A stretch of DNA of 64,000 nucleotides from Cryptosporangium minutisporangium (GTDB lineage Bacteria > Actinomycetota > Actinomycetes > Mycobacteriales > Cryptosporangiaceae), in NCBI RefSeq assembly GCF_039536245.1, contig NZ_BAAAYN010000017.1, positions 247,801-311,800 of the forward strand, written 5' to 3'. Position numbers and translations under genes: made by a program. Shown one piece after another: positions 1 through 64,000 of the stretch. The notes under the pieces are model-generated. The model searched no databases. It worked only from the letters and a program-made list of their open reading frames with translations, and had not been told where the DNA came from. How positions within the stretch are numbered: position 1 is the stretch's first letter; every line of letters begins with the position of its first letter.

Positions 1-588
1 ACGGCCGGTGAAGCCGAGGCCGTCGGTGGTGGTCGCGGAGATCGAAACCGGAGCGCCGACTGCGGCGGTGAGCACCTGCTCCGCCTCCGCCCGACGCGCC
101 CCGATCCGCGGCGCGACCCCGATCAACTGCACCGACACGTTCCCGATCAGGTGTCCGGCGGCCCGCACCCGCCGGGCGGTCTCGGCGAGCAGCGTCACGC
201 CCGAAGCACCGGCCCACTCCGGCCGATCGGTGCCGAAGTTGGTCCCCAGATCCCCGAGCCCCGCGGCCGAGAGCAACGCGTCGCAGGCCGCGTGCGCCGC
301 GACGTCGCCGTCGGAGTGACCGGCGAGGCCGGGCTCACCGGGCCACTCCAGCCCAGCGACCCAGCAGTCCCGATTCTGGTCGTACGCGTGCACGTCGCTG
401 CCGATGCCCACTCGCGGCAACCGCGGCGACGGCTCACCCACCGGCAGCGGCGCTCCGGCCGGCGCGGGGCTGATCGGCGCAGGCAACTGGGAGCCCAGTT
501 CGTGGGCGCCCAGCTCCACCGTGTCGGGAATCTCCACGGCACCGGGGTCGGTAATGATCTCCGGCGCGGGCTCGGGTGTCGTCGTCAC
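1..588 (-). CDS. ispF: 2-C-methyl-D-erythritol 2,4-cyclodiphosphate synthase (3' end outside window)
   Basis: IspF makes the cyclic diphosphate in the MEP isoprenoid pathway from the CDP-ME phosphate that follows the IspD step. The metal ligands of the DVHAYD motif fall at residues 65-70, the GHSDGD segment follows, and the substrate-contacting [11 protein letters not shown] segment ends at residue 196, the last codon in the window. Only about the last 10-15 residues are missing. The GTG at 588 overlaps the ispD stop codon by four bases (GTGA), which favours this start and translational coupling. It gives about 59 Pro/Glu-rich residues ahead of the usual IspF beginning. In-frame GTG codons nearer the domain could be the true start. 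Family assignment is firm; the start is uncertain. Confidence 0.93.
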
Positions 589-1337
589 GTGCGGGAGCCT
601 GCCATGCCGCTCGCCGAGCGCTGAACACCGCTCTCCTCCGCGAGGACCGCATGTGCGACGACCAGGTCGAACGGTCGCGTGATCTTCAGCGCGGACGCGT
701 GCCCCGGCACGGTGTGTACCGGAACCCCGAGCCGCTCCACCAGACCGGCGTCGTCGGTAACGTCTTTTCGACCGCCCGTTGCCGCCGTCGCGTGCGCCTC
801 GGCCAACACCGACCGGGCGAACCCCTGCGGCGTCTGGACCAGTCGGAGCACTTCCCGGTCGACTGTGGACGACGCGACGCCGTCCGGACCGACCTGACGC
901 ACGGTGTCGACCACCGGCAGCACCGGCACCACCGCCGGATGCCCGGCCCGCACCGCCGCCGCGACCTCGTCGGCCAGCCCGGGGGGCGCCAACGCACGCG
1001 CGGCGTCGTGCACGAGCACGATGTCGCAGTGGCTCGGGGCGGCAGCCAGCGCGATCGCTACCGACGCTTGGCGGGTGTCACCGCCCTCGACGACTACCAG
1101 CTCGGCGGCCGAGACGACCGGCGCGAGCAGGCCGCGAACCGTCTCGGCGGCGCCGGGTGGGGCCGCCACGACCACCGCGGCGACGCTGCGGGCCGCTGCC
1201 AGCCGCCGTACGGCGTGCACCACCAGCGGTTCCCCGCCGAGGTGACGGAGCGACTTCGGTGCCCCCGGACCAAGACGCTCGCCCCGGCCGGCAGCCGGGA
1301 CGAGCGCAACGGTGTCTCGAGTGTCCAGTGCGGACAC
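585..1337 (-). CDS. ispD: 2-C-methyl-D-erythritol 4-phosphate cytidylyltransferase
   Basis: IspD transfers CMP from CTP to methylerythritol phosphate, the third step of the MEP pathway, in the cytosol. The 250-residue protein has the nucleotide-binding AAGRGERLG segment at 15-23, VHDAAR at 109-114, LPVVDTV near 140-146, QTPQGF at 168-173, TDDA near 194-197 and KITRPFDL near 218-225, all in the family order. Length is normal. It begins three bases after the carD stop and overlaps ispF by four bases, so carD-ispD-ispF is very probably one transcript. This arrangement is common in Actinomycetota and puts isoprenoid supply behind the CarD promoter. Confidence 0.97.
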
Positions 1338-1340
1338 GAA

Positions 1341-1823
1341 CTACGAAGCCAGGACCTTGTCGAGCAGCTGCTCGGCGTCGTCCTTGCCAGTCCCCTCGGC
1401 GAGGGCGAGTTCGCCGACGAGGATGTCGCGGGCCTTCGCGAGCATGCGCTTCTCACCAGCGGAGAGGCCACGCTCCTTGTCACGCCGCCAGAGATCACGA
1501 ACGACCTCGGCGACCTTGTTCACGTCACCGGAGGCGAGCTTCTCGAGGTTCGCCTTGTAGCGACGCGACCAGTTGGTCGGCTCCTCGGTGTGGGGAGCGC
1601 GGAGAACCTGGAAGACCTTGTCCAGACCCTCCTCGCCCACCACCTCGCGGACGCCGACGATTTCCGCGTTCTCGGCAGGGACACGAACGGTCAGGTCACC
1701 CTGGGCGACCTTCAGGACGAGATACTGCTTTTCGACACCCTTGATCGTTCGGGTTTCGATGGCCTCGATGAGAGCGGCCCCGTGGTGGGGGTACACAACG
1801 GTCTCGCCGACGGTGAAAGTCAT
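1341..1823 (-). CDS. carD: CarD-family RNA polymerase-binding transcription regulator
   Basis: CarD binds the RNA polymerase beta subunit and stabilises the open complex at housekeeping and rRNA promoters; it is essential in mycobacteria. The 160-residue protein has the N-terminal Tudor-like domain (about 1-60, with YPHHGA near 11-16) and a basic helical C-terminal domain. Trp85 in the TNWSRR segment matches the tryptophan that wedges into the minor groove at the upstream edge of the bubble in the mycobacterial protein. The start ATG has an AAAGGGG stretch about 11 bases upstream. It leads an operon with ispD and ispF. Confidence 0.97.
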
Positions 1824-2357
1824 GAGTCGGAAACCCCTTTCGCTGTGTCAAGGATAACACGGCGTCACCGCGATCGGGCATGGTCTGGGCCACTGAAACC
1901 GCAGGTCAGGGGACGTGACAAAACTCTTGGAAGCTTGACACGTTCATCCGGCCTCTGATCGGCGCGCTGGTCATCGTCGGTGGCCGGGTTCCACACAAAG
2001 GACGGTACCGGGTTCCGCCAGGCCCACCATGTGAGATCAGCCGCAGCCTCGTCGACCGACCCGTAAGCCCTGTTCGGCCGAGGTCCCGGGGCCCGTTTCC
2101 GACCCTCACCTACGGAATCCGTAGGTGGGGGCCGACGAACACGGCGAGCCGACCGACGCACCGGCGACGCGACGGCCTCCAGGGCGTACCGACCGACCGC
2201 GCACGCACCGCTCCGACCCCCCGACTCCGCCGTTCGTCGCCCGGTTGCCGGACGCTCCGGTGGCCGCTTTTTCCGGGTTTTGAGACCCGATCTGGGAGTG
2301 AGGTGGCGCGCTGTCGAGGAGTCGGTCACAGTAGGGGAGAGCGTGGTGGAGGCGCCG
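1824..2357. other. Intergenic region between divergent carD and the thioredoxin-like gene
   Basis: These 534 bases separate two divergently read genes, so both promoters should lie here. I see one strong signal, the perfect 21-bp palindrome at 2107-2127 listed separately. The open frames that cross the region lack a credible ribosome site or family motif and were not called. No RNA gene or terminator was recognised. Confidence 0.5.
2107..2127. promoter_or_regulatory. 21-bp perfect palindrome, candidate operator
   Basis: Two 10-bp arms (CACCTACGGA and its exact complement) flank a single central base. It lies about 285 bases upstream of the carD start and 230-250 bases upstream of the plus-strand gene start. 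Perfect odd-length dyads of this size are typical of dimeric repressor sites, but the cognate protein is not known and a hairpin role in a leader RNA is also possible. Confidence 0.45.
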
Positions 2358-3092
2358 ATGAGCCGCCGACCTGACAGTGACGAACCGGCCAGCGACGAGC
2401 CTGGCCACGACGGAGAGATCCGCGGTCTGCCGCCCGAGTGGGGGACGATCGTGGTCCCCGATGACCTGCGCGATCTGGCCGACGAGATCTCTGCGGTGCA
2501 GGCCGAGCTGGCCGGTCGACCCCCCGGTCGACGACGGCGGTGGCCGCGCCCCGGAATGTCCGCGCCGCTGTGTGCGCTGATCCTCTTCCTGGTGGCCGCG
2601 ATCGGCAGCTTGATGGTGATCGTGTTGCCCAAACCGAACCGGCCGCCCAGGCGGGAGCCGCTGGCCAGCCCGAGCGTGGCCGTCGGCGTGGCGGGCGGGC
2701 TGGTACCCCCCCTCTCCCTGGTCGGCTCCGATGGGCAAGGTTCGTCGCTACGCGAGTTCCGGCCGTCCGTGTTGCTGATCTCCCCCGCCGGCTGCGTTCG
2801 CTGTGCGGCAGTACGGAATCAGCTGATCGAGGCGACTGACGAGACTCAGCTCACCATTGTCTGGATTACGGAGAGTAAGCGGCCCGTTACAGAAGTACCT
2901 GGCCTGCCGACCGGGCGGCTCGTCTCCCTGGCCGATCCGACCGGAACCGCCAGAGCCGCGATCGCCAACGTCTCGGCGACCGAGCCGACCGCCGTCCTGG
3001 TGCGGACCGACGGGCGGATCCGCCGGATCGTCCCGAACGTGCCGGACCCCGCTCAGCTCCGGCCGGAGCTCGCCGCACTGACGATCCGCTGA
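2358..3092 (+). CDS. Membrane-anchored thioredoxin-fold protein
   Basis: The 244-residue protein has an acidic cytoplasmic N-terminus (1-57), a basic stop (GRRRRW), one membrane helix at about 70-91, then an outside domain starting with LVPPLSLVG and a CxxC pair (Cys146-Val-Arg-Cys149) in the context SPAGCVRC. This layout matches TlpA/ResA-like redox proteins tethered to the outer face of the membrane; its partner is unknown. I chose the ATG at 2358 because GGAGG lies five bases upstream; in-frame GTG codons at 2343 and 2346 are possible and a TTG at 2280 is unlikely. It sits 6 bases before the UbiA gene and probably shares a transcript. Confidence 0.75.
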   Translation: MSRRPDSDEPASDEPGHDGEIRGLPPEWGTIVVPDDLRDLADEISAVQAELAGRPPGRRRRWPRPGMSAPLCALILFLVAAIGSLMVIVLPKPNRPPRREPLASPSVAVGVAGGLVPPLSLVGSDGQGSSLREFRPSVLLISPAGCVRCAAVRNQLIEATDETQLTIVWITESKRPVTEVPGLPTGRLVSLADPTGTARAAIANVSATEPTAVLVRTDGRIRRIVPNVPDPAQLRPELAALTIR

Positions 3093-3098
3093 CGCCCG

Positions 3099-3962
3099 TT
3101 GACGATCTCGACACCGACCCGACGCGCTCCCGCCCGGTGGATCCGTGCCGGTTGGGCGCTGATCCGGGCGTGCCACCCCGAGCCCGCTCTCGCCGTGACC
3201 GTCGGCGTCACCGCGCTCGCTGCGGCCAGTGGCCGGTCCGTCGCAGGCCTGGCGGCGGTGGCCACCGCGGTGCTCGCCGGGCAGCTGGCGACCGGCTGGA
3301 GCAACGACTGGCTGGACGCCGACCGCGACGCGGCCGTCGGGCGGACGGACAAGCCGGTGGCTACCGGCGAGGTCTCCCGCCGTCTCGTCGGCGTGGCGGC
3401 GCTCGTCGCGGGGCTGGCCTGCGTCCCGCTCTCGCTGCTCTCCGGCTGGCAGGCCGGCCTGGTCCATCTGGCCGCGGTGGGCTGCGCGCTGGCCTACAAC
3501 GCCCGCCTGAAGTCGACGCCGTTCTCCGCCCTCCCGTACGCGCTCGCGTTCGCAGCGGCACCGGCGTTCGTCACGCTCGCTCTCCCCGGCTCGCCGTGGC
3601 CGCCGGTGTGGCTGACGGTGGCCGGTGCCGCGCTCGGCGCCGGTGCGCACTTCGCGAACGTCCTCGGTGACCTGGAGGAGGATGCGGCGACCGGTATCCG
3701 CGGCCTGCCTCACCGACTCGGCCGACGAGCGAGCGAGGCGATCGCAGCCGGGTTGATGGCGCTGGTGGCGGTCGTGTTGACGGCCGGACCGCCCGGGCCG
3801 CCGCGGCCCATCGCCTGGGGCATCCTGGGCGTCACCGCGATCGCGCTCGGCCTCGGCGCCGTCCTGGGACGTCGGCCGGGCTCCCCGGCGCTGTTCCGGG
3901 CGGTGCTGGTCGCCGCGGTCTGCGACGTCGCGCTGCTACTCCTCAGCGGCACCAATCTCTGA
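3099..3962 (+). CDS. UbiA-family membrane prenyltransferase
   Basis: UbiA-type enzymes transfer prenyl groups to aromatic or lipid acceptors inside the membrane. The 287-residue protein has eight to nine hydrophobic segments, the first Asp-rich motif NDWLDADRD at 69-77 and a second one (GDLEED, Asp191 and Asp195), both needed for Mg-diphosphate binding. The substrate cannot be deduced; quinone, heme or decaprenylphosphoryl-ribose routes are all served by this family. The start is TTG, the only start codon ahead of the first motif in a sensible position, with no clear ribosome site, so it may be translated by coupling to the gene 6 bases upstream. Confidence 0.85.
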   Translation: MTISTPTRRAPARWIRAGWALIRACHPEPALAVTVGVTALAAASGRSVAGLAAVATAVLAGQLATGWSNDWLDADRDAAVGRTDKPVATGEVSRRLVGVAALVAGLACVPLSLLSGWQAGLVHLAAVGCALAYNARLKSTPFSALPYALAFAAAPAFVTLALPGSPWPPVWLTVAGAALGAGAHFANVLGDLEEDAATGIRGLPHRLGRRASEAIAAGLMALVAVVLTAGPPGPPRPIAWGILGVTAIALGLGAVLGRRPGSPALFRAVLVAAVCDVALLLLSGTNL

Positions 3963-4147
3963 CGAATAGCGTCGCTGACCTCGGGTAATTCGTAGCTCGG
4001 CGTGGCACGCCGACCCGATGCGCGGACCCGCGTCGGCCAGACACTACGCTATAGGCGGTCTACGCAACGTAGATACCCGAGGTGTGTACGCGCAGTCGAC
4101 GCCTATCCCGCTCGCCTGCGTCAGTAGAGGCCAGAGAGGAAGCTGCC

Positions 4148-4987
4148 GTGAGCCGCTCGACGGACACCAGGCGGCGTGGCCGCCGGGCCGCGACCCTGAT
4201 CACGCTAGGTCTCGTCGGCGCGTTCGCGCTGACCGGTTGCAGCTCCGGCCAGATCGCGGAGACCGCGCTCAAGGTCGCGTCGATCCCCGGGGTCGACTCG
4301 CAGGCCGGTGACGTAGCGATCCGGAACGTCGTGGTGTCCTTCCCCCCGGAGGGCTACACCTGGCCCGCCGGCAGCAACGTCCCGCTGCAGCTCACGCTGA
4401 TCAACAACGGCAACACCGGCGACCGGCTGACGTCGGTCACCAGTGACATCGCCGGCTCCGTGGTGCTGCAGGAGGTACCGGAGGGCGGTCAGGCCACGGT
4501 CGGACCGACCGTCACCCCGTCCGCGAGTGCCTCCGAGACCGCCTCGCCGTCAGCGGGCACACCGAGCGCCGGCGACGTGACGCCGTCCGGCGCGGTCGTG
4601 GTCGGCACGCCGACGCCGACGCTCAGCGGTGGGGTGCCGAGCCCGGCGCCATCCCGCGGAACGCCGTCCCCGGTCGTCGAGTCGCCGCTGGCGACCGCGA
4701 GCCCGGCCGCCTCGCTGCCGCTGGAGATCCCGGCCCGCCGAGTGGTCCCGCTCCAGCCGGGTGGCCCGCAGCTCGTCCTGACCTCGATCACCGAGGAGCT
4801 CGACGCGGCGACGGTCGTCACCGTGACGTTCAACTTCGAGCGCGGCGGCTCGGTGACCCTGCAGGTGCCGTTCGCCGCGCCGGAGAGCCCGCTGCCCCGC
4901 GCCTCGGTCACCCACGAGAACGAAGAGGGCGGCCACGGCGTCGAGTCCGAGCACGGCACGGAAGAAGACAACGAGCACGCCGAGTAG
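4148..4987 (+). CDS. Putative lipoprotein with Ser/Thr/Pro-rich linker
   Basis: The 279-residue protein starts with basic residues, a hydrophobic stretch (about 15-28) and a lipobox ending LTGC, so Cys31 is the predicted lipidated residue. A compact N-terminal domain (about 40-120) is followed by a Ser/Thr/Pro/Gly-rich linker (about 120-195), a second short domain, and a strongly acidic, His-containing tail. The GTG start at 4148 has AGAGGAAG upstream; an upstream in-frame start at 4082 would spoil the signal peptide. No family was recognised. Similar lipoproteins occur just before radA in related actinomycetes, but their role is unknown to me. Confidence 0.8.
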   Translation: MSRSTDTRRRGRRAATLITLGLVGAFALTGCSSGQIAETALKVASIPGVDSQAGDVAIRNVVVSFPPEGYTWPAGSNVPLQLTLINNGNTGDRLTSVTSDIAGSVVLQEVPEGGQATVGPTVTPSASASETASPSAGTPSAGDVTPSGAVVVGTPTPTLSGGVPSPAPSRGTPSPVVESPLATASPAASLPLEIPARRVVPLQPGGPQLVLTSITEELDAATVVTVTFNFERGGSVTLQVPFAAPESPLPRASVTHENEEGGHGVESEHGTEEDNEHAE

Positions 4988-5080
4988 GCGCACTCCGCAC
5001 TCCCGACGGCGGGCGGCCGGACCACGTGTGGTCCCGCCGCCCGCCGCTTTGTGTCACACCGGCACCGTAGGGTTCGGCTC

Positions 5081-6544
5081 ATGCCACCCCGCACCGCTAC
5101 CAAGGCCAACCGCGAGCGGCCCGCCTACCGCTGTACCGAGTGCGGCCTCACCGTTGCGAAGTGGGTCGGCCGGTGTCCCGAGTGCCAGGCCTGGGGCACG
5201 ATCGACGAGGTCGGTGCGGGCCCGGTCGCTCTGCAGCAGGTGGGTGCCGGTCCGGTCACCGCACCGGCCCGCCCGATCGGCGAGATCGACGTCCGGGCCG
5301 CCCAGTCCCGGCCGACCGGCGTCGACGAGCTCGACCGGGTACTCGGCGGCGGCCTGGTGCCGGGCGCCGTTCTACTGCTCGCCGGCGAGCCGGGCGTGGG
5401 TAAGTCGACGCTGCTGCTCGAGGTCGCTCATCGGTATGCCGCCAGCGGCGGTGCGCCGGCGCTGGTGGTCACTGGCGAGGAGTCCGCAGCCCAGGTCCGG
5501 CTGCGCGCCGACCGCACCGACCGGATCCACCCGTCGCTCTTCCTCGCGGCCGAGACCGACCTCTCCGCCGTGCTCGGTCATGTGGAGGCGGTCTCCCCCG
5601 GGCTGCTCGTCGTCGACTCGGTGCAGACCATCTCCTCACCCGCGCTCGACAGCGCGCCGGGCAGCGTCACCCAGGTACGCGCGGTCACCTCGACCCTGAT
5701 CGCCTCGGCGAAGGCCCGCAACATGGCGACGATCCTCGTCGGTCACGTCACGAAGGACGGCAACGTGGCCGGCCCGCGCGTGCTCGAGCACCTCGTCGAC
5801 GTCGTCCTGCACTTCGAGGGCGAGCGGCACTCGACGCTGCGGCTGGTCCGCGCGGTGAAGAACCGGTACGGGCCGTCCGACGAGGTCGGTTGTTTCGAGA
5901 TGCACGACCGCGGCATCCGCGGCCTGGCCGACCCGTCCGGGCTATTCCTCACCCGGCACAGCGAGGCGGTACCGGGTACCTGCGTGTCGGTGCTCCTGGA
6001 GGGGGTCCGGCCGCTGCTGGCCGAGGTACAGGCGCTGGTGGCGCCCAGCCACATCCCCACTCCCCGGCGAGCGGTCAGCGGGCTCGACTCGGCCCGCGTC
6101 GCGATGGTGCTCGCGGTCACCGAACGACGGGGCCGAGTGCGGCTGCAGGAGCGCGACGTCTACACCGCGACGGTCGGCGGCGCGAAGGTCACCGAGCCCG
6201 CCGGAGACCTCGCGGTCGCGCTCGCCGTGGCGTCGGCTGCGCGCGACGAGGCGCTGCCACCCGACCTGGTGGCGATCGGCGAGCTCGGGCTGTCCGGCGA
6301 CGTCCGCCGGGTGGGCGCGGTGGAGCGGCGATTGGCCGAGGCCGCGCGCCTGGGCTTTCGGCAGGCGCTGGTGCCGACCGGCTCGATCGAGCGCAAGCCA
6401 CCGAACATGATCGTCACCGAGGTCGACGATCTACGGGCCGCCTTGGGGCACGCGTTCCGGGATAAGGTGCGTAGCCTGTCCGAGGTACGGCCGACGCCGT
6501 CCGGGGAAGGATCCCCAACAGGTCGACGACGCCCTGCTCCGTGA
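5081..6544 (+). CDS. radA: DNA repair protein RadA
   Basis: RadA is a RecA-related ATPase that drives branch migration of recombination intermediates. The 487-residue protein has the four-cysteine zinc finger (Cys18, Cys21, Cys32, Cys35), the Walker A motif GEPGVGKST at 102-110, the RadA-specific KNRYG motif at 260-264 and a C-terminal Lon-protease-like domain without protease activity. I start at the ATG at 5081 because the zinc finger is normally close to the N-terminus; a GTG at 5051 is in frame. It precedes disA, a pairing seen in many Gram-positive genomes in which DisA scans DNA and is inhibited by RadA. Confidence 0.97.
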   Translation: MPPRTATKANRERPAYRCTECGLTVAKWVGRCPECQAWGTIDEVGAGPVALQQVGAGPVTAPARPIGEIDVRAAQSRPTGVDELDRVLGGGLVPGAVLLLAGEPGVGKSTLLLEVAHRYAASGGAPALVVTGEESAAQVRLRADRTDRIHPSLFLAAETDLSAVLGHVEAVSPGLLVVDSVQTISSPALDSAPGSVTQVRAVTSTLIASAKARNMATILVGHVTKDGNVAGPRVLEHLVDVVLHFEGERHSTLRLVRAVKNRYGPSDEVGCFEMHDRGIRGLADPSGLFLTRHSEAVPGTCVSVLLEGVRPLLAEVQALVAPSHIPTPRRAVSGLDSARVAMVLAVTERRGRVRLQERDVYTATVGGAKVTEPAGDLAVALAVASAARDEALPPDLVAIGELGLSGDVRRVGAVERRLAEAARLGFRQALVPTGSIERKPPNMIVTEVDDLRAALGHAFRDKVRSLSEVRPTPSGEGSPTGRRRPAP

Positions 6545-6638
6545 GGCTGCGCTTCGGAGATCGGACTTGCCCGCGGCGGGCACTCTGAGGCTGTCCAGGG
6601 AGTCCGCTACGACCGCCGCGCCGGTGGAGTGCCAACTT

Positions 6639-6656
6639 GTGTCGGTACTCCGACAC
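6639..6656. promoter_or_regulatory. Palindrome upstream of disA
   Basis: Seven-base arms GTGTCGG and CCGACAC enclose TACT, about 83 bases before the disA start. The spacing suits a repressor site over the disA promoter. It does not match the actinobacterial SOS box (GAAC-N4-GTTC), so LexA control is not indicated. Its role is a guess. Confidence 0.35.
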
Positions 6657-6738
6657 GGTGTCACCAGCGGGCCCACACCGCGCGGAGAGGCGTGGCCGCC
6701 GTAGACTGCCGGAGAATCAGATGCCTGGAGGTACAGCC

Positions 6739-7818
6739 GTGGTCGGGACGGAGCGCGATGAGCAGCTCCGGCAAACGCTCGCCCGGATCGCGCCGGGTAC
6801 CTCCCTGCGGGACGGACTCGACCGGATTCTGCGCGGTAGCACCGGTGCCCTGATCGTTTTCGGACACGACAAGACCGTCGACGCGATCTCGACCGGCGGC
6901 TTCCCGCTCGACGTCGAGTTCACCCCCACCGGGCTTCGTGAGCTGGCGAAAATGGACGGTGCGCTGGTGCTGTCCAACGACGGCTCGCGGATCGTGCGGG
7001 CCGCCGTGCACCTGATGCCCGACTCGTCGATACCGGCGGTCGAGTCCGGCACCCGGCACCGCACCGCCGAGCGGGTGTCCAAGCAGACCGGCTTCCCGGT
7101 GATCTCGGTCAGCCAGTCGATGCGCATCATCGGGCTCTACGTCGGCGGCACCCGCTACGTGCTGGACGAGACGTCGTCGATCCTGTCGAAGGCCAACCAG
7201 GCACTCGCGACGCTGGAGCGCTACAAGCTGCGGCTCGACGAGGTGTCCGGCACCCTGTCGGCGCTGGAGATCGAAGACCTGGTCACGGTCCGCGACGCGA
7301 TGTCGGTGACCCAGCGGCTGGAGATGGTCCGCCGGATCTCCGACGAGATCGCCGGCTACGTGATCGAGCTCGGCACCGACGGACGCCTGCTCAAGCTCCA
7401 GCTGGACGAGCTGATGGCCGGCGTCGACGCCGACCGTGAGCTGGTGATCCGCGACTACCTGCCCTCCGGCCGCCGCACCAGGTCGGTCGCCGACGTCCTC
7501 GACGACCTCGACCGGCTGTCCGCGACCGAGCTGCTCGACCTGACGCTGGTCGCCCGCGGAGTCGGCTACCCGGCCACGGCCGACACCCTGGAAGGCGCCG
7601 TGAGCCCGCGCGGTTACCGGCTGCTCGCGAAGGTTCCCCGCCTGCCGGGCGCGGTCATCGACCGCCTGGTCGAGCACTTCGGCGGGCTCCAGAAGCTGCT
7701 CGGAGCGACGGTCGACGACCTCCGCGCGGTAGAGGGCGTCGGCGACGCCCGCGCCCGCTCGGTGCGCGAAGGCCTCTCCCGCCTAGCCGAGTCCTCAATC
7801 CTCGAACGCTACGTATAG
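6739..7818 (+). CDS. disA: DNA integrity scanning diadenylate cyclase DisA
   Basis: DisA joins two ATP into c-di-AMP and stops doing so when it meets branched DNA. The 359-residue protein has the DAC domain at about 1-145 with DGA at 73-75 and RHRTAE at 106-111, the two catalytic motifs, then the helical linker and a C-terminal helix-hairpin-helix DNA-binding domain ([12 protein letters not shown] near 331-342). The GTG at 6739 has a perfect GGAGGT six bases upstream. An ATG at 6721 and an ORF start at 6637 are in frame, but the GTG puts the protein at the family's usual length. Confidence 0.96.
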
Positions 7819-7870
7819 CGGCCCGCCCAGAACGACGCGCCGCTGATGGTTGGCACGCGTTCCGGGTAGC

Positions 7871-8050
7871 GCGCCGGGTGGTTGTCGCGCTCTCCGGGTC
7901 GCGCCGGGTGGTTGTCGCGCTCTCCGGGTCGCGCCGGGTGGTTGTCGCGCTCTCCGGGTCGCGCTGGGTGGTTGTCGCGCTCTCCGGGTCGCGCCGGGTG
8001 GTTGTCGCGCTCTCCGGGTCGCGCTGGGTGGTTGTCGCGCTCTCCGGGCA
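7871..8050. repeat. Six 30-bp tandem repeats
   Basis: Six uninterrupted copies of a 30-base unit start with GCGCYGGGTGGTTGTCG and end CTCTCCGGG. The only variation is C or T at the fifth base (order C, C, C, T, C, T) and the last two bases of copy six. There are no spacers, so this is a minisatellite-like array, not CRISPR. It begins about 50 bases after the disA stop codon. Confidence 0.95.
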
Positions 8051-8138
8051 GTGCAGCGTTCCGGGGTGGGCGTCCACGGCGACCGGCCCTCCGCTCCGAA
8101 GGTGTTGCCACGACCGTAGGAATCCACCGGCCGCCGCG

Positions 8139-8240
8139 ACGTGTTTTCGGGAAGACCACCTCCCACGGAGCACCCGGACGTGGTTTTCGGGGAAGACCAC
8201 CTCTCAAGGGGCCGTCGCGGCATGGTTTTTCGGCAAAACC
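8139..8240. repeat. Three imperfect hairpin repeats
   Basis: Three related copies, about 38-42 bases apart, share a core of the form GTGGTTTTCGGGGAAGACCAC. The middle one at 8180-8200 is the best: nine-base arms with a single T:G wobble and a GGG loop. The third copy is degenerate. The sequence resembles REP-type intergenic hairpins. Confidence 0.7.
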
Positions 8241-8262
8241 CCAAGCGCCACCCGCGCATGAC

Positions 8263-8295
8263 GAAGCGCCCGCCCCGAATCGGGACGGGCGCTTC
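8263..8295. terminator. Strong stem-loop, probable bidirectional terminator
   Basis: Ten-base perfect arms GAAGCGCCCG and CGGGCGCTTC enclose a second nested CCCG/CGGG pairing. Read on the minus strand it directly follows the rplL-like relic, as a ribosomal-operon terminator would. It can also stop transcription from the minus-strand gene at 8403. Confidence 0.7.
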
Positions 8296-8332
8296 TGGTG
8301 TCAGCGCTCGCCGGCGCGGTGGCCGGCGGAGA

Positions 8333-8380
8333 TCACTTGACCGAGACGGTGGCGCCGGCAGCCTCGCACTGGGCCTTCGC
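8333..8380 (-). pseudogene. Relic of the 3' end of rplL (ribosomal protein L7/L12)
   Basis: On the minus strand the codons read A-K-A-Q-C-E-A-A-G-A-T-V-S-V-K and then TGA. This is very close to the conserved C-terminus of actinobacterial L7/L12 proteins as I know them, ending in AAGATVTVK. No start codon or upstream L12 domain is present; upstream (8381-8401) the sequence switches to a palindromic repeat. The stem-loop at 8263-8295 follows at the distance expected of a terminator. I infer a duplicated fragment of the rplL 3' end. The match is short (15 residues), so chance resemblance is not excluded. Confidence 0.5.
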
Positions 8381-8402
8381 CGTCCTGGGCGGGCCGTGCA
8401 CC

Positions 8403-9110
8403 TCAGGGATTCACCGTGAAGGGGACGGGCTTGCTCTCCAGGGTGCCCAGGCGAGCCACCAGCTGGTACTTGCCCGGCTTCACCGGGGCGCCGGTGACGC
8501 AGTTCTTCGACGACGTCGTCCCGCCCCACTTGATGTAGTAGTTGAGCGTCTCCCCCGGTACGAGCTTCCGATCGACCGTGGCCGCGGCGGCGTCCGCGCG
8601 CGAGCTGCAGTCGTCGGACGACCACACCTTCGCCGTGCCGGAGAGGATCTTGAGCTCCTGCTCGTTCGAGCCGACGTCGCGGCGGCACGCGGCCGACGAG
8701 GAGTTCTTGACGACCAGCCGCATGGCGGCGAACTCACCGATCCGCACCGAGCCGTCGGAGGGCACGGCGGTGAGGGTGAGCGCCGTGTCCGCACACGCCG
8801 CCGAGGAGGACTTGGATCCGCCGGCCGGTGCCTGCGGTGCGGCGGTCGCCGAGTCGGGCGACTCCTGGCTTGGGGAGGCGTCGGCGGAGCCTGCCCCGGA
8901 CTCGCCGGGATCGGGTGAGTCACCGCCGCCTGCCGCCGGGGAGGCCTGGGTCGTGGAGGGCACGCCGACTACACGTGCCGCGTCACTGCCGGAACCACCG
9001 GAGATCATGCACGACGCGAACGCCAGCAGAATGATTACCAGTGGCCCGAGGATCAACAGGCGCCGACGCCAGTAGACGCTGGATGGGTGGGGTCCGACCG
9101 TCCAGTTCAT
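8403..9110 (-). CDS. Single-pass membrane or secreted protein of unknown function
   Basis: The 235-residue protein has a short basic N-terminus, a hydrophobic helix at about 18-37 that contains Cys34, a Ser/Pro/Gly-rich linker (about 38-100) and a C-terminal extracytoplasmic domain with several cysteines (CADTA, ACRRD, DDCSS, KNCVT) that probably form disulfides. The helix could be a signal anchor; the residue three before Cys34 is Phe, so it is a poor lipobox. Proteins of this layout next to mutY are common in actinomycetes, without known function. Its stop codon lies two bases from a palindromic repeat end. Confidence 0.8.
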   Translation of the reverse strand: MNWTVGPHPSSVYWRRRLLILGPLVIILLAFASCMISGGSGSDAARVVGVPSTTQASPAAGGGDSPDPGESGAGSADASPSQESPDSATAAPQAPAGGSKSSSAACADTALTLTAVPSDGSVRIGEFAAMRLVVKNSSSAACRRDVGSNEQELKILSGTAKVWSSDDCSSRADAAAATVDRKLVPGETLNYYIKWGGTTSSKNCVTGAPVKPGKYQLVARLGTLESKPVPFTVNP

Positions 9111-9274
9111 GGTGGACGAACGGTATCGCTCCGAGCCGCCGGATGCGCGACGGCGCGCCGAGTCTCAACCTGACGTGGAGACGATCACACGCGTCCGCCG
9201 TCCACCTCCCGTCTCACCGCCGCGGCGGGGGCACGGCGCGCGGGAAGACACCGACCCTGGCACGATCAACGCTG

Positions 9275-10192
9275 ATGTCAGCGACCCCCGCCTTCGATAC
9301 CCAGCCCCCGGAGATCCCGCTCGCTACCAGGTTCGCCGCACTCGTCCTCGACTGGTACGGCGAGAACGCCCGGGACCTTCCCTGGCGCACCGCGGACGCC
9401 ACTCCCTGGGGCGTCCTCGTCAGCGAAATCATGCTCCAGCAGACGCCGGTCTCCCGCGTCCTGCCCGCGTACGAAGCGTGGATGGCGCGCTGGCCGACGC
9501 CGGCGGCGCTGGCGGCGGACGAGCCGGGCGAAGCCGTCCGCGCCTGGGGGCGCCTCGGTTATCCGCGGCGTGCGCTCCGGCTGCACGAGTGCGCGGTGGC
9601 GATCACCGAGCGGCACGGCGGGCAGCTCCCGACCGACCTGGAGTCCCTGCTCGCGCTGCCAGGCGTCGGGGCGTACACGGCCCGGGCCGTCGCGTCGTTC
9701 GCGTACCGGCAGCGTCACGCGGTCGTGGACACCAACGTCCGGCGGGTGCTCAGCCGGGTCGTGACCGGGGTGGCCGACGCCGCTCCGGGGTCCGCCACCC
9801 GTGACCTCGCGTTGGCCGAGCCGCTCGTCCCCACGGACGCCGAGGTGGCCGCGCGCTACGCAGTCGCGGTGATGGAGCTCGGAGCGCTCGTCTGTACGGC
9901 TCGAGCGCCCCGCTGCGCCGACTGTCCGATCGTGGCCGACTGTGCGTGGTTCCGCGCCGGTAAGCCGGCCTACGACGGACCGGTGCGGCGTCCCCAGGGT
10001 TACGCCGGCACCGACCGGCAAGTGCGTGGGCGGTTGCTGGCCGTCCTACGGGACGCCGAGGGCCCGGTCGCCCAGGCGGCGCTGGACGTCGTCTGGCACG
10101 ACGCCGTGCAGCGCAGCCGCGCCCTGGACGGCCTCGTGACCGACGGGCTCGTCGATCCGCTCCCCGACGGCCGCTACGCCCTACCCCGCTGA
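9275..10192 (+). CDS. mutY: A/G-specific adenine DNA glycosylase MutY
   Basis: MutY removes adenine mispaired with 8-oxoguanine. The 305-residue protein has the catalytic Glu51 in VSEIMLQQT, the helix-hairpin-helix LPGVGAYTARA at 128-138, the catalytic Asp152 in VVDTNVRRV and the iron-sulphur ligands Cys207, Cys214, Cys217 and Cys223 in C-X6-C-X2-C-X5-C spacing. The ATG at 9275 is chosen because the domain starts soon after it; the frame is open to 9041. After the cluster only about 80 residues remain, so the usual C-terminal NUDIX-like 8-oxoG recognition domain is absent or much reduced, as in other actinobacterial MutY. Confidence 0.95.
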   Translation: MSATPAFDTQPPEIPLATRFAALVLDWYGENARDLPWRTADATPWGVLVSEIMLQQTPVSRVLPAYEAWMARWPTPAALAADEPGEAVRAWGRLGYPRRALRLHECAVAITERHGGQLPTDLESLLALPGVGAYTARAVASFAYRQRHAVVDTNVRRVLSRVVTGVADAAPGSATRDLALAEPLVPTDAEVAARYAVAVMELGALVCTARAPRCADCPIVADCAWFRAGKPAYDGPVRRPQGYAGTDRQVRGRLLAVLRDAEGPVAQAALDVVWHDAVQRSRALDGLVTDGLVDPLPDGRYALPR

Positions 10193-10194
10193 TC

Positions 10195-10249
10195 TACGCC
10201 AAGTCCGCCTCCACGACGCGTGTGAAGGCGGATTTGGCGTAACTGCGCG
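10195..10249. repeat. Palindromic intergenic repeat, family B copy 1
   Basis: The arms TACGCCAAGTCCGCC and GGCGGATTTGGCGTA form a long imperfect hairpin that starts two bases after the mutY stop and is followed by ACTGCGCG. Copies with the same plan occur at 51747 and 52765, each directly after the stop of a plus-strand gene. Confidence 0.8.
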
Positions 10250-10274
10250 TCCGGCCCAGCTCCGGTGAAACGCC

Positions 10275-10304
10275 GAAGGGCGAGCCCAACGGGGCCCGCC
10301 CTTC
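10275..10304. terminator. Terminator for clpC
   Basis: GAAGGGCGAGCCC pairs with GGGCCCGCCCTTC (one mismatch) around an AACG loop, 17 bases beyond the clpC stop codon. In the minus direction it is followed by a weak T-run in GGCGTTTC. It may also end the mutY transcript from the other side. Confidence 0.75.
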
Positions 10305-10321
10305 GAGCGAAACAGCGTGCC

Positions 10322-12847
<2,526 letters not shown>

Positions 12848-13256
12848 CCCTCGTTAGCTCCTCACGTGCCGGTGGGCACCGTGTGGTCGCGAACACCTGA
12901 TGGCGCCCGTCCCACCACTGTAGTCGGGTGATGACCTCCGGCCACCCGCCGCGGGAACCGGATCCGGCTACCGCCGGTGCACCGCACCGGCGACGTCCAT
13001 GACTACGGTTCTTACAACGGTGGAGCGGAAGCCACGCTTCCGACCGGCTGTCCGCTGAGAGCGAACAACCGCCTCGTCCCGCCACGGTCGGCTTTTCGCC
13101 GACCGCATAACTACCCCTAACAGCAGGTTACGGACGCTCTGCACGGCGGCGTCCGCGGGGTGGCCGGTACGGGGCCGGCGGCGGGGCAGGGAGCCCGAAA
13201 GGAGTACGTCGAGAGGCGGTGCTGGGGCTAACGGTGAGCACCCACCGCTGTCCGGG
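12848..13256. other. clpC upstream region
   Basis: These 409 bases lie between the lsr2 stop and the clpC start. They should carry the clpC promoter; I see the candidate ClgR site at 13050-13066 and only weak hairpins near the lsr2 stop (GGTG/CACC). No gene was supported here. Confidence 0.6.
13050..13066. promoter_or_regulatory. Candidate ClgR operator upstream of clpC
   Basis: Read on the minus strand the site is GTTCGC-TCTCA-GCGGAC, matching the known actinobacterial ClgR core CGC-N5-GCG with the flanking GTT kept. ClgR activates clp genes in Streptomyces and Corynebacterium. The site is 203 bases from the start codon, compatible with a long 5' leader. No clgR gene was seen in the window. 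Confidence 0.55.
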
Positions 13257-13607
13257 TCAGCTCGCGTGGAACTTCTGAACGATGTCGTTAGGGATACGAC
13301 CGCGGTCGGAAACCTTGAATCCGCGCTTCTTGGCCCATTCCCGGATGGCCTGGTTCTGCTCGCGATCAGCGGTCGCAGTGGAGCCGGAGGAACGGGTGCG
13401 GGCAGCGGCGGCCTGCTTCACTGCGGCGGACCGGCCGGACTTACGCGCAGCGCCGACGTAAGGCGCTACCGCATCCCGCAAGGTCGCGGCGTTCTTGGAC
13501 GACAGATCGATTTCGTAAGATACGCCGTCGAGCGAGAACGAGACCGTCTCTTCTGCTTCCCCTCCGTCGATGTCATCGACGAGAAGCACCTGCACCTTCT
13601 GCGCCAC
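13257..13607 (-). CDS. lsr2: Lsr2 nucleoid-associated protein
   Basis: Lsr2 is the actinobacterial H-NS counterpart that bridges and silences AT-rich DNA. The 116-residue protein has the N-terminal dimerisation and oligomerisation domain (KVQVLLVDDIDGG at 4-16), a basic flexible linker (about 56-82) and the C-terminal DNA-binding domain with the AT-hook-like RGR at 102-104 in DRGRIPNDIV. The GTG at 13607 follows GGGAGGA at proper spacing; an in-frame GTG at 13625 is less likely. It lies downstream of lysS. Confidence 0.96.
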   Translation of the reverse strand: MAQKVQVLLVDDIDGGEAEETVSFSLDGVSYEIDLSSKNAATLRDAVAPYVGAARKSGRSAAVKQAAAARTRSSGSTATADREQNQAIREWAKKRGFKVSDRGRIPNDIVQKFHAS

Positions 13608-13633
13608 GAATTCCTCCCGGCTCACCAGAAAAA

Positions 13634-13704
13634 CTGGGTACGGCTAAATACAATCACGGCACCGACCGAAACGCCAATACCCAGTATCCACAAAACGCTG
13701 GGTA
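13634..13704. promoter_or_regulatory. Repeated CTGGGTA/TACCCAG motif in the lsr2 leader
   Basis: The seven-base word CTGGGTA occurs at 13634 and 13698 and its complement at 13678, the latter two forming a perfect inverted pair with a 13-base spacer. The region is clearly AT-richer than its surroundings and lies directly upstream of lsr2. An operator role, possibly autoregulation, is a guess. Confidence 0.3.
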
Positions 13705-13744
13705 ACCGCTCAGCACCCTGCCTGCGGTCACCCAACCGTCGCAG

Positions 13745-15316
13745 TTAAACCGGTCGGACGAACGGGAACAGAATCGTCTCTCGGATGCCGCGACCGGTGA
13801 ACACCTGGAGCAAACGGTCCACGCCCATACCCATTCCACCGGACGGTGGCATGCCGTATTCGAGGGCGCGCAGGAAGTCCTCGTCCAACTGCATCGCCTC
13901 GACGTCTCCCTTGGCCGCCATGGCGGACTGGGCGACCAGGCGTTCGCGCTGGATGACCGGGTCGACCAGCTCGGAGTAGGCGGTGCCGCGCTCCACCCCG
14001 TCGATGTAGAGGTCCCACTTCTCCGCGACGCCCGGCACCGACCGGTGTGGACGCGTCAGCGGACTGGTGTCGAGCGGATAGTCCCGGACGAAGATGGGCC
14101 CGGCCAGCCGCTCCTCGCACAATGCCTCGAACAGCTCCTCGACCAGCTTCCCGTGGACCCACAGTGGATTCACAGCGATACCGTGCTTCTCGGCGTACGT
14201 GCGCAAGGTCTCGATCGGCGTCTCCGGCGTGACCTCCTCGCCGACCGCCTCGGAGACGAGCGTAAAGAGCGACGCGGTCTCCCATTCACCGCTCAGGTCG
14301 ATCTCGGACCCGTCGAAGCGCTCCACGATCGTCGAGCCGAAGACCGCGGTGGCGGCCTCCTGGTACAGCTCCCTGGTCAGCCGGGCCATGGTGTCGTAGT
14401 TACCGTAGGCTTCGTACACCTCGAGCATGGTGAATTCCGGCGAGTGCGTGGAATCCGCCCCTTCGTTACGGAAGTTTCGATTGATCTCGTAAACCTTCTC
14501 AATGCCACCCACCACACAACGCTTCAAGAAGAGCTCTGGTGCGATGCGTAGGTAGACGTCGAGATCGAACGCGTTGAAATGCGTGATGAACGGCCGAGCG
14601 GCCGCGCCTCCGTGCACGGTCTGCAACATCGGCGTCTCGACCTCGAGGAACTCCCGACGGTTCAGGGAATCCCGTAGCGCGCGTACCGTCTCGGTACGTA
14701 CTTCCACCATCCGGCGGGCTTCCGGCCGAACGATCAGATCCGCATAACGCTGTCGGATCCGGGTTTCCTCACCCATCGGCTTGTGAGCGACCGGCAACGG
14801 ACGCAGAGCCTTTGCGGTGAGCACCCAACGATCGGCGAGGATGCTCAACTCGCCTCGCCGGGACGTGATGACCTCACCGTCGATCCCCACGTGATCGCCG
14901 AGATCGACCAGGGACTTCCAGCTCTCCAGCGATTCCGCGCCGACCTGGGCGAGGCTGAGCATCACCTGCAGCTCGGTGCCGTCGCCCTCCCGCAGCGTCG
15001 CGAAACAGAGCTTGCCGGTGTTGCGGATGAAGAGGACCCGTCCGGTCACCGAAACGCGCTCGCCGGTGTGCTCGTCCGGCCCCAGGTCGGGGTAGCGGCC
15101 CCGGATCTCCGCCAGCGTCGTCGTGCGCGCGAAGCCCACCGGATACGGCTCGATGCCCTCGGCGAGCATTCGGGCCCGCTTCTCCAGCCGGACCCTGACC
15201 TGCTCTGGCAGGTCGCTCTCGAACGCGTCGGCGTCGGCCGCCGGGTCGGCGTTCCCCGGCGAAACAGGAGCCCCGTTGTCAGAGCGCGCGGGCTGGTCGG
15301 TGGAGTTCTCGGTCAC
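13745..15316 (-). CDS. lysS: Lysyl-tRNA synthetase, class II
   Basis: LysS charges tRNA-Lys. The 523-residue protein has an acidic low-complexity N-terminal extension (about 1-35), the OB-fold anticodon-binding domain ([19 protein letters not shown] near 88-106) and the class II catalytic core with motif 2 ([15 protein letters not shown]) and motif 3 ([14 protein letters not shown]). Length agrees with single-domain LysS; the membrane domain of the LysX form is absent. The start ATG gives the longest frame, so the extension could be shorter. Confidence 0.97.
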
Positions 15317-15393
15317 GCGTGGAGCCTATCGAGCCTCGCCGATCCGTTTTGACCGGCGGCAGCGGTATCAATTCCGCCGTTGCGTCGCAGATC

Positions 15394-16050
15394 TCATCTC
15401 CCGCGGGAGGGCGGCGTATTCGATCCGGTGACGCCGCGGATCCGACGTCGCAGTGCGGAACTCGCGACCGGGCCGAGGTCGTCGGCGACCTCGAGCAGTA
15501 TTCCGAGCCGGTCCAGCGCGTCCAGCGCGGCGGTGGACCCGTTCGGGTCGACGGCTTCGAACAACTCCATGCCGACGAACGCCGCCGAGACCGCGTGCGC
15601 CAATCCGGTCACGTCGACGACCTGTTCGATCGGCGATCCGGTGACCACCCGGCGGAGCACACCTTCGATCTCCCGCACCCAGAGCTGGATCGCCTCGCTG
15701 GTCGCGGACGCCAGACGCTCGTCGCCCTGCGCGCCGGCCAACATCTGGGCCAGCAGCGTGACGTTGCCCCGCTCGCGCTGATCGGCGTGCAGGTCGCGGC
15801 CGAGCGCGAGCAGTTCCCGCATCGTCCGGATCGCCGCGAAGCGCTCCCGGTACCGGGCGACGTCGGCCGCGGTGGCTGCCCGGCAGGCCTCGTTCAGCAG
15901 GTCCGCGACGCTGCCGAAGTGGTAGAAGACCAGCGCCTGGTTGACGCCGGCGGTGGCCGCCACCGTCCGCGCGGACGTACCGGCGATGCCGTTCCGGCGA
16001 ACCGTCTCGATCGCCCCGTCGATCAAGCGCTGCCGGGTGTCCTCCGCCAT
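15394..16050 (-). CDS. TetR-family repressor
   Basis: The 218-residue protein has a TetR N-terminal HTH (about 5-50, with TSARTVAATAGVNQALVFYHF) and a variable all-helical ligand domain. Its start overlaps the end of the preceding methyltransferase gene by 28 bases, so it is the last gene of a three-gene operon. Two identical palindromes in the promoter of that operon (18319 and 18354) are the obvious targets, which makes this a self-regulated, ligand-responsive unit. The ligand is unknown, but the partner genes suggest a lipid-like or hydrophobic compound. Confidence 0.93.
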   Translation of the reverse strand: MAEDTRQRLIDGAIETVRRNGIAGTSARTVAATAGVNQALVFYHFGSVADLLNEACRAATAADVARYRERFAAIRTMRELLALGRDLHADQRERGNVTLLAQMLAGAQGDERLASATSEAIQLWVREIEGVLRRVVTGSPIEQVVDVTGLAHAVSAAFVGMELFEAVDPNGSTAALDALDRLGILLEVADDLGPVASSALRRRIRGVTGSNTPPSRGR

Positions 16051-17399
16051 TCGTCTCCGTTCACCGAGGCCGCTTCGGGCCGCTCGTCGTGGCCCGGCGC
16101 CGACGGTAGTCCGCGGCCGACCGGCTCCGCGCTCGGGCCGAAGCCCACTCCGTCGGCGACCCTCGCCACGACCCACCGAATCACCGGCAGCCGCGCGAGC
16201 CAACCGAGCACGGCGGGCCCCGCGCCGACGTGCTCGACGGCGAGCGCGACCGCCTCGACACCATCGACCACTACGCCGTCGTCGCGTTCGTACCGCACCC
16301 GGTACAGCGCGCCCGGATATTCCCGGGCGTCCGCCAGCGTCAGCCCGACTCCGTCCGAGCGGCCGAACGCGCCGTGCAGCTCGCGGCACTGCACGCAGCC
16401 GAGGTCCAGATAGAGCGTGGCGGATCGGAACCCGGCCGGACGCCGTCGCGGGATCCAGCGCCGCACCCGGCTGCGGTACGCCGTCCACTCCGGCCCGTAC
16501 CGACGCCGCAGGTCGTCGTCCTCGTGTTTCTCGGCGACGGCTTCGCTGAAGACCACCGACATCACCGCGGCAGCGGCCACCGCCCAGCTCTCGAGGGCGA
16601 TCGCGAGCACGCCGGTCAGTAGCGTGGCCGAGACCTGCATCGGGTTCGCCAGGTAGGCGTACGGACCGGTGGTGACCAGCCGGCTCGGTGGGTCCCACGG
16701 GTAGGGCGTCCCGCCGCCCCGCTCGGCGAATTCGCGCACCGCGGCCAGACCGGGCACCGAAGCGAGCACGGCCGCCTGAACCAAGAGCGAGAGCCACCAG
16801 CGCGGAGCACGCAACACCGCACTCCAGGATCCGTCGCCCACCGCCATCACGACGGTCGGCACCAACCAGAGCACCAACCCGGCGAAGAGAGCCATCTGCA
16901 GAACGACCCGCAGACGCAGGTGGCGTCCGGCCGCCGTGCACTCCCCCAGCACGACCGCCGGCAACGCCACCAGCAGCAGTCCGAGCAGCTCGCCCCATCC
17001 CCAGCCGGAACCGAGCCGGACCAGCGGCGTGAGGGCGGGCATCGTCACCGCGTCGATCCAGCCGACCGCCGCGAGCAGGATCGGCGTCCGCAGCATCGTC
17101 GGCCAATGACCGGACAGCAGTCGACCGACCGCCACCGGCAGCGGTCCCCAGAGCACCGCCCAACCCAGCCAGAGGTCGGCGGGCAGGCCGTCGAACGCTC
17201 CGTGGACCGGCAGGTACGACCACCAGTCGGCCCAGCGCGCCAGGCGGTCCAGCAACGCGACGCCGACCAGCGCCAGGAGGAACGCGAGCAGTAGCGCGCC
17301 GCGCGTGCGCCGGGAGCCGCGGACCGGGTAGGCGGCCGCGACCAGCGCGGCGACGGGCACCGCGAGGACGGCGTACCGCGCGACCGCGAGGCCGGTCAT
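16023..17399 (-). CDS. Membrane methyltransferase (ICMT/PEMT-like) fused to a DCC (DUF393) thiol domain
   Basis: The first 225 residues hold six to seven hydrophobic segments. Residues 235-320 carry the isoprenylcysteine/phospholipid methyltransferase signature (TGPYAYLANPMQ at 244-255, then Glu-rich HEDDDLRRRYGPEW). Residues 327-430 form a DCC-type domain with a CxxC (Cys335-Val-Gln-Cys338) and the DGVEAVALAV and LARLP segments of that family. A fusion of these two activities is unusual; methylation of a membrane-bound thiol or a quinone-like lipid is one possible reading. The start overlaps the upstream stop (ATGA) and the end overlaps tetR. Confidence 0.82.
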   Translation of the reverse strand: MTGLAVARYAVLAVPVAALVAAAYPVRGSRRTRGALLLAFLLALVGVALLDRLARWADWWSYLPVHGAFDGLPADLWLGWAVLWGPLPVAVGRLLSGHWPTMLRTPILLAAVGWIDAVTMPALTPLVRLGSGWGWGELLGLLLVALPAVVLGECTAAGRHLRLRVVLQMALFAGLVLWLVPTVVMAVGDGSWSAVLRAPRWWLSLLVQAAVLASVPGLAAVREFAERGGGTPYPWDPPSRLVTTGPYAYLANPMQVSATLLTGVLAIALESWAVAAAAVMSVVFSEAVAEKHEDDDLRRRYGPEWTAYRSRVRRWIPRRRPAGFRSATLYLDLGCVQCRELHGAFGRSDGVGLTLADAREYPGALYRVRYERDDGVVVDGVEAVALAVEHVGAGPAVLGWLARLPVIRWVVARVADGVGFGPSAEPVGRGLPSAPGHDERPEAASVNGDEWRRTPGSA

Positions 17400-18307
17400 G
17401 CCGGTTGCAGCCCGAGGCTGTCCAGGAGGTAACGCTCTCCGGCGCGGACGAACGCGTCCTCCATCGGCCCGAAGTACCAGGACGGGTCGAGTCGGCGCTC
17501 GAACTCGATCTGCAGCCGGACGTCCGAGCCGCCGTCCGGATTCGACGCCCACCGCAGGACGGCCGTTCGCCAGATCAGCGAGTGGTTCGTCATCGACGTG
17601 TCGGAGAGTCGGCGGAACACGATCCGGCGACCGTCCCGGTACGGCTCGTTCGCGACGACCTGGGTGACGATCGCGCCACCGTGCTGGCCGATGTGCCACC
17701 GGCGGCCGACGTCCACGCCGGCGCCGGCCGCGTGGTCGGGCGTCGGGTAGCCGAGGCGGAGCAGCAACGGGCGCGCGACACCGAACCGCGGACCGGCCGC
17801 GACGGTCGCCTGCACCTGCGCGGGTGTGAGCACGACGTGGCGGGTTACGGTCACCGCCTGGACCGGCGCGATCCGCAGCGTCGGGATCACGCCCTCGATT
17901 GCGATGACGGCGAGTAGTGGCAGAGCGAACGCCACCCCGAGGCGGCGGTCGAACAGCCGCACCAGGCCGGCGACGCCATGCGCGGCCAGGTAGACCAGCG
18001 GAGCGGCCATCAGCAGGCAGATCGCGCCTTCCTGGAGCAGGGCGGCGAAGAGCAGCATGAGGATCGTCGTCGAGACGAAGACCGTGCCGTGCAGGCTGTA
18101 GGGCGCCGGGGCCAGTGCGAGCAGGAGCGCGAGCCCTGCCGGAAGGCCCACGAACAGCAGCGCGCTGTCCTCCCGACCGGTCGCGACCGTGATCCAGAAG
18201 CCGAGGATCGCGAAGACCGCGACGATCACCGTCCATCCGACGCGCCACCACATTCCACGCCGCCGACGTGGTGTCTCCTGCGGCGCCGCCGCTTCGCCCT
18301 CGTCCAT
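17396..18307 (-). CDS. Membrane protein with four to five helices and a possible SRPBCC-like tail
   Basis: The 303-residue protein has hydrophobic helices at roughly 20-40, 46-62, 70-105 and 120-140, followed by about 150 soluble residues. The tail (VLTPAQVQATVAAGPRFG, then WHIGQHGG, then MEDAFVRAGERYLLDSLG) has the alternating strands and final amphipathic helix of polyketide-cyclase/START-like ligand-binding domains, but this is an inference. The ATG at 18307 has an excellent AAAGGAGG upstream. It heads the operon controlled by the twin TetR palindromes. Confidence 0.8.
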   Translation of the reverse strand: MDEGEAAAPQETPRRRRGMWWRVGWTVIVAVFAILGFWITVATGREDSALLFVGLPAGLALLLALAPAPYSLHGTVFVSTTILMLLFAALLQEGAICLLMAAPLVYLAAHGVAGLVRLFDRRLGVAFALPLLAVIAIEGVIPTLRIAPVQAVTVTRHVVLTPAQVQATVAAGPRFGVARPLLLRLGYPTPDHAAGAGVDVGRRWHIGQHGGAIVTQVVANEPYRDGRRIVFRRLSDTSMTNHSLIWRTAVLRWASNPDGGSDVRLQIEFERRLDPSWYFGPMEDAFVRAGERYLLDSLGLQPA

Positions 18308-18318
18308 GCTCGCCTCCT

Positions 18319-18334
18319 TTGAGCGATCGCTCAA
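18319..18334. promoter_or_regulatory. TetR operator 1
   Basis: The perfect 16-bp palindrome TTGAGCGATCGCTCAA lies just upstream of the ribosome site of the gene at 18307. The identical sequence recurs 35 bases further upstream. Placement over the promoter and leader fits repression by the TetR encoded last in the same operon. Confidence 0.85.
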
Positions 18335-18353
18335 GGCCGAGCATAGGCAGGGT

Positions 18354-18369
18354 TTGAGCGATCGCTCAA
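18354..18369. promoter_or_regulatory. TetR operator 2
   Basis: This is an exact second copy of TTGAGCGATCGCTCAA, 35 bases from the first, centre to centre. Two identical sites suggest cooperative binding or two dimers covering the promoter. Confidence 0.85.
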
Positions 18370-18380
18370 GACGCCGCGCC

Positions 18381-18513
18381 GTTGAACCGCCGTAACTACG
18401 GCGCTGGAGCCCGCTGAGGGCGGCGCTGGCAGTCGAGCGCGAGACCGCCGCGACCTGGCTGTTGTCTCGAGATCTCGCGCTCGCCTGTCAGCGTCGTCCT
18501 CAGCGGGCCGTGC
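18381..18513. repeat. Long palindromic element, family A copy 1
   Basis: Inverted arms of 36 bases at 18409-18444 and 18473-18508 match at 32 positions. One end begins GTTGAA and the other ends GGGCCGTGCA, features shared with the copy at 22784-22931. It starts four bases after the coaX stop codon (minus strand) and may act as its terminator, but the shared ends suggest a small mobile or REP-type element. Confidence 0.75.
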
Positions 18514-18516
18514 AGA

Positions 18517-19275
18517 TCAGGCGTTTTTCTCGAAGGCCAATCTGAGGCCGATCAGAGTCAGGTTGGGCTCGTGGTTGGTGATCTCGCGGGACTCGCCGAT
18601 CACCAGCGACGCGAGGCCGCCGGTGGCGACGACGGCGGTCACCCCGCCGAGTTCCTCCACCATCCGACGCGCAATCCCGTCCACCTGCCCGGCGAACCCG
18701 TAGATGATCCCGGACTGCAGCGCTTCGACCGTGTTCTTCCCGACCACCGACCGAGGTCGCACCAGCTCCACCTTCCGGAGCTGCGCCGCCCGCGCGGCCA
18801 ACGCGTCGACCGAGATGTCGATACCCGGTGCCAGCGCGCCGCCGAGGAACGCCCCGTCCGCCCCGACGACGTCGAAGTTCGTCGACGTCCCGAAGTCGAC
18901 GACGACGGCCGGCCCACCGTAGAGGTGGTACGTCGCGAGCGTGTTCATGATCCGGTCCGAGCCGACCTCTTTCGGGTTGTCCATCACGATCGACACCCCG
19001 GTCCGAATGCCCGGCTCGATGATCATCGTCGGGATGTCGCCGTAATACCGATCGAGCATCGTCCGCAGCTCGCGCAGCGTCGCGGGCACCGTGGAGCACG
19101 CGGAGACGCCGGTGATCTGCACGGCCTCGCTCTCCAGCAGACCGCGGAACAGCAGCGCGAGCTCGTCCGCGGTCATCCGGCTGTCGGTCCGCACTCGCCA
19201 GGAGTGGACGAGCTTCTCCCCCGAGAACGTCGCGAGCACGATGTTCGTGTTACCGACGTCGATGGTGAGCAGCAC
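18517..19275 (-). CDS. coaX: Type III pantothenate kinase
   Basis: CoaX phosphorylates pantothenate, the first step of CoA synthesis. The 252-residue protein has the actin-like ATPase phosphate motif DVGNTN at 6-11, the second phosphate segment VVDFGTSTNFDVV (near 125-137), GGALAPGI and the adenosine segment ATGGLASLV. Length is normal for type III enzymes. Its start lies 26 bases inside the nadC gene, so expression is coupled to the nadB-nadC transcript. With panC in the same run of genes, pantothenate synthesis and use are co-transcribed. Confidence 0.97.
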   Translation of the reverse strand: MLLTIDVGNTNIVLATFSGEKLVHSWRVRTDSRMTADELALLFRGLLESEAVQITGVSACSTVPATLRELRTMLDRYYGDIPTMIIEPGIRTGVSIVMDNPKEVGSDRIMNTLATYHLYGGPAVVVDFGTSTNFDVVGADGAFLGGALAPGIDISVDALAARAAQLRKVELVRPRSVVGKNTVEALQSGIIYGFAGQVDGIARRMVEELGGVTAVVATGGLASLVIGESREITNHEPNLTLIGLRLAFEKNA

Positions 19276-20164
19276 CGTGAAGACCTTCCTGGCGGGGGCG
19301 TAGATCGAGGGCGATGTCGAGGATCGGGGACGAGTGGGTCAGGCCGCCGACCGAGAGGTAGTCGACGCCGGTCTCGGCGAACTCGCGGGCCCGGTCGAGC
19401 GTCAGCCCTCCGGTGGCCTCCAGCTCGACCTTCGCGCCGACGGCGGCCACCACCTCGCGCAGGAGGTCGGGCTCCATGTTGTCGAGCAAGAGGAACGTCG
19501 CACCGGCGTCCACGGCTTCGACCGCCTCGGCGACCGTGTCCACCTCGACCTGGACCGGCACCTCGGGGAACGTCGCCCGGACCGCCTCGAACGCCGCGGT
19601 GATCGAGCCGGCCGCGAACTTGTGGTTGTCCTTGATCATCGCGACGTCGTAGAGGCCCATCCGTTTGTTGGTGCCCCCACCGGCCCGAACCGCGTACTTC
19701 TCCAGCGGACGCAGGCCCGGCGTCGTCTTGCGGGTGTCCAAGACCTGCGCGCCCGTACCCTCGATCGCCTCGGCCCAGCTCCGGGTGTGGGTGGCGACGC
19801 CGCTCGCCCGGCAGAGCAGGTTCAGCGCGGTGCGCTCGGCGGTGAGCAGCGCCCGCGTCGGCCCGGTGACCGTCGCGAGCACGTCCCCGCGCCGCACCGA
19901 GGCCCCGTCCGCCACCAGCACCGTCCAGTCCGTCGCACCGGCCGCCTCGAACACCGCCAATCCGACCGACAGGCCCGCGACCACACCGGAGTCCCTGGCG
20001 ACCAGGTCCACGACGTCGACCTGGTCCGCCGGGATCGTGGCCACGCTCGTCACGTCGACGCCGTCCGGACCGCCCAGGTCCTCGGCGAGCGATCGGGCGA
20101 CCAGGTCGCGAACCCACGCGGGATCGAGCCCCGCGGCCAGGAACTGCTCGTCGAGAGAGCTCAT
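19250..20164 (-). CDS. nadC: Nicotinate-nucleotide diphosphorylase (carboxylating)
   Basis: NadC converts quinolinate and PRPP to nicotinate mononucleotide. The 304-residue protein has RTALNLLCRASGVAT (PRPP and quinolinate site), LDTRKTTPGLR, MIKDNHKF, and the LLLDNM and EATGGL strands in the family order. The ATG at 20164 overlaps the nadB stop (ATGA); an in-frame extension to 20233 overlaps nadB without reason and is rejected. It sits between nadB and coaX. Confidence 0.97.
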   Translation of the reverse strand: MSSLDEQFLAAGLDPAWVRDLVARSLAEDLGGPDGVDVTSVATIPADQVDVVDLVARDSGVVAGLSVGLAVFEAAGATDWTVLVADGASVRRGDVLATVTGPTRALLTAERTALNLLCRASGVATHTRSWAEAIEGTGAQVLDTRKTTPGLRPLEKYAVRAGGGTNKRMGLYDVAMIKDNHKFAAGSITAAFEAVRATFPEVPVQVEVDTVAEAVEAVDAGATFLLLDNMEPDLLREVVAAVGAKVELEATGGLTLDRAREFAETGVDYLSVGGLTHSSPILDIALDLRPRQEGLHGAAHHRRR

Positions 20165-21837
20165 GTCATCGCCTCGTACGTCTCGGTCAGCGCACCGTCG
20201 GGCCCGATCGCCGCGAGCAGGTGCCCCCGCCACGCGTCGACCGCGTCCGGGAAGTCTTCACGCCAGTGGCAGCCGCGGGTCTCCTCCCGGGCCAGCGCGG
20301 CGGCGACCAGCGCGGTCGCCACCGTGTGGAGGTTCGTGACCTCCCAGTTCACCGGGCGCGGGTCCATCGAGCGCTTGCCGCCGAGCTGGGCCAGGGTCTC
20401 CAGGGTGGACTCGAGCGAGTCAGCGGAGCGCAGTACCCCCGCACCCCGGACCATCGCGTGCTGCAGGTCCTCGCGCACTCCCGAGGACACCACGTAGCGA
20501 TCGAGCCCGCTGCCTTCCACGTCCAGCGGCTCGGCCTGGGGCGGTAGGTCGCGGGCGAGGTCCGCGCCGATCCGGCCGGCGAACACCAGCCCCTCCAGCA
20601 GCGAGTTCGACGCGAGCCGGTTCGCGCCGTGCACGCCGGTGCACGCCACCTCGCCGCACGCGTAGAGGCCGGGCACGCTGGTACGCCCGTGCAGGTCGGT
20701 CCGGACGCCGCCGGACGCGTAGTGCGCCGCGGGCGCCACCGGGACCAGGTCGGTGACCGGGTCGATACCGGCCTGCCGCGCCCGGGCCAGGATCGACGGG
20801 AACCGGCCCTCCAGGAAGTCCGCGCCGAGGTGCCTGGCGTCCAGCCAGACGTGCTCGGCGCCCTCGGTGAGCATCTCCCTGGTGATGTTCTTCGCGACGA
20901 TGTCCCGCGGTGCGAGCTCGGCCAACTCGTGCCGCCCCACCATGAACCGCTCGCCCGCGCCGTTGCGCAGATAGGCGCCCTCGCCGCGCATCGCTTCGCT
21001 TACCAGCGGTTGCTGGCCGGCGGGCGCGTTCGCCCCGAGGTACAGCGCGGTCGGGTGGAACTGGACGAACTCCAGGTCGGTGACGACGGCTCCGGCGCGC
21101 AGCGCGAGCGCGACCCCGTCGCCGGTGGAGACCGCCGGGTTCGTGGTGGACGCGAAGACCTGGCCGAGCCCGCCGGTCGCGAGCACGACGGCCCGGGCCA
21201 GCACCGCGCCGACGCCGTCCTCGGTGCCCTCGCCGAGCACGTGCAGGCTGACGCCGGCCGCCCGACCATCGGCGCCGGTGAGCAGGTCGAGCACGAGCGC
21301 GTGCTCGATCAGCCGGATACCCGGGTCGCGGTGAATGGCGGCGTGCAGCGCTCGCTGTACCTCCGCGCCGGTGGCGTCGCCGCCGGCGTGGACGATCCGG
21401 TTCGCGTGGTGACCACCCTCGCGGGTGAGCATCAGCGATCCGTCGGGGTTCCGGTCGAATTCCGCGCCGGCCCGGATCAGCTCGTGCAGCCGTCCCGGGC
21501 CTTCCCGGGTGAGGACCGCCACCGCGGCCGGGTCACAGAGCCCGACGCCGGCGACCAGCGTGTCCTTCGCGTGGGCGGCCGGGGTGTCGAGCGGGTCGAG
21601 GACGGCCGCGATGCCACCCTGCGCCCACCGGGTCGAACCGTCGTCGATGTTGACCTTGGTCACGACCACGACCGACAGCCCGGCCTCGCGGGCATGCAGC
21701 GCGGCACAGAGACCGGCGATGCCGGAACCGATCACGCAGACGTCCGCGGTGACGGTCCAGCCCGGCGTCGAGGTAACAAGACGGCGCGGTACCGGGCCGA
21801 CAGTACCGACCGCCTGAGCCCTCCGTTGGACATCCAC
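20161..21837 (-). CDS. nadB: L-aspartate oxidase
   Basis: NadB oxidises aspartate to iminoaspartate with FAD, the first step of de novo NAD synthesis. The sequence has the FAD-binding CVIGSGIAGLCAA segment, DGSTRWAQGGIAA, the active-site HHANRIVHAGGDATG, FHPTAL, the GEVACTGVHGANRLASNSLLEG flavin segment and a C-terminal helical domain. The start is unclear. I give the GTG at 21837; the frame is open to a GTG at 21912 that abuts the panC stop codon. Neither has a good ribosome site. nadA is not in the window, so quinolinate synthase must be elsewhere. Confidence 0.93.
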   Translation of the reverse strand: MDVQRRAQAVGTVGPVPRRLVTSTPGWTVTADVCVIGSGIAGLCAALHAREAGLSVVVVTKVNIDDGSTRWAQGGIAAVLDPLDTPAAHAKDTLVAGVGLCDPAAVAVLTREGPGRLHELIRAGAEFDRNPDGSLMLTREGGHHANRIVHAGGDATGAEVQRALHAAIHRDPGIRLIEHALVLDLLTGADGRAAGVSLHVLGEGTEDGVGAVLARAVVLATGGLGQVFASTTNPAVSTGDGVALALRAGAVVTDLEFVQFHPTALYLGANAPAGQQPLVSEAMRGEGAYLRNGAGERFMVGRHELAELAPRDIVAKNITREMLTEGAEHVWLDARHLGADFLEGRFPSILARARQAGIDPVTDLVPVAPAAHYASGGVRTDLHGRTSVPGLYACGEVACTGVHGANRLASNSLLEGLVFAGRIGADLARDLPPQAEPLDVEGSGLDRYVVSSGVREDLQHAMVRGAGVLRSADSLESTLETLAQLGGKRSMDPRPVNWEVTNLHTVATALVAAALAREETRGCHWREDFPDAVDAWRGHLLAAIGPDGALTETYEAMT

Positions 21838-21912
21838 GTCTGGGAGCCTATTCGCTGGTGAACGCCGGTAGTCCGACGCGCGGCGTGCTACTGCCCACAG
21901 TCGGGACCGCAC

Positions 21913-22770
21913 TCATCGCGCGGCACCCCCGAGCACGACGGGGCCGTTGTCGATCAGCCGGGTCGTCCCCACCTTGGCGGCGAGCAGCAGCCGCGCCGGG
22001 CCGCTCTCCGGAGCCGGTCCCAAGTCCGGCGCGGTGACCACCGCGTAGTCCAGCTCCAGGCCGGCGGTGTCGGCCAGCAGCGTGCGGGCAGCGGTCTCGA
22101 CAGCGTCCGCGCCGTTCGGCCCGGCCTCCGCGCCGGCGCGCAGCGCAGCTGCGAGCGCGAGCGCGATCGTCCGCTCGGGCTCGGACAGGTACCGGTTCCG
22201 GCTGGAGAGCGCCAGGCCGTCCGGCTCCCGCACGGTCGGGACGCCCACCACCTCGATGTCCAGGTCGAGATCGCGGACCATTTGCCGGACCAGCGCGACC
22301 TGCTGGTAGTCCTTCTCCCCGAAGAAGACGACGTCCGGCCGGGTCAGGTTGATCAGCTTCAGGACGACCGTCAGCACGCCGTGGAAGAAGCCCGGACGGC
22401 TGGCACCCTCGAGGATTTCGCCGAGCGGCCCCGGGTTGACCCTCGTGTTGGGCTGCCCGTTCGGGTACATGACCTTCGGCGTCGGAGCGAACACGACGTC
22501 GACGTCCTCGCGGGCACAGATCGCCAGGTCGCCCTCGAGCGTCCGGGGGTACCGGTCGAAGTCCTCGTTGGGCCCGAACTGGAGCGGGTTGACGAAGATC
22601 GTGGCGATCACGGTCGCCGCGCGCGCCCGCGCCTGGCGCAGCAGGGCGGCGTGACCCTCGTGCAGCGCGCCCATCGTCATCACGACCGCGACCGGGCCGT
22701 CAGCACGCTCGCGCGCACGGGCGAGCGACTCGCGGTCGGTGACCACCGCAGGCGCCTGTACCCCACCCAT
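21913..22770 (-). CDS. panC: Pantothenate synthetase
   Basis: PanC joins pantoate and beta-alanine using ATP. The 285-residue protein has the HIGH-like MGALHEGH, the [16 protein letters not shown] pantoate site, FFGEKDYQQ and the KMSKS-like SSRNRYLS. The ATG at 22770 has AAAGGAGG at the right spacing; the longer frame to 22839 would run into a palindromic repeat and is rejected. It starts the run panC-nadB-nadC-coaX. Confidence 0.97.
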
Positions 22771-22783
22771 CCTGACCTCCTTT

Positions 22784-22931
22784 GTGCACGGCCCGCCCAG
22801 GGGCGAGCCTGACGGCCGCGCGCAAGGCCTCGAGACCACAGCAAGGTAGAGGCGGCCTTGCGCGGACGCCAGCCTCGTCCTGGGCGGGCTCCACCGCCGT
22901 TGGAAGTACGCGCGCCTAGCGGCGCTTCAAC
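22784..22931. repeat. Long palindromic element, family A copy 2
   Basis: The element begins GTGCACGGCCCGCCCAGG and ends in TTCAAC, with inverted arms CCGCCCAGG..GCG(C)GCAAGG and CCTTGCGCG..CCTGGGCGG. It lies between the DUF2520 gene and panC, 14 bases from the panC start codon. Its first 18 bases recur exactly, inverted, at 8384-8401, and its other end resembles the GTTGAA..GGAGCCCGC end of copy 1. Confidence 0.75.
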
Positions 22932-22942
22932 TACCCAGTTGA

Positions 22943-23872
22943 TCACGTTGCCGAGGTGCGGCTACCCAGGACGTCCAGTAGGCCCTCGGCCGCCGCGGGG
23001 TCGAGGCGGCCGGCCGCGATCGCTCGGTCGGCCGTGCGGCGGGCCATGGCCAGGTAACCGGCGACCGCGCTCGGCTGACGTCCGCGCAGGGCCGCGAGAT
23101 GGCCGGCGACGGTTCCGGCGTCTCCGCGGGACACCGGACCGGTGAGGGCGGCGTCCCCCGACCGGAGAGCGTTGTCCAGCGCCGCCCCGGCCAGCGGCGC
23201 CAGCGCCAGACCGGGCTGCTCGACGCCGGCCGCGCGCAGTAGGTCGACCGCGTCGTTGATCAACGTGACCAGGTGATTCGCGGCCACCACCAGCGCGGCG
23301 TGGTAGAGCGGCCGCTGGGTGTCCTCGACCCAGATCGGCTCGCCGCCCATCTCCAGCACCAGCGCCTCCCCGACCGGACGCAGCTCCGGCACGGTGGTGA
23401 CACCCCAGTGGACGCCGGCCAGCCGGCTGTCGTCCTCGTCCCGACCGCTGAACGTCATGATCGGGTGCAGCGCGAGCGGCAGTGCCCCGGCTCGGGTGGC
23501 CGGTTCGAGGACGCCGAGCCCGTGGGCACCGGAGATGTGGACGACCAACTGGCCCGGCCGGAAAGCACCGACCTCGGCGAGCCCGGTGATCAACGGTTCC
23601 AGGGCGTCGTCCGGGACGGCGAGGAGGGCCAGGTCCGCGGCGGCGACCACGGCGTCCGGCGGGACGATCGGCGTGCCGGGCAGTCGGCGGGTCGCACGAT
23701 CGAGCGATGCGCTGCTCACCGCGGAGAGCGCGACGATCCGGTGCCCGGCCCGGGCGAGCGCCGACGCGAGCACCGATCCGGCACGGCCGGTGCCGACCAG
23801 GCCGATGGAGAGTCGTCCGGGCCGGTCGGTCGGGGACGACCGTTCCGGCGAGGAGTCGTGCGCGTGGTCCAT
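22943..23872 (-). CDS. Rossmann-fold DUF2520 protein
   Basis: The 309-residue protein has an N-terminal NAD(P)-binding Rossmann domain (IGLVGTGRAGSVLA near 22-35, then ADLALLAVPDDAL) and a C-terminal helical DUF2520-type domain with the conserved ALHPIMTFSG and HAALVVAANHLVTL segments. It resembles pyrroline-5-carboxylate reductase and ketopantoate-reductase-like enzymes. Its usual place next to panC in actinobacteria hints at a role in pantoate supply, but no reaction has been shown to my knowledge. The ATG at 23872 precedes an acidic, disordered leader of about 20 residues. Confidence 0.9.
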   Translation of the reverse strand: MDHAHDSSPERSSPTDRPGRLSIGLVGTGRAGSVLASALARAGHRIVALSAVSSASLDRATRRLPGTPIVPPDAVVAAADLALLAVPDDALEPLITGLAEVGAFRPGQLVVHISGAHGLGVLEPATRAGALPLALHPIMTFSGRDEDDSRLAGVHWGVTTVPELRPVGEALVLEMGGEPIWVEDTQRPLYHAALVVAANHLVTLINDAVDLLRAAGVEQPGLALAPLAGAALDNALRSGDAALTGPVSRGDAGTVAGHLAALRGRQPSAVAGYLAMARRTADRAIAAGRLDPAAAEGLLDVLGSRTSAT

Positions 23873-24056
23873 GATCCAGTCCTCGGGCGCGGGTACCGGT
23901 CGCGGCAAGTATGCGCGTGCGTGGACGCGCGAGGTAGAGCGTGTCAGACGTGTCACAGCGTGACTACCGGAGGGGCGACCCGTCCGACCTACACGCATGT
24001 AATCCGAACTAACACTGTCAACCTTTGCCATCGATCGGCCATCCGAATTACACCAC

Positions 24057-24085
24057 TTGCCGGAATCGGTGTATTCATCTATTAA
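24057..24085 (+). promoter_or_regulatory. Predicted promoter of the DoxX gene
   Basis: TTGCCG and TATTAA are separated by exactly 17 bases in an unusually AT-rich stretch, and the -10 box ends 28 bases before the ATG at 24114. This matches a housekeeping sigma factor promoter. A short inverted pair TACACC/GGTGTA overlaps it. Confidence 0.55.
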
Positions 24086-24113
24086 TGGGATGAAGGTGAC
24101 CAGAGGAGGCTGC

Positions 24114-25403
24114 ATGGCTCGCGCCAAGACTGTGCCCCGCCACACCGCCGCGTCCGTACCACCGGACCAGCAACCGCCGGAGCTCGCTGCCGAGCAGCGA
24201 GAACAGACGGAGGAGCGGCGCGGGGGCCACGGCGCGACGGCCCGTCGGCACGGTCGACGCGCGGCCAACCACGAACAGCACTCGGTGTTCGAGGACCGGT
24301 CGATACTCGACGCGCTGTGGAGTGCGGTGGTCGCTGCGCCGACGAGCGTGATGCCTCCGGCCGCCCCGGAAGCAGCGCCCGCGGAGGATGACGCGCCACC
24401 GCACGCAGCCGCACCACCGCAGGGCGAAGCGCCAGTCCAGGCGGCGACAGCGCCACCGGCCCCGCCGACTCCGGCCCCGGCCGCCGCGACGACCGTCGAA
24501 GCGCCGCCGCCGGTCGCCGCGACGCCCGCCCCGGTGGCGTCCGCGGCGCCGGAGCCGTTCACGCCGGTCCTCGGCCGCCCGATCATCCCGACGACGCCAC
24601 CGGCCGCTGTCCCGGCGTCACCACCGGCACCGACACCGGTCCCGGGTCCGGCCGGCGACGCAGCGGCCGCGGGGATGCCGGGGATGACACCGCCGACCAT
24701 GCCGCCGCCCGTCGCCGAAGCACCGGAGAACGCCGAACACCTGGGACGCGCCGGACACGCCGCTCCTCCCGGGACGCCGCCTCGCACCACCGGACCGTTC
24801 GACCTGAGCTACGCCGCACCGCCCTCCACCAACCGGACCATCTGGGCCGGTCCCCGGCACGCGGCACCGCACGACTGGAACTCGCTCAGCACGCTGCTCG
24901 TGGTCGAGACGCCGGCCGCAGTCGCCGACGCGGGCCTGCTGGTGCTGCGGCTCGTCGTCGGCCTGACGATGGCGGCGCACGGCGCTCAGAAGGCGTTCGG
25001 GTTGTTCGGCGGAGACGGGCTCGCAGCGACCGCCGAGGGTTTCTCCACGCTGGGCTACCAGCCCGGAATCCTGTTCGCGCTGGCTGCAGTGGTCGGCGAG
25101 CTGTTCGGTGGCTTGCTGCTCGCGATCGGCCTGCTCACGCCGCTCGCGGCCGGGGGCATCATCGGCGTGACGGTCAACGCGATGGTGGCGGTCAACCTCG
25201 GCAACGGCTTCTTCGCCAGCCACGGCGGCATCGAGCTGCCGCTGATCCTGACCGGGGCCGCACTGGGGCTGTTGCTCACCGGCCCGGGACGATACGCGGC
25301 CGACGCCCGCATCCCGTTCTTCAACGGCGCCGCCGTGCAGTGCGCGGCGGCAGGCATCGCCCTGCTCGCGATGCTCGCAAGCCTCGGCGCTCACCTGATC
25401 TAG
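24114..25403 (+). CDS. DoxX-family membrane protein with long Pro/Ala-rich N-terminus
   Basis: Residues 1-260 are low in complexity: a basic and His-containing start, then long runs of Pro and Ala. Residues 270-429 form the DoxX domain with four helices (LLVLRLVVGLTMAAHGAQKAF, then GYQPGILFALAAVVGELFGG, and so on), including the typical HGAQKAFG and GELFGG motifs. DoxX proteins take part in membrane redox defence in mycobacteria. AGAGGAGG before the ATG at 24114 makes this start secure, so the long leader is real and not an over-extended call. Confidence 0.9.
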   Translation: MARAKTVPRHTAASVPPDQQPPELAAEQREQTEERRGGHGATARRHGRRAANHEQHSVFEDRSILDALWSAVVAAPTSVMPPAAPEAAPAEDDAPPHAAAPPQGEAPVQAATAPPAPPTPAPAAATTVEAPPPVAATPAPVASAAPEPFTPVLGRPIIPTTPPAAVPASPPAPTPVPGPAGDAAAAGMPGMTPPTMPPPVAEAPENAEHLGRAGHAAPPGTPPRTTGPFDLSYAAPPSTNRTIWAGPRHAAPHDWNSLSTLLVVETPAAVADAGLLVLRLVVGLTMAAHGAQKAFGLFGGDGLAATAEGFSTLGYQPGILFALAAVVGELFGGLLLAIGLLTPLAAGGIIGVTVNAMVAVNLGNGFFASHGGIELPLILTGAALGLLLTGPGRYAADARIPFFNGAAVQCAAAGIALLAMLASLGAHLI

Positions 25404-25417
25404 GGAGCGACCCACCC

Positions 25418-25469
25418 ATGACGCCTTGATGGTCCAACTCCGGCCCGAGTTGGATCATCAAGGCGTCAT
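25418..25469. terminator. Very long stem-loop between convergent genes
   Basis: Arms of 23 bases (starting ATGACGCCTTGATG) match at 22 of 23 positions around a CGGCCC loop and are followed by CTTTCC. It lies 14 bases after the DoxX stop. A half copy (TCAAGGCGTCATCTTTC) recurs at 25516-25532 and overlaps the end of the histidine kinase gene, so the structure can serve both convergent genes. Confidence 0.8.
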
Positions 25470-25525
25470 CTTTCCGCCGTGCTGGACGACCCCCGCCGGC
25501 CCGAGCCGGAACTCCACTCAAGGCG

Positions 25526-26956
25526 TCATCTTTCGTCGTCTTCGGCGGCCTCCGGTGGGCGGGAGAGCGGCAGGTGGACGCTCGCCACCAGGCCGTGCGG
25601 CTCCGCGTCACTCAGCACGATCGACCCGCCGTGGCGGCGCACGACCTCCCGAGCGATCGCCAGCCCCAAACCCGCCCCGCCGCTGTCCCGGTCGCGCGCA
25701 TGGCTGGTCCGGGTGAAGCGCGCGAACACCCGTTCCCGGTCCTCGGCGGGGATCCCCGGACCGTCGTCGATGACCTCCAGCCGAGCCTGGTCCCCGTCCG
25801 ACCCCAACCGCACCTCGACCCGCGCCTCCGCATAGCGCACCGCGTTCTCCACCAGGTTCGTGACGACCCTGGTCAACGCGTCCTCGTCCCCCTCGACGAC
25901 CGCGGACGCCGCGCCCGGACGGTCGGCCCGCACCACCGGCACCCGCGTGCCGGTCGACCGGCCTGCCACCGCGTCCGCGACGACCGCCAACTCCACCGGC
26001 TCGGCCGGGCGGCGCTGTGCCGGCCCGTCGTCCATCCGCGCGAGCAACAGCAGGTCGTTGACGAGACGCGTCAGCCGCTCGACGTCGGCGAGCAGGTCGG
26101 CTGGGTCCGCCGGAACCGACGTCACCTCCGCCACCTCGATCTGCGTCCGCAGGCTCGCCAGCGGGCTACGCAACTCGTGGGCGGCGTCCGCGACGAACGC
26201 TCGCTGCCGTGCGCGCGCCGCGTCCAATCGGGCCAGCATGCTGTTGAGCGTGATCGCGAGCCGGTAGATCTCGTCCTGCGCCCGCGGCACCGGCAGCCGG
26301 TCGGCATCCCCCGACGCGGGCCGGCCGGCCGTGATCATCTCCGCGCCGCGGCGAAGTGCCTCCACCGGGTGCAGCGCGGCCCCGACCATCCGCCAGGCCA
26401 GCACCACGAGGACGATCAGCAGGAGGGCATATCCGCCCAGCACCACGACCCGCACCACCCGCACCGACTCGTGCACCTCGGTCGCCGGCACCGCCACCAG
26501 CACGGTCTTCGGGTCGGACTCCGTCCCGGCGGACACCGCGGCCACCCGGACGACCCCGTCCACCCCGAACGAGTGGCCGGGCTCGTACCGGGTGCCCTCG
26601 CGCTCGACCTCGACCAGCTCGTCCACCGGCAGCATCGACTTGAGTCGATCCGCGCCGCCGGTCGCCGCCAGTACCTGACCGTTCTCGTCGATCACCTGGA
26701 TGACCGTGGTTCCGCCAGCCGGGATCAACTCGGGCAACGCGCCGGCGTCCTCCTGCGCCGCGACGTCCTGAGCGGTCTGCAGCGCAGTCACGTCCAGTGC
26801 GCGTTCGAGCGTCGTCCGCAGGACGACGACCAGCACCACCACGCTCAGCACCAGCGCGAGCACCACCGCCGCGGCTGCCAGCGCGACGAGCCGGGTCCGC
26901 AGCCGAGCCCTCCGCCAGGCCCGCACCGGCAACCGCACCGCGGTCCCGAGGCTCAT
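25526..26956 (-). CDS. Sensor histidine kinase
   Basis: The 476-residue protein has a membrane helix at about 24-47, an extracytoplasmic sensor region (48-168), a second helix (169-190), a HAMP linker, the HisKA domain with the phosphorylated His260 in DAAHELRSPL, and a HATPase domain with the N box NLVENAVRYA, DDGPGIP and GAGLGLAI. It starts 28 bases after its response regulator gene ends. The stop codon lies inside a copy of a palindromic intergenic repeat. The adjacent, divergent LolA-ABC operon is the likely target of the pair. Confidence 0.96.
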   Translation of the reverse strand: MSLGTAVRLPVRAWRRARLRTRLVALAAAAVVLALVLSVVVLVVVLRTTLERALDVTALQTAQDVAAQEDAGALPELIPAGGTTVIQVIDENGQVLAATGGADRLKSMLPVDELVEVEREGTRYEPGHSFGVDGVVRVAAVSAGTESDPKTVLVAVPATEVHESVRVVRVVVLGGYALLLIVLVVLAWRMVGAALHPVEALRRGAEMITAGRPASGDADRLPVPRAQDEIYRLAITLNSMLARLDAARARQRAFVADAAHELRSPLASLRTQIEVAEVTSVPADPADLLADVERLTRLVNDLLLLARMDDGPAQRRPAEPVELAVVADAVAGRSTGTRVPVVRADRPGAASAVVEGDEDALTRVVTNLVENAVRYAEARVEVRLGSDGDQARLEVIDDGPGIPAEDRERVFARFTRTSHARDRDSGGAGLGLAIAREVVRRHGGSIVLSDAEPHGLVASVHLPLSRPPEAAEDDER

Positions 26957-26984
26957 CCCCGACGCCCCGACCCGGTCTTCACGC

Positions 26985-27662
26985 TCATCCGCCGTCCGGT
27001 TCCAGCCGGTAACCGGCCCCGCGCACCGTCGTCACCGCCCGGCGGCCGAACGGCTGGTCGATCTTGCGCCGCAGGTAGCCGACGTACACCTCGACGACGT
27101 TGGCCTCGCCCGTGTCGTAGAGGTCCCAGACGTGTTCGAGCAGCTCGACCTTGCTCACGACCTCACCGGCGTGGCGCATCAGGTACTCCAGCAGCGCGAA
27201 CTCGCGGGCGGTCAGCGAGATCTCGGCCTCGCCGCGGGTCACCCGCTTGGAGGCCGGGTCAAGCACCAGGTCACCGGCGGTCAACGCCACCGGACGCTCC
27301 GGCGCACCCCGGCGGAGCAACGCCCGCAGCCTGGCTACCAGCACCACGTAGGAGAACGGCTTGGTGAGGTAGTCGTCGGCGCCGGCGTCCAACCCGTCGG
27401 CCTGGTCGTACTCGCCGTCCTTCGCCGACAGCATCAGCACCGGCACCCAGTTGCGCTCGGCGCGCAGCGCCTGGACGACCCGGTAGCCGGAGAGCTTGGG
27501 CAGCATGACGTCGAGCACCACCGCGTCGTACTCGTTCTGGCGCGTGCGCTCCAGACCGTCCAGGCCGTCGTGCGCGACGTCGACGACGAACCCCTCGGAC
27601 TGCAGACCGCGCCGGAGCGCCGCAGCCAGCCGCACCTCGTCCTCGACGACCAGTACCCGCAC
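26985..27662 (-). CDS. OmpR-family response regulator
   Basis: The 225-residue protein has a receiver domain with the acidic pocket (EDE near 7-9), the phosphorylated Asp51 in VVLDVMLP and Lys101 in LTKPFS, followed by a winged-helix DNA-binding domain (SLTAREFALLEYLMRH to RGAGYRLE). The GTG at 27662 follows GGGGAG. It is co-transcribed with the histidine kinase gene. Direct repeats typical of OmpR-class sites lie in the divergent promoter region at 27808-27827. Confidence 0.96.
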   Translation of the reverse strand: MRVLVVEDEVRLAAALRRGLQSEGFVVDVAHDGLDGLERTRQNEYDAVVLDVMLPKLSGYRVVQALRAERNWVPVLMLSAKDGEYDQADGLDAGADDYLTKPFSYVVLVARLRALLRRGAPERPVALTAGDLVLDPASKRVTRGEAEISLTAREFALLEYLMRHAGEVVSKVELLEHVWDLYDTGEANVVEVYVGYLRRKIDQPFGRRAVTTVRGAGYRLEPDGG

Positions 27663-27807
27663 GTGCTCCCCTTCGTTGCCCCGAATGGCGGCCGGGTCAG
27701 CCTCCGGCACCGCCACTGAGAAGAGGCTGAGGACTTCCGTGAACCCTTTCGACCTCCGACCTGCTCCGAGGGCAAGCGTCCCCAGCAGCGGCCGGTCGAA
27801 AGAGTTC

Positions 27808-27827
27808 GGTCTCAGCCCGGTCTCAGC
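27808..27827 (+). promoter_or_regulatory. Direct-repeat site, candidate for the adjacent response regulator
   Basis: GGTCTCAGC occurs twice with an 11-base period, one helical turn, as in OmpR/PhoB-type sites bound by tandem winged-helix proteins. It lies about 52 bases upstream of the LolA-like gene and 146 bases upstream of the regulator's own start. Confidence 0.55.
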
Positions 27828-27878
27828 ATGCACCGAGCAGCATCGGCTTGTACCGCTGCCCACCGGGAGGTGTTCGCC

Positions 27879-29033
27879 TTGTCTCCGCAGGATTCCGGGG
27901 CACCACCGCCAGAGCGCCCGGAGGAACTCTCCTCCGGGTCCAGCTGGACCGCCCTCGCGGCCGACCCGTTCGCGTCCGCGCGCCGGCCGCTGCTGGTTCG
28001 CCGACCCGCCTTGCGGTGGGCAGTTCCCGCTGCCGTCCTGATCATGGCGCTGACCATCGGCGGCGTCAGCCGGATGCTGACCGCCGACGCCGCACCCTCG
28101 CTGCCACCGCGCACCGCTGCGGAGCTGCTGGTCGACCTGCAGACCGCCGTCCCCCACGCGCTGTCCGGGACCGTGGTGCAGCGGTCGGAGTTGGGGCTGC
28201 CGGACTTCTCCGGCGGCGGCCGGAGCGACTCTAGGTTCACGTCGATGCTGACCGGCGTCCACACGCTGCGCGTCTGGTACGGCGGTGAGGACCGGCAGCG
28301 GGTCGCGCTGCTCGGCCCGTTCGGCGAGTCGGACGTCGTCCGGAACGGCAACGACGTGTGGACGTGGTCGAGCGAGGAGAACACCGCCACGCACACCCGG
28401 CTCACCGCCGAGGATCTGCGGCCGGTCCGCCCGAAGCCGTCCTCCCCGATGCCCACGACCCCGCAGGACGCCGCCGACAAGGCCCTGGCCGCGCTCTCGC
28501 CGACCACCGAGGTCACCACCGACGGCACCGCGAAGGTCGCCGGGCGAGCCGCCTACGAGCTGGTACTGAAGCCCAAGGACGCACAGACGCGGATCGGGCA
28601 GGTCCGGCTCGCGATCGACGCCGAGAAGAAGATGCCGCTCCGGGTCCGCGTCTACGCCCGCGGCAGCAACAGCCCGGCGTTCGAAGTCGGCTTCACCCAG
28701 GTCTCGTTCGCGACGCCGGACCCGGCTCAGTTCGAGTTCACTCCGCCCGCCGGCGCGACCGTGAACGAGGCCCCCGCCGACGGCAAGCAGCCGGACCTCA
28801 CCGACCGCGTCTCGGTCGTCGGATCCGGCTGGACCCAAGTCGCGATCGTGACCGGGGTGCAGACGTCCGGTGCGACGCGCTCGATGGTCGACGCGCTACC
28901 GAAAGTCAGCGGCTCCTGGGGTAGCGGCCGACTGCTCGAATCCGACTTGATCTCCGCGCTGCTCACCGACGACGGCCGGCTCGTGTTCGGCGCCGTCGAT
29001 CCGGAGCGCCTCTACGCGGCGGCAGCGCGATGA
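27879..29033 (+). CDS. LolA/RseB-like membrane-anchored protein
   Basis: The 384-residue protein has a cytoplasmic leader, one membrane helix at about 47-64 and an outside domain of LolA/RseB type (GGEDRQRVALLGPFGESDVVRNG near 150-170, then KVAGRAAYELVLKPKD). Such proteins bind lipid chains or precede ABC exporters in actinobacteria. GGGAGGT followed by seven bases selects the TTG at 27879; a GTG at 27870 and an ATG at 27828 are in frame. The stop overlaps the start of the ABC ATPase gene (ATGA), so the three genes form one operon. Confidence 0.85.
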   Translation: MSPQDSGAPPPERPEELSSGSSWTALAADPFASARRPLLVRRPALRWAVPAAVLIMALTIGGVSRMLTADAAPSLPPRTAAELLVDLQTAVPHALSGTVVQRSELGLPDFSGGGRSDSRFTSMLTGVHTLRVWYGGEDRQRVALLGPFGESDVVRNGNDVWTWSSEENTATHTRLTAEDLRPVRPKPSSPMPTTPQDAADKALAALSPTTEVTTDGTAKVAGRAAYELVLKPKDAQTRIGQVRLAIDAEKKMPLRVRVYARGSNSPAFEVGFTQVSFATPDPAQFEFTPPAGATVNEAPADGKQPDLTDRVSVVGSGWTQVAIVTGVQTSGATRSMVDALPKVSGSWGSGRLLESDLISALLTDDGRLVFGAVDPERLYAAAAR

Positions 29034-30013
29034 CGGCGCCCGCGGTCGAGCGTCGCCCGCAATCCGAACAGACCGAAGAAGACGCGCTTGCGGTCGCCAC
29101 CGCGGGGTTGACCAAGCGGTTCCGAGGCGGCCAGCTGGCGGTCGACGGGATCGACCTCGCGGTGCCGACCGGTTCGGTCTACGGGTTCCTGGGCCCGAAC
29201 GGGTCCGGGAAGACGACGACGATCCGGATGCTGCTGGGGCTGGTGCAGCCGACCGCAGGCACCCACCGGCTGCTCGACGGCCGGATGCCGGAGGACGCCG
29301 CGGCGGTTCTGCCCCGGGTCGGCGCGCTGGTCGAGGGCCCGGCGTTCTACCCGCACCTGTCCGGGCTCGACAACCTCCGGCGTCTGGACGCCGTCGACCG
29401 CACCGCCGACCCGGCGACCTCCGCGGAGCGGATCGGAGCAGCGCTGGACCGAGTCGGCCTCACCCCCGCCGGCAAGAAGCGCTACCGGGCCTACTCGCTG
29501 GGAATGCGGCAGCGCCTCGGGCTCGCCGCTGCCCTGCTGCGCCCCCGTGAATTGCTGATCCTCGACGAGCCGACGAACGGCCTGGACCCCCAGGGCACCC
29601 GTGAGGTGCGGACGCTCGTCGCCGAGCTGGCGGCGTCCGGCTCCACCGTCCTGCTCTCCACGCACCTGCTCGCCGAGGTCGAACAGATCTGCACGCACGT
29701 CGGCGTCATGCACGTCGGACGCTTGGTCGCACAGGCACCGCTCGCCGAACTGCGGTCCGCCACCGAGCCGCGCGTCGAGATCGAGACCGACCGCCCGGCG
29801 GACGCGGTGGCGACGCTGTGCCGGTTGGCGCTCTGCGACGTTCTGGCCGACGGACGGCGGGTGAGCGCCGCGCTCGGCGACCTGCCCTCCGACCGGGTCG
29901 TGGCCGCGCTGGTCTACGACGGCGTGCCGGTGCAGGGATTCCGGGTCGCTGTGCCCGACCTCGAAGAGGTCTTCGTCGATCTCACGGGGGAGGGCTTCGA
30001 TGTCAGCGGCTAA
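29030..30013 (+). CDS. ABC transporter ATP-binding protein
   Basis: The 327-residue ATPase has Walker A GPNGSGKT at 55-62, the signature YSLGMRQRL near 155-163, Walker B with the catalytic Glu in LLILDEP (175-181), the D loop and the H-loop His in LLSTHLL. It belongs to the type that pairs with ABC-2 permeases for drug, lipid or peptide export. It overlaps the LolA-like gene by four bases and the permease gene by 14. Confidence 0.96.
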   Translation: MTAPAVERRPQSEQTEEDALAVATAGLTKRFRGGQLAVDGIDLAVPTGSVYGFLGPNGSGKTTTIRMLLGLVQPTAGTHRLLDGRMPEDAAAVLPRVGALVEGPAFYPHLSGLDNLRRLDAVDRTADPATSAERIGAALDRVGLTPAGKKRYRAYSLGMRQRLGLAAALLRPRELLILDEPTNGLDPQGTREVRTLVAELAASGSTVLLSTHLLAEVEQICTHVGVMHVGRLVAQAPLAELRSATEPRVEIETDRPADAVATLCRLALCDVLADGRRVSAALGDLPSDRVVAALVYDGVPVQGFRVAVPDLEEVFVDLTGEGFDVSG

Positions 30014-30983
30014 CCGGAACGCCTCGTACACGCTGGTTCCCGGCGCTTTCATACCGCTCAAGGGTGGGAGGGCGGGGCCGGATTTTGTGCCGTTGCCCGC
30101 GCGGCGCTCGAGCGTGCCCGGCACGATGGCCACCGTGCCGGAGAAGGCCAGCCGCTTTCGCGGTGGGTATCCGATCGGCCGGTTGTACCGTTCCGAGCTG
30201 CGGTTGATGTTCGGGCGTCGCCGCAACCTGGCCGCCCTGGGCATGCTCGCGGCCGTCCCGGTCGTGATCGCGATCGCGGTCTGGTGGTCGGGGCCGACGC
30301 GCGGCGCGGACGCACCGGCGTTCCTCGCGCTGGTGAACGGCAACGGACTGTTCGTCGCGCTGACCGCGCTCACCGTGTCGCTGCCGCTGTTCCTGCCACT
30401 GGCGGTCTCCGCGATCGCCGCGGACTCGATCGCCGGCGAGGCGAGCCTCGGTACGCTGCGGTACCTCCTGACCGTGCCGGTGAGCCGGACCCGCTTGCTG
30501 CTGGTGAAGTTCGCCGCCGTGGTGACCTACACGTTCGTCGGGGTCGCGCTGATCGCGGCGGTCGGCGCCGCGATCGGCGTGCTGCTGTTCGGCGCCGGCC
30601 CGGCCGCGCTGCTCTCCGGTGCGCAGGTCGGCTTCGGCACCGCGATGGGTCGGCTGGCGTTGGTGTGCCTGTACCTGACCGCCTGCCTGGTCGCGCTCGT
30701 CGCCGTCGGCATGTTCGTCTCGACGCTCACCGAGCAGCCGATCGGCGCCACGATCGCCGTCGTGGCGACCGCGGTGACCTGCGAGATCATCGACGCGGTG
30801 CCGCAGTTGTCCGCGATCCACCCGTACTTGCTGACGCATTACTGGACGACGTTCGGCGAGCTGCTGCGCGACCCGATCAGCTACGGACCGCTGGTCTCGG
30901 GTCTGGCGAGTGCCGCCGTGTACACGCTGGTGTTCGGCTCCGCCGCGTGGGCGCGGTTCGGCTCCAAGGACGTCACCTCGTAG
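30000..30983 (+). CDS. ABC-2 type transporter permease
   Basis: The 327-residue protein has six membrane helices starting near residue 75 (AALGMLAAVPVVIAIAV) and the cytoplasmic lead-in YRSELRLMFGRRR that normally opens this family. About 60 residues precede that lead-in. They read like a translated intergenic repeat (Pro/Gly/Arg-rich, with a DNA hairpin at 30118-30141). The ATG at 30000 has GGGGGAGGG upstream, so the extension is probably translated. It completes the exporter with the preceding ATPase. Confidence 0.9.
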   Translation: MSAANRNASYTLVPGAFIPLKGGRAGPDFVPLPARRSSVPGTMATVPEKASRFRGGYPIGRLYRSELRLMFGRRRNLAALGMLAAVPVVIAIAVWWSGPTRGADAPAFLALVNGNGLFVALTALTVSLPLFLPLAVSAIAADSIAGEASLGTLRYLLTVPVSRTRLLLVKFAAVVTYTFVGVALIAAVGAAIGVLLFGAGPAALLSGAQVGFGTAMGRLALVCLYLTACLVALVAVGMFVSTLTEQPIGATIAVVATAVTCEIIDAVPQLSAIHPYLLTHYWTTFGELLRDPISYGPLVSGLASAAVYTLVFGSAAWARFGSKDVTS

Positions 30984-30994
30984 GGTTCGCGTCC

Positions 30995-31975
30995 GTGCTG
31001 GTTCCATGGCGGCAAGCCGCTCAGGACGCGTTGTACGGGCCGAGCGGGTTTTACCTCTCCACCCGCCCGGCCTTCCATTTCCGCACGTCCGTGCATGCGG
31101 CTGCGGACCTGTTCGCGGACGCGATCGGCGCGTTGCTCGACCGGGTGGACACCGCGCTGGGCCATCCGGACCCGATCGATCTGGTGGACGTCGGAGCCGG
31201 CGGCGGGGAGTTGCTGTCGTCCCTGTCCGTTCCGGCGACCCTGGCGCGGCGCCTGCGGCTGACCGCCGTGGAGCGCGGTCCCCGCCCGTCGGGGTTGGTG
31301 CCCGACGTCGCCTGGGTCGACGAGTTCCCGCCGGTCACCGGCCTGCTGGTGGCGAACGAATGGCTGGACAACGTGCCGCTCGACGTGGCGTGCCGGGACG
31401 CGGACGGGGTGGACCGGCTGGTGCTGGTGGATCCCACCTCCGGCGCCGAGACGCTCGGGCCGCCGCTCTCCGGCGACGACGCGGCGTGGGTGGCACGCTG
31501 GTGGCCGCTGACGTCTCCGGGCGACCGGGCGGAGATCGGCGCTCCGCGCGACGCTGCATGGGCGTCGGCGGTGGGGCGGGTGCGGCGCGGGCTGGCGGTG
31601 GCCGTCGATTACGGGCACGACGCGGCGTCGCGGCCGACCGGCGGCTCGCTGACCGGGTACCGGGACGGTCGGCAGGTACCGCCGGTGCCGGACGGCAGCT
31701 GCGACCTGACCGCACACGTCGCGGTGGACGCGGTCGCCGCGGCCGTTCCCGCGAGCGGCGCCGTCGTGCGCCGCCAGCGGGAGGTGCTGCGGGAGCTGGG
31801 AGTCTCCGGGCGGCTGCCCCCCAGGAAGCTGGCGAGCACCGATCCCGCCGGGTACCTACGCGCCTTGAGCACCGCCACCCGCGCCGCCGAGATCACGTCC
31901 CCCACCGGTCTGGGGTCGTTCTACTGGCTCTTCCAACCCGTCCAACTCAAGAACGTCAAAGACGTTCTGCCCTGA
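30995..31975 (+). CDS. SAM-dependent methyltransferase, MidA/NDUFAF7 family
   Basis: The 326-residue protein has the family opening (WRQAAQDALYGPSGFY near 5-20), a SAM motif LVDVGAGGGELLSSL, the VANEWLDNVPLD segment equivalent to the conserved ANEFFDALP, and a late YGHD motif. Mitochondrial NDUFAF7 (MidA) dimethylates an arginine of the NuoD-type subunit during complex I assembly. An orphan NuoD gene lies 3.2 kb downstream, which makes the same job plausible here. The GTG at 30995 is 12 bases after the permease stop; the ribosome site is weak. Confidence 0.85.
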   Translation: MLVPWRQAAQDALYGPSGFYLSTRPAFHFRTSVHAAADLFADAIGALLDRVDTALGHPDPIDLVDVGAGGGELLSSLSVPATLARRLRLTAVERGPRPSGLVPDVAWVDEFPPVTGLLVANEWLDNVPLDVACRDADGVDRLVLVDPTSGAETLGPPLSGDDAAWVARWWPLTSPGDRAEIGAPRDAAWASAVGRVRRGLAVAVDYGHDAASRPTGGSLTGYRDGRQVPPVPDGSCDLTAHVAVDAVAAAVPASGAVVRRQREVLRELGVSGRLPPRKLASTDPAGYLRALSTATRAAEITSPTGLGSFYWLFQPVQLKNVKDVLP

Positions 31976-31976
31976 C

Positions 31977-32063
31977 GTTGAGCGCGCCGAGGGCGGCGCT
32001 GGCAGTTGAGCGCGAGGCCGCCTCGTATAACTGGTCGCCTGTCAGCGTCGTCCTCAGCGGGCC
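31977..32063. repeat. Palindromic element, family A copy 3 (shorter)
   Basis: GAGGGCGGCGCTGGCAG on one side and a 28-base right arm ending CCTCAGCGGGCC on the other repeat the arms of the copy at 18409-18508; the right arm is identical. The interior is shorter and the outer GTGCA end is missing. It fills the gap between the convergent methyltransferase and RidA genes. Confidence 0.75.
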
Positions 32064-32068
32064 GCCCA

Positions 32069-33637
32069 CTAGAGAGGGAGGGCGGCCTGGGCGGTGATTT
32101 GGACGGCGGCCTCCGGGTCCCAGAAGCGGCGGACTTCGCTGAGCGTCAGAGCGGGCATCAATCCACCGAGGCGGGCCCGCCAGACGCGGCCGATCGCACG
32201 CGAGCTCGCCTGGTACTCCTCGATCGAGGTCACCTGCACCGCGACACCGACCAGGTGCTCCGGGGAGCCACCGGCGGCCACGAGAGCGGTCAGCAGGTTC
32301 TGGAGGGCCCGGTCGAACTGGCCCACGAGGTCACCGTCGACGATGCGTCCGTCCCGGTCGACGCCGGTCTGACCGGCGAGCAAGACCAGCTGCCCGGTCG
32401 CTACGGTCGCGTGCGAGTAACCCCGCGGGTCGGGCAACTCGTACGGGTTCACCCGGCGGACGAACTCCGGTTCGCCGCCGACCGGACGATTGGCCGGGCG
32501 CGCGCCGCTCCGGTGCACCCGTCCGGGCGGATCCGACCGCTCACCCCGGCCGTCCGGCCGTCCGGTCACCTCGAGCCGTCCGGTCGCCTCGAGCCGTCCG
32601 GTCGCCTCGTGCCGCCCAGGTCCGTCCAGCCGTCCCGGGGCCTCCGGGCGGGCACCGGCCTCGGGCGCCGGCCGCCGAGCCGGGTCGGCGACGACCGCCC
32701 GCCCGGACACCGGCACCGAGGCCCGCGCCGCGCGCGGCCGATCTCCGGTGTCCGCCACTCCACGCGGCCGGTCACCGGTGTCCGCAACGCCTCGCGGGCG
32801 CTCTGCGGGGTCGACGCCGCGCAGCAGCACGTCTCCGGTCTCCGGCGGCATCCGCCGCGGCCGGTCCCCGGTGTCCGCCACCCCGCGTGCCCGGTCGGCC
32901 GGGTCGGGCCGCCGCGGCCGGTCTCCGGTGTCGGCCCGTCGCGGCCGGTCCCCGGTGTCAACCATGCCGCGGGATCGCTCCGCCGGATCGACCCCGCGCA
33001 GGACGTCCCCCGTCTCCGGTATCCGCCGCGGACGCGCGGCCGGGTCGAGCCGCGGCGGGGGGTCCCCGGTGTCCGCGACCCCCCGCGGGCGCTCCGCCGG
33101 GTCGAGCCGTTGCGGCCGGTCACCGGTGTCCGCGATGCCGCGCGGACGGTCGCCGGCGTCGCCGCGGCGGGGCAGCACCCGGCCGCGGTACCCGTCCTCT
33201 TCGATCGGTTCCGGCCGCCGCTGCTGAGGGAACCGCCGCGCGGCTGGCTCGTCGTCGGGGCGGCGGTGCGGCCGATCGTGGCCCTCGTCGCGACCGGCCC
33301 GCCCGGCCCGAGCCGCGACCCGCGCCGGGTCGTCCCGCCGCACCAGCGAACGGCCCGGCGAGAACTCCTCTTCCGTCCCCGGGTTCCGCCGCTCACGGCG
33401 GTCGGAACGCTCCGGACGCTCGTCGATCGCGGGGTCCAGGGCCCCGAGCGGATCGGTCAACGGATCCGGACGTCGACCGGCCTCTCGCGACGGCGCATCG
33501 TCCCAGCTCCGCCGCCGGTGACGCTCGGAAGCGGACCATTCCTCGTCGGGGTGGCCGTGGCGGGGGTGAAGGGGCTGGAGGTCGCGCGCTCGGTGCCGAC
33601 CGCTCTGACCCAGATCGTCAGTCACTCCGAAGCTCAC
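32069..33637 (-). CDS. RidA/YjgF-family protein with a long repeat-rich N-terminus
   Basis: The last 130 residues (about 395-522) form a RidA domain (YSHATVATGQLVLLAGQTG, then GDLVGQFDRALQNLL and a final AAVQITAQAALPL); RidA enzymes deaminate reactive enamines. The preceding 390 residues are charged, Arg/Pro/Asp-rich and probably disordered. Residues about 160-305 contain nine TGD units, mostly of the form RPRGVADTGDRPR followed by LDPAE. A second short repeat (ATGRLE) lies near 345-370. RidA proteins are normally about 130 residues. The GTG at 33637 has no clear ribosome site; the frame is however continuous and strongly biased. Confidence 0.8.
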   Translation of the reverse strand: MSFGVTDDLGQSGRHRARDLQPLHPRHGHPDEEWSASERHRRRSWDDAPSREAGRRPDPLTDPLGALDPAIDERPERSDRRERRNPGTEEEFSPGRSLVRRDDPARVAARAGRAGRDEGHDRPHRRPDDEPAARRFPQQRRPEPIEEDGYRGRVLPRRGDAGDRPRGIADTGDRPQRLDPAERPRGVADTGDPPPRLDPAARPRRIPETGDVLRGVDPAERSRGMVDTGDRPRRADTGDRPRRPDPADRARGVADTGDRPRRMPPETGDVLLRGVDPAERPRGVADTGDRPRGVADTGDRPRAARASVPVSGRAVVADPARRPAPEAGARPEAPGRLDGPGRHEATGRLEATGRLEVTGRPDGRGERSDPPGRVHRSGARPANRPVGGEPEFVRRVNPYELPDPRGYSHATVATGQLVLLAGQTGVDRDGRIVDGDLVGQFDRALQNLLTALVAAGGSPEHLVGVAVQVTSIEEYQASSRAIGRVWRARLGGLMPALTLSEVRRFWDPEAAVQITAQAALPL

Positions 33638-33866
33638 GCCACAACCGTCCCAGCGTTGTCACCTTTACCTGACCCGTCTGCGCAGCCGCGGGCCCACGAC
33701 GGCGTGACCGGGCTGGAGTCCGGTGGCACATCTTCCGCTCCGAAGCGGCACCGGGGCAAACCGAGTTGGCTGCCACCCTACGATGCCCCGACGTCGGACG
33801 TGGCTGGATCGGACGATGCGCACCCGTGCCTTGACCGCACCGTGACTCGACTGCGCGGACGCCGCA

Positions 33867-35102
33867 TCACACCGTGACCTGCAGAGTTTCCAACCCGCGG
33901 ATGACGTATCCGGATTTCCAGCGCGGCGTCTCGGCCAACGCCAGCCCTGGCACCCGGCGGATCATCGTCTCGAACGACGTGGCCAGCTCGATGCGGGCCA
34001 GCGGCGCGCCCAAGCAGTAGTGGATGCCCGCACCGAAGGAGATGTGCGGATTGGGTGAGCGTCCCAGGTCGAGGCGCTCGGCGTCCGGGAAGACGGTCGA
34101 GTCGCGGTTCGCGGAGCCGAACAGCAGCGCGACCTCTTCGCCGCGCGGGATGCGGACGCCGTGCACCTCGATGTCTTCCAGCGCCCACCGCTCGAACAAC
34201 TGGAGCGGGGTGTCCCACCGCATCAGCTCTTCGATCGCGGTGCCGTACCCGACCTCGCCCGCGCGCAGCCGCGCCAGCTCCGACGGGTTGCGGAACAGCG
34301 CCCACCAGCCGTTGCCGGTGACGTTCACGGTCGCCTCGTGCCCGGCGTTGAGCAGCAGCACGCAGGTCCCGACCAGTTCACCGTCGGTCAGCTGGTCACC
34401 CGCGTCGGCCACCGACGCGAGTGCGCTGATCAGGTCGTCACCCGGGTTCGCCCGCCGCTCGGCGGCGAGTCCGACGAGGTACTCGGTGAACTCGACGCTG
34501 GCGCGCACCGCCTTGGCCTGCGCTTCGGCCGACGGCTTCAGCTCGTACATCCCACAGATGTCGGCCGACCAGGGCCGCAGCAGGTGCCGGTCGGAGTCCG
34601 GGATACCCAGCATCTCGGCGATCACCGCGACCGGCAGCGGCTCGGCGACGGTCGCGATCAGGTCCACCGGCGAGCCCTGGGAGCCCGCGTCGAGCAGATC
34701 GGAGACCAGCCCGTCGGCGAACTCCCGGATGCGCGGCGTCAACCGCTCGACCGTCCGCGGCGTGAACGCCTTCGAGACCAGCCGACGGAGCCGGGTGTGG
34801 TCCGGTGGCTCCCGGTCCAGCATCCCGTTGTTGTTCAGCGTCCAGAACGGTTCGAGGTGGTCCGCCGGCGGCTGGTGCCCCATCTCCTCGTGCGACGCGA
34901 CGTGCAGGTAGGACCGGCCGAGCCGACGATCTCGGAGCAGCGCGTCGACGTCTGCGTGCCGGGAGAACACCCACTGCCCGGTGCGCTCGTAGCGCCAGAT
35001 CGGCGCGTTGGCGCGCAGATCGGCGTAGACGTCGTAGGGCCAGGCCACGAACTCCGGCGACTGCGGGTCGAACGCGGGAGCGGGAGCTAGTGATCCGGTC
35101 AT
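33867..35102 (-). CDS. Cytochrome P450
   Basis: The 411-residue enzyme has the oxygen-activating I-helix motif AGHEATVN, the ExxR motif in IEELMRW, and the heme loop FGAGIHYCLGAPLAR with the ligand Cys363. It is a soluble, class I bacterial P450 that needs a ferredoxin and reductase, neither of which lies nearby. The substrate cannot be read from the sequence. It is divergent from the NuoD gene, and an inverted repeat lies between the two starts. Confidence 0.96.
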   Translation of the reverse strand: MTGSLAPAPAFDPQSPEFVAWPYDVYADLRANAPIWRYERTGQWVFSRHADVDALLRDRRLGRSYLHVASHEEMGHQPPADHLEPFWTLNNNGMLDREPPDHTRLRRLVSKAFTPRTVERLTPRIREFADGLVSDLLDAGSQGSPVDLIATVAEPLPVAVIAEMLGIPDSDRHLLRPWSADICGMYELKPSAEAQAKAVRASVEFTEYLVGLAAERRANPGDDLISALASVADAGDQLTDGELVGTCVLLLNAGHEATVNVTGNGWWALFRNPSELARLRAGEVGYGTAIEELMRWDTPLQLFERWALEDIEVHGVRIPRGEEVALLFGSANRDSTVFPDAERLDLGRSPNPHISFGAGIHYCLGAPLARIELATSFETMIRRVPGLALAETPRWKSGYVIRGLETLQVTV

Positions 35103-35114
35103 TCGACCACGCTA

Positions 35115-35159
35115 AGCCATGTTTCATCGGTTCGGTCTGCTGGCCTTTGAAACATGGCT
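35115..35159. promoter_or_regulatory. Inverted repeat between the divergent P450 and NuoD genes
   Basis: Perfect 12-base arms AGCCATGTTTCA and TGAAACATGGCT are separated by 21 bases. One arm lies 13 bases upstream of the P450 start; the other covers the ATG of the nuoD frame at 35154. It could be a shared operator or a hairpin that hides the nuoD start. Confidence 0.6.
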
Positions 35160-36347
35160 CGGCCCGCATCGTGGAACGATGAGCGGGTGGAGCTCACCGT
35201 CGGCCTGGGTAGCGGCGCGGACATGGTCACCGACGACCGTCTCGCCACCGCTGACATGGTGCTGAACATCGGTCCGCAACATCCCTCGACGCACGGCGTG
35301 CTGCGGTTGCGCCTGGTGGTGGACGGTGAGCAGGTCATCTCGGCCGAGCCGATCGTCGGCTACATGCACCGCGGCGCCGAGAAACTGTTCGAGGTGCGCG
35401 ACTACCGCCAGATCATCATGCTGGCCAACCGGCACGACTGGCTCTCGGCGTTCTCCAACGAGCTGGGCGTCGCACTGGCCGTCGAACGGATGATGGGCAT
35501 CGAGGTACCGGAGCGGGCCACCTGGCTCCGGACGCTGCTCGCCGAGCTCAACCGCGTCCTGAACCACCTGATGTTCCTGGGTTCCTACCCGCTGGAGATC
35601 GGCGCGATCACGCCGATGTTCTACGCCTTCCGCGAGCGCGAGACGCTCCAGGCGGTGATGGAAGAGGCCTCCGGCGGCCGGATGCACTACATGTTCAACC
35701 GCGTCGGCGGCGTCAAAGAGGAAGTGCCGGCCGGGTGGACGAACCGGGTACGGCTGGCGGTGGCCGACGTCCGGCGCCGGATGGCCGACCTGGAACAGAT
35801 CATCCGGACGAACGACATCTTCCTCGCGCGCACGGTCGGCATCGGTGTCCTCGACCCGGACGTCGCCGCCGCCTATGGGGTGAGCGGACCGGTCGCCCGC
35901 GCGTCCGGGCTCGACCTCGACCTGCGCCGGGACGACGAGTACCTGGCGTACGGGGAACTGAGCGACGTGCTGGAGGTCGTCACCCGCACTGCGGGCGACT
36001 GCCACGCACGCTTCGAAGTGCTGCTCGACCAGGTGCACGTCTCGCTCAACCTGGCGGACGCCTGCCTGGACCGCCTGGCCACCGTAGGCGGGCCGGTGAA
36101 CGTCCGCCTACCGAAGGTCGTGCGCGCGCCGGAGGGCCACACCTACGCGTGGACCGAGAACCCGCTCGGCATCAACGGCTACTACCTGGTGTCGCGCGGC
36201 GAGAAGACGCCGTGGCGGCTGAAGCTGCGGACCGCGTCGTACTCGAACGTGCAGGCGCTGGCCACGCTCTTGCCCGGCACGCTGCTGCCGGACCTGGTGG
36301 CGATCCTCGGCTCGATGTTCTTCGTCGTCGGCGACATCGACAAGTGA
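35154..36347 (+). CDS. nuoD: NADH-quinone oxidoreductase subunit D (orphan copy)
   Basis: NuoD is the 49-kDa subunit that forms part of the quinone site of respiratory complex I. The 397-residue protein has the loop GPQHPSTHG with His43 and His47, HRGAEKL at 72-78, and Arg93, which is 46 residues after His47, exactly the distance of E. coli Arg274 from His228 (the arginine methylated in mitochondria). The final GDIDK segment is also typical. No other nuo gene is adjacent, so this is a second, stand-alone copy or it joins a complex encoded elsewhere. The start is ATG 35154 or GTG 35187; neither has a good ribosome site. Confidence 0.93.
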
Positions 36348-36348
36348 G

Positions 36349-38313
36349 CTACCAGGAGCGGCTGCGCTCCCAGGGCTGATGGGGGCCACGGTCGTCGTCG
36401 GCGGAGGCGTGCCGCGCGTGGCGTCCGCCGGAGCCGCTCGACTCGTCCGGGGCGGCGTTCCCGCCGGCCGGGGGTAGGTGCTCCAGGCTGGGCAGCTCGA
36501 ACTCGGCGGACGCCTGGTCGGCCGACGAGCTGCCCCGGTGTTCGGACGCCGGGGGCCAGGTCGGTGCGGGCGGGACGTCCGGCAGCTCGTCCCAGCGCTG
36601 CGAACCGAAGCCGTTCCCCGAGCCGAAACTGTCGCCGGCCGCGAACCCGTTGCCGGACCCGAAGCCCGGCTCGGCGCCGAACGCGGGCTCCGAGAGCGAT
36701 CGCCCGCCGACCGTGTAGGGGACGTCGAAAACGTCGCCGGTGATCGCGCCGGTGATCACATGTGGGTCGTCGCGGTCGTAGCGCTGCGACCCGGTGTCCC
36801 AGCTGTTGCTGGTCTCGCGCCAGGACGACCACTCGCTCGCCGAGCTGAGTTCGCCGTCGCGGCGGCTCTCGGGCTCCGCGGCGGGCTGCGGCGCCGACGG
36901 CGACCCCGACCGTGCCCAGAACTCGCTGTAGTCGATCGTGCCGGCCTCACCGGGGGCACCCTCGGGGCGCTTCTCCGCAGCGTCGGCACCGTCCGCCGTC
37001 GTGCGCGACCCGTAGACGCCCGCGTCCAGCCGCTGCGGCGTGTAGACCGGCGGGGCGTCGTCGTAGTCGATCAACTCGTACGAGGGCGCCTGGTCGTCCT
37101 CGGGGGCCCGACGGCGCCCGCTGCGTCGCCGCCCGGAGGTGTCCTCGACTTCCGGGTCGTAGGACGCTGGCGAGGCGGAGGAGCCCGGCGCGTAGGTGCC
37201 GGCCTGGTACGTCTGGCGGCGACCGCCGGGATGGCCCTGGTTGGCCGGGTCGCCCACGTCGTCCACGTCGGCGCGGCGGCGACCGTACTCGGTGCCGGTC
37301 GGCTTGCCGCCGGGCACCGGGGCACCGGCCGCCGGGCGACGCGGCCGGTTACCGGCGGGTGCCTCCGGCGCTGCCGGGTCACCCGGGGTACGGGCGCTGC
37401 CGTACGTGCCGGCCTGGTAGCGGATCGGCTCCTGCCGGGCGGCACCGGGAGCTCCGGGAGCACCGCCGCGGCCGTCGGCGTTCTCCTCCTCGGTACCGCC
37501 GAACCAGTCGTAGCCGGGGTCGGGCGACGGAAGGTTGACGCTCGTGGCCTCTTCGCGTGCTGTGATCGCGCGCCGCTCGGCGCGGCTGCGCGAATCGTTG
37601 CCCCGGTAGCGGCCGTCGACCGGGTAGTCGTCCTCCGCGGCCGGTAACGCACCGGTTAAGCGGTTGAGCCGCGTGGACTCGGCGCGCAGGACGCTGTCGC
37701 GACGGGTGGCCTCCAGCTCACGGTGAACACGCTCGAGTTCGCGGTGGACCGAGACCTCCACACCACGACGAAGCGAGTCGATGTCCGCACGGAGCCGGTC
37801 GACCTCGGTGCGGAGCTGGTCCTCGACGTCGTCCTTGACCATCGCGGCGTCGTCCCGCAGGACAACGCTCAGGCCGATGATGACGACGGAGAACACGGCG
37901 AGCACAGCGGCTGCCCGCAGGGGCCCGACGCCGTTTCCGAGCACCAGGAGCAGTGCCGCGATCGGTGCGATGGCGACGCCGACCCAGAACAACTTGCCGA
38001 CGTGACGCCGGAAGTCATTCGTAGTCGGTGCGCTTTCGCTCCCCCCGCGCTCCGGGGGCGGTAGATGAGGCGGCGGCATGCGATCGAGGTTAGCGAGTCG
38101 CTCACCCGGTGTCCGCGTTCTGGGCGATCCAGAAGCCTCGCCTGCGGGCATATCGCCCGTCTTGTCGGATGCGTTCGCGTCCACACCAGACGGTTCGCCC
38201 GGTTTTCGTACGTCGGTGGACGGTTCAACACTATCCGTAGTCGGCTCGTCCACCTCCACCGACCGTGCACTCTGCGGATCCACAACGCCACGGTAACCCG
38301 ACACTCGCACCAC
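36349..38313 (-). CDS. Two-helix membrane protein with coiled coil and long disordered tail
   Basis: The 654-residue product has a disordered N-terminus (about 1-100), two membrane helices (about 108-126 and 132-150), a heptad-like coiled coil (about 155-205, DDVEDQLRTEVDRLRADIDS) and some 440 residues rich in Gly, Pro, Ser, Asp and Arg with repeated YQAGTYG/YQAGTYA and GSGNGF motifs. No catalytic domain is visible. The start is uncertain; GTG codons at 38313, 38310 and 38304 compete and an internal ATG near residue 79 would remove the leader. It is the last gene of the long minus-strand run that includes the degenerate ABC pair. A scaffold or envelope-organising role is a guess. Confidence 0.75.
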   Translation of the reverse strand: MVRVSGYRGVVDPQSARSVEVDEPTTDSVEPSTDVRKPGEPSGVDANASDKTGDMPAGEASGSPRTRTPGERLANLDRMPPPHLPPPERGGSESAPTTNDFRRHVGKLFWVGVAIAPIAALLLVLGNGVGPLRAAAVLAVFSVVIIGLSVVLRDDAAMVKDDVEDQLRTEVDRLRADIDSLRRGVEVSVHRELERVHRELEATRRDSVLRAESTRLNRLTGALPAAEDDYPVDGRYRGNDSRSRAERRAITAREEATSVNLPSPDPGYDWFGGTEEENADGRGGAPGAPGAARQEPIRYQAGTYGSARTPGDPAAPEAPAGNRPRRPAAGAPVPGGKPTGTEYGRRRADVDDVGDPANQGHPGGRRQTYQAGTYAPGSSASPASYDPEVEDTSGRRRSGRRRAPEDDQAPSYELIDYDDAPPVYTPQRLDAGVYGSRTTADGADAAEKRPEGAPGEAGTIDYSEFWARSGSPSAPQPAAEPESRRDGELSSASEWSSWRETSNSWDTGSQRYDRDDPHVITGAITGDVFDVPYTVGGRSLSEPAFGAEPGFGSGNGFAAGDSFGSGNGFGSQRWDELPDVPPAPTWPPASEHRGSSSADQASAEFELPSLEHLPPAGGNAAPDESSGSGGRHARHASADDDRGPHQPWERSRSW

Positions 38314-38418
38314 GCCGGGCCAGCGATGACCGAAAATCTCACTAAGGGTGAATCTGATATTCCTTACGGCAGTTAACTATCTGGTGATCGAGGCGGAAAA
38401 TCCGGGATCGCGCCGAAT

Positions 38419-39231
38419 TTAGTGACCGTGGCCACCTGCTGCGTCCGAAGGCTCGCCGTCGAGCTGCAGGACCTGGTCGCAGGCGCGCTGGGCGAACTCG
38501 AAATCGGCCGTCGCGAGCAGGACAGCGTTCGGCGACCCGCTGGGCAGATCGCGTACCAGGCCGGCCAGCGCCGCCGCCGTGGCCGCGCCCATGCCGACCG
38601 CCGGATCGTCCAGTAGGAGTAGTTCCGGACCGGCCAGCAGCGCCCGAGCGAGCACCACCCGGCCGTGCAGCGACGCCGGGACGGCGGCCAGGTCCGCATC
38701 GGCGTACTCAGCCGCTCCCAGCCGGGACAGGTGATCCCTCGCCAGCTCCCGGAGCGCCGGGCCCTGCACCCGGAAGCGGGTCGCGCCGAACAGCGCAACA
38801 CCGATCCCCGCCTGACGTCCGGCGGGAACGGCCGGGACCCGAGGCACCCCCGGCGAACCGACCAGAACGTTCTCGAGGACGGTCAGGCCCCCGTAGAGAC
38901 CGACGCCCTGCAGCGTCCGGGCCACACCCATGGTGGTCAGACGGTGCGGGCGCGGACGTAAGGCAGCCCCACGCCAGGTGATCTCGCCCGCCTCCGGCCG
39001 CACGAAGCCGCAGACCGTGTTGAACAACGTGGACTTGCCGACGCCGTCCGGCCCGACGACGCCGACCACCTGTCCGGACTCGACGCTCAACGAGAGGGTG
39101 CTCAAGGCGACCGTGGTGCCCAGCCGAGTCCGGACGTTCGCCAGCCGCAGCACCGGTAAGCGAGTATCCGAGCCGGTCGGCCGGGTACCGGTAGCGGTCG
39201 GCACGGCCTGGTCCGAGGACATCAAAGCCAT
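38419..39231 (-). CDS. ABC transporter ATPase with degenerate catalytic motifs
   Basis: The 270-residue protein has a good Walker A (GPDGVGKST at 60-68) and Q-loop Gln108, in a LivG-like frame. The signature motif is replaced by SLHGR (187-191), the Walker B reads LLLLDDP with Asp209 in place of the catalytic Glu, and the H-loop His is replaced (TAD at 241-243). ATP may bind, but hydrolysis is doubtful. It lies downstream of an LivH/RbsC-like permease gene with which it presumably forms a complex. Neither gene has a substrate-binding protein nearby. Confidence 0.85.
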   Translation of the reverse strand: MALMSSDQAVPTATGTRPTGSDTRLPVLRLANVRTRLGTTVALSTLSLSVESGQVVGVVGPDGVGKSTLFNTVCGFVRPEAGEITWRGAALRPRPHRLTTMGVARTLQGVGLYGGLTVLENVLVGSPGVPRVPAVPAGRQAGIGVALFGATRFRVQGPALRELARDHLSRLGAAEYADADLAAVPASLHGRVVLARALLAGPELLLLDDPAVGMGAATAAALAGLVRDLPSGSPNAVLLATADFEFAQRACDQVLQLDGEPSDAAGGHGH

Positions 39232-39349
39232 CCCTGTCTCCTCGGGAGCGTCGATCCGTCAGCAGCCGAGTATGTGGTAACCGTCACACCATCTGCAAGA
39301 CATGTTCCGGCAACCAGGCAGGGACATAACGGGCAGCGGACGCGACGAC

Positions 39350-40537
39350 TCAGCGGCGTCCTAGACGCTCCATCAGGCGGGTGACCGCCAGCCCCACCAG
39401 AATCGCCGCCCCGGAGATCACCGCACCGACCCACCGATCCGCCCCGACCAGGTCGAGGTGCAGCCGGATCAGTCCGAGCAGGACGGCAGCGAGGACGACA
39501 CCGAAGACCCCACCCCGTCGCCCGTGAGCGCTCACCCCGCCGAGCAGCGCGACGCTGAAGCCCACCATCGCCAGCTCGGCCATGCCCGCGTACCCGGCGG
39601 CGCTGGAGCCGCGGTTCGCGGTGTCCAGCAGGCCGGCGGCCGCCGCGAGCGCACCTGATCCGGCGAGCGCACCTGCCGCCGCGATCGAGGCGACGAATCC
39701 CACCCGCTTGGCCGGGTCACCGGTCGGACGCGAGCGACCGACGAAACGCCGGAACGCCGGAACGGCGAGCAGCAGCCCGCCCACCACCGAGATGCCGGCG
39801 GCACCGGCGAGCCACCACTCCGCCGCCACGTGGACGTCCGGCGTCTCACCGCCGACCGGACGCGCGGCGCTGCCGGCCAGTGCAGGCACCAATCCGGACA
39901 ACAACCCGGCGATACCCAGGCTCACGGCCCAGCTCGGGACGCCGAACAAGGTGCTGAACAGCGCGATCACCAGGCCAGCCAGCGCTCCCCCGGCGAGCGC
40001 CATCGCCAGCGCGTTACCGAACGGATGGCCCTCGGCCCCGACCAGCCAGGCGTAGTCCGCCCCCGCCGCGATCGCGATCGCTCCGATCGCGATGTTCGGC
40101 ATGCCGGCTCGGAGCGAGAGCGCCGCCGCGCTGCCCAGGAGGACGGCGGTGGCGATCCAGAGCAGGACGGCCGGGCCGGCGTCGCCACGGAAGATCTGGT
40201 CGTCCTGCGCGAGGACGAGAAGCACCTCGGTGACACAGGCCGCGGCCAGGACGACTTCCCAGGCCAGATGCGGCCAGAGCCGGTCCCGGACCGGAGGCTC
40301 GGACACCGGCTCGGCGAACGTCGGCGGCACCGGGGGCGGCGGCTCCTCGGGCGGAAGCGTCGGCACTCCGTACGGCGGCGTGTTACCGCCGAGCAGCTCG
40401 GTCGGGGTGTCGTCGGCGAACCGGAGATCGTAATCCGGCGGGTACTCGTACTCGCCGGTCGTAGTGCCCGGCAGGGTCAGCGTCCCGGAGTCCCGATCGT
40501 CGATACCCGGATCGTCACTGTGCTGTTTGCCGTCCAC
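39350..40537 (-). CDS. ABC-type (branched-chain amino acid/sugar class) permease-like membrane protein
   Basis: The 395-residue protein has an acidic, Pro-rich cytoplasmic leader (about 1-85; PPEEPPPPVPP) and about nine to ten membrane helices of LivH/LivM/RbsC type with many small residues and the GGVSAHGRRGGVFG loop near the C-terminus. The GTG at 40537 has GGGAGGT upstream; the frame extends to 40603 without support. It precedes the degenerate ATPase by 118 bases. The family normally has a short N-terminus, so the leader is unusual. Confidence 0.82.
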   Translation of the reverse strand: MDGKQHSDDPGIDDRDSGTLTLPGTTTGEYEYPPDYDLRFADDTPTELLGGNTPPYGVPTLPPEEPPPPVPPTFAEPVSEPPVRDRLWPHLAWEVVLAAACVTEVLLVLAQDDQIFRGDAGPAVLLWIATAVLLGSAAALSLRAGMPNIAIGAIAIAAGADYAWLVGAEGHPFGNALAMALAGGALAGLVIALFSTLFGVPSWAVSLGIAGLLSGLVPALAGSAARPVGGETPDVHVAAEWWLAGAAGISVVGGLLLAVPAFRRFVGRSRPTGDPAKRVGFVASIAAAGALAGSGALAAAAGLLDTANRGSSAAGYAGMAELAMVGFSVALLGGVSAHGRRGGVFGVVLAAVLLGLIRLHLDLVGADRWVGAVISGAAILVGLAVTRLMERLGRR

Positions 40538-40621
40538 GATTGACCTCCCGGCGCGCGCCCGCGTCGACCCCCGTCGAAATCCGACAGTAGCCCCCAAGCG
40601 CACACCCGGGCGGCCCGGCGA

Positions 40622-40906
40622 TCACTCCGAGTGCTTGAGCAGGTAGTCGATGAACGCCGCGCGGATGATCGGCTCCTGCTCGCCGTACTCGTGTCCGGTC
40701 AGCTGCCGCCAGAGACCGACAGCCTCCTCGATCGAGGTGCCGACCGAACCGAGACTCTCGTCGTTCGACTCGGTCTCGCGGGCGCTCGGCAGGCGCTCGA
40801 TCAGGTTCCAGAAGAAGCCGATGTCGCCCCGCTTCCGTGCGCTCGCGAACGCGCGGCCGCGCAACTCCTCCGTCGACAACGCGTCCAGGGTGGCCAGATC
40901 GCTCAT
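40622..40906 (-). CDS. Small conserved actinobacterial protein
   Basis: The 94-residue soluble protein is rich in Glu and Arg, with a predicted helical body (RGRAFASARKRGDIGFFWNLIERLPSA near 16-42). No domain is recognised. It overlaps the DUF3180 gene by four bases (ATGA) and has AAAGGA before its start, so it is translated with the folate operon. Genes of this size at this place are seen in other actinomycetes, but I know of no function. Confidence 0.8.
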   Translation of the reverse strand: MSDLATLDALSTEELRGRAFASARKRGDIGFFWNLIERLPSARETESNDESLGSVGTSIEEAVGLWRQLTGHEYGEQEPIIRAAFIDYLLKHSE

Positions 40907-41415
40907 GGGTACGTCCTTTGATCAGGATCTTCGTCGTCAGGTGGTTCCGGGATCCGGCACGACCGCTCCAGCCACAGCGCGGCCGCAACCAGCAGGATCG
41001 CCGCGACCAGGCCGCCCGTGCACTCCGGCAGGTCGTCGGCGGCCGCGGCCAGCCGGTCGCGCTCGCCGAGCAGGAACACCAGCAGGCCCGCGTACAACCC
41101 GACGAACAGCGCGCCGCCGAGCGACGACGCCTTCGCCAACGCGGCGAAACGGGCGACGGCGAGCGGCTCCACCGGAGCGGCGCCCTCGTCCCGGTCGATC
41201 CGGGACTTCGTCGCGCGGGCCACGATCAGCTCGAAGATCGCCAGCAGCGCCAGCGTCAGTACCGGGAACCAGGTGAACGTCGGCAGGTCACCGTAGAACC
41301 GGTTCGCCATCGCCCAGGCCGCTACACACGCGACCAGCACCACCAGCGCGAGGCTGCCGGGGCGGGTCGGGGTCAACCGCGGGGTCGGCGTCGGCGGGCT
41401 GGGGGGCGGAGTCAC
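40903..41415 (-). CDS. DUF3180 membrane protein
   Basis: The 170-residue protein has a Pro-rich leader, four membrane helices (about 22-37, 48-68, 92-115 and 135-150) and a basic-acidic loop between helices two and three. DUF3180 proteins follow folK in most actinobacterial genomes and are otherwise uncharacterised. The gap to folK is six bases. Confidence 0.88.
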   Translation of the reverse strand: MTPPPSPPTPTPRLTPTRPGSLALVVLVACVAAWAMANRFYGDLPTFTWFPVLTLALLAIFELIVARATKSRIDRDEGAAPVEPLAVARFAALAKASSLGGALFVGLYAGLLVFLLGERDRLAAAADDLPECTGGLVAAILLVAAALWLERSCRIPEPPDDEDPDQRTYP

Positions 41416-41421
41416 TCCTGG

Positions 41422-41946
41422 TCACCTCTCCAGGCTCAAGTCATCGCGGCGGCGGACACTGGCCCGCTCATTGTCCGGCAGCGCCTCGACGAGCTCACGC
41501 ACTGACCGCGTCGAGCCGCGCCCGGCGAGTACCGCGTCGGGCTCGACCGCGAGCCACGGCACGAGGACGAACGCCCGCTGGTGGGCGCGCGGGTGCGGCA
41601 ACGTCAGCTCGGGGTCGTCGGAGAGCACCGGCGTCCCGTCCGCATTGTGCACCTGCACTACGTCCACATCGAGCGTTCGCGGGCCCCACCGCACGTCGCG
41701 CACCCGGCCGGCGGCGAGCTCGGCCTCCCGGCCGGCCGACAGCCATCCGGAGGCGTCACGGTCGGGCGCGTCGGCCACCAGGATCGCGTTCAAGTAGTCG
41801 TCCTGCGGAACCGGTCCCCAGGGATCGGTCTCGAACACGGGCGAGACGCGCACCGCGCCGTCGCTCCGGAGTGCGGTGATCACTGCGGCCAGGTTTGCCA
41901 GCCGGTCACCGAGGTTGGATCCGATCGAGAGCACGGCTCTGGTCAC
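41422..41946 (-). CDS. folK: 2-amino-4-hydroxy-6-hydroxymethyldihydropteridine pyrophosphokinase
   Basis: FolK adds diphosphate to the pterin before it is joined to p-aminobenzoate. The 174-residue protein has SIGSNLGDR at 7-15, SPVFETDPWG, the catalytic RWGPRTLDVDVV (metal-binding Asp pair) and LPHPRAHQRAFVL, all typical. Its start overlaps folB by four bases. Confidence 0.97.
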   Translation of the reverse strand: MTRAVLSIGSNLGDRLANLAAVITALRSDGAVRVSPVFETDPWGPVPQDDYLNAILVADAPDRDASGWLSAGREAELAAGRVRDVRWGPRTLDVDVVQVHNADGTPVLSDDPELTLPHPRAHQRAFVLVPWLAVEPDAVLAGRGSTRSVRELVEALPDNERASVRRRDDLSLER

Positions 41947-42305
41947 GAGCGTTCCCGCCGGACCGTCACGGCCACGTCCGCGAACTCCAACGGTATCGGC
42001 GCCTGCGGCTTGTGCACGGTCACCTCCGCGGCGCTCACCCGCGGATCGTCCAGGCAGACGTCGGCCAGCCGGGCGACGAGCTTCTCCAGCAGGTTCACCG
42101 GCTCACCCGCGACCACCGCCGCCAGCCGCTCGGCCAGTTCGCCGTAGTGCACGGTGTCGGTGACGTCGTCGGTCTCCGCCGCCTTGCGCGTGTCGAGTTC
42201 CAGCACGACGTCGACGACGAACGGCTGGCCGTCCCGACGCTCGTGGTCGTAAACCCCGTGGTACCCGGTCACCCGCAGACCGGTCAGCACGATCCGGTCG
42301 CTCAT
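41943..42305 (-). CDS. folB: Dihydroneopterin aldolase
   Basis: FolB cleaves dihydroneopterin to the hydroxymethyl pterin. The 120-residue protein has LRVTGYHGVYDHER near 10-23, with the conserved catalytic-site Glu near 22, DTVHYGELAE, and the NLLEKLVARLADVCL helix; the KPQAPIPLEFADVAV segment carries the catalytic Lys. It overlaps folK and folP by four bases each. Confidence 0.97.
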   Translation of the reverse strand: MSDRIVLTGLRVTGYHGVYDHERRDGQPFVVDVVLELDTRKAAETDDVTDTVHYGELAERLAAVVAGEPVNLLEKLVARLADVCLDDPRVSAAEVTVHKPQAPIPLEFADVAVTVRRERS

Positions 42306-43192
42306 CCTGCGGCCCTCCGGTACGCCTCCACCACCGCGATCGCATCGACGCTCTGCCGAACTTCGTGCACGCGCACACCCCAGGCACCCGCCTGAGCCGC
42401 GAGCACCGTGATCGCCAGCGTGGCGTCCTCGCGCTCGTCGACCGGCCGCGGTTTGCCTGCCGCGTCGGCCAGGAGTGTGCCCAGGAACGACTTGCGGCTG
42501 GCGCCGATCAACACCGGCAGCCCCAGACCCTGCAGGACGTCCAGCCGGGCCAGCAGCTCCCAGTTGTGGACGCCGGTCTTGGCGAACCCCAGCCCCGGGT
42601 CGAGGATCAGCGACTCCGGCGTCACCCCGGCCGCGACCGCCGCGTCGACCCGTGCCGACAGCTCGTCCCGGACCTCGGTGACCACGTCGTCGTAGTGCGC
42701 CAACTGCTGCATGTCCCGGCTGTGGCCACGCCAGTGCATCAGGATCCACGGGCAGCCGGCATCCGCGACGACGGCACCCATGCTCGCGTCCGCCAGCCCG
42801 CCCGAGACGTCGTTGACGACGGTGGCGCCGGCCGCGAGAGCCGCCTCGGCCACCGCCGCACGGGTCGTGTCGATGCTCACGACGACGTCCGCGGCGACCA
42901 GCTCGCGGATCACCGGGACCACCCGGGCGATCTCCACGGTGGCGTCGACCCGCTCGGCACCCGGCCGGGTCGACTCACCCCCGACGTCGATCAGGTCGGC
43001 GCCCTCGGCGACGAGCTCGCGGGCGTGCGTCACCGCAGCGTCCAGGCTTTCGTACCGCCCACCGTCGGAGAACGAGTCGGGCGTCACGTTGACGACGCCC
43101 ATCACCACGCACCGCCCGACGTCGGGTAGGCCGGTCACCTGCTGGGCCCGAGCCGAAGTGGCGGGACCACTCGCTGCGGACCGGCCGGTCAC
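42302..43192 (-). CDS. folP: Dihydropteroate synthase
   Basis: FolP condenses p-aminobenzoate with the pterin diphosphate and is the sulfonamide target. The 296-residue protein has [52 protein letters not shown] and GASRKSFLG in order. The GTG at 43192 overlaps the folE stop (GTGA), which supports it; the frame extends to 43330 inside folE and that extension is rejected. About 30 residues precede the conserved core. Confidence 0.97.
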
Positions 43193-43830
43193 CTGCCTTG
43201 TCCGAGAATCAGGCTCATCGCCTCGGCCCGTGCGGCCTGGGACCGCTGGAACCAGCCCCGCACGGCCGACGTCACTGTCCGGGCGCCGGGCTTGCGGATG
43301 CCCCGCATCGACATGCACAGGTGCTCGCACTCGACGACCACGATCACGCCCCGCGGCTCCAGCCGCTGCATCAGCGTGTCGGCGATCTGCGACGTCAGAC
43401 GCTCCTGCACCTGCGGACGCCGCGCGTACGCCTCCACCAGCCGGGCGAGCTTGGACAGGCCGGTGATCCGGCCGTCCTCGCCCGGGATGTAGCCGACGTG
43501 CGCGACGCCGTGGAACGGCACCAGGTGGTGCTCACAGGTCGAGTAGAGCTCGATGTCCTTCACCAGGACGATCTCCTCGTGGTCCTCCTCGAAGACCGTG
43601 GTGAGGAGTGCCGCGGGATCGACGTGCAGCCCGGAGAAGATCTCCGCGTAGGCCCTGGCCACGCGGGCCGGCGTCTCCCGCAGGCCCTCGCGGTCGGGGT
43701 CCTCCCCGACCGCGGCGAGGATCTCCCGCACCGCCCGCTGGATCCGGAGCAGGTCGACGGCGTCCGCCGCCGACGTGCCCCCCTCACCAGCGGGCGTCAG
43801 TGCATCCGACGCGACCGCTTCGGTGCTCAG
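43189..43830 (-). CDS. folE: GTP cyclohydrolase I, probable CTG start
   Basis: FolE turns GTP into dihydroneopterin triphosphate, the entry to folate. The protein has the zinc ligands in [12 protein letters not shown] and VECEHLC, the family motif [23 protein letters not shown], and a normal C-terminus. No ATG or GTG lies before the domain in frame. GGGGGAGGA followed by six bases points to CTG at 43830, which also overlaps the ftsH stop (CTGA), giving 213 residues. The alternative is a TTG at 43899, deep in ftsH and with no ribosome site. A CTG start is rare but the local signals are strong. Confidence 0.93.
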
Positions 43831-46040
43831 CGCAGGTCCTCCCCCTCGGAGCAGTGCATCGGTCCGGCCGGACCGGAGTGGCCGGGGTTGCCCGGCCAAC
43901 CGGGCTGCCCGGGAACCGGCGGACCACCGAGCGTGTCGCTCTGCGGCGGCAGCGGGTCGGTCAGCGGGTCGCCGGAGGCCGGCACCGCCGCGTCGCTACC
44001 GGGGTTGAGCACGACGTGCGGCTCGTCGTCGTCCGGGGCCGCGTGGGCGCCCCCGTTCGTACGGAGGCCGCTGGCGCCGTTCGAGAGCCGGGCGGTCGCC
44101 TCGTCCGCTGCCTTCTTCTGCAGCTCGGCGAGTTCGGCCGGCGTCATGACCGGCGGCTTGTCGCTGGGCGCGCGCTTGCCGAACCCGTTGAACGGCGACA
44201 TCGGCGGACGCTTCTGCACCCGGGCACAGATCCGGGCCATGTCGTCCTTGCTCAGCGTCTCCTTCTCCAGGAGTTCGAGCACCATCGTGTCGAGGACGTC
44301 GCGGTACTCCGAGAGGATCTCGTACGCCTCGTCGTGGGCGAGCTCGATCAGAGCCCGCACCTCGGCGTCGATCTCGGCGGCGAGGGAATCGGAGTAGTCA
44401 CGCTGGTGACCCATGTCCCGGCCGAGGAACGGCTCGGAGTCACTGGTGCCGTACTTGACCGCACCGAGCTTGGCGCTCATGCCGTACTCGGTGACCATCG
44501 CGCGGGCCATCCCGGTGGCCTTCTCGATGTCGTTGCCGGCGCCGGTGGTGGGCTCGTGGTAGACGAGTTCCTCCGCTGCCCGGCCACCGAGTGCGTACGC
44601 CAGCGTGTCGATCAACTCCGACCGCGTCTGGGTGTACTTGTCCTCGGTCGGCAGGATCAGCGTGTGGCCCAGCGAGCGGCCACGCGGCACGATCGTCAGC
44701 TTGTGCACCGGCGCGGAGTGCGGCAGTGCCCAGGCAACCAGCGCGTGTCCACCCTCGTGGTACGCGGTGACCTTGAGTTCCTTCGGGCTCATCGCCCTGG
44801 TCTTGCGCTCAGGACCTGCGATCACGCGGTCGATCGCCTCTTCGAGCGCCTCGTTGGTGATCGCCTTCTTGTCCTGCCTGGCGGTGAGCAGCGCGGCCTC
44901 GTTGATGACGTTCGCCAGGTCGGCACCGGTGAAGCCCGGCGTGCGGCGAGCGGTCGTGTCGAGGTCGACGTCGGGCGAGAACGGCTTGCCCTTGGCGTGC
45001 ACCCGCAGGACGGCCTTGCGCCCCTCCAGGTCCGGACGGTCGACCGCGATCTGCCGGTCGAAGCGGCCGGGACGCAGCAGCGCCGGGTCGAGGATGTCGG
45101 GCCGGTTCGTCGCGGCGATCATGATGATGCCGCCCTTGACGTCGAAGCCGTCCATCTCGACCAGCATCTGGTTGAGGGTCTGCTCGCGCTCGTCGTGGCC
45201 ACCGCCGAGGCCTGCGCCACGGTGCCGGCCGACCGCGTCGATCTCGTCGACGAAGATGATCGCCGGAGCGTTCTGCTTCGCCTGCTCGAACAGGTCACGG
45301 ACGCGGCTCGCACCGACACCGACGAACATCTCGACGAAGTCGGAGCCGGAGATCGAGTAGAACGGCACGCCCGCCTCACCGGCCACCGCACGGGCCAGCA
45401 GCGTCTTACCGGTTCCGGGCGGGCCGTAGAGCAGGACGCCCTTCGGGATCTTCGCGCCGATCGCCTGGAACTTGGCCGGGTTCTGCAGGAACTCCTTGAT
45501 CTCGTGGAGCTCCTCGATGGCCTCGTCCGCACCGGCGACGTCGGCGAACGTGGTCTTCGGCGTGTCCTTGCTGACCAGCTTGGCCTTGGACTTGCCGAAG
45601 TTCATGACTCGGCTGCCGCCGCCCTGCATCTGGCTCATGAAGAGGAACAGCAGAACGACGACGACCAGGATCGGGAGAACCGTGATCAGAAGCGTGACGA
45701 AGATCGAATCCCGAGTGACCTTCGTGTCGAAGGCCGGTCCGCCCGACTGCGCCTTCTCCGTCAGGAGATCGAAGACGGTGTCGGCGGACTGGGACGGGAA
45801 CGACGCCTCGATCTTCTCCGAGCCGCGGTAGTCGTTCTTCAGGTCCAGCCGGATCAGTTGCTCCCGGTCTTGGAGCTGTGCTTTGTCGTAGTTGCCGTCG
45901 CGCACCTGTGCCAGGGCGACGGAGGAGTCGACCTTCTTGTAGTCGCCGTCGCCGGTGAACAGTGAGCCCAGCAGCAGAGCGACCAGGATCATCAGGATGA
46001 TCCAGACCAAGGGCCTGCGGATGAAGCGGGTACGTTCCAT
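43827..46040 (-). CDS. ftsH: ATP-dependent zinc metalloprotease FtsH
   Basis: FtsH is the membrane-bound AAA+ protease. The 737-residue protein has two membrane helices (about 10-28 and 112-133), Walker A GPPGTGKT, Walker B IIFVDEID, the second region of homology with two Arg fingers, and the zinc site HEGGH. The C-terminal 100 residues are Pro/Gly/Asp-rich and disordered, as usual in actinobacteria. A 217-base gap upstream suggests its own promoter, while folE overlaps its stop codon, linking it to the folate operon. Confidence 0.98.
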
Positions 46041-46257
46041 GCTGCGTGCGGGGTGCTCAGAAAAGCAGAGCCCCGGCCCCTCCCGATTCTCAGGCTATTA
46101 GGCGCGTGTCGGTGTGCACTTCAGGTGGTTCAACGAGCTATTACTCGAAGTTCACTCGGATCTTGGAAGAGTACTCCGAGCCCACCGACCCTGCAGGTGG
46201 CCGGTCGGCAACCCTCCGAGACAACGGGTGAACCGTGGTCACCGTTCCCGTGACCGG

Positions 46258-46839
46258 TCATCCGGCGCCGTAAACCTCAGGCTTCAACACCCCGACAAAC
46301 GGCAAACCGCGGTACTGCTCGGAGTAATCGAGGCCATATCCGACGACGAATTCGTTCGGGATGTCGAAGCCGACGTAGGGCACCTCCACCGGCACCTTGA
46401 CCGCATCCGGCTTGCGGAGCAGCGCGACGACCTGGACCGAGGCCGGGTTCCGGCTGGCCAGGTTCCGCAGTAGCCAGGAGAGCGTCAGCCCGGAGTCGAT
46501 GATGTCCTCGACGACCAGGACGTGCCGGCCGGCGATGTCCCGGTCGAGGTCCTTCAGGATCCGCACCACGCCCGACGACGTCGTCGAGGATCCGTACGAG
46601 GAGACCGCCATGAACTCGACCTCGGTCGGGTGCTGCAGCTCCCTGGCGAAGTCGGCCATGAAGACGAACGCACCCTTGAGCACGCCGACCAGGAGCAGCG
46701 GGCTAGTCGCGTCGGCGTCGTAGTCGGCCTCGACCTTCCGGGCCAGCTCCGCGATCTTGTCTTTGATGTCGGTGGCCGAGACGACCACGCGCTCGATGTC
46801 GGCCGCGTACGGGCCGGAGTTCTGCAACTGGCTCGTCAC
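46258..46839 (-). CDS. hpt: Hypoxanthine phosphoribosyltransferase
   Basis: Hpt salvages hypoxanthine (and guanine) with PRPP. The 193-residue protein has the flexible-loop [11 protein letters not shown], the PRPP motif [19 protein letters not shown](D) and the base-binding [18 protein letters not shown]. It lies between tilS and ftsH, an order conserved in Gram-positive bacteria. A weak stem (GGTCAC/GTGACC) follows the stop codon. Confidence 0.97.
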
Positions 46840-46884
46840 AGAAGCAGCCTACGGGCGACCCACGACCACTCTGCCCCCAGGGCC

Positions 46885-47919
46885 TCACCTCGGGACAAAC
46901 CGCCTGGCGACGTGACGCGCGACGAGTATCCCGTTGGCTCGCACCACCTCGATGCCCTCGGGGAGGTGGACCGCGCCTTGGCCGCGCCAGCGGGTGACCA
47001 GCGCGTCCAAGGCGTCGACATGGGTCCACGCCAAGGTGCCGGCCGGAGCGCCCTGCTCGATCGCCCACCGCCGCAGCACCCGCCCGCGCAGGGCAGGGTG
47101 GGCGTCCGCCAGAGTTCGCGTGTCGAGCGTGCGATGTCTCCGCGCTGCCAGGAAGTCCCCGTCCGGCACGGCCGGGTCCGGCACCGTCACGCGGACGAGC
47201 AGCTCGGCTGCGAGGTCGTCGAGCAGGTCCGCGTCGGCGCGCAGCAGCGCGGCGCTGCGCGCCAAGCCGGCCATCAGGCCACCCCCGGCGGCCTCCTCCA
47301 GCGCGGGCAATACCGCCCGCACCCGCGACCTGGTGTAACCCGGGTCGACGTTGTGCGGGTCGTGCCAGATCGGCAGCGCTTCGTCCGCGCAGGCCGCGTG
47401 CGTCGTCGCACGGGGAAGCTCCAGCAGCGGACGTCGGTAGACGCCTCGGGCCGGCGCCATTCCGGCCGCCGACCGCGCTCCCGAGCCGCGCGCGAGCCCG
47501 AGCAGCACGGTCTCGGCCTGGTCGTTCGCGGTGTGGCCGAGGAGCACGGCCGCAGCCCCGTGACGGGCCGCCGCGGCGTCCAGGCCTGCGTACCGGGCGT
47601 ACCGGGCCGCCGCCTCCGGCCCACCCCGAGCGCCCACCTCGACCCGGACCGCCTCGCACGGCTCGAACCCCAGCTCGGCCCCCCAGGCGACGACGTCCGC
47701 CGCCCGCTCCGCCGAACCGTCCTGCAGTCCGTGGTCGATCGTCACCAGCCCGGCCCGGAGCCCGGCCCGGGGCGCCTCGAACGCGGTCGCGGCAGCCAAC
47801 GCGGTGGAATCGGGCCCGCCGGAACAGGCCACCAGCACCAGCGAGCCGTTCGGCAGGTCGCGCAGGACGGCCCGTACCGCGACCCGAACCGCGGCAACCG
47901 CCGCCGGCGGTCCGGCCAT
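46885..47919 (-). CDS. tilS: tRNA(Ile)-lysidine synthetase
   Basis: TilS puts lysine on C34 of the tRNA-Ile with a CAU anticodon, an essential step in decoding AUA. The 344-residue protein has the PP-loop ACSGGPDSTALA at 31-42, DHGL, LLGHTANDQAETVL and the NVDPGYTRSRVR segment, followed by a short C-terminal domain; the long E. coli-type tail is missing, as in other actinobacteria. It begins five bases after the metalloprotease gene ends and precedes hpt by 45 bases. Confidence 0.96.
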   Translation of the reverse strand: MAGPPAAVAAVRVAVRAVLRDLPNGSLVLVACSGGPDSTALAAATAFEAPRAGLRAGLVTIDHGLQDGSAERAADVVAWGAELGFEPCEAVRVEVGARGGPEAAARYARYAGLDAAAARHGAAAVLLGHTANDQAETVLLGLARGSGARSAAGMAPARGVYRRPLLELPRATTHAACADEALPIWHDPHNVDPGYTRSRVRAVLPALEEAAGGGLMAGLARSAALLRADADLLDDLAAELLVRVTVPDPAVPDGDFLAARRHRTLDTRTLADAHPALRGRVLRRWAIEQGAPAGTLAWTHVDALDALVTRWRGQGAVHLPEGIEVVRANGILVARHVARRFVPR

Positions 47920-47924
47920 CGGCG

Positions 47925-49022
47925 TTAGTTGGTGGCGGCGGTGGCGCCGTGCACGCGCGCTACCCAGGCGTCCGGGTCGTTGATCTCGGACGCCAGCGGC
48001 AGCGTGCCCGCCGACGTCCAGATCTGGTTGAAGCCGTTCATGCCGACCTTCTCGACGACAGCGGCGACGAACCGCCGCCCCTCGGCGTACTGCCGCATCT
48101 TGACCTCGATGCCCAGCAGCCGGCGCACGAGCTTCTCGATCGGGTTGCGAGCGGCCCGACGGGCGTTGAACCGGGCCCGGATGCCCTCGACGGTCGGCAC
48201 CACGTCCGGGCCGACGCCGTCCATCACGAACTCGGCGTGGCCCTCGACCAGCGTCATCAGCGCGGTCAGCCGGTCCACCACCGCGCGCTGCGCCGGGGTC
48301 TGGACCAGGTCGAGCACCGAAGCCTTCGAGTCCGGGTTGCGGACCGCGTCGGCCAGTGCCGAGATCCCGTTGCGGACGCGGTCGGCGAGCGCCTCCGGGT
48401 CGAGGTCGGTCGCGTCGACGAACGCATTCACCTCCGACAGGAAGTGGTCGCGCAGCCACGGCACCGCGGTGAACTGGGTCCGGTGGGTGACCTCGTGCAG
48501 GCAGACCCAGAGCCGGAAGTCGGTCGGGTCGACGCCGAGCTTGCGCTCGACCTCCACCACGTTCGGCGCGACGAGCAGCAGCCGACCGGGCGCACCGGAG
48601 AACACTTCGTACTGGCCCAGCACCTTGCTGGAGAAGAAGCCGAGGATCGTGCCGACCTGCAGACCGGTGGCCTTGGAGCCGACCGTCTTGACGGCGGTAC
48701 CCATCGCGCCGCTGACCGGCCCGAACGTCTGCGGCTTGGACGCGGAGGCCGCCTGCAGCTTCTCGATCACCGGGTCCATGACGAGCTGCAGACCCTCGAC
48801 GTTCGACCGCACCCAGTCGGTTCGGTCGACGACCTGGACCGGCGGATGGTCGACCTGGGCACTCAACCCGGTGTAGGCGGCGACGTGCTCCTCCGCGACA
48901 TCGGTGAGGCGGCGCAATTCCAGCACCACGTCAGCTGCCTCGGTGACGCTCACCCGCGGGCCACCACCGGTCAGCGTCGCGGCGGTGGAGACCGCCAGAT
49001 CCCAGTCCACCATCTGCGTCAT
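47925..49022 (-). CDS. Zinc-dependent metalloprotease-like protein of the F420-associated family
   Basis: The 365-residue protein has an HExxH zinc motif (HEVTH at 176-180) in WVCLHEVTHRTQF and a downstream EGHAEF at 260-265 that can supply the third ligand. This family is often annotated as coenzyme F420 biosynthesis-associated or as a putative hydrolase in actinobacteria and is usually next to tilS or dacB, as here. The substrate is unknown. Two ATG codons at 49022 and 49013 compete; GAAGAG is nine bases before the second. The lack of a signal peptide suggests a cytosolic place. Confidence 0.88.
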   Translation of the reverse strand: MTQMVDWDLAVSTAATLTGGGPRVSVTEAADVVLELRRLTDVAEEHVAAYTGLSAQVDHPPVQVVDRTDWVRSNVEGLQLVMDPVIEKLQAASASKPQTFGPVSGAMGTAVKTVGSKATGLQVGTILGFFSSKVLGQYEVFSGAPGRLLLVAPNVVEVERKLGVDPTDFRLWVCLHEVTHRTQFTAVPWLRDHFLSEVNAFVDATDLDPEALADRVRNGISALADAVRNPDSKASVLDLVQTPAQRAVVDRLTALMTLVEGHAEFVMDGVGPDVVPTVEGIRARFNARRAARNPIEKLVRRLLGIEVKMRQYAEGRRFVAAVVEKVGMNGFNQIWTSAGTLPLASEINDPDAWVARVHGATAATN

Positions 49023-49137
49023 CTCTTCACGGTACGGGTGAATGGCACGCAGCGCCCACCCACGGCGGTTTCGACCGGATCGACGGCTACGAGCGGTGTG
49101 CCGGGCCGGGCCGCCTGCCCACCGAGAGGGCTGCGGA

Positions 49138-50538
49138 TCATCGGCAGCCGCAGCGGGCCAGCGTCGCCGCGATCTGGTCGAGCGCGTCCTGAGCGCCTTG
49201 CGTCCCACCGTTGGGCACCCCGTTGGCCACCGCCGCGAACGTCAGGATCCGCCCTTCCACGGTCACGGTGAGGCCGGACAGCGAACTCACCCCGGAGAGC
49301 GTTCCGGTCTTGGCGCGGACCAGGCCGACGCCTGCGGTCGCCGAGGCGCCCTCGAAGCGGTCGGCCAGCGTTCCGCTGTACGAGGCCACCGGCAGCCCGG
49401 CCAGCAGCGTTCGCAGCTGCGGATGATCCTTGCCGACCGCTGCGGTCAGCAGCGACGTCAGCAGGTTGGGCGTCAGGCGGTTGAGTCGGGAGAGCCCGCT
49501 GCCGTCCCGCAGCCCGAACCCGGCGGTGTCGATGCCGGCCTCGAAGAGCACCGCCTGCACCGCCTGGGCGCCACCGGCGAACGTCGCCGGAAGCCCTTTC
49601 TTGACCGCCACCAGCCGCAACATCGACTCGGCGATGACGTTGTCGGACTCGGTCAGCATCGCGTCGACGACGTGCGAGAGCGGCGGCGACTTCAGCTCGG
49701 CCAGTTGCTGGGCACCCTCCGGGGCGGTTCCGCGGACGACCTCGACGCTGCCGGCTCCGAGCAGCGCCGCGAACCGCTGGCCGACGAAGAGATCCGGCGT
49801 CGACGTCCGGGGCGCCTCGTGGTCCGGGGTGGGCTGCACCCGGCCACCGTTGGCGGTGAGCGCGTTCACCGGCGCCGAGTAACCACCGGAGACGATGTCC
49901 GAGTCCCAGCCGGGGCCGATCGGGTCCCCGGTGAACAGGCTGCTGTCGACCACGATCCGGGTGACCTGGGCGCCCTTCAGGGCGGTCCGAACGCTTCCCG
50001 CGAGGGTGTCGAGCCGGGCCGCACCCGGGTAGCTGTGGCGCTCGTCGAAGGCCAGCGTCGGATCGCCGCCCCCGACGAGCACGATCTCGCCCGGCGTCGA
50101 GCCCTGCACGACGCGGGTCGTCAGCCGATGCGACGGTCCGTAGGCCAGCAGGACCCCGGCGGCTGTGACGGTCTTGGTTGTCGAGGCCGGAGTGACCGGT
50201 GTGTCTGCATTTCTGCTGAACAGCGTCGTCCCGTTTTCCGCGTCCCGTACCGACACGGCTACGCTGGTTCCGAGCCGGCGGTCAGTGAGCAGGCTGGTGA
50301 GCGCAGCGGTGAGTCCCGCCTCGGTGGGCGGCTCGGCAGAGTCGTCGTCGGGGCTGAGCACCGCTGGTGGATCGGTGAAGACCGGTCCCGCGGCGACGGC
50401 GGGGATCAGCACCCCGACGCGGCCGTCGTCCACCTCGCTCGCCCCGCCGCGCACGAACCAAAGCAGGTCCGTGATCAGCACGGCGGCGAGGACCCAGCAG
50501 AGGGTGAGCCACAGCACAGGGTGGCGGCCGTTCTGCAT
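49138..50538 (-). CDS. dacB: D-alanyl-D-alanine carboxypeptidase/endopeptidase (PBP4, DacB type)
   Basis: The enzyme trims or cuts peptidoglycan peptides outside the membrane. The 466-residue protein has a membrane anchor at about 8-28, the active-site Ser119-Thr-Thr-Lys122, the SDN motif (298-300) and KTG (410-412). A long insert between the first two motifs is typical of class C low-molecular-weight PBPs. The ATG at 50538 has GGGGAGG very close (spacing only about two to three bases), so the GTG at 50574 remains possible. It is divergent from ppa. Confidence 0.93.
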   Translation of the reverse strand: MQNGRHPVLWLTLCWVLAAVLITDLLWFVRGGASEVDDGRVGVLIPAVAAGPVFTDPPAVLSPDDDSAEPPTEAGLTAALTSLLTDRRLGTSVAVSVRDAENGTTLFSRNADTPVTPASTTKTVTAAGVLLAYGPSHRLTTRVVQGSTPGEIVLVGGGDPTLAFDERHSYPGAARLDTLAGSVRTALKGAQVTRIVVDSSLFTGDPIGPGWDSDIVSGGYSAPVNALTANGGRVQPTPDHEAPRTSTPDLFVGQRFAALLGAGSVEVVRGTAPEGAQQLAELKSPPLSHVVDAMLTESDNVIAESMLRLVAVKKGLPATFAGGAQAVQAVLFEAGIDTAGFGLRDGSGLSRLNRLTPNLLTSLLTAAVGKDHPQLRTLLAGLPVASYSGTLADRFEGASATAGVGLVRAKTGTLSGVSSLSGLTVTVEGRILTFAAVANGVPNGGTQGAQDALDQIAATLARCGCR

Positions 50539-50613
50539 ATCCTCCCCAAGGGCTGTTTCCGACCTGCGAGACACTAGCCGTAATCAGTGCCCGACCCGGT
50601 GAGGAGCCCATCC

Positions 50614-51141
50614 GTGGAGTTCGACGTCACGATCGAGATCCCGAAGGGTCAGCGCAACAAATACGAAGTCGACCACGAGACCGGGCGGATTCGCCTGGAC
50701 CGGATCCTCTTCACCGCGACCCAGTACCCGGCCGACTACGGGTTCATCGAGGAGACGCTCGGTCAGGACGGCGACCCGTTGGACGCCCTGGTCCTGCTGC
50801 AGGAGCCGACGTTCCCGGGGTGCCTGATCCGCGCCCGCGCGATCGGCATGTTCCGGATGAAGGACGAGAAGGGCCCGGACGACAAGGTCCTCTGCGTCCA
50901 CGCGAACGACCCGCGGCAGGAGCACCTGCGCGACATCCACCACCTGCCGGAGTTCGACCGGCTCGAGATCCAGCACTTCTTCACGGTGTACAAGGACCTC
51001 GAGCCCGGGAAATCCGTCGAGGGCGCGCAGTGGGTCGGCCGGGCCGAGGCCGAGCTCGAGATCGAGCGCTCCCGCAAGCGTGCCGTCGAGGCGCACGGCG
51101 ACTTCACCGGCACCGGCGACGCCCACCCGCCCTCTGAGTGA
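50614..51141 (+). CDS. ppa: Inorganic pyrophosphatase
   Basis: Ppa hydrolyses pyrophosphate and so drives biosynthesis. The 175-residue family I enzyme has [13 protein letters not shown] near 8-20, the active-site [22 protein letters not shown] with its Asp cluster, and [11 protein letters not shown]. The GTG at 50614 follows GAGGAG with seven bases between; a GTG/ATG-like start at 50587 is not supported. It ends with an acidic tail as usual in actinobacteria. Confidence 0.97.
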
Positions 51142-51215
51142 GCAACCGCCCGGCGAACCGATACGCCTTTCCGGGGTAGCGCTCGTACTCACGTGAACAT
51201 TGGGATGATGCCCCG

Positions 51216-51740
51216 GTGAGTGGGATCGACGGGGTGGCAGCGGTACGACCGGCCGCCGACGAGGAGCTGGCGGGCCTCGGCGAGGTCGAGAAGGCCTCCG
51301 AGGCACCGTTCATCGAGGCGGGCATGATCCTGCCCGCCGAGTACTCGACAGCTGACCAGCTGCGGAAATGCGCTGTCGTGCTGGTGGCGCCAGGCCCATC
51401 GGGGACTCCGGTGGGCTTCGCGTCGGTGGACGTCGTCGACGGCGCGGCGCACCTGTCCCAGCTGTCGGTGGACGCGGCCTACGGACGGCAAGGGCTCGGA
51501 CGCGGCCTCCTGGCGGCGGTGATCGGCTGGGCACGGCGCAACGGGTTACCCGCGGTGACGCTGACGACCTACCGGGACGTCGCGTGGAACGGCCCGTTCT
51601 ATCGGCGGTACGGGTTCGTCGACCTGGACGACGCCGACCTGACCCCCGGCCTGCGCGACATCCGCGATCACGAGATCGGGATGGGCCTCGACGAGTTCGG
51701 CCCTCGAGTAGCCATGCGCCGCCCCCTCCGCGCAGCCTGA
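51216..51740 (+). CDS. GNAT-family N-acetyltransferase
   Basis: The 174-residue protein has the GNAT fold with the acetyl-CoA loop in LSVDAAYGRQGLGRGLL (motif A) and a following motif B (AWNGPFYRRYGFVDL). The acceptor is unknown. It lies 74 bases after ppa with its own GTG start and is followed within ten bases by a palindromic repeat, so it may be a separate transcript. Confidence 0.92.
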   Translation: MSGIDGVAAVRPAADEELAGLGEVEKASEAPFIEAGMILPAEYSTADQLRKCAVVLVAPGPSGTPVGFASVDVVDGAAHLSQLSVDAAYGRQGLGRGLLAAVIGWARRNGLPAVTLTTYRDVAWNGPFYRRYGFVDLDDADLTPGLRDIRDHEIGMGLDEFGPRVAMRRPLRAA

Positions 51741-51746
51741 CGCCGA

Positions 51747-51803
51747 TTCACGCCGAATCCGTCTCCACGGGAGCCGTGCAGACGGATTCGGCGTAACTGC
51801 GCG
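51747..51803. repeat. Palindromic intergenic repeat, family B copy 2
   Basis: Arms CACGCCGAATCCGTCTCCACGG and CCGTGCAGACGGATTCGGCGT are nearly perfect and enclose a short loop; the copy ends TAACTGCGCG, as copy 1 does. It starts seven bases after the GNAT stop codon. Confidence 0.85.
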
Positions 51804-51861
51804 CGGACCCTGCCTGTGGACAGCGGGCGGCAGGTCCCGGAGCGCCGCCAGGCTGGAGCGC

Positions 51862-52752
51862 ATGGGGAAGCGCCGGCCACATCGGCCCGAAGAACTGCTG
51901 GGGCGTCCGTTCCGTGGCTCCACCGCGATCCGCCGGGGCCTGATCACCGCTGACCAGCTCGGTGGGCGAAGTTGGCGGCGGATCCATCACGACGTCTACG
52001 TCGACGCGACCTTGCCCGTCGACCATCTGCTGCGGTGCCAGGCAGCGAGCCTCATCCTCCCCGCGGGGGCAGCCCTGTCCGGACGCTCGGCGGCCTGCGT
52101 CGAAGGCCTGCCGATCGCCGACGATCGCGCGCCGGTATCCGTGCTGGTTCCACCCGGCACTCGGTTCGCACACCAGGGCTGTGCGACGCGGCAGGTGTTC
52201 CTGCCACCGACGCACATCCGACCCGGGAACCCGCCGGTGCGTCCACCGGTCACCATTCCGCAGCGGACCGCCTGGGAGATCGCCCGCGAGCCCGACCTGG
52301 TCGAGGCGGTGGCCGCAGTCGACTACCTGCTGCACCGGAACTACCTACGCACCGGAGCGATGGACGCATGGGTCGCGGCGCATCCCCGGGCTCGAGCAGC
52401 CACGGTGATCGCGCTCGCCGACGGGCGAGCCGAATCCCTGCCGGAGTCCCGCGTCCGGATCCGGCTGAAGCTCGCCGGGCTACCCGAGGCGGTACCCCAG
52501 CACGAGATCTGGTCGGGGCGGACGTTCGTGGCGCGGGTGGACCTGGCGTGGCCCGCGGCGAAGGTGGCGTTGGAGTACGACGGTGCCCACCACGCCGAGT
52601 ACGGTCAGTTCGCGCGCGACCGGGCCCGTCTCAACCGCCTGGTCGAGGCGGGCTGGACGGTGATCCACATGACGGCCGCGGACCTGCGCGAGCCCATCCT
52701 CTTCGGCCAGATCGTCGACCAGCTCCGAGCCGCGCTCGGCCCTCGACGCTGA
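51862..52752 (+). CDS. DUF559-type nuclease-like protein with AbiEi-like N-terminus
   Basis: The 296-residue protein has a winged-helix-like N-terminal part (RRGLITADQLG near 24-34, then a YVDATL segment typical of AbiEi-like regulators) and a C-terminal PD-(D/E)xK-type fold: ESLPESRVR, ARVDLAWP with the metal-binding Asp, and VALEYDGAHH, then RDRARLNRLVEAGWTVIHMT. Similar proteins are scattered in actinobacteria with no proven role; restriction or toxin-antitoxin links are often proposed. It lies alone between two copies of palindromic repeat family B. Confidence 0.8.
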   Translation: MGKRRPHRPEELLGRPFRGSTAIRRGLITADQLGGRSWRRIHHDVYVDATLPVDHLLRCQAASLILPAGAALSGRSAACVEGLPIADDRAPVSVLVPPGTRFAHQGCATRQVFLPPTHIRPGNPPVRPPVTIPQRTAWEIAREPDLVEAVAAVDYLLHRNYLRTGAMDAWVAAHPRARAATVIALADGRAESLPESRVRIRLKLAGLPEAVPQHEIWSGRTFVARVDLAWPAAKVALEYDGAHHAEYGQFARDRARLNRLVEAGWTVIHMTAADLREPILFGQIVDQLRAALGPRR

Positions 52753-52823
52753 CGCGCGCCCAGATACGTCGAATCCGTCTCCACGCGAGCCGTGGAGACG
52801 GATTCGACGAGAATTCGCGCGTC
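52751..52823. repeat. Palindromic intergenic repeat, family B copy 3
   Basis: Inner arms CGAATCCGTCTCCACG and CGTGGAGACGGATTCG are perfect; outer arms GACGCGCG and CGCGCGTC also match. It touches the stop codons of the DUF559 gene on one side and the SDR gene on the other, so it fits a bidirectional terminator. Confidence 0.85.
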
Positions 52824-53580
52824 AGGCCGAGAAGGTCGCGCCCAGCGCGGCGCCGCCGTCCACCACGAACAGGCCGCCGGTCACCCAGGAGGCCGCGTCG
52901 CTGGCCAGGAACAGCGCCGCGTTCGCGATGTCGTTCGGCTGCCCGAGCCGCTGCATCGGCCACGGGTACTTGGCGTCCTCGCCGGCCCCCTCCCAGAGCG
53001 CCCGCGCGAAGTCGGTCTTCACCAGGCCCGGCGCCAGCACGTTCACCCGGACGTTCGGCCCGACCTCGGTGGCCAGCTGCTGCGACAGGAAGATCAGTGC
53101 CGACTTCGTGATGCCGTAGATCGCCAGCGGCCCACCCGCCCGCAACCCGTCGATGCTCGACACGTTGATGACCGAGCCGCCGTGCTCCTTCATCCACCCG
53201 CGGTACGCGGCCTGCGTCCAGACCAGCGGCCCGCGCAGGTTGACCTCGAACGTCTTGTCCCACGCGGGGATCTCGGCGTCGATGACCGGCCCCATGTACG
53301 GGTTGGTCGCGGCGTTGTTCACCAGGACGTCGAGCCGGCCGAACTTCTCCAGCGTCTCGGCGACGACCCGCTCGGCGTCCTCGGCCTTACCGGCGTGTGC
53401 GGCGATCGCGTGCACGCGGTCCTCGCCGATCTCGGCGACGGCCTTGTCCAGCCCCTCCACCTTGCGGGCGGTAAGCACGACCTTCGCGCCGGCGTCGGCG
53501 TAGGTCTTGGCGATCGCGGCGCCGATGCCGCGCGAGGCGCCGGTGACGACGGCCACGCGCCCTTCCAGGTTGATGTCCAC
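52822..53580 (-). CDS. Short-chain dehydrogenase/reductase, classical type
   Basis: The 252-residue enzyme has the cofactor motif TGASRGIG at 13-20, the NNAA motif near 88-91, the catalytic Ser of VSSIDG near 141-142 and Tyr155-x3-Lys159, so it should be active. It resembles 3-ketoacyl reductase and glucose-dehydrogenase-like SDRs. Two more oxidoreductases of the same strand precede it, separated by 1-11 bases, so the three form an operon. Confidence 0.93.
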   Translation of the reverse strand: MDINLEGRVAVVTGASRGIGAAIAKTYADAGAKVVLTARKVEGLDKAVAEIGEDRVHAIAAHAGKAEDAERVVAETLEKFGRLDVLVNNAATNPYMGPVIDAEIPAWDKTFEVNLRGPLVWTQAAYRGWMKEHGGSVINVSSIDGLRAGGPLAIYGITKSALIFLSQQLATEVGPNVRVNVLAPGLVKTDFARALWEGAGEDAKYPWPMQRLGQPNDIANAALFLASDAASWVTGGLFVVDGGAALGATFSA

Positions 53581-53591
53581 TCAGGCTCCTA

Positions 53592-54551
53592 TCAGCGGGA
53601 CGGGTCGAGAACGAGCTTGCCGACGGTGTTACGGGACCGCAGTGCTTCGTGCGCGCGGCGGGCCTCGGAGAGTGCGTACTCCCCACCGGGTACAGCGCGC
53701 AGGGTGCCATCGAGAACCATGCCGAACAGCTCGGCGATGGCCGGCCGCAGCACGTCGCCGGGGAGCAGGAACGCGTGCGCGAGCCACATGCCGGCCACGG
53801 TCGTGGAGTGCGAGAGCAGACTCGCGGGCTTGATCGGGCTGGGCTGCTCACGGCTGGCCATGCCGTAGAAGGCCAGCCGACCGAACGGTGCCAGCGCGGC
53901 CACGCTCTGGTCGGTGATGCGCCCACCGGTCATGTCGAGCACGATGTCGACGCGCTTCCCGCCGTTGGCCTCCCGGAGGGCCGTGGTCATGTTCTCCGCC
54001 CGGGAGTCGACCGCGACGTCCGCACCGAGCTCGAGCGCGAGCTTGCGCTTTTCCTCGCTGGACGCCGTGGCGATCACGCGTCCGGCGCCCCAGGCCTTGG
54101 CGAGCTGGACCGCCAGCGACCCCACCCCACCGGCCGCCGCGTGCACCACCACGGTCTCGCCGGGGGCCAGCGGCGCCGAACGACGCAGCAACAGCCACGC
54201 GGACGCACCCTGGACGACCATCGCCAGCGCGGTCGTGTCGTCGATCCCGTCCGGGACGTCGAACGAGAGCCCCGGCTCGATCAGCGCCTTCTGGGCGTAA
54301 CCACCGCCACCGGCGAGCAGCGAGACGACCCGGCGGCCGTCCGACGTCCGCCCGACGACCTCGGCGCCCGGTATCAGCGGCAACGTCGCCGCGGCGAGGT
54401 AGGAGTTCTCGGCCTGGTGGGTGTCGGCGAAGTTGACGCCCGCCCGGTCGACGTCCAGCACGACCTGCGTACCGGTCGCCACGGGGTCGGGCAGATCGGT
54501 CGGGACCAGCACCTCCGGCCCACCGAACGACGTGATCTGAATTGCGCGCAT
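53592..54551 (-). CDS. NADPH:quinone oxidoreductase (zinc-independent MDR family)
   Basis: The 319-residue protein has the quinone-reductase opening (MRAIQITSFGGPEVL) and a Rossmann domain with AAAGGVGSLAVQLAK; it has no zinc-binding cysteines. It probably reduces quinones or activated alkenes such as acrylyl or enoyl groups. The start ATG is one base from the end of the next SDR, and the set is divergent from an acyl-CoA dehydrogenase, which suggests a shared pathway. Confidence 0.93.
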   Translation of the reverse strand: MRAIQITSFGGPEVLVPTDLPDPVATGTQVVLDVDRAGVNFADTHQAENSYLAAATLPLIPGAEVVGRTSDGRRVVSLLAGGGGYAQKALIEPGLSFDVPDGIDDTTALAMVVQGASAWLLLRRSAPLAPGETVVVHAAAGGVGSLAVQLAKAWGAGRVIATASSEEKRKLALELGADVAVDSRAENMTTALREANGGKRVDIVLDMTGGRITDQSVAALAPFGRLAFYGMASREQPSPIKPASLLSHSTTVAGMWLAHAFLLPGDVLRPAIAELFGMVLDGTLRAVPGGEYALSEARRAHEALRSRNTVGKLVLDPSR

Positions 54552-54552
54552 C

Positions 54553-55347
54553 TCAGTTCTCCCGGAAGGCAGTGATCTGGACGGACGGGTCTGCGGACGG
54601 CGCCTTGTCCCCGGCTTCCGTTCGCGGACCGGGGACGTTCCGGAAGGCGAACGGCTCGGCCGGGCGGCCGACCTGCACGTACCAGGCCTCCCCGGTACCG
54701 GAGCCGGCCAGGATCGCGTCGAACGCCGCGACGACGTCGGAGACCTCCAGCAGCGGGACCCCGGATCCCACCAGCACGTCCCGGACGTCCTTGATGATCG
54801 CGGTCTCGGCGAACGACGGGCAGAGCGCGTTCACCCGGATGCCCGCCGGCGCGTACAGCGGCCCCAGCGCTCGGACCAACCCCACGACGGCGGCCTTGTT
54901 GGCACCGTAGATCGGGTCGAACGGCACGGCGGTCAGACCGGCGAGGCTCGCCGTCGCGACGATGTTGCCCCCGCCGCGCGCCTTCAACGCCGGAAGCGCC
55001 GCGTGCACGCCGTAGACCACGCCGTCCAGGTTGATCGACATCACCCGGCGGTAGGCCTCCGGCGTGAACCCCTCTTCGAGGCCGAAGCCGGTGGCCACAC
55101 CGGCGTTGAGAAACGCCAGGTCGAGACCGCCGAACTCGGCGACGGCGGCTTCGACAGCCGCCAGGCTGTCGGCAGGCTCCCGTACGTCGCACCGCCGGAA
55201 GACGCCGCCGACCTCGGCCGCGACCGCCTCACCGCCGGACACGTCGACGTCGGTGACGAGCACTCGGTACCCCTGCGACGCCAGCCGACGCGATACTGCG
55301 GCACCTATACCGCTGGCCCCGCCGGTCACCCAGGCTGCCTTAGCCAT
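54553..55347 (-). CDS. Short-chain dehydrogenase/reductase
   Basis: The 264-residue enzyme has TGGASGIG at 8-15, the NAG motif near 81-83 and the catalytic Ser134, Tyr147 and Lys151, with an extended C-terminus of about 35 residues. The ATG at 55347 has AAAGGAGG upstream; an in-frame ORF start at 55380 is rejected. It heads the oxidoreductase operon and faces the acyl-CoA dehydrogenase gene across 93 bases. Confidence 0.92.
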   Translation of the reverse strand: MAKAAWVTGGASGIGAAVSRRLASQGYRVLVTDVDVSGGEAVAAEVGGVFRRCDVREPADSLAAVEAAVAEFGGLDLAFLNAGVATGFGLEEGFTPEAYRRVMSINLDGVVYGVHAALPALKARGGGNIVATASLAGLTAVPFDPIYGANKAAVVGLVRALGPLYAPAGIRVNALCPSFAETAIIKDVRDVLVGSGVPLLEVSDVVAAFDAILAGSGTGEAWYVQVGRPAEPFAFRNVPGPRTEAGDKAPSADPSVQITAFREN

Positions 55348-55381
55348 CCGAACCTCCTTTGGTCGGCGTCCTCTACTCAAC

Positions 55382-55399
55382 TTACTGACTCGTCGGTTA
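55382..55399. promoter_or_regulatory. Imperfect palindrome, candidate TetR operator
   Basis: TTACTGAC-TC-GTCGGTTA forms a dyad with two mismatches in the 93-base gap between the SDR operon and the acyl-CoA dehydrogenase. The form TTACTGAC..GTCAGTAA is common among TetR sites. The TetR gene directly after the dehydrogenase is the likely partner. Confidence 0.5.
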
Positions 55400-55440
55400 C
55401 TTTAGGCATATTCAGTGAGACACACCTCGGGAGGACTTCG

Positions 55441-56664
55441 ATGGATTTTGAGCCCAGCGCGCGAGCGCAGGAGTACATCGACCGCCTGACCGAGTTCATG
55501 GACTCGCACGTCTACCCGGCCGAGCCCGTGTACGAGACGCAGCGCGCCGAGCTCACCGCCGCCGGTCAGCCGCACCAGCTTCCGCCGATCGTCGAGGACC
55601 TCAAGCGGGAGGCCCGGTCGCGCGGGCTGTGGAACCTCTTCCTCCCCGACTCCAAGGACCCCGAGCACGGTCTCAGCGTCACCGACTACGCGTCGCTGGC
55701 CGAGATCACCGGACGCTCGCCGCAGCTCGCCCCGGAGGCGATCAACTGCGCGGCGCCCGACACCGGCAACATGGAGCTGCTCCACCTGTTCGGCACCGAC
55801 GAGCAGCAGGAGACCTGGCTGAAGCCGCTGCTCAACGGCGAGATCCGCAGCTGCTTCGGGATGACGGAGCCGGACGTGGCCAGCTCCGATGCCCGCAACA
55901 TCAGCACCCGGATCGTCCGCGACGGCGACGACTACGTGATCAACGGTCGTAAGTGGTGGACGAGCGGCGCCGCCGACCCGCGCTGCAAGGTCATGATCCT
56001 GATGGGCAAGACCGATCCGGACGGTCCCACCTACGCCCAGCAGTCGATGGTGCTCGTGCCGATGGACTCCCCCGGCTTGGAGGTCGTCCGCGACCTCAGC
56101 GTCTTCGGCTACCACGACCAGCACGGCCACTGCGAGATCCGGCTGACCGACGTCCGGGTGCCGGTGAGCAACCGGCTCGGCCCGGAGAACAGCGCGTTCG
56201 CGCTGGCGCAGCAGCGGCTCGGCCCCGGCCGCATCCACCACTGCATGCGGGCGATCGGCATGGCCGAGCGGGCACTCGAGGCGATGTGCCAGCGCGCCAC
56301 CACCCGGGTCGCGTTCGGCAAGGAGCTTTCCCGGCAGGGCGTCGTCCAGCAGTGGATCGCCGAGTCCCGGATGGCGATCGAGCAGGCCCGCCTGCTGACG
56401 CTGAAGACCGCATGGCTGATCGACAAGAAGGGCTTCCAGTCGGCCCGGACCGAGGTCGCCGCGATCAAGGTCGTGGTGCCGCAGATGGCGACCAGCATCC
56501 TGGACAAGGCGATCCAGCTGCACGGTGGTGGCGGCGTCAGCGGCGACTTCCCGCTGGCGCGGGCGTACGCCGGTCTGCGGACGCTCCGCCTGGCCGACGG
56601 CCCGGACGAGGTGCACATCATGTCGGTGGCCCGCACCGAGCTGGCGCCGTACCTCGGTAAGTGA
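55441..56664 (+). CDS. Acyl-CoA dehydrogenase family protein
   Basis: The 407-residue flavoprotein has the FAD/substrate loop CFGMTEPDVASSD, the second conserved strand INGRKWWTSGA, the R-rich FGKELSRQGVVQ and the C-terminal IQLHGGGGVSGDFPLA. It is closest to long-chain FadE-like or ACAD10/11-like enzymes, from the tripeptide GPG after the catalytic helix. Catalytic base identity cannot be settled by eye. The ATG at 55441 has GGGAGGA; the upstream open frame is spurious. It overlaps tetR by four bases. Confidence 0.93.
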   Translation: MDFEPSARAQEYIDRLTEFMDSHVYPAEPVYETQRAELTAAGQPHQLPPIVEDLKREARSRGLWNLFLPDSKDPEHGLSVTDYASLAEITGRSPQLAPEAINCAAPDTGNMELLHLFGTDEQQETWLKPLLNGEIRSCFGMTEPDVASSDARNISTRIVRDGDDYVINGRKWWTSGAADPRCKVMILMGKTDPDGPTYAQQSMVLVPMDSPGLEVVRDLSVFGYHDQHGHCEIRLTDVRVPVSNRLGPENSAFALAQQRLGPGRIHHCMRAIGMAERALEAMCQRATTRVAFGKELSRQGVVQQWIAESRMAIEQARLLTLKTAWLIDKKGFQSARTEVAAIKVVVPQMATSILDKAIQLHGGGGVSGDFPLARAYAGLRTLRLADGPDEVHIMSVARTELAPYLGK

Positions 56665-57287
56665 GTGTTCCGGTGAGACGTCGACTCACGTCGGCGTCCA
56701 GGCGCGAGCAGCTGATGTCCGTGGCCCTGGACGAGTTCGGGCGGCGCGGGTTCCACCTGACCCAGATGGAGCACGTCGCCGCCGCGGCCGGCGTCTCGAA
56801 GGGCCTGCTCTACCAGCACTTCGAGTCCAAGGAAGAGCTGTTCGCAGCGGTCACCGCGGCGATCGTCGAGGACCTGTCCCAGCGATTGCACGCGGCGACC
56901 GTGCCGACCGATCCGGCGCTGGAGCGGGTCCGGGTACTGGCGAAGACGTTGTTCGACTTCGCCACCGGCCAGCCCAGCGCCTGGGCGGTGATCATCCGGC
57001 ACTTCGACAAGCCCGAAGTCGGGGACGAGCTCCGGGGCCTGCGAGACGGGCTCGGCGCGATCATCGTCGACCTGATGCTGCTCAACCGCCGTAATAATCC
57101 GACCCGGCTCGCCGCGGCCGAACCGGTGGTCACGCTGCTCGCGCCGATGGTGACCGGCGGGCTGATGTCGCTGATCTCGTGGTGGCTCGACCATCCCGAG
57201 GTCTCCCGGGAGCGTGCCGAGTCGATGGCGGTCGACTTTCTCTGGCTCGGGTTGGAGCGGATCCGTGCCGGCGAGCGCCTAACCTGA
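56661..57287 (+). CDS. TetR-family repressor
   Basis: The 208-residue protein has an N-terminal HTH (TSASRREQLMSVALDEFGRRG, then MEHVAAAAGVSKGLLYQHFESKEEL) and a helical ligand domain. It is co-transcribed with the acyl-CoA dehydrogenase (GTGA overlap) and probably represses both that gene and the divergent SDR operon from the site at 55382. An acyl-CoA or fatty acid ligand fits the context. Confidence 0.93.
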   Translation: MSVPVRRRLTSASRREQLMSVALDEFGRRGFHLTQMEHVAAAAGVSKGLLYQHFESKEELFAAVTAAIVEDLSQRLHAATVPTDPALERVRVLAKTLFDFATGQPSAWAVIIRHFDKPEVGDELRGLRDGLGAIIVDLMLLNRRNNPTRLAAAEPVVTLLAPMVTGGLMSLISWWLDHPEVSRERAESMAVDFLWLGLERIRAGERLT

Positions 57288-57450
57288 CCGACTTGGCCGG
57301 ACCGCGCGGGTCCACTGGGAACCGTTGCCGTCGGAAGGGCTGGACCTCATCGTCCCACCTCCCATTGGTACCGATAGGGGTGGATCGAGCGTGAGCCGCT
57401 TCAGGCCAAACGTCAAGCATGCCCAGATATGAGCAGCACAAACACGCGAC

Positions 57451-57480
57451 GGCCCGGAGCACCTTTCGGTGCTCCGGGCC
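57451..57480. terminator. Terminator downstream of hbhA
   Basis: A perfect 13-base stem (GGCCCGGAGCACC and its complement) with a TTTC/GAAA loop lies 18 bases beyond the hbhA stop codon. It is one of the cleanest stem-loops in the window and may also serve the TetR gene from the left. Confidence 0.85.
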
Positions 57481-57497
57481 GTTTGTGACCTGGTAGG

Positions 57498-57959
57498 TCA
57501 GCCGATCTTGTCGCCGGCCTTCTCGGTGGCGGTCTCCGCGTCGGACGCCGCCTTCTTCACGGACGTCCGGGCAGCCTTGACCTGCGACTTGGCGGTCTTG
57601 GTCTGCTCGACGGCGGCCTGGGTCGCCGGGTCCTTGCGGATGTTCGACACCAGCTTCTCGCCGCGGTTCGCGAACTCCGAGTAGGTCCCGGTCACGCGCC
57701 CCTGGACGTCGGTGATCGAGCTGCGCAGCGTCTGCGGCAGCACCCGGGCCTGGTACTGCAGGTCCTTGACCTGGCTGCGCAGCAGCTCGACGACCGCTCC
57801 CTGGTAGCGCGGGAGCGAGCGGATCTGCTCCACGGCGTAGTCCGCGGCGCCGACGTAGGCGTAGAGGCCACGACGCGCGTCCGGCAGCGCGAACTTGACG
57901 TCGCCCTTGGCCTCGACGGTGTTGCCGGTCTTCTTGGTTTCGGTCTTGGCAGTGGCCAC
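57498..57959 (-). CDS. hbhA: Heparin-binding hemagglutinin-like protein
   Basis: HbhA in mycobacteria is a surface and intracellular lipid-associated adhesin with a Lys-rich tail. This 153-residue protein has the same plan: a short Lys/Thr start, a domain (DARRGLYAYVGAADYAVEQ, then YQGAVVELLRSQ) and a long helical body that ends in Lys/Ala-rich repeats (TKTAKSQVKAARTSVKKAAS). The pathogen-type PAKKA repeats are shorter. The gene upstream is the XRE regulator, the same pair as Rv0474-Rv0475 in M. tuberculosis. In a soil organism a host-binding role is doubtful; lipid droplet or envelope function is more likely. Confidence 0.85.
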   Translation of the reverse strand: MATAKTETKKTGNTVEAKGDVKFALPDARRGLYAYVGAADYAVEQIRSLPRYQGAVVELLRSQVKDLQYQARVLPQTLRSSITDVQGRVTGTYSEFANRGEKLVSNIRKDPATQAAVEQTKTAKSQVKAARTSVKKAASDAETATEKAGDKIG

Positions 57960-58067
57960 GATGGATTCCTCCCTGGCTGGTGCGTTTGGGGTTGGGCCCG
58001 TGCGTCTTCGACGCGAGCCGCGCCGAAGGCATCGGCGGTACCAGCCCGGCAGCGGCGCCGGGACGGC

Positions 58068-58553
58068 TCAGGACTGCGTTGCGCTGGGGGTTTCGGCCAC
58101 CGGCTCCGCAGCCTCCGACGACGCGAGCGGAACCTCGGCCGGGTCGACAGCGGTGCTTGCAGTGACCTCGTTCTCACGCCGGAACGAGTGGTAGATCTCC
58201 AGCAGGATCTGCTTCTGACGGTCGGTGAGGTACTCGTCCGCCGTGATCGCGGACGCCGTGGCGCCGAGCGTCCCGTCCGTCCGCAAGCCCTCGACGTCGT
58301 CGAGCGTCTCCCGGTCGAGCAGTCCCGCGTGGACGTACAGGGTCTCGGCGGAGATCCGCAGCGCCTTGGCGATCTGCTGGAGGATCTCTGCCGACGGTTT
58401 ACGGAGCCCGCGCTCGATCTGGCTGAGGTACGGGTTGCTGATGCCGGCCTGCTTCGCCAGCTGCCGGAGCGAGATCTGCGAGCCCGCCCGCTGCTCGCGG
58501 ATGAACTCGCCGAGCGTCCGGACCGCGTCCTGCGGTGACTTGAGCGAAGACAC
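58068..58553 (-). CDS. XRE-family regulator (Rv0474-like)
   Basis: The 161-residue protein has an HTH_3 domain at about 10-65 (SLRQLAKQAGISNPYLSQIERGLRKPS) and a helical C-terminal part of unknown type that ends in a Ser/Thr/Glu/Pro-rich tail. The GTG at 58553 follows GGGAGCGAGG; in-frame GTG 58571 and the ORF start at 58625 are alternatives. The gene lies 108 bases upstream of hbhA, as in mycobacteria. GCTAGC repeats just upstream are candidate binding sites. Confidence 0.9.
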   Translation of the reverse strand: MSSLKSPQDAVRTLGEFIREQRAGSQISLRQLAKQAGISNPYLSQIERGLRKPSAEILQQIAKALRISAETLYVHAGLLDRETLDDVEGLRTDGTLGATASAITADEYLTDRQKQILLEIYHSFRRENEVTASTAVDPAEVPLASSEAAEPVAETPSATQS

Positions 58554-58608
58554 GGGCCTCGCTCCCTTCACCGCTCGATCCACCCCGACGCTCGCTACGC
58601 TACCCCGA

Positions 58609-58651
58609 GTGCTAGCTAGCAGCAAGCACTTCCGCTAGGCGTTGCTAGCAC
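58609..58651. promoter_or_regulatory. GCTAGC-type repeats upstream of the XRE gene
   Basis: GTGCTAGC at 58609 and GCTAGCAC at 58644 form a perfect inverted pair. TAGCTAGCA and CGCTAGG lie between them, so the motif TGCTAGC occurs about three times in 43 bases. Placement at the promoter fits autoregulation by the XRE protein. Confidence 0.55.
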
Positions 58652-58699
58652 ACAGGCTCGAAGCTGGAGAAAACCCGCTGGTAGAGGCGGGTGAGAGGG

Positions 58700-60529
58700 C
58701 TAGGGCGTGGCGCTGCCCACACCTGCTACCAGAGCGGACAGGACCGCACGAGCGGCCCGGTCAGCCATCCGGAACGGGGCGGCGTTCGTCCGCGGCCGAG
58801 CGAACGCCGCCGCTCCGCGCGAGCTGGTGTACCAGCCGATCGCGAACCGACGCGGGTGCTCCTCGCCGTTCCGGTTCACGATCCGATGTTCGCCGCTCGT
58901 CCGTAGGCGTCCGGTGGGCACGGCGTCCACGGTCTCCTCCACGCCCTGCCCGGACGCCATCAGGTCGCGGAGGAGTTCGTCGGCGGTGGCGCTCACGCTC
59001 GGCCTCGGCAACCGCGCCTCGACCAGAGCATCCGCTTCGACGACCGGCGGAGCGGCCGACGAGCAGGCCCGGAACCGCCCGTCGACGCCGTCGATCCGGA
59101 CGTCCGGCCCGAGAAAGTGGACGATGCCGGCCCGAGAGAGTGCGACCAGCTGTTCGAGTCGGAACGCCGGCGGCCCGCTGGCCAGGAAACTGAAGAACCC
59201 GTGCCACCACCCGTCGAGCTCCTCGACCTGGCTCCGTCCGGACAGGCGTCCACTTCCGACCAGCCGCGGCAACTGCGCGTAGACCGACAGCAGCGCGAGG
59301 AAAGCCCCGAGATCGGCGCTGTACGCCTGGTCGTTCCGCCGGGCGACGTCCGCTTGGACGTAGGCCCGTAACGCGTCTTGCACCGCGTCGTCGTCAGCGA
59401 AGCGCGCCTCGGCCAACGGACGGTCGAGCCGGTCGAGGTCGAGCCGGTCCTCCTCGGCCGGAACGGCCGAAGCCACCAGATCGACGCGCGCCGTGCCGTA
59501 CCAGGGAACCTCGGCGTACGCGGCGGCGAACTCCGCCCACGGCAGCGTGGTGCGCTCGGGATGGGCGGTGAACAGCTCGTGGTAGTAGCCCCAGCCGATC
59601 TCCTTGGCGATCAGCGGCCACACGTCCCGGCGGAACTCGAGTGGGCCGCTCAGCGCGTCGATCTGCTCGGGGCCGAAGAACCGAGGCAGCGGGGCGGGCT
59701 TCCCGGCCAGGCGGTAGCCGGTTTTGGCGTGGTAGGGCACCCCGCGCCCCGAGCCGACGTGTAGCCGCGGCTCCCTTCCGGACGGTAGGTAGGTTCCGTC
59801 GTCCAGGTACCGCCCGCCTCGTCCCTCGGTGAGCAGCACGACCAGGTCCACGAAGGCCAGGCCGAGCCCGCGGACGAGCACGTCCTGCTGTGGTCTCAGA
59901 GCGGCGAGGTCGAGGTCCGCGGTGTAGGCGGGTGGCACGTAGGTCAAGCCATTGGCCTGCGCGTACGCCGACAGCCGCGCGGCCTCGCCGGTCGGCTCGG
60001 CGTCCAGGTGCCCGAGCGCGAGCACGACGACGTCGGCCTCCAGCGGCTCCGTTGTCCCGGCGAGGTGGATCAGCTGGCGACGGTCCGGCCCGTCCACGAC
60101 CCGGACGGCCCGATCGGCGACGACGTCGATCGTGACGTTGGGCGGCGCGCCTGCGCGGACCCGGTCGAAGACCCAGGACAGGTAGCCGCTCTGCACCTGG
60201 CGGCTGACGAACGAGCGGCCCTCGACGTCCGGGGCGCCGGTCTCCCCCGCCCACTCGTGCAGAGCGGGGCCGGCCGCGAGTGGCCCCTCCACCAGCACCG
60301 TCTCGTCCGGGAACATCGTGACGTCCTCGGCCATCGAGTTCATCAGGAGCAGCGGGGACTGGTCGGCCCGCCACACCCGTCCGGCGCCCGGTGGATGCGG
60401 GTCGACCAGCGTGACGCGGACCGGCTGGGCGCCGAGCAGCTCCGGCGCGTTCGCCACCAGCCGTTCGAGCAACCCGGTCGCACCCGGCCCGGCACCGATC
60501 ACGACGAGCCGGGTGGGTTCTGCCGTCAT
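58700..60529 (-). CDS. FAD/NAD(P)-binding protein (NAD_binding_9 type)
   Basis: The 609-residue protein opens with a dinucleotide-binding motif (VVIGAGPGATGLLERL at 9-24), has an LMNSM segment near 62-66 and a second nucleotide segment (DVVVLALGHLDAEPTG near 165-180) in the order of the NAD_binding_9 family of putative flavoprotein monooxygenases. No substrate can be named. It is divergent from the TipA-type MerR gene; the MerR operator promoter lies 61 bases from its start. Confidence 0.88.
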   Translation of the reverse strand: MTAEPTRLVVIGAGPGATGLLERLVANAPELLGAQPVRVTLVDPHPPGAGRVWRADQSPLLLMNSMAEDVTMFPDETVLVEGPLAAGPALHEWAGETGAPDVEGRSFVSRQVQSGYLSWVFDRVRAGAPPNVTIDVVADRAVRVVDGPDRRQLIHLAGTTEPLEADVVVLALGHLDAEPTGEAARLSAYAQANGLTYVPPAYTADLDLAALRPQQDVLVRGLGLAFVDLVVLLTEGRGGRYLDDGTYLPSGREPRLHVGSGRGVPYHAKTGYRLAGKPAPLPRFFGPEQIDALSGPLEFRRDVWPLIAKEIGWGYYHELFTAHPERTTLPWAEFAAAYAEVPWYGTARVDLVASAVPAEEDRLDLDRLDRPLAEARFADDDAVQDALRAYVQADVARRNDQAYSADLGAFLALLSVYAQLPRLVGSGRLSGRSQVEELDGWWHGFFSFLASGPPAFRLEQLVALSRAGIVHFLGPDVRIDGVDGRFRACSSAAPPVVEADALVEARLPRPSVSATADELLRDLMASGQGVEETVDAVPTGRLRTSGEHRIVNRNGEEHPRRFAIGWYTSSRGAAAFARPRTNAAPFRMADRAARAVLSALVAGVGSATP

Positions 60530-60589
60530 CCGCAGCTCCTCGGCCCAGTTCTCCTACGGGCATAGTAGGCGCTGCTGCACGTGGATGTC

Positions 60590-60620
60590 TTGACCCTCAC
60601 GCGACGTGAGTCCCTACCGT
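60590..60620 (+). promoter_or_regulatory. MerR-type promoter with 19-bp spacer and dyad
   Basis: TTGACC and TACCGT are separated by 19 bases rather than 17. The spacer holds the perfect dyad CTCACG-CGA-CGTGAG. Long spacers with such a dyad are the hallmark of promoters twisted into shape by MerR activators, and the dyad resembles known TipA-class sites. The gene begins at 60705. Confidence 0.85.
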
Positions 60621-60704
60621 CCTTCTCATCCGCATTGAATTCTTTTCGAAGGGCGTCTGCTGAGGTCGCTCGGAGGTTCAAAGAGTTCACCCAAGGGAGG
60701 GCGA

Positions 60705-61466
60705 ATGAACTGGTCAGTCGGGCAGGTGGCGAAGGAAGCGGGGATAACCGTCCGCACCCTGCACCACTACGACGAGATCGGGCTGCTCTCCCCCAGCGGA
60801 CGTACGAGCGCCGGCTACCGCCGCTACTCGTACACCGACCTCGAGCGGCTGCAACGCATCCTCGCGTACCGGCAGCTGGGGTTCGGACTGGAGGAAATCG
60901 CGGCGATCCTGGACGACAGCTCCGTCGATCCGATCGATCACCTGCGTCGGCAGCACACGCTGCTCACGGGGAAGATCGACGAGCTACAGCAGATGGTCGC
61001 CGCCGTCGAAAAAACGATGGAGGCGAGAAGGATGGGCGTTTCGCTCAACCCGCAGGAGATGTTCGAGGTGTTCGGCGAGAACGACCCGACGCAGTACGAG
61101 GAAGAGGTCAAGGAGCGCTGGGGCGACACCGAGGCCTACCGGCAGTCCCAGCAGCGGACCGCGCAGTACACCAAGGACGACTGGCTGACGATCAAGGCCG
61201 AAGCGGCCGCCATCGTCGAGCGGTTCCGCGCCGCGTTCCTGGCCGGCACTCCGGCGGACTCCCCGGAGGCGATGGACGCCGCCGAGGAGCACCGGCAGCA
61301 CATCACCCGGTGGTTCTACGACTGCTCCTACGAGATCCACCGTGGTCTCGGCACGATGTACGTCGAGGACGATCGCTTCACGGTGAACTACGACTCGGAG
61401 ACGCCCGGCTTGGCGGCCTACCTCCGAGACGCGATTCACGCGAACGCGACTCGCGCCGGTAAGTAA
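60705..61466 (+). CDS. TipA-like MerR-family activator with TipAS ligand domain
   Basis: The 253-residue protein has the MerR winged helix (SVGQVAKEAGITVRTLHHYDEIGLLSPSGRT), the dimerising coiled coil (about 75-110) and a C-terminal TipAS domain (SLNPQEMFEVFG, then EAYRQSQQRTAQYTKDDW, ITRWFYDCSYEIHRGLG). Length is the usual one for TipAL. TipAS domains bind thiopeptides and other hydrophobic compounds and then activate their own promoter. GGGAGGG precedes the ATG. The upstream 19-bp-spacer promoter indicates autoactivation; the divergent FAD gene may belong to the regulon. Confidence 0.95.
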   Translation: MNWSVGQVAKEAGITVRTLHHYDEIGLLSPSGRTSAGYRRYSYTDLERLQRILAYRQLGFGLEEIAAILDDSSVDPIDHLRRQHTLLTGKIDELQQMVAAVEKTMEARRMGVSLNPQEMFEVFGENDPTQYEEEVKERWGDTEAYRQSQQRTAQYTKDDWLTIKAEAAAIVERFRAAFLAGTPADSPEAMDAAEEHRQHITRWFYDCSYEIHRGLGTMYVEDDRFTVNYDSETPGLAAYLRDAIHANATRAGK

Positions 61467-61525
61467 CCCGACAGCGGCGCCACCGCGCGCCCCTTAGCGT
61501 CGCGATCGAGCTGAGGGGGTGCGCG

Positions 61526-62359
61526 GTGGAGTCGTGGGTGATCGCGATGGTGTTCGCCGGTGTCGTCGTGGTGGCCGCCGTCGTCGGCGTCGCGGTGACG
61601 ACCCGGTCGGTCATCCGCGGGGTGTTCGGCGGCGGGGACGTGTTCGGGGCCTCGACGTCCGGCGGCGGCGGCTCGTCTGGCGGCTCGTCCGGCGGCTCGT
61701 CCGGCGGCTCGTCCGGCGGCTCGTCCGGCGGCTCGTCCGGCGGGGACCTGTTCGTCGGGCTGGCGGACGCAGCGCTGCGCGCGACGGCGGAGTCCGGCCG
61801 CGAGGAGTTGGCCCGGATGACCAGCGTGCTGCGCGAGGACGTCGCCGAGCTGCGTTCCCGTTCCGAATCGGCAGCAGTGAACACCGCACTCACCCGCGCC
61901 ACCCAGCACGTCGAGGCGTTCGCGTCCGGCGGCCAGAGCCACCTCTACCGAGCCACCGCGGCGATGGCGGAGGCCGGCCGGTTGCTCGCGCCGACCGGTC
62001 GGCCCGCCTGTCTGTTCAACCCGGCGCACGGACCGGCCTCCGTCGAGGTCGACTGGTCGCCCGCCGGGAGCATGCCGCGCCGCGTCCCGGTCTGCGCCGA
62101 GGACGCTGCCCGGATCACCGCGGGACAGCCACCGCGGGTCCGGCAGGTGCCGACCGACGTCGGTCCGCGCCCCTACTTCGCCGCGAGCCACCTCTACGCC
62201 GACTGGGTACTCGGGTGGTACGCCGGTGAAGACCCGTATCTGACCGCCCGCCTGCTCGCCGGAACCGACCTCGGCGCGCACCTTCCGGACCGCATCCAGG
62301 GACGACGGGAATCGGGTTCGGACAACCCGATGGGGACGTTCGGCACCGTCCATCCGTGA
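61526..62359 (+). CDS. Membrane protein with Gly-Ser repeat linker
   Basis: The 277-residue protein has an N-terminal membrane helix (about 5-25), then a Gly/Ser stretch with six or more GGSS units coded by near-identical 12-base repeats (61675-61742), and a soluble part rich in Ala/Arg/Glu (RATAESGREELARMTSVLRED). The C-terminal 130 residues contain a conserved-looking NPAHGPASVEVDW and ADWVLGWYAGEDPYL. I recognise no family. The linker makes the soluble part freely movable. It is followed by the PrsW-like gene after 121 bases. Confidence 0.75.
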   Translation: MESWVIAMVFAGVVVVAAVVGVAVTTRSVIRGVFGGGDVFGASTSGGGGSSGGSSGGSSGGSSGGSSGGSSGGDLFVGLADAALRATAESGREELARMTSVLREDVAELRSRSESAAVNTALTRATQHVEAFASGGQSHLYRATAAMAEAGRLLAPTGRPACLFNPAHGPASVEVDWSPAGSMPRRVPVCAEDAARITAGQPPRVRQVPTDVGPRPYFAASHLYADWVLGWYAGEDPYLTARLLAGTDLGAHLPDRIQGRRESGSDNPMGTFGTVHP

Positions 62360-62480
62360 CGCAAAGGCGTCCGTCCGCGGCCCGCGAGACAGGTCGATCG
62401 GAATACCCGCGGCAGGTCCATCCGTGACACTCGGGTCAGAGGGAAGGCGAAGTTACGACATTTTTGTCAGTATTTGAGAC

Positions 62481-63617
62481 ATGCAGTGGCGTCGAGACCT
62501 TTGGCTCGTTGTCCTCGCTATCGGCGCGGGCGCCTTCGCCGCGGGAGAACGCATCCTGGCGGCGTCGGACCAACCCGGCCTGGTGACGCCGGTCCTCGTG
62601 GTGGGACTCGCCACCGCACCGGCCGCGTTCTACGCCGCCTGCCTCGGACGTCAGCTGCGTTTCACGCTGCCGACCTGGGTGGTCGTGGCGTCGGCGGCGG
62701 TGGCCGCGCTGCTCGGTGCCGGCATGGCCGGGCTGCTCGCCTACCCGGTGCTGGACGAACTCGGTCCGGTGTCGACGGTGGCGGTGGCGCTGGTGAAGGA
62801 GTCGGTGACGCTGCTCGTACCGCTGGCCGTGCTGTTCGCGCTGCCCACTCGGCGAGCCGCGGACGGCCTGCTGGTCGGAGCGGCGGCCGGCGTCGGGTTC
62901 GCGGTCGCGGAGACGGTCGGGTACCTGGTCACGTCGCCGGACGTCGTCGGACCCACCGCGCACGCGGTGCTGGTTCGCGGGCTGCTCAGCCCGGCGGCCC
63001 ACCTGGCCTGGGCGGGCATCGTGGCCGCGGCGCTCTGGCTGGCCGCGCTGGAGCACTGGAGCGGGCGGGCGCTGCGTCGGCTCGTGCTGGCGATGAGCGG
63101 CGTCGTCGTGTTGCGAGCGCTGTGGGAGAGCGCGGACAGCGTCCCGGTGCGGGTGCTGCTCACCGCGTTGAGCGCGCTGCTGCTCGGGTGGGTGATGGTG
63201 CGGATCATCGGACCGCGTCGGGGCGTTCCGACGCGTGTGCTGGCTCGTCCGGGTGCGGCGACCGACGGCGCGGCCGAGTCGCCCGCCCGTCCGGCGGCCG
63301 CGGCCGGTGCTCACCCAGCGGCTCCGGTCGGTGCTCGTCCGGCGGCTCCGGCCGGCGCTCGTCCGGTGGCGGCGGGTGTGGGCGCCCGCCCAGCAGGCGC
63401 CACCGGCGGGGCGAGTTCCGCGGGCGCGGCCGACCCGGCGCCGATACCGCCCTCCTCAGCGGCCGCCCCGGCTCCCTCGGCCACACCGACCCCGGCCGCA
63501 CCGGACCCGGCCGCACCGGACCCGGCCGCACCGAGTTCCTCTGCCGCGCGGGAGGCCACCGTCGATCCCTCGGCGGCGGCAACAACGGCCAGCGGCTCGG
63601 GAACCAGCAAGGCCTGA
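62481..63617 (+). CDS. PrsW-like intramembrane protease with Pro/Ala-rich tail
   Basis: The 378-residue protein has eight hydrophobic segments up to about residue 235 and the PrsW-type motifs in order: Lys106-Glu107 in VALVKESV, Glu144 in GFAVAETVGY and His174 in SPAAHLAWAG. PrsW cleaves anti-sigma factors in Bacillus. The first motif lacks the usual double Glu (KES instead of EExxK), so activity is uncertain. Residues 250-378 are a Pro/Ala/Ser-rich tail with short repeats. The ATG at 62481 is the only nearby start; the ribosome site is weak. Confidence 0.8.
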   Translation: MQWRRDLWLVVLAIGAGAFAAGERILAASDQPGLVTPVLVVGLATAPAAFYAACLGRQLRFTLPTWVVVASAAVAALLGAGMAGLLAYPVLDELGPVSTVAVALVKESVTLLVPLAVLFALPTRRAADGLLVGAAAGVGFAVAETVGYLVTSPDVVGPTAHAVLVRGLLSPAAHLAWAGIVAAALWLAALEHWSGRALRRLVLAMSGVVVLRALWESADSVPVRVLLTALSALLLGWVMVRIIGPRRGVPTRVLARPGAATDGAAESPARPAAAAGAHPAAPVGARPAAPAGARPVAAGVGARPAGATGGASSAGAADPAPIPPSSAAAPAPSATPTPAAPDPAAPDPAAPSSSAAREATVDPSAAATTASGSGTSKA

Positions 63618-63678
63618 TCACACGTTCCCCAGAAGCTGCATTTCGTCACAGCGGTAACATCACTTACCGTTCTTTTCA

Positions 63679-64000
63679 TGGAAAAGCACGATCCGCCGAC
63701 GTTCGAATGGACTCCGCCCACGAAGCGGCGGAGGCTGACGACGTTCGCCGCCGGGACGTTCGCCGTTGTGCTCTTCGGCCTGTGCGGCGTCGGCATCTGG
63801 ATCGTGGACGGCGGGCCGGCGAACGATCCGACGCCCCGCCCGACGAGCGCGGCGCCGGTCGCGCTGGCCAGCCCGTCACCGGACGACGACGTCATCGAGT
63901 TGCTCGGCGACAGCGGGCCCCGACTCGGCAGCACGGTGCGCCACGGCGTTCTGGAGTACCGCGTCACCGAACAGCGCTGCGGGGTGTCGGAGGTCGGTGT
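63679..64000 (+). CDS. Secreted/membrane DUF4352-like protein (3' end outside window)
   Basis: Only the first 107 residues are present. A basic cytoplasmic leader (TKRRRL) is followed by a membrane helix at about 23-43, a Pro/Ser-rich linker and the beginning of an extracytoplasmic domain (LGSTVRHGVLEYRVTEQRCG) that has the opening strands of DUF4352-type immunoglobulin-like domains. The call rests on that short match. It lies 61 bases after the PrsW-like gene. Confidence 0.6.

Follow-up and report, generated by a model that had tools for sequence, protein, structure and literature searches.

The window, the 64,000-nucleotide stretch of Cryptosporangium minutisporangium DNA that was analysed, carries three overlapping minus-strand genes behind twin palindromes, in the order membrane-SRPBCC gene, fusion gene and TetR gene. 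The first (17396–18307, minus strand) encodes a 303-residue protein with five predicted helices followed by an SRPBCC domain. The second (16023–17399, minus strand) encodes a 458-residue fusion in which an N-terminal helical bundle precedes an ICMT/PEMT-type domain and a putative C-terminal thioredoxin-like, DCC1-like domain. The last gene of the operon (15394–16050, minus strand) encodes a TetR-family repressor of 218 residues, which matches PF00440 (TetR_N) at E = 1.8e-9 with 37.7 bits against a cut-off of 24. The SRPBCC and fusion genes overlap by 4 nt (ATGA), and the fusion and TetR genes by 28 nt. A ribosome-binding site, AGGAGG, lies at 18313–18318 (minus strand).

The 16 bp palindrome TTGAGCGATCGCTCAA occurs in two identical copies 35 bp apart. 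The promoter-distal copy (predicted operator 1) is at 18354–18369; the other (predicted operator 2) is at 18319–18334, downstream of the −10 hexamer. A palindrome 17-mer searched with up to three mismatches matched only two sites (four strand-wise matches), compared with a mean of 0.09 over 100 shuffles. The promoter is predicted from the sequence to be built into the operators: TTGAGC, the first half of operator 1, doubles as the −35 hexamer (18364–18369, minus strand), and the −10 hexamer TATGCT (18340–18345, minus strand) lies 18 bp from it, between the operators. Two identical 16 bp palindromes over the promoter of three overlapping genes were part of the original prediction, and the sequence and gene coordinates confirm this observation. 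The span assigned to the locus, 16023–18369, contains the fusion gene, the SRPBCC gene and the palindromes, but leaves the TetR gene mostly outside.

Domains and fold of the encoded proteins

The SRPBCC protein matches PF10604 with E = 1.6e-6 and 28.9 bits (cut-off 27.4). Its membrane helices fall within residues 13–137, and the SRPBCC domain occupies residues 148–299 or thereabouts (17411–17866, minus strand), as placed by PF10604, AF2 and Foldseek. The AF2 model has a pLDDT of 91.8. With an E threshold of 0.001, Foldseek yielded 225 matches, which include folds of the Bet v 1/PYL type; the best has E = 2.8e-6. What had been described as a START-like tail on the first membrane protein is an SRPBCC domain, on which PF10604 and the fold agree.

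The AlphaFold model of the fusion (pLDDT 92) comprises a helical bundle, an ICMT-type domain and a thioredoxin-like domain. Residues 1–164 (16908–17399, minus strand) form the helical membrane bundle, which bears a weak likeness to the Insig homologue MvINS. Alignment to MvINS (PDB entry 4xu4) in VIA-align gave a Z of 7.9 and an r.m.s.d. of 3.6 for 131 aligned residues, which is below the trust level for helical bundles, and the resemblance in general arrangement may be that of a common helical arrangement. The bundle matched no Pfam family, and INSIG was absent among the Pfam matches of the fusion members at E ≤ 1.

Residues 165–318 (16446–16907, minus strand) form the ICMT/PEMT-type methyltransferase-like domain, identified by PF04191 (PEMT; E = 7.1e-8, 33.3 bits, cut-off 25) and by structure alignment. 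In VIA-align the fusion gave Z values of 10.1 against Ma-ICMT (4a2n) and 10.4 against 5vg9, with r.m.s.d. values of 3.1–3.6 for 128–130 aligned residues; 5v7p and 5vg9 are presumably the Tribolium ICMT. A Foldseek search with the fusion gave no match at E ≤ 0.001, the solved ICMTs appearing at E values of 0.18 to 0.77. With the membrane methyltransferases of this type (4a2n, 5v7p/5vg9) the domain shares the fold, the PEMT profile and conserved G-Y, P-M and E positions, but the fusion has in addition the N-terminal bundle and the C-terminal CxxC domain. The proposed ICMT-like methyltransferase part is thus upheld by a PF04191 score above cut-off and by the fold of solved ICMTs.

The ICMT fold is also common to NADPH-dependent sterol reductases, and the best VIA-align row for the fusion is 4quv, a delta(14)-sterol reductase, at a Z of 10.7 (r.m.s.d. 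5.0, 185 aligned residues), level with the ICMTs. The fusion could on these grounds be a membrane reductase, with the DCC domain passing electrons. We consider this unlikely, as the profiles favour methyltransferases: PF04191 was matched in 57 of 57 fusion members scanned at E ≤ 1, 14 members matched ICMT, and the 16 families listed at that threshold include none of sterol reductases. Methylation of protein prenylcysteine, as by eukaryotic ICMT, is very improbable. It has the common fold class in its favour, but the NCBIfam isoprenylcysteine methyltransferase equivalog NF040696 scores 29.5 bits on the fusion, below its cut-off of 160, and the RHPMY stretch of 4a2n is replaced by NPMQ.

Residues 324–420 (16140–16430, minus strand) form the predicted thioredoxin-like, DCC1-like domain, which was assigned from PF04134 (which we take to be the former DUF393) in relatives and from structure alignment; the CxxC motif, CVQC, is at residues 335–338 (16386–16397, minus strand). 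VIA-align gave many thioredoxin, glutaredoxin and GST-N rows, but with Z values of 3.4–5.0. The DCC domain claimed for the fusion has profile support from the relatives (34 of 57 members match PF04134 at E ≤ 1, best 3.3e-5), but the window protein itself, at 14.8 bits (E = 0.07), falls below the Pfam cut-off of 27.8. The CxxC and a probable thioredoxin-like domain are common to the fusion and the DCC1-like thiol-disulfide oxidoreductases, from which the window domain differs by this score and by being joined to a membrane enzyme.

Conservation of the fusion and its operators

Relatives were sought by scanning genome contigs. A single fusion protein as the query found no relative, but an alignment query did, and the fusion loci studied are the best 80 of 94 relatives from the alignment scan. 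Genes were called using a codon-bias script, with some missed, and HMMs were built from members found in the same analysis. Among these best 80 of 94, both fusion halves are present in all 80 and the SRPBCC gene adjoins the fusion in 76. The ICMT::DCC fusion is a conserved, widespread family, a point that goes beyond the first interpretation. A plasmid search for the fusion returned one Tsukamurella record.

Both cysteines of the CxxC are retained in 75 of the best 80 (of 94) relatives, 34 of which have CGPC, in agreement with the CxxC domain foreseen for the fusion. The motif is absent in the other five, which indicates that the dithiol is dispensable there. There is also one split version, a DCC-only protein of 117 residues that overlaps a TetR orthologue (locus L065, genome G456). 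This protein, the loss of the CxxC in five relatives that keep the fusion and the wide variation of the two middle residues are what would be expected if the domain were a redox sensor or a structural appendage gating the enzyme, outside the chemistry. With both cysteines kept in 75 of 80, we regard such a role as possible but doubtful.

A TetR gene lies by the fusion in 48 of the best 80 (of 94) loci, downstream in 42, divergent in five and upstream in one. The operator consensus is TTGAGCN4GCTCAA; it occurs exactly, upstream, in 37 of the 41 scorable loci with a downstream TetR and with one mismatch in two more (about 0 in shuffled sequence). The five loci with a divergent TetR all lack the TTGAGC form and carry TTAATC palindromes. 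The TetR recognition helix NQAL(V/I) pairs with TTGAGC, and NSALV pairs with TTAATC (5/5). This operator footprint and the covariation across loci give good support to the TetR control proposed for the three-gene operon, in which the repressor would bind the palindromes. In the remaining 32 of the 80 loci the retrieved stretch gave no TetR match. Of these loci, 26 could be scored and 21 lack the TTGAGC operator, so control there must lie with other regulators.

Genes behind the operator

All 13 genomes checked contain a TetR orthologue; across 296 genomes of the class, a threshold of E ≤ 1e-40 gave orthologues in 21. The congeneric genomes G001 and G003 keep the TetR, and the full fusion was not found in them. 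When TetR loci were picked independently of the fusion, 13 of 19 were near SRPBCC-DUF4166, DUF4166 or DUF2071, several with operators in front. Genes of 461 and 451 residues before TetR in loci L303 and L306 had no Pfam match.

The tandem operator pattern was present in 103 of 350 Micromonosporaceae-like genomes, and the reversed control gave 0, among the matches listed. From these matches 70 tandem loci were taken (30 loaded with the genome search and 40 fetched), loci L212 and L221 being repeats of L053 and L205; four listed pairs lie outside the 70, one in G456 (L198, already seen), two in G531 and one in G573. Single operators in L186 (inside a coding region) and L206, also outside the 70, were chance-like and were set aside. 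The predicted promoter geometry is kept in 61 of 62 tandem pairs, with TANNNT 16–18 bp past TTGAGC; the antisense control has it in 1 of 62, and shuffling the spacer gives a mean of 3.4.

Of the 70 tandem loci among the matches listed, 62 face one of five gene groups: the present operon, SRPBCC-DUF4166, DUF2071, TIGR01777 or TetR itself. YndJ is preceded by tandem operators in three congeneric genomes, including that of the window, where two one-mismatch operators 29 bp apart stand before it; DUF2071 in the window genome has one exact operator. No operator was found near the DUF4166 gene of genome G002. Eight of the 70 loci face other genes, and some single matches look like chance, for example that within the coding region in L186, which would suit a common TetR-type operator used by several regulators, with the gene set not one regulon. 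The empty reversed control, the recurrence of SRPBCC-DUF4166, DUF4166 or DUF2071 near the TetR orthologue in 13 of 19 TetR-chosen loci and the covariation of recognition helix and operator argue against this, and we judge it distinctly unlikely. The data suggest instead that the operon is one member of a putative TetR regulon that links a number of uncharacterised families. The first interpretation, which is partly supported, had missed this.

Proposed mechanism and related systems

The TetR regulon, the operator/promoter design and the fusion chemistry, taken jointly, are our best explanation, with a probability of roughly 0.6. With the operon, fusion, operator, promoter geometry and gene set behind the operator established by computation, we infer repression by binding, a ligand, methylation and a dithiol role as follows. 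The TetR would be autoregulated, with two TTGAGCN4GCTCAA palindromes at the promoters under its control; the first overlaps the −35 and the second lies just past the −10, and a bound dimer pair would block RNA polymerase. Binding of a ligand, likely hydrophobic, to TetR would lead to production of a co-acting protein set. From this operon it would comprise the ICMT::DCC fusion and the SRPBCC protein anchored in the membrane; other genomic sites would add SRPBCC-DUF4166, DUF2071, the TIGR01777 oxidoreductase and YndJ, depending on lineage. The fusion would most likely use SAM to methylate a membrane-soluble small molecule, for which the first interpretation suggested a thiol, quinone or lipid. 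Its CxxC domain may maintain this substrate, or a partner, in reduced form, and the SRPBCC protein may bind or present the substrate. Known TetR/AcrR autorepressors with palindromic operators have the same TetR_N domain and an operator at their own promoter; here, in contrast, the operators are in tandem, with the predicted −35 inside the first, and the set is dispersed and made up of uncharacterised families.

A literature search found no system with an ICMT::DCC fusion and, among the papers searched, none naming two of DUF4166, DUF2071, YndJ, TIGR01777 and DUF393 and none naming DUF4166. According to PMC4520260, DUF2071 is related in fold to acetoacetate decarboxylase but does not have its Schiff-base lysine. 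NCBIfam ThyD is the second model after TIGR01777; PMC12288457 links ThyD in Anabaena with acclimation to high light and with effects involving FtsZ, which is too little to assign a function to TIGR01777 here.

One operator and seemingly one regulator tie DUF4166, DUF2071, YndJ, TIGR01777 and the new fusion together, and the shared promoter and TetR are a testable handle on all of these uncharacterised families. We tentatively propose that the regulon is an undescribed, widespread pathway for a membrane small molecule, in which ICMT::DCC (methylation and dithiol), DUF2071, TIGR01777, SRPBCC-DUF4166 and YndJ act successively or cooperate and the SRPBCC protein of the operon is the substrate carrier. 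The same families are adjacent in an SRPBCC-DUF4166-YndJ row in Bacillota (Niallia taxi and Bacillus amyloliquefaciens plasmid records), which supports one functional set, although TetR and ICMT::DCC were not found there in the stretches read. A DUF4166-YndJ pair was also seen in an archaeon.

Operon, operator and promoter

Three overlapping genes on the minus strand encode an SRPBCC-tailed membrane protein (17396-18307; Pfam match Polyketide_cyc2), the 458-residue fusion (16023-17399; PEMT) and a TetR-family regulator (15394-16050; TetR_N). The gene order of the original prediction was recovered, with Pfam backing for each member. The two identical palindromes that it had described (TTGAGCGATCGCTCAA) are present in the window sequence at 18319-18334 and 18354-18369. 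Palindromes of the form TTGAGCN4GCTCAA, here termed the operator, recur 5' of the SRPBCC gene and are frequently paired 33-36 bp apart. For the named loci with a downstream TetR, 41 of 42 were scorable; the operator was exact in 37 and carried one mismatch in two, and shuffled upstream sequence gave about none. In the five loci with a divergent TetR, a TTAATC-N4-GATTAA palindrome replaces the TTGAGC form, and the recognition helix reads NSALV, compared with NQAL(V/I) in the others. At the sequence level this covariation ties the TetR to the operator, although it may represent just one or two evolutionary events. A TANNNT element was located 16-18 bp past the first TTGAGC in 61 of 62 oriented tandem pairs (1 of 62 when read the other way; 3.4 on average after spacer shuffling), which therefore places the -35 element within the first operator and the -10 element between the two operators.

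The operon, the fusion, the operator, the promoter geometry and the gene set were obtained directly by computation. From these we propose that the TetR would bind the operators and repress transcription, and that a ligand would release it, as is usual for the TetR family; a probability of about 0.9 is assigned to this regulatory part. The chemistry is put forward tentatively, with the odds somewhat against it: the fusion may use SAM to methylate a small molecule that is soluble in the membrane, the dithiol could have a reducing role and the SRPBCC protein could act as a carrier.

The fusion family and its predicted structure

The fusion was searched for in 61 relatives, in 396 genomes from across the phylum and in two families represented by 121 and 16 genomes. 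The larger family is Micromonosporaceae, judging from named loci, and full-length copies were identified in 20 of its 121 genomes (in one of the 20 the DCC part lies in two frames); they were also identified in four of the 16 genomes of the other, a distant actinobacterial family. In one distant actinobacterial genome a TIGR01777 gene lies directly 3' of the fusion (L066, 12321-13208). A scan of named genomes using an alignment query gave 94 fusion loci, of which the best 80 were kept. The hosts of these 80 include Micromonospora, Actinoplanes, Mycobacterium, Rhodococcus, Tsukamurella, Nocardioides and Acidimicrobiales, as well as Chloroflexi, Planctomycetota, a Candidatus Acidiferrum MAG and Bradyrhizobium. 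The original prediction assigned the C-terminal domain to the DCC proteins. In all 80, ICMT-type and DCC parts share a single frame; on the window's own fusion the DCC1-like match fell under the Pfam cut-off. Judged from its sequences, the fusion is a real family. Among the same best 80 of 94, the SRPBCC-membrane gene adjoins the fusion in 76 and a TetR is found at 48 (42 downstream, five divergent and one upstream in the same direction). Both cysteines of the CxxC motif are retained in 75, most frequently as CGPC (34); the motif is absent in five, namely four Bradyrhizobium/Rhizobiales records and one Deltaproteobacterium (L140, L142, L143, L149 and L144), which are nevertheless fused. The four Bradyrhizobium-type loci of this group gave no SRPBCC match.

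The fusion was predicted with confidence (pLDDT 92.2, pTM 0.88; 57-sequence alignment). Using VIA-align, residues 165-318 of the model matched solved ICMTs (Z 10.1-10.4), residues within 4-318 matched a sterol reductase that shares the ICMT fold class (Z 10.7) and residues 324-396 matched many thioredoxin-like folds (Z 3.4-5.0). Residues 21-162 matched the Insig homologue MvINS at Z 7.9; because, for helical bundles, a Z under about 13 may reflect just a common arrangement, the possible Insig likeness of the N-terminal bundle is treated as a lead. Plain Foldseek returned no matches to the fusion model at E ≤ 0.001. For the SRPBCC protein (pLDDT 91.8), the best Foldseek E value was 2.8e-6 and Bet v 1/PYL-type folds were among the matches, in keeping with the START-like tail suggested earlier.

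Genes next to the operator

A scan of 24 genomes for the operator pattern was followed by inspection of 23 retrieved regions, in which DUF2071, SRPBCC-DUF4166, TIGR01777 and YndJ genes lay beside operators. A more stringent pattern for tandem operators was found in 103 of 350 Micromonosporaceae-like genomes (the reversed control gave 0 in those listed). In 70 tandem loci examined, the facing gene was SRPBCC-DUF4166 (19), TIGR01777 (17), the fusion operon (14), DUF2071 (eight), TetR (four) or another gene (eight). These last eight include a gene for a small membrane protein and what we take to be a glucan-hydrolase-like gene with a divergent lipoprotein-like gene. In the Catellatospora-type loci L195, L270, L275 and L276 the tandem operators are flanked by a presumed GH15 glucan hydrolase-like gene and a divergent gene. 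Membrane proteins of about 190-220 residues without an assigned family lie behind operators in Actinoplanes-type loci (L218, L238, L243, L202 and L204). In L185 and L187, YndJ with tandem operators adjoins a gene presumed to be ECF sigma factor-like and its partner.

In the window's genome, an exact operator also precedes a DUF2071 gene (L184), two one-mismatch operators 29 bp apart precede YndJ, and a search for DUF4166 found none. The sole DUF4166 gene of genome G002 has no operator nearby. The congeners G001 and G003 retain the TetR at 84-85% identity, flanked by what appear to be coaX and lysS; a search of both for the full fusion found none. In L189 (3674-4312) and L190 (3558-4193), from two congeners, the TetR stands alone amid housekeeping genes and the SRPBCC gene and fusion are missing, yet operators are retained at other places. 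The DUF2071 operator occurs in both G001 and G003, and G003 additionally has the YndJ operator.

A search of open-licence literature found no paper on the fusion, which is not proof of absence, and none naming two of the five gene families together; by listing, none joined TTGAGC and a TetR regulon in Micromonospora. DUF4166 was not found there, DUF2071 is treated in one paper, and YndJ is mentioned in 11, with no title concerning its function.

Loci selected by TetR, plasmids and the split form

As an independent test, loci were picked by the TetR alone from 296 genomes of the class, giving 21 genomes. DUF2071, DUF4166 or SRPBCC-DUF4166 was found near the TetR in 13 of 19 new loci (ten in the first stretch and three in the wider stretches, which were fetched for 13 of the 19). 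On a Streptomyces plasmid, a row SRPBCC-DUF4166-TetR lies downstream of two exact operators; a second SRPBCC-DUF4166 plasmid lacks a TTGAGC-type operator. TetR-free rows were also observed (SRPBCC-DUF4166-YndJ in Niallia and Bacillus; DUF4166-YndJ in Haloarcula). In L303 (4496-5881) and L306 (649-2004), from two genomes, a gene of 450-461 codons with no Pfam matches and the TetR ortholog seem to form one operon, which lies behind an operator.

A split version of the fusion, of the kind for which a search was proposed at the outset, occurs in the Micromonosporaceae-type genome G456. Here, the SRPBCC gene is accompanied by a fusion with a frameshifted DCC part in two frames (L063, 8398-9771), and on a separate contig a 117-residue DCC-only protein overlaps a TetR ortholog, with its own operator in front (L065, 9305-10260).
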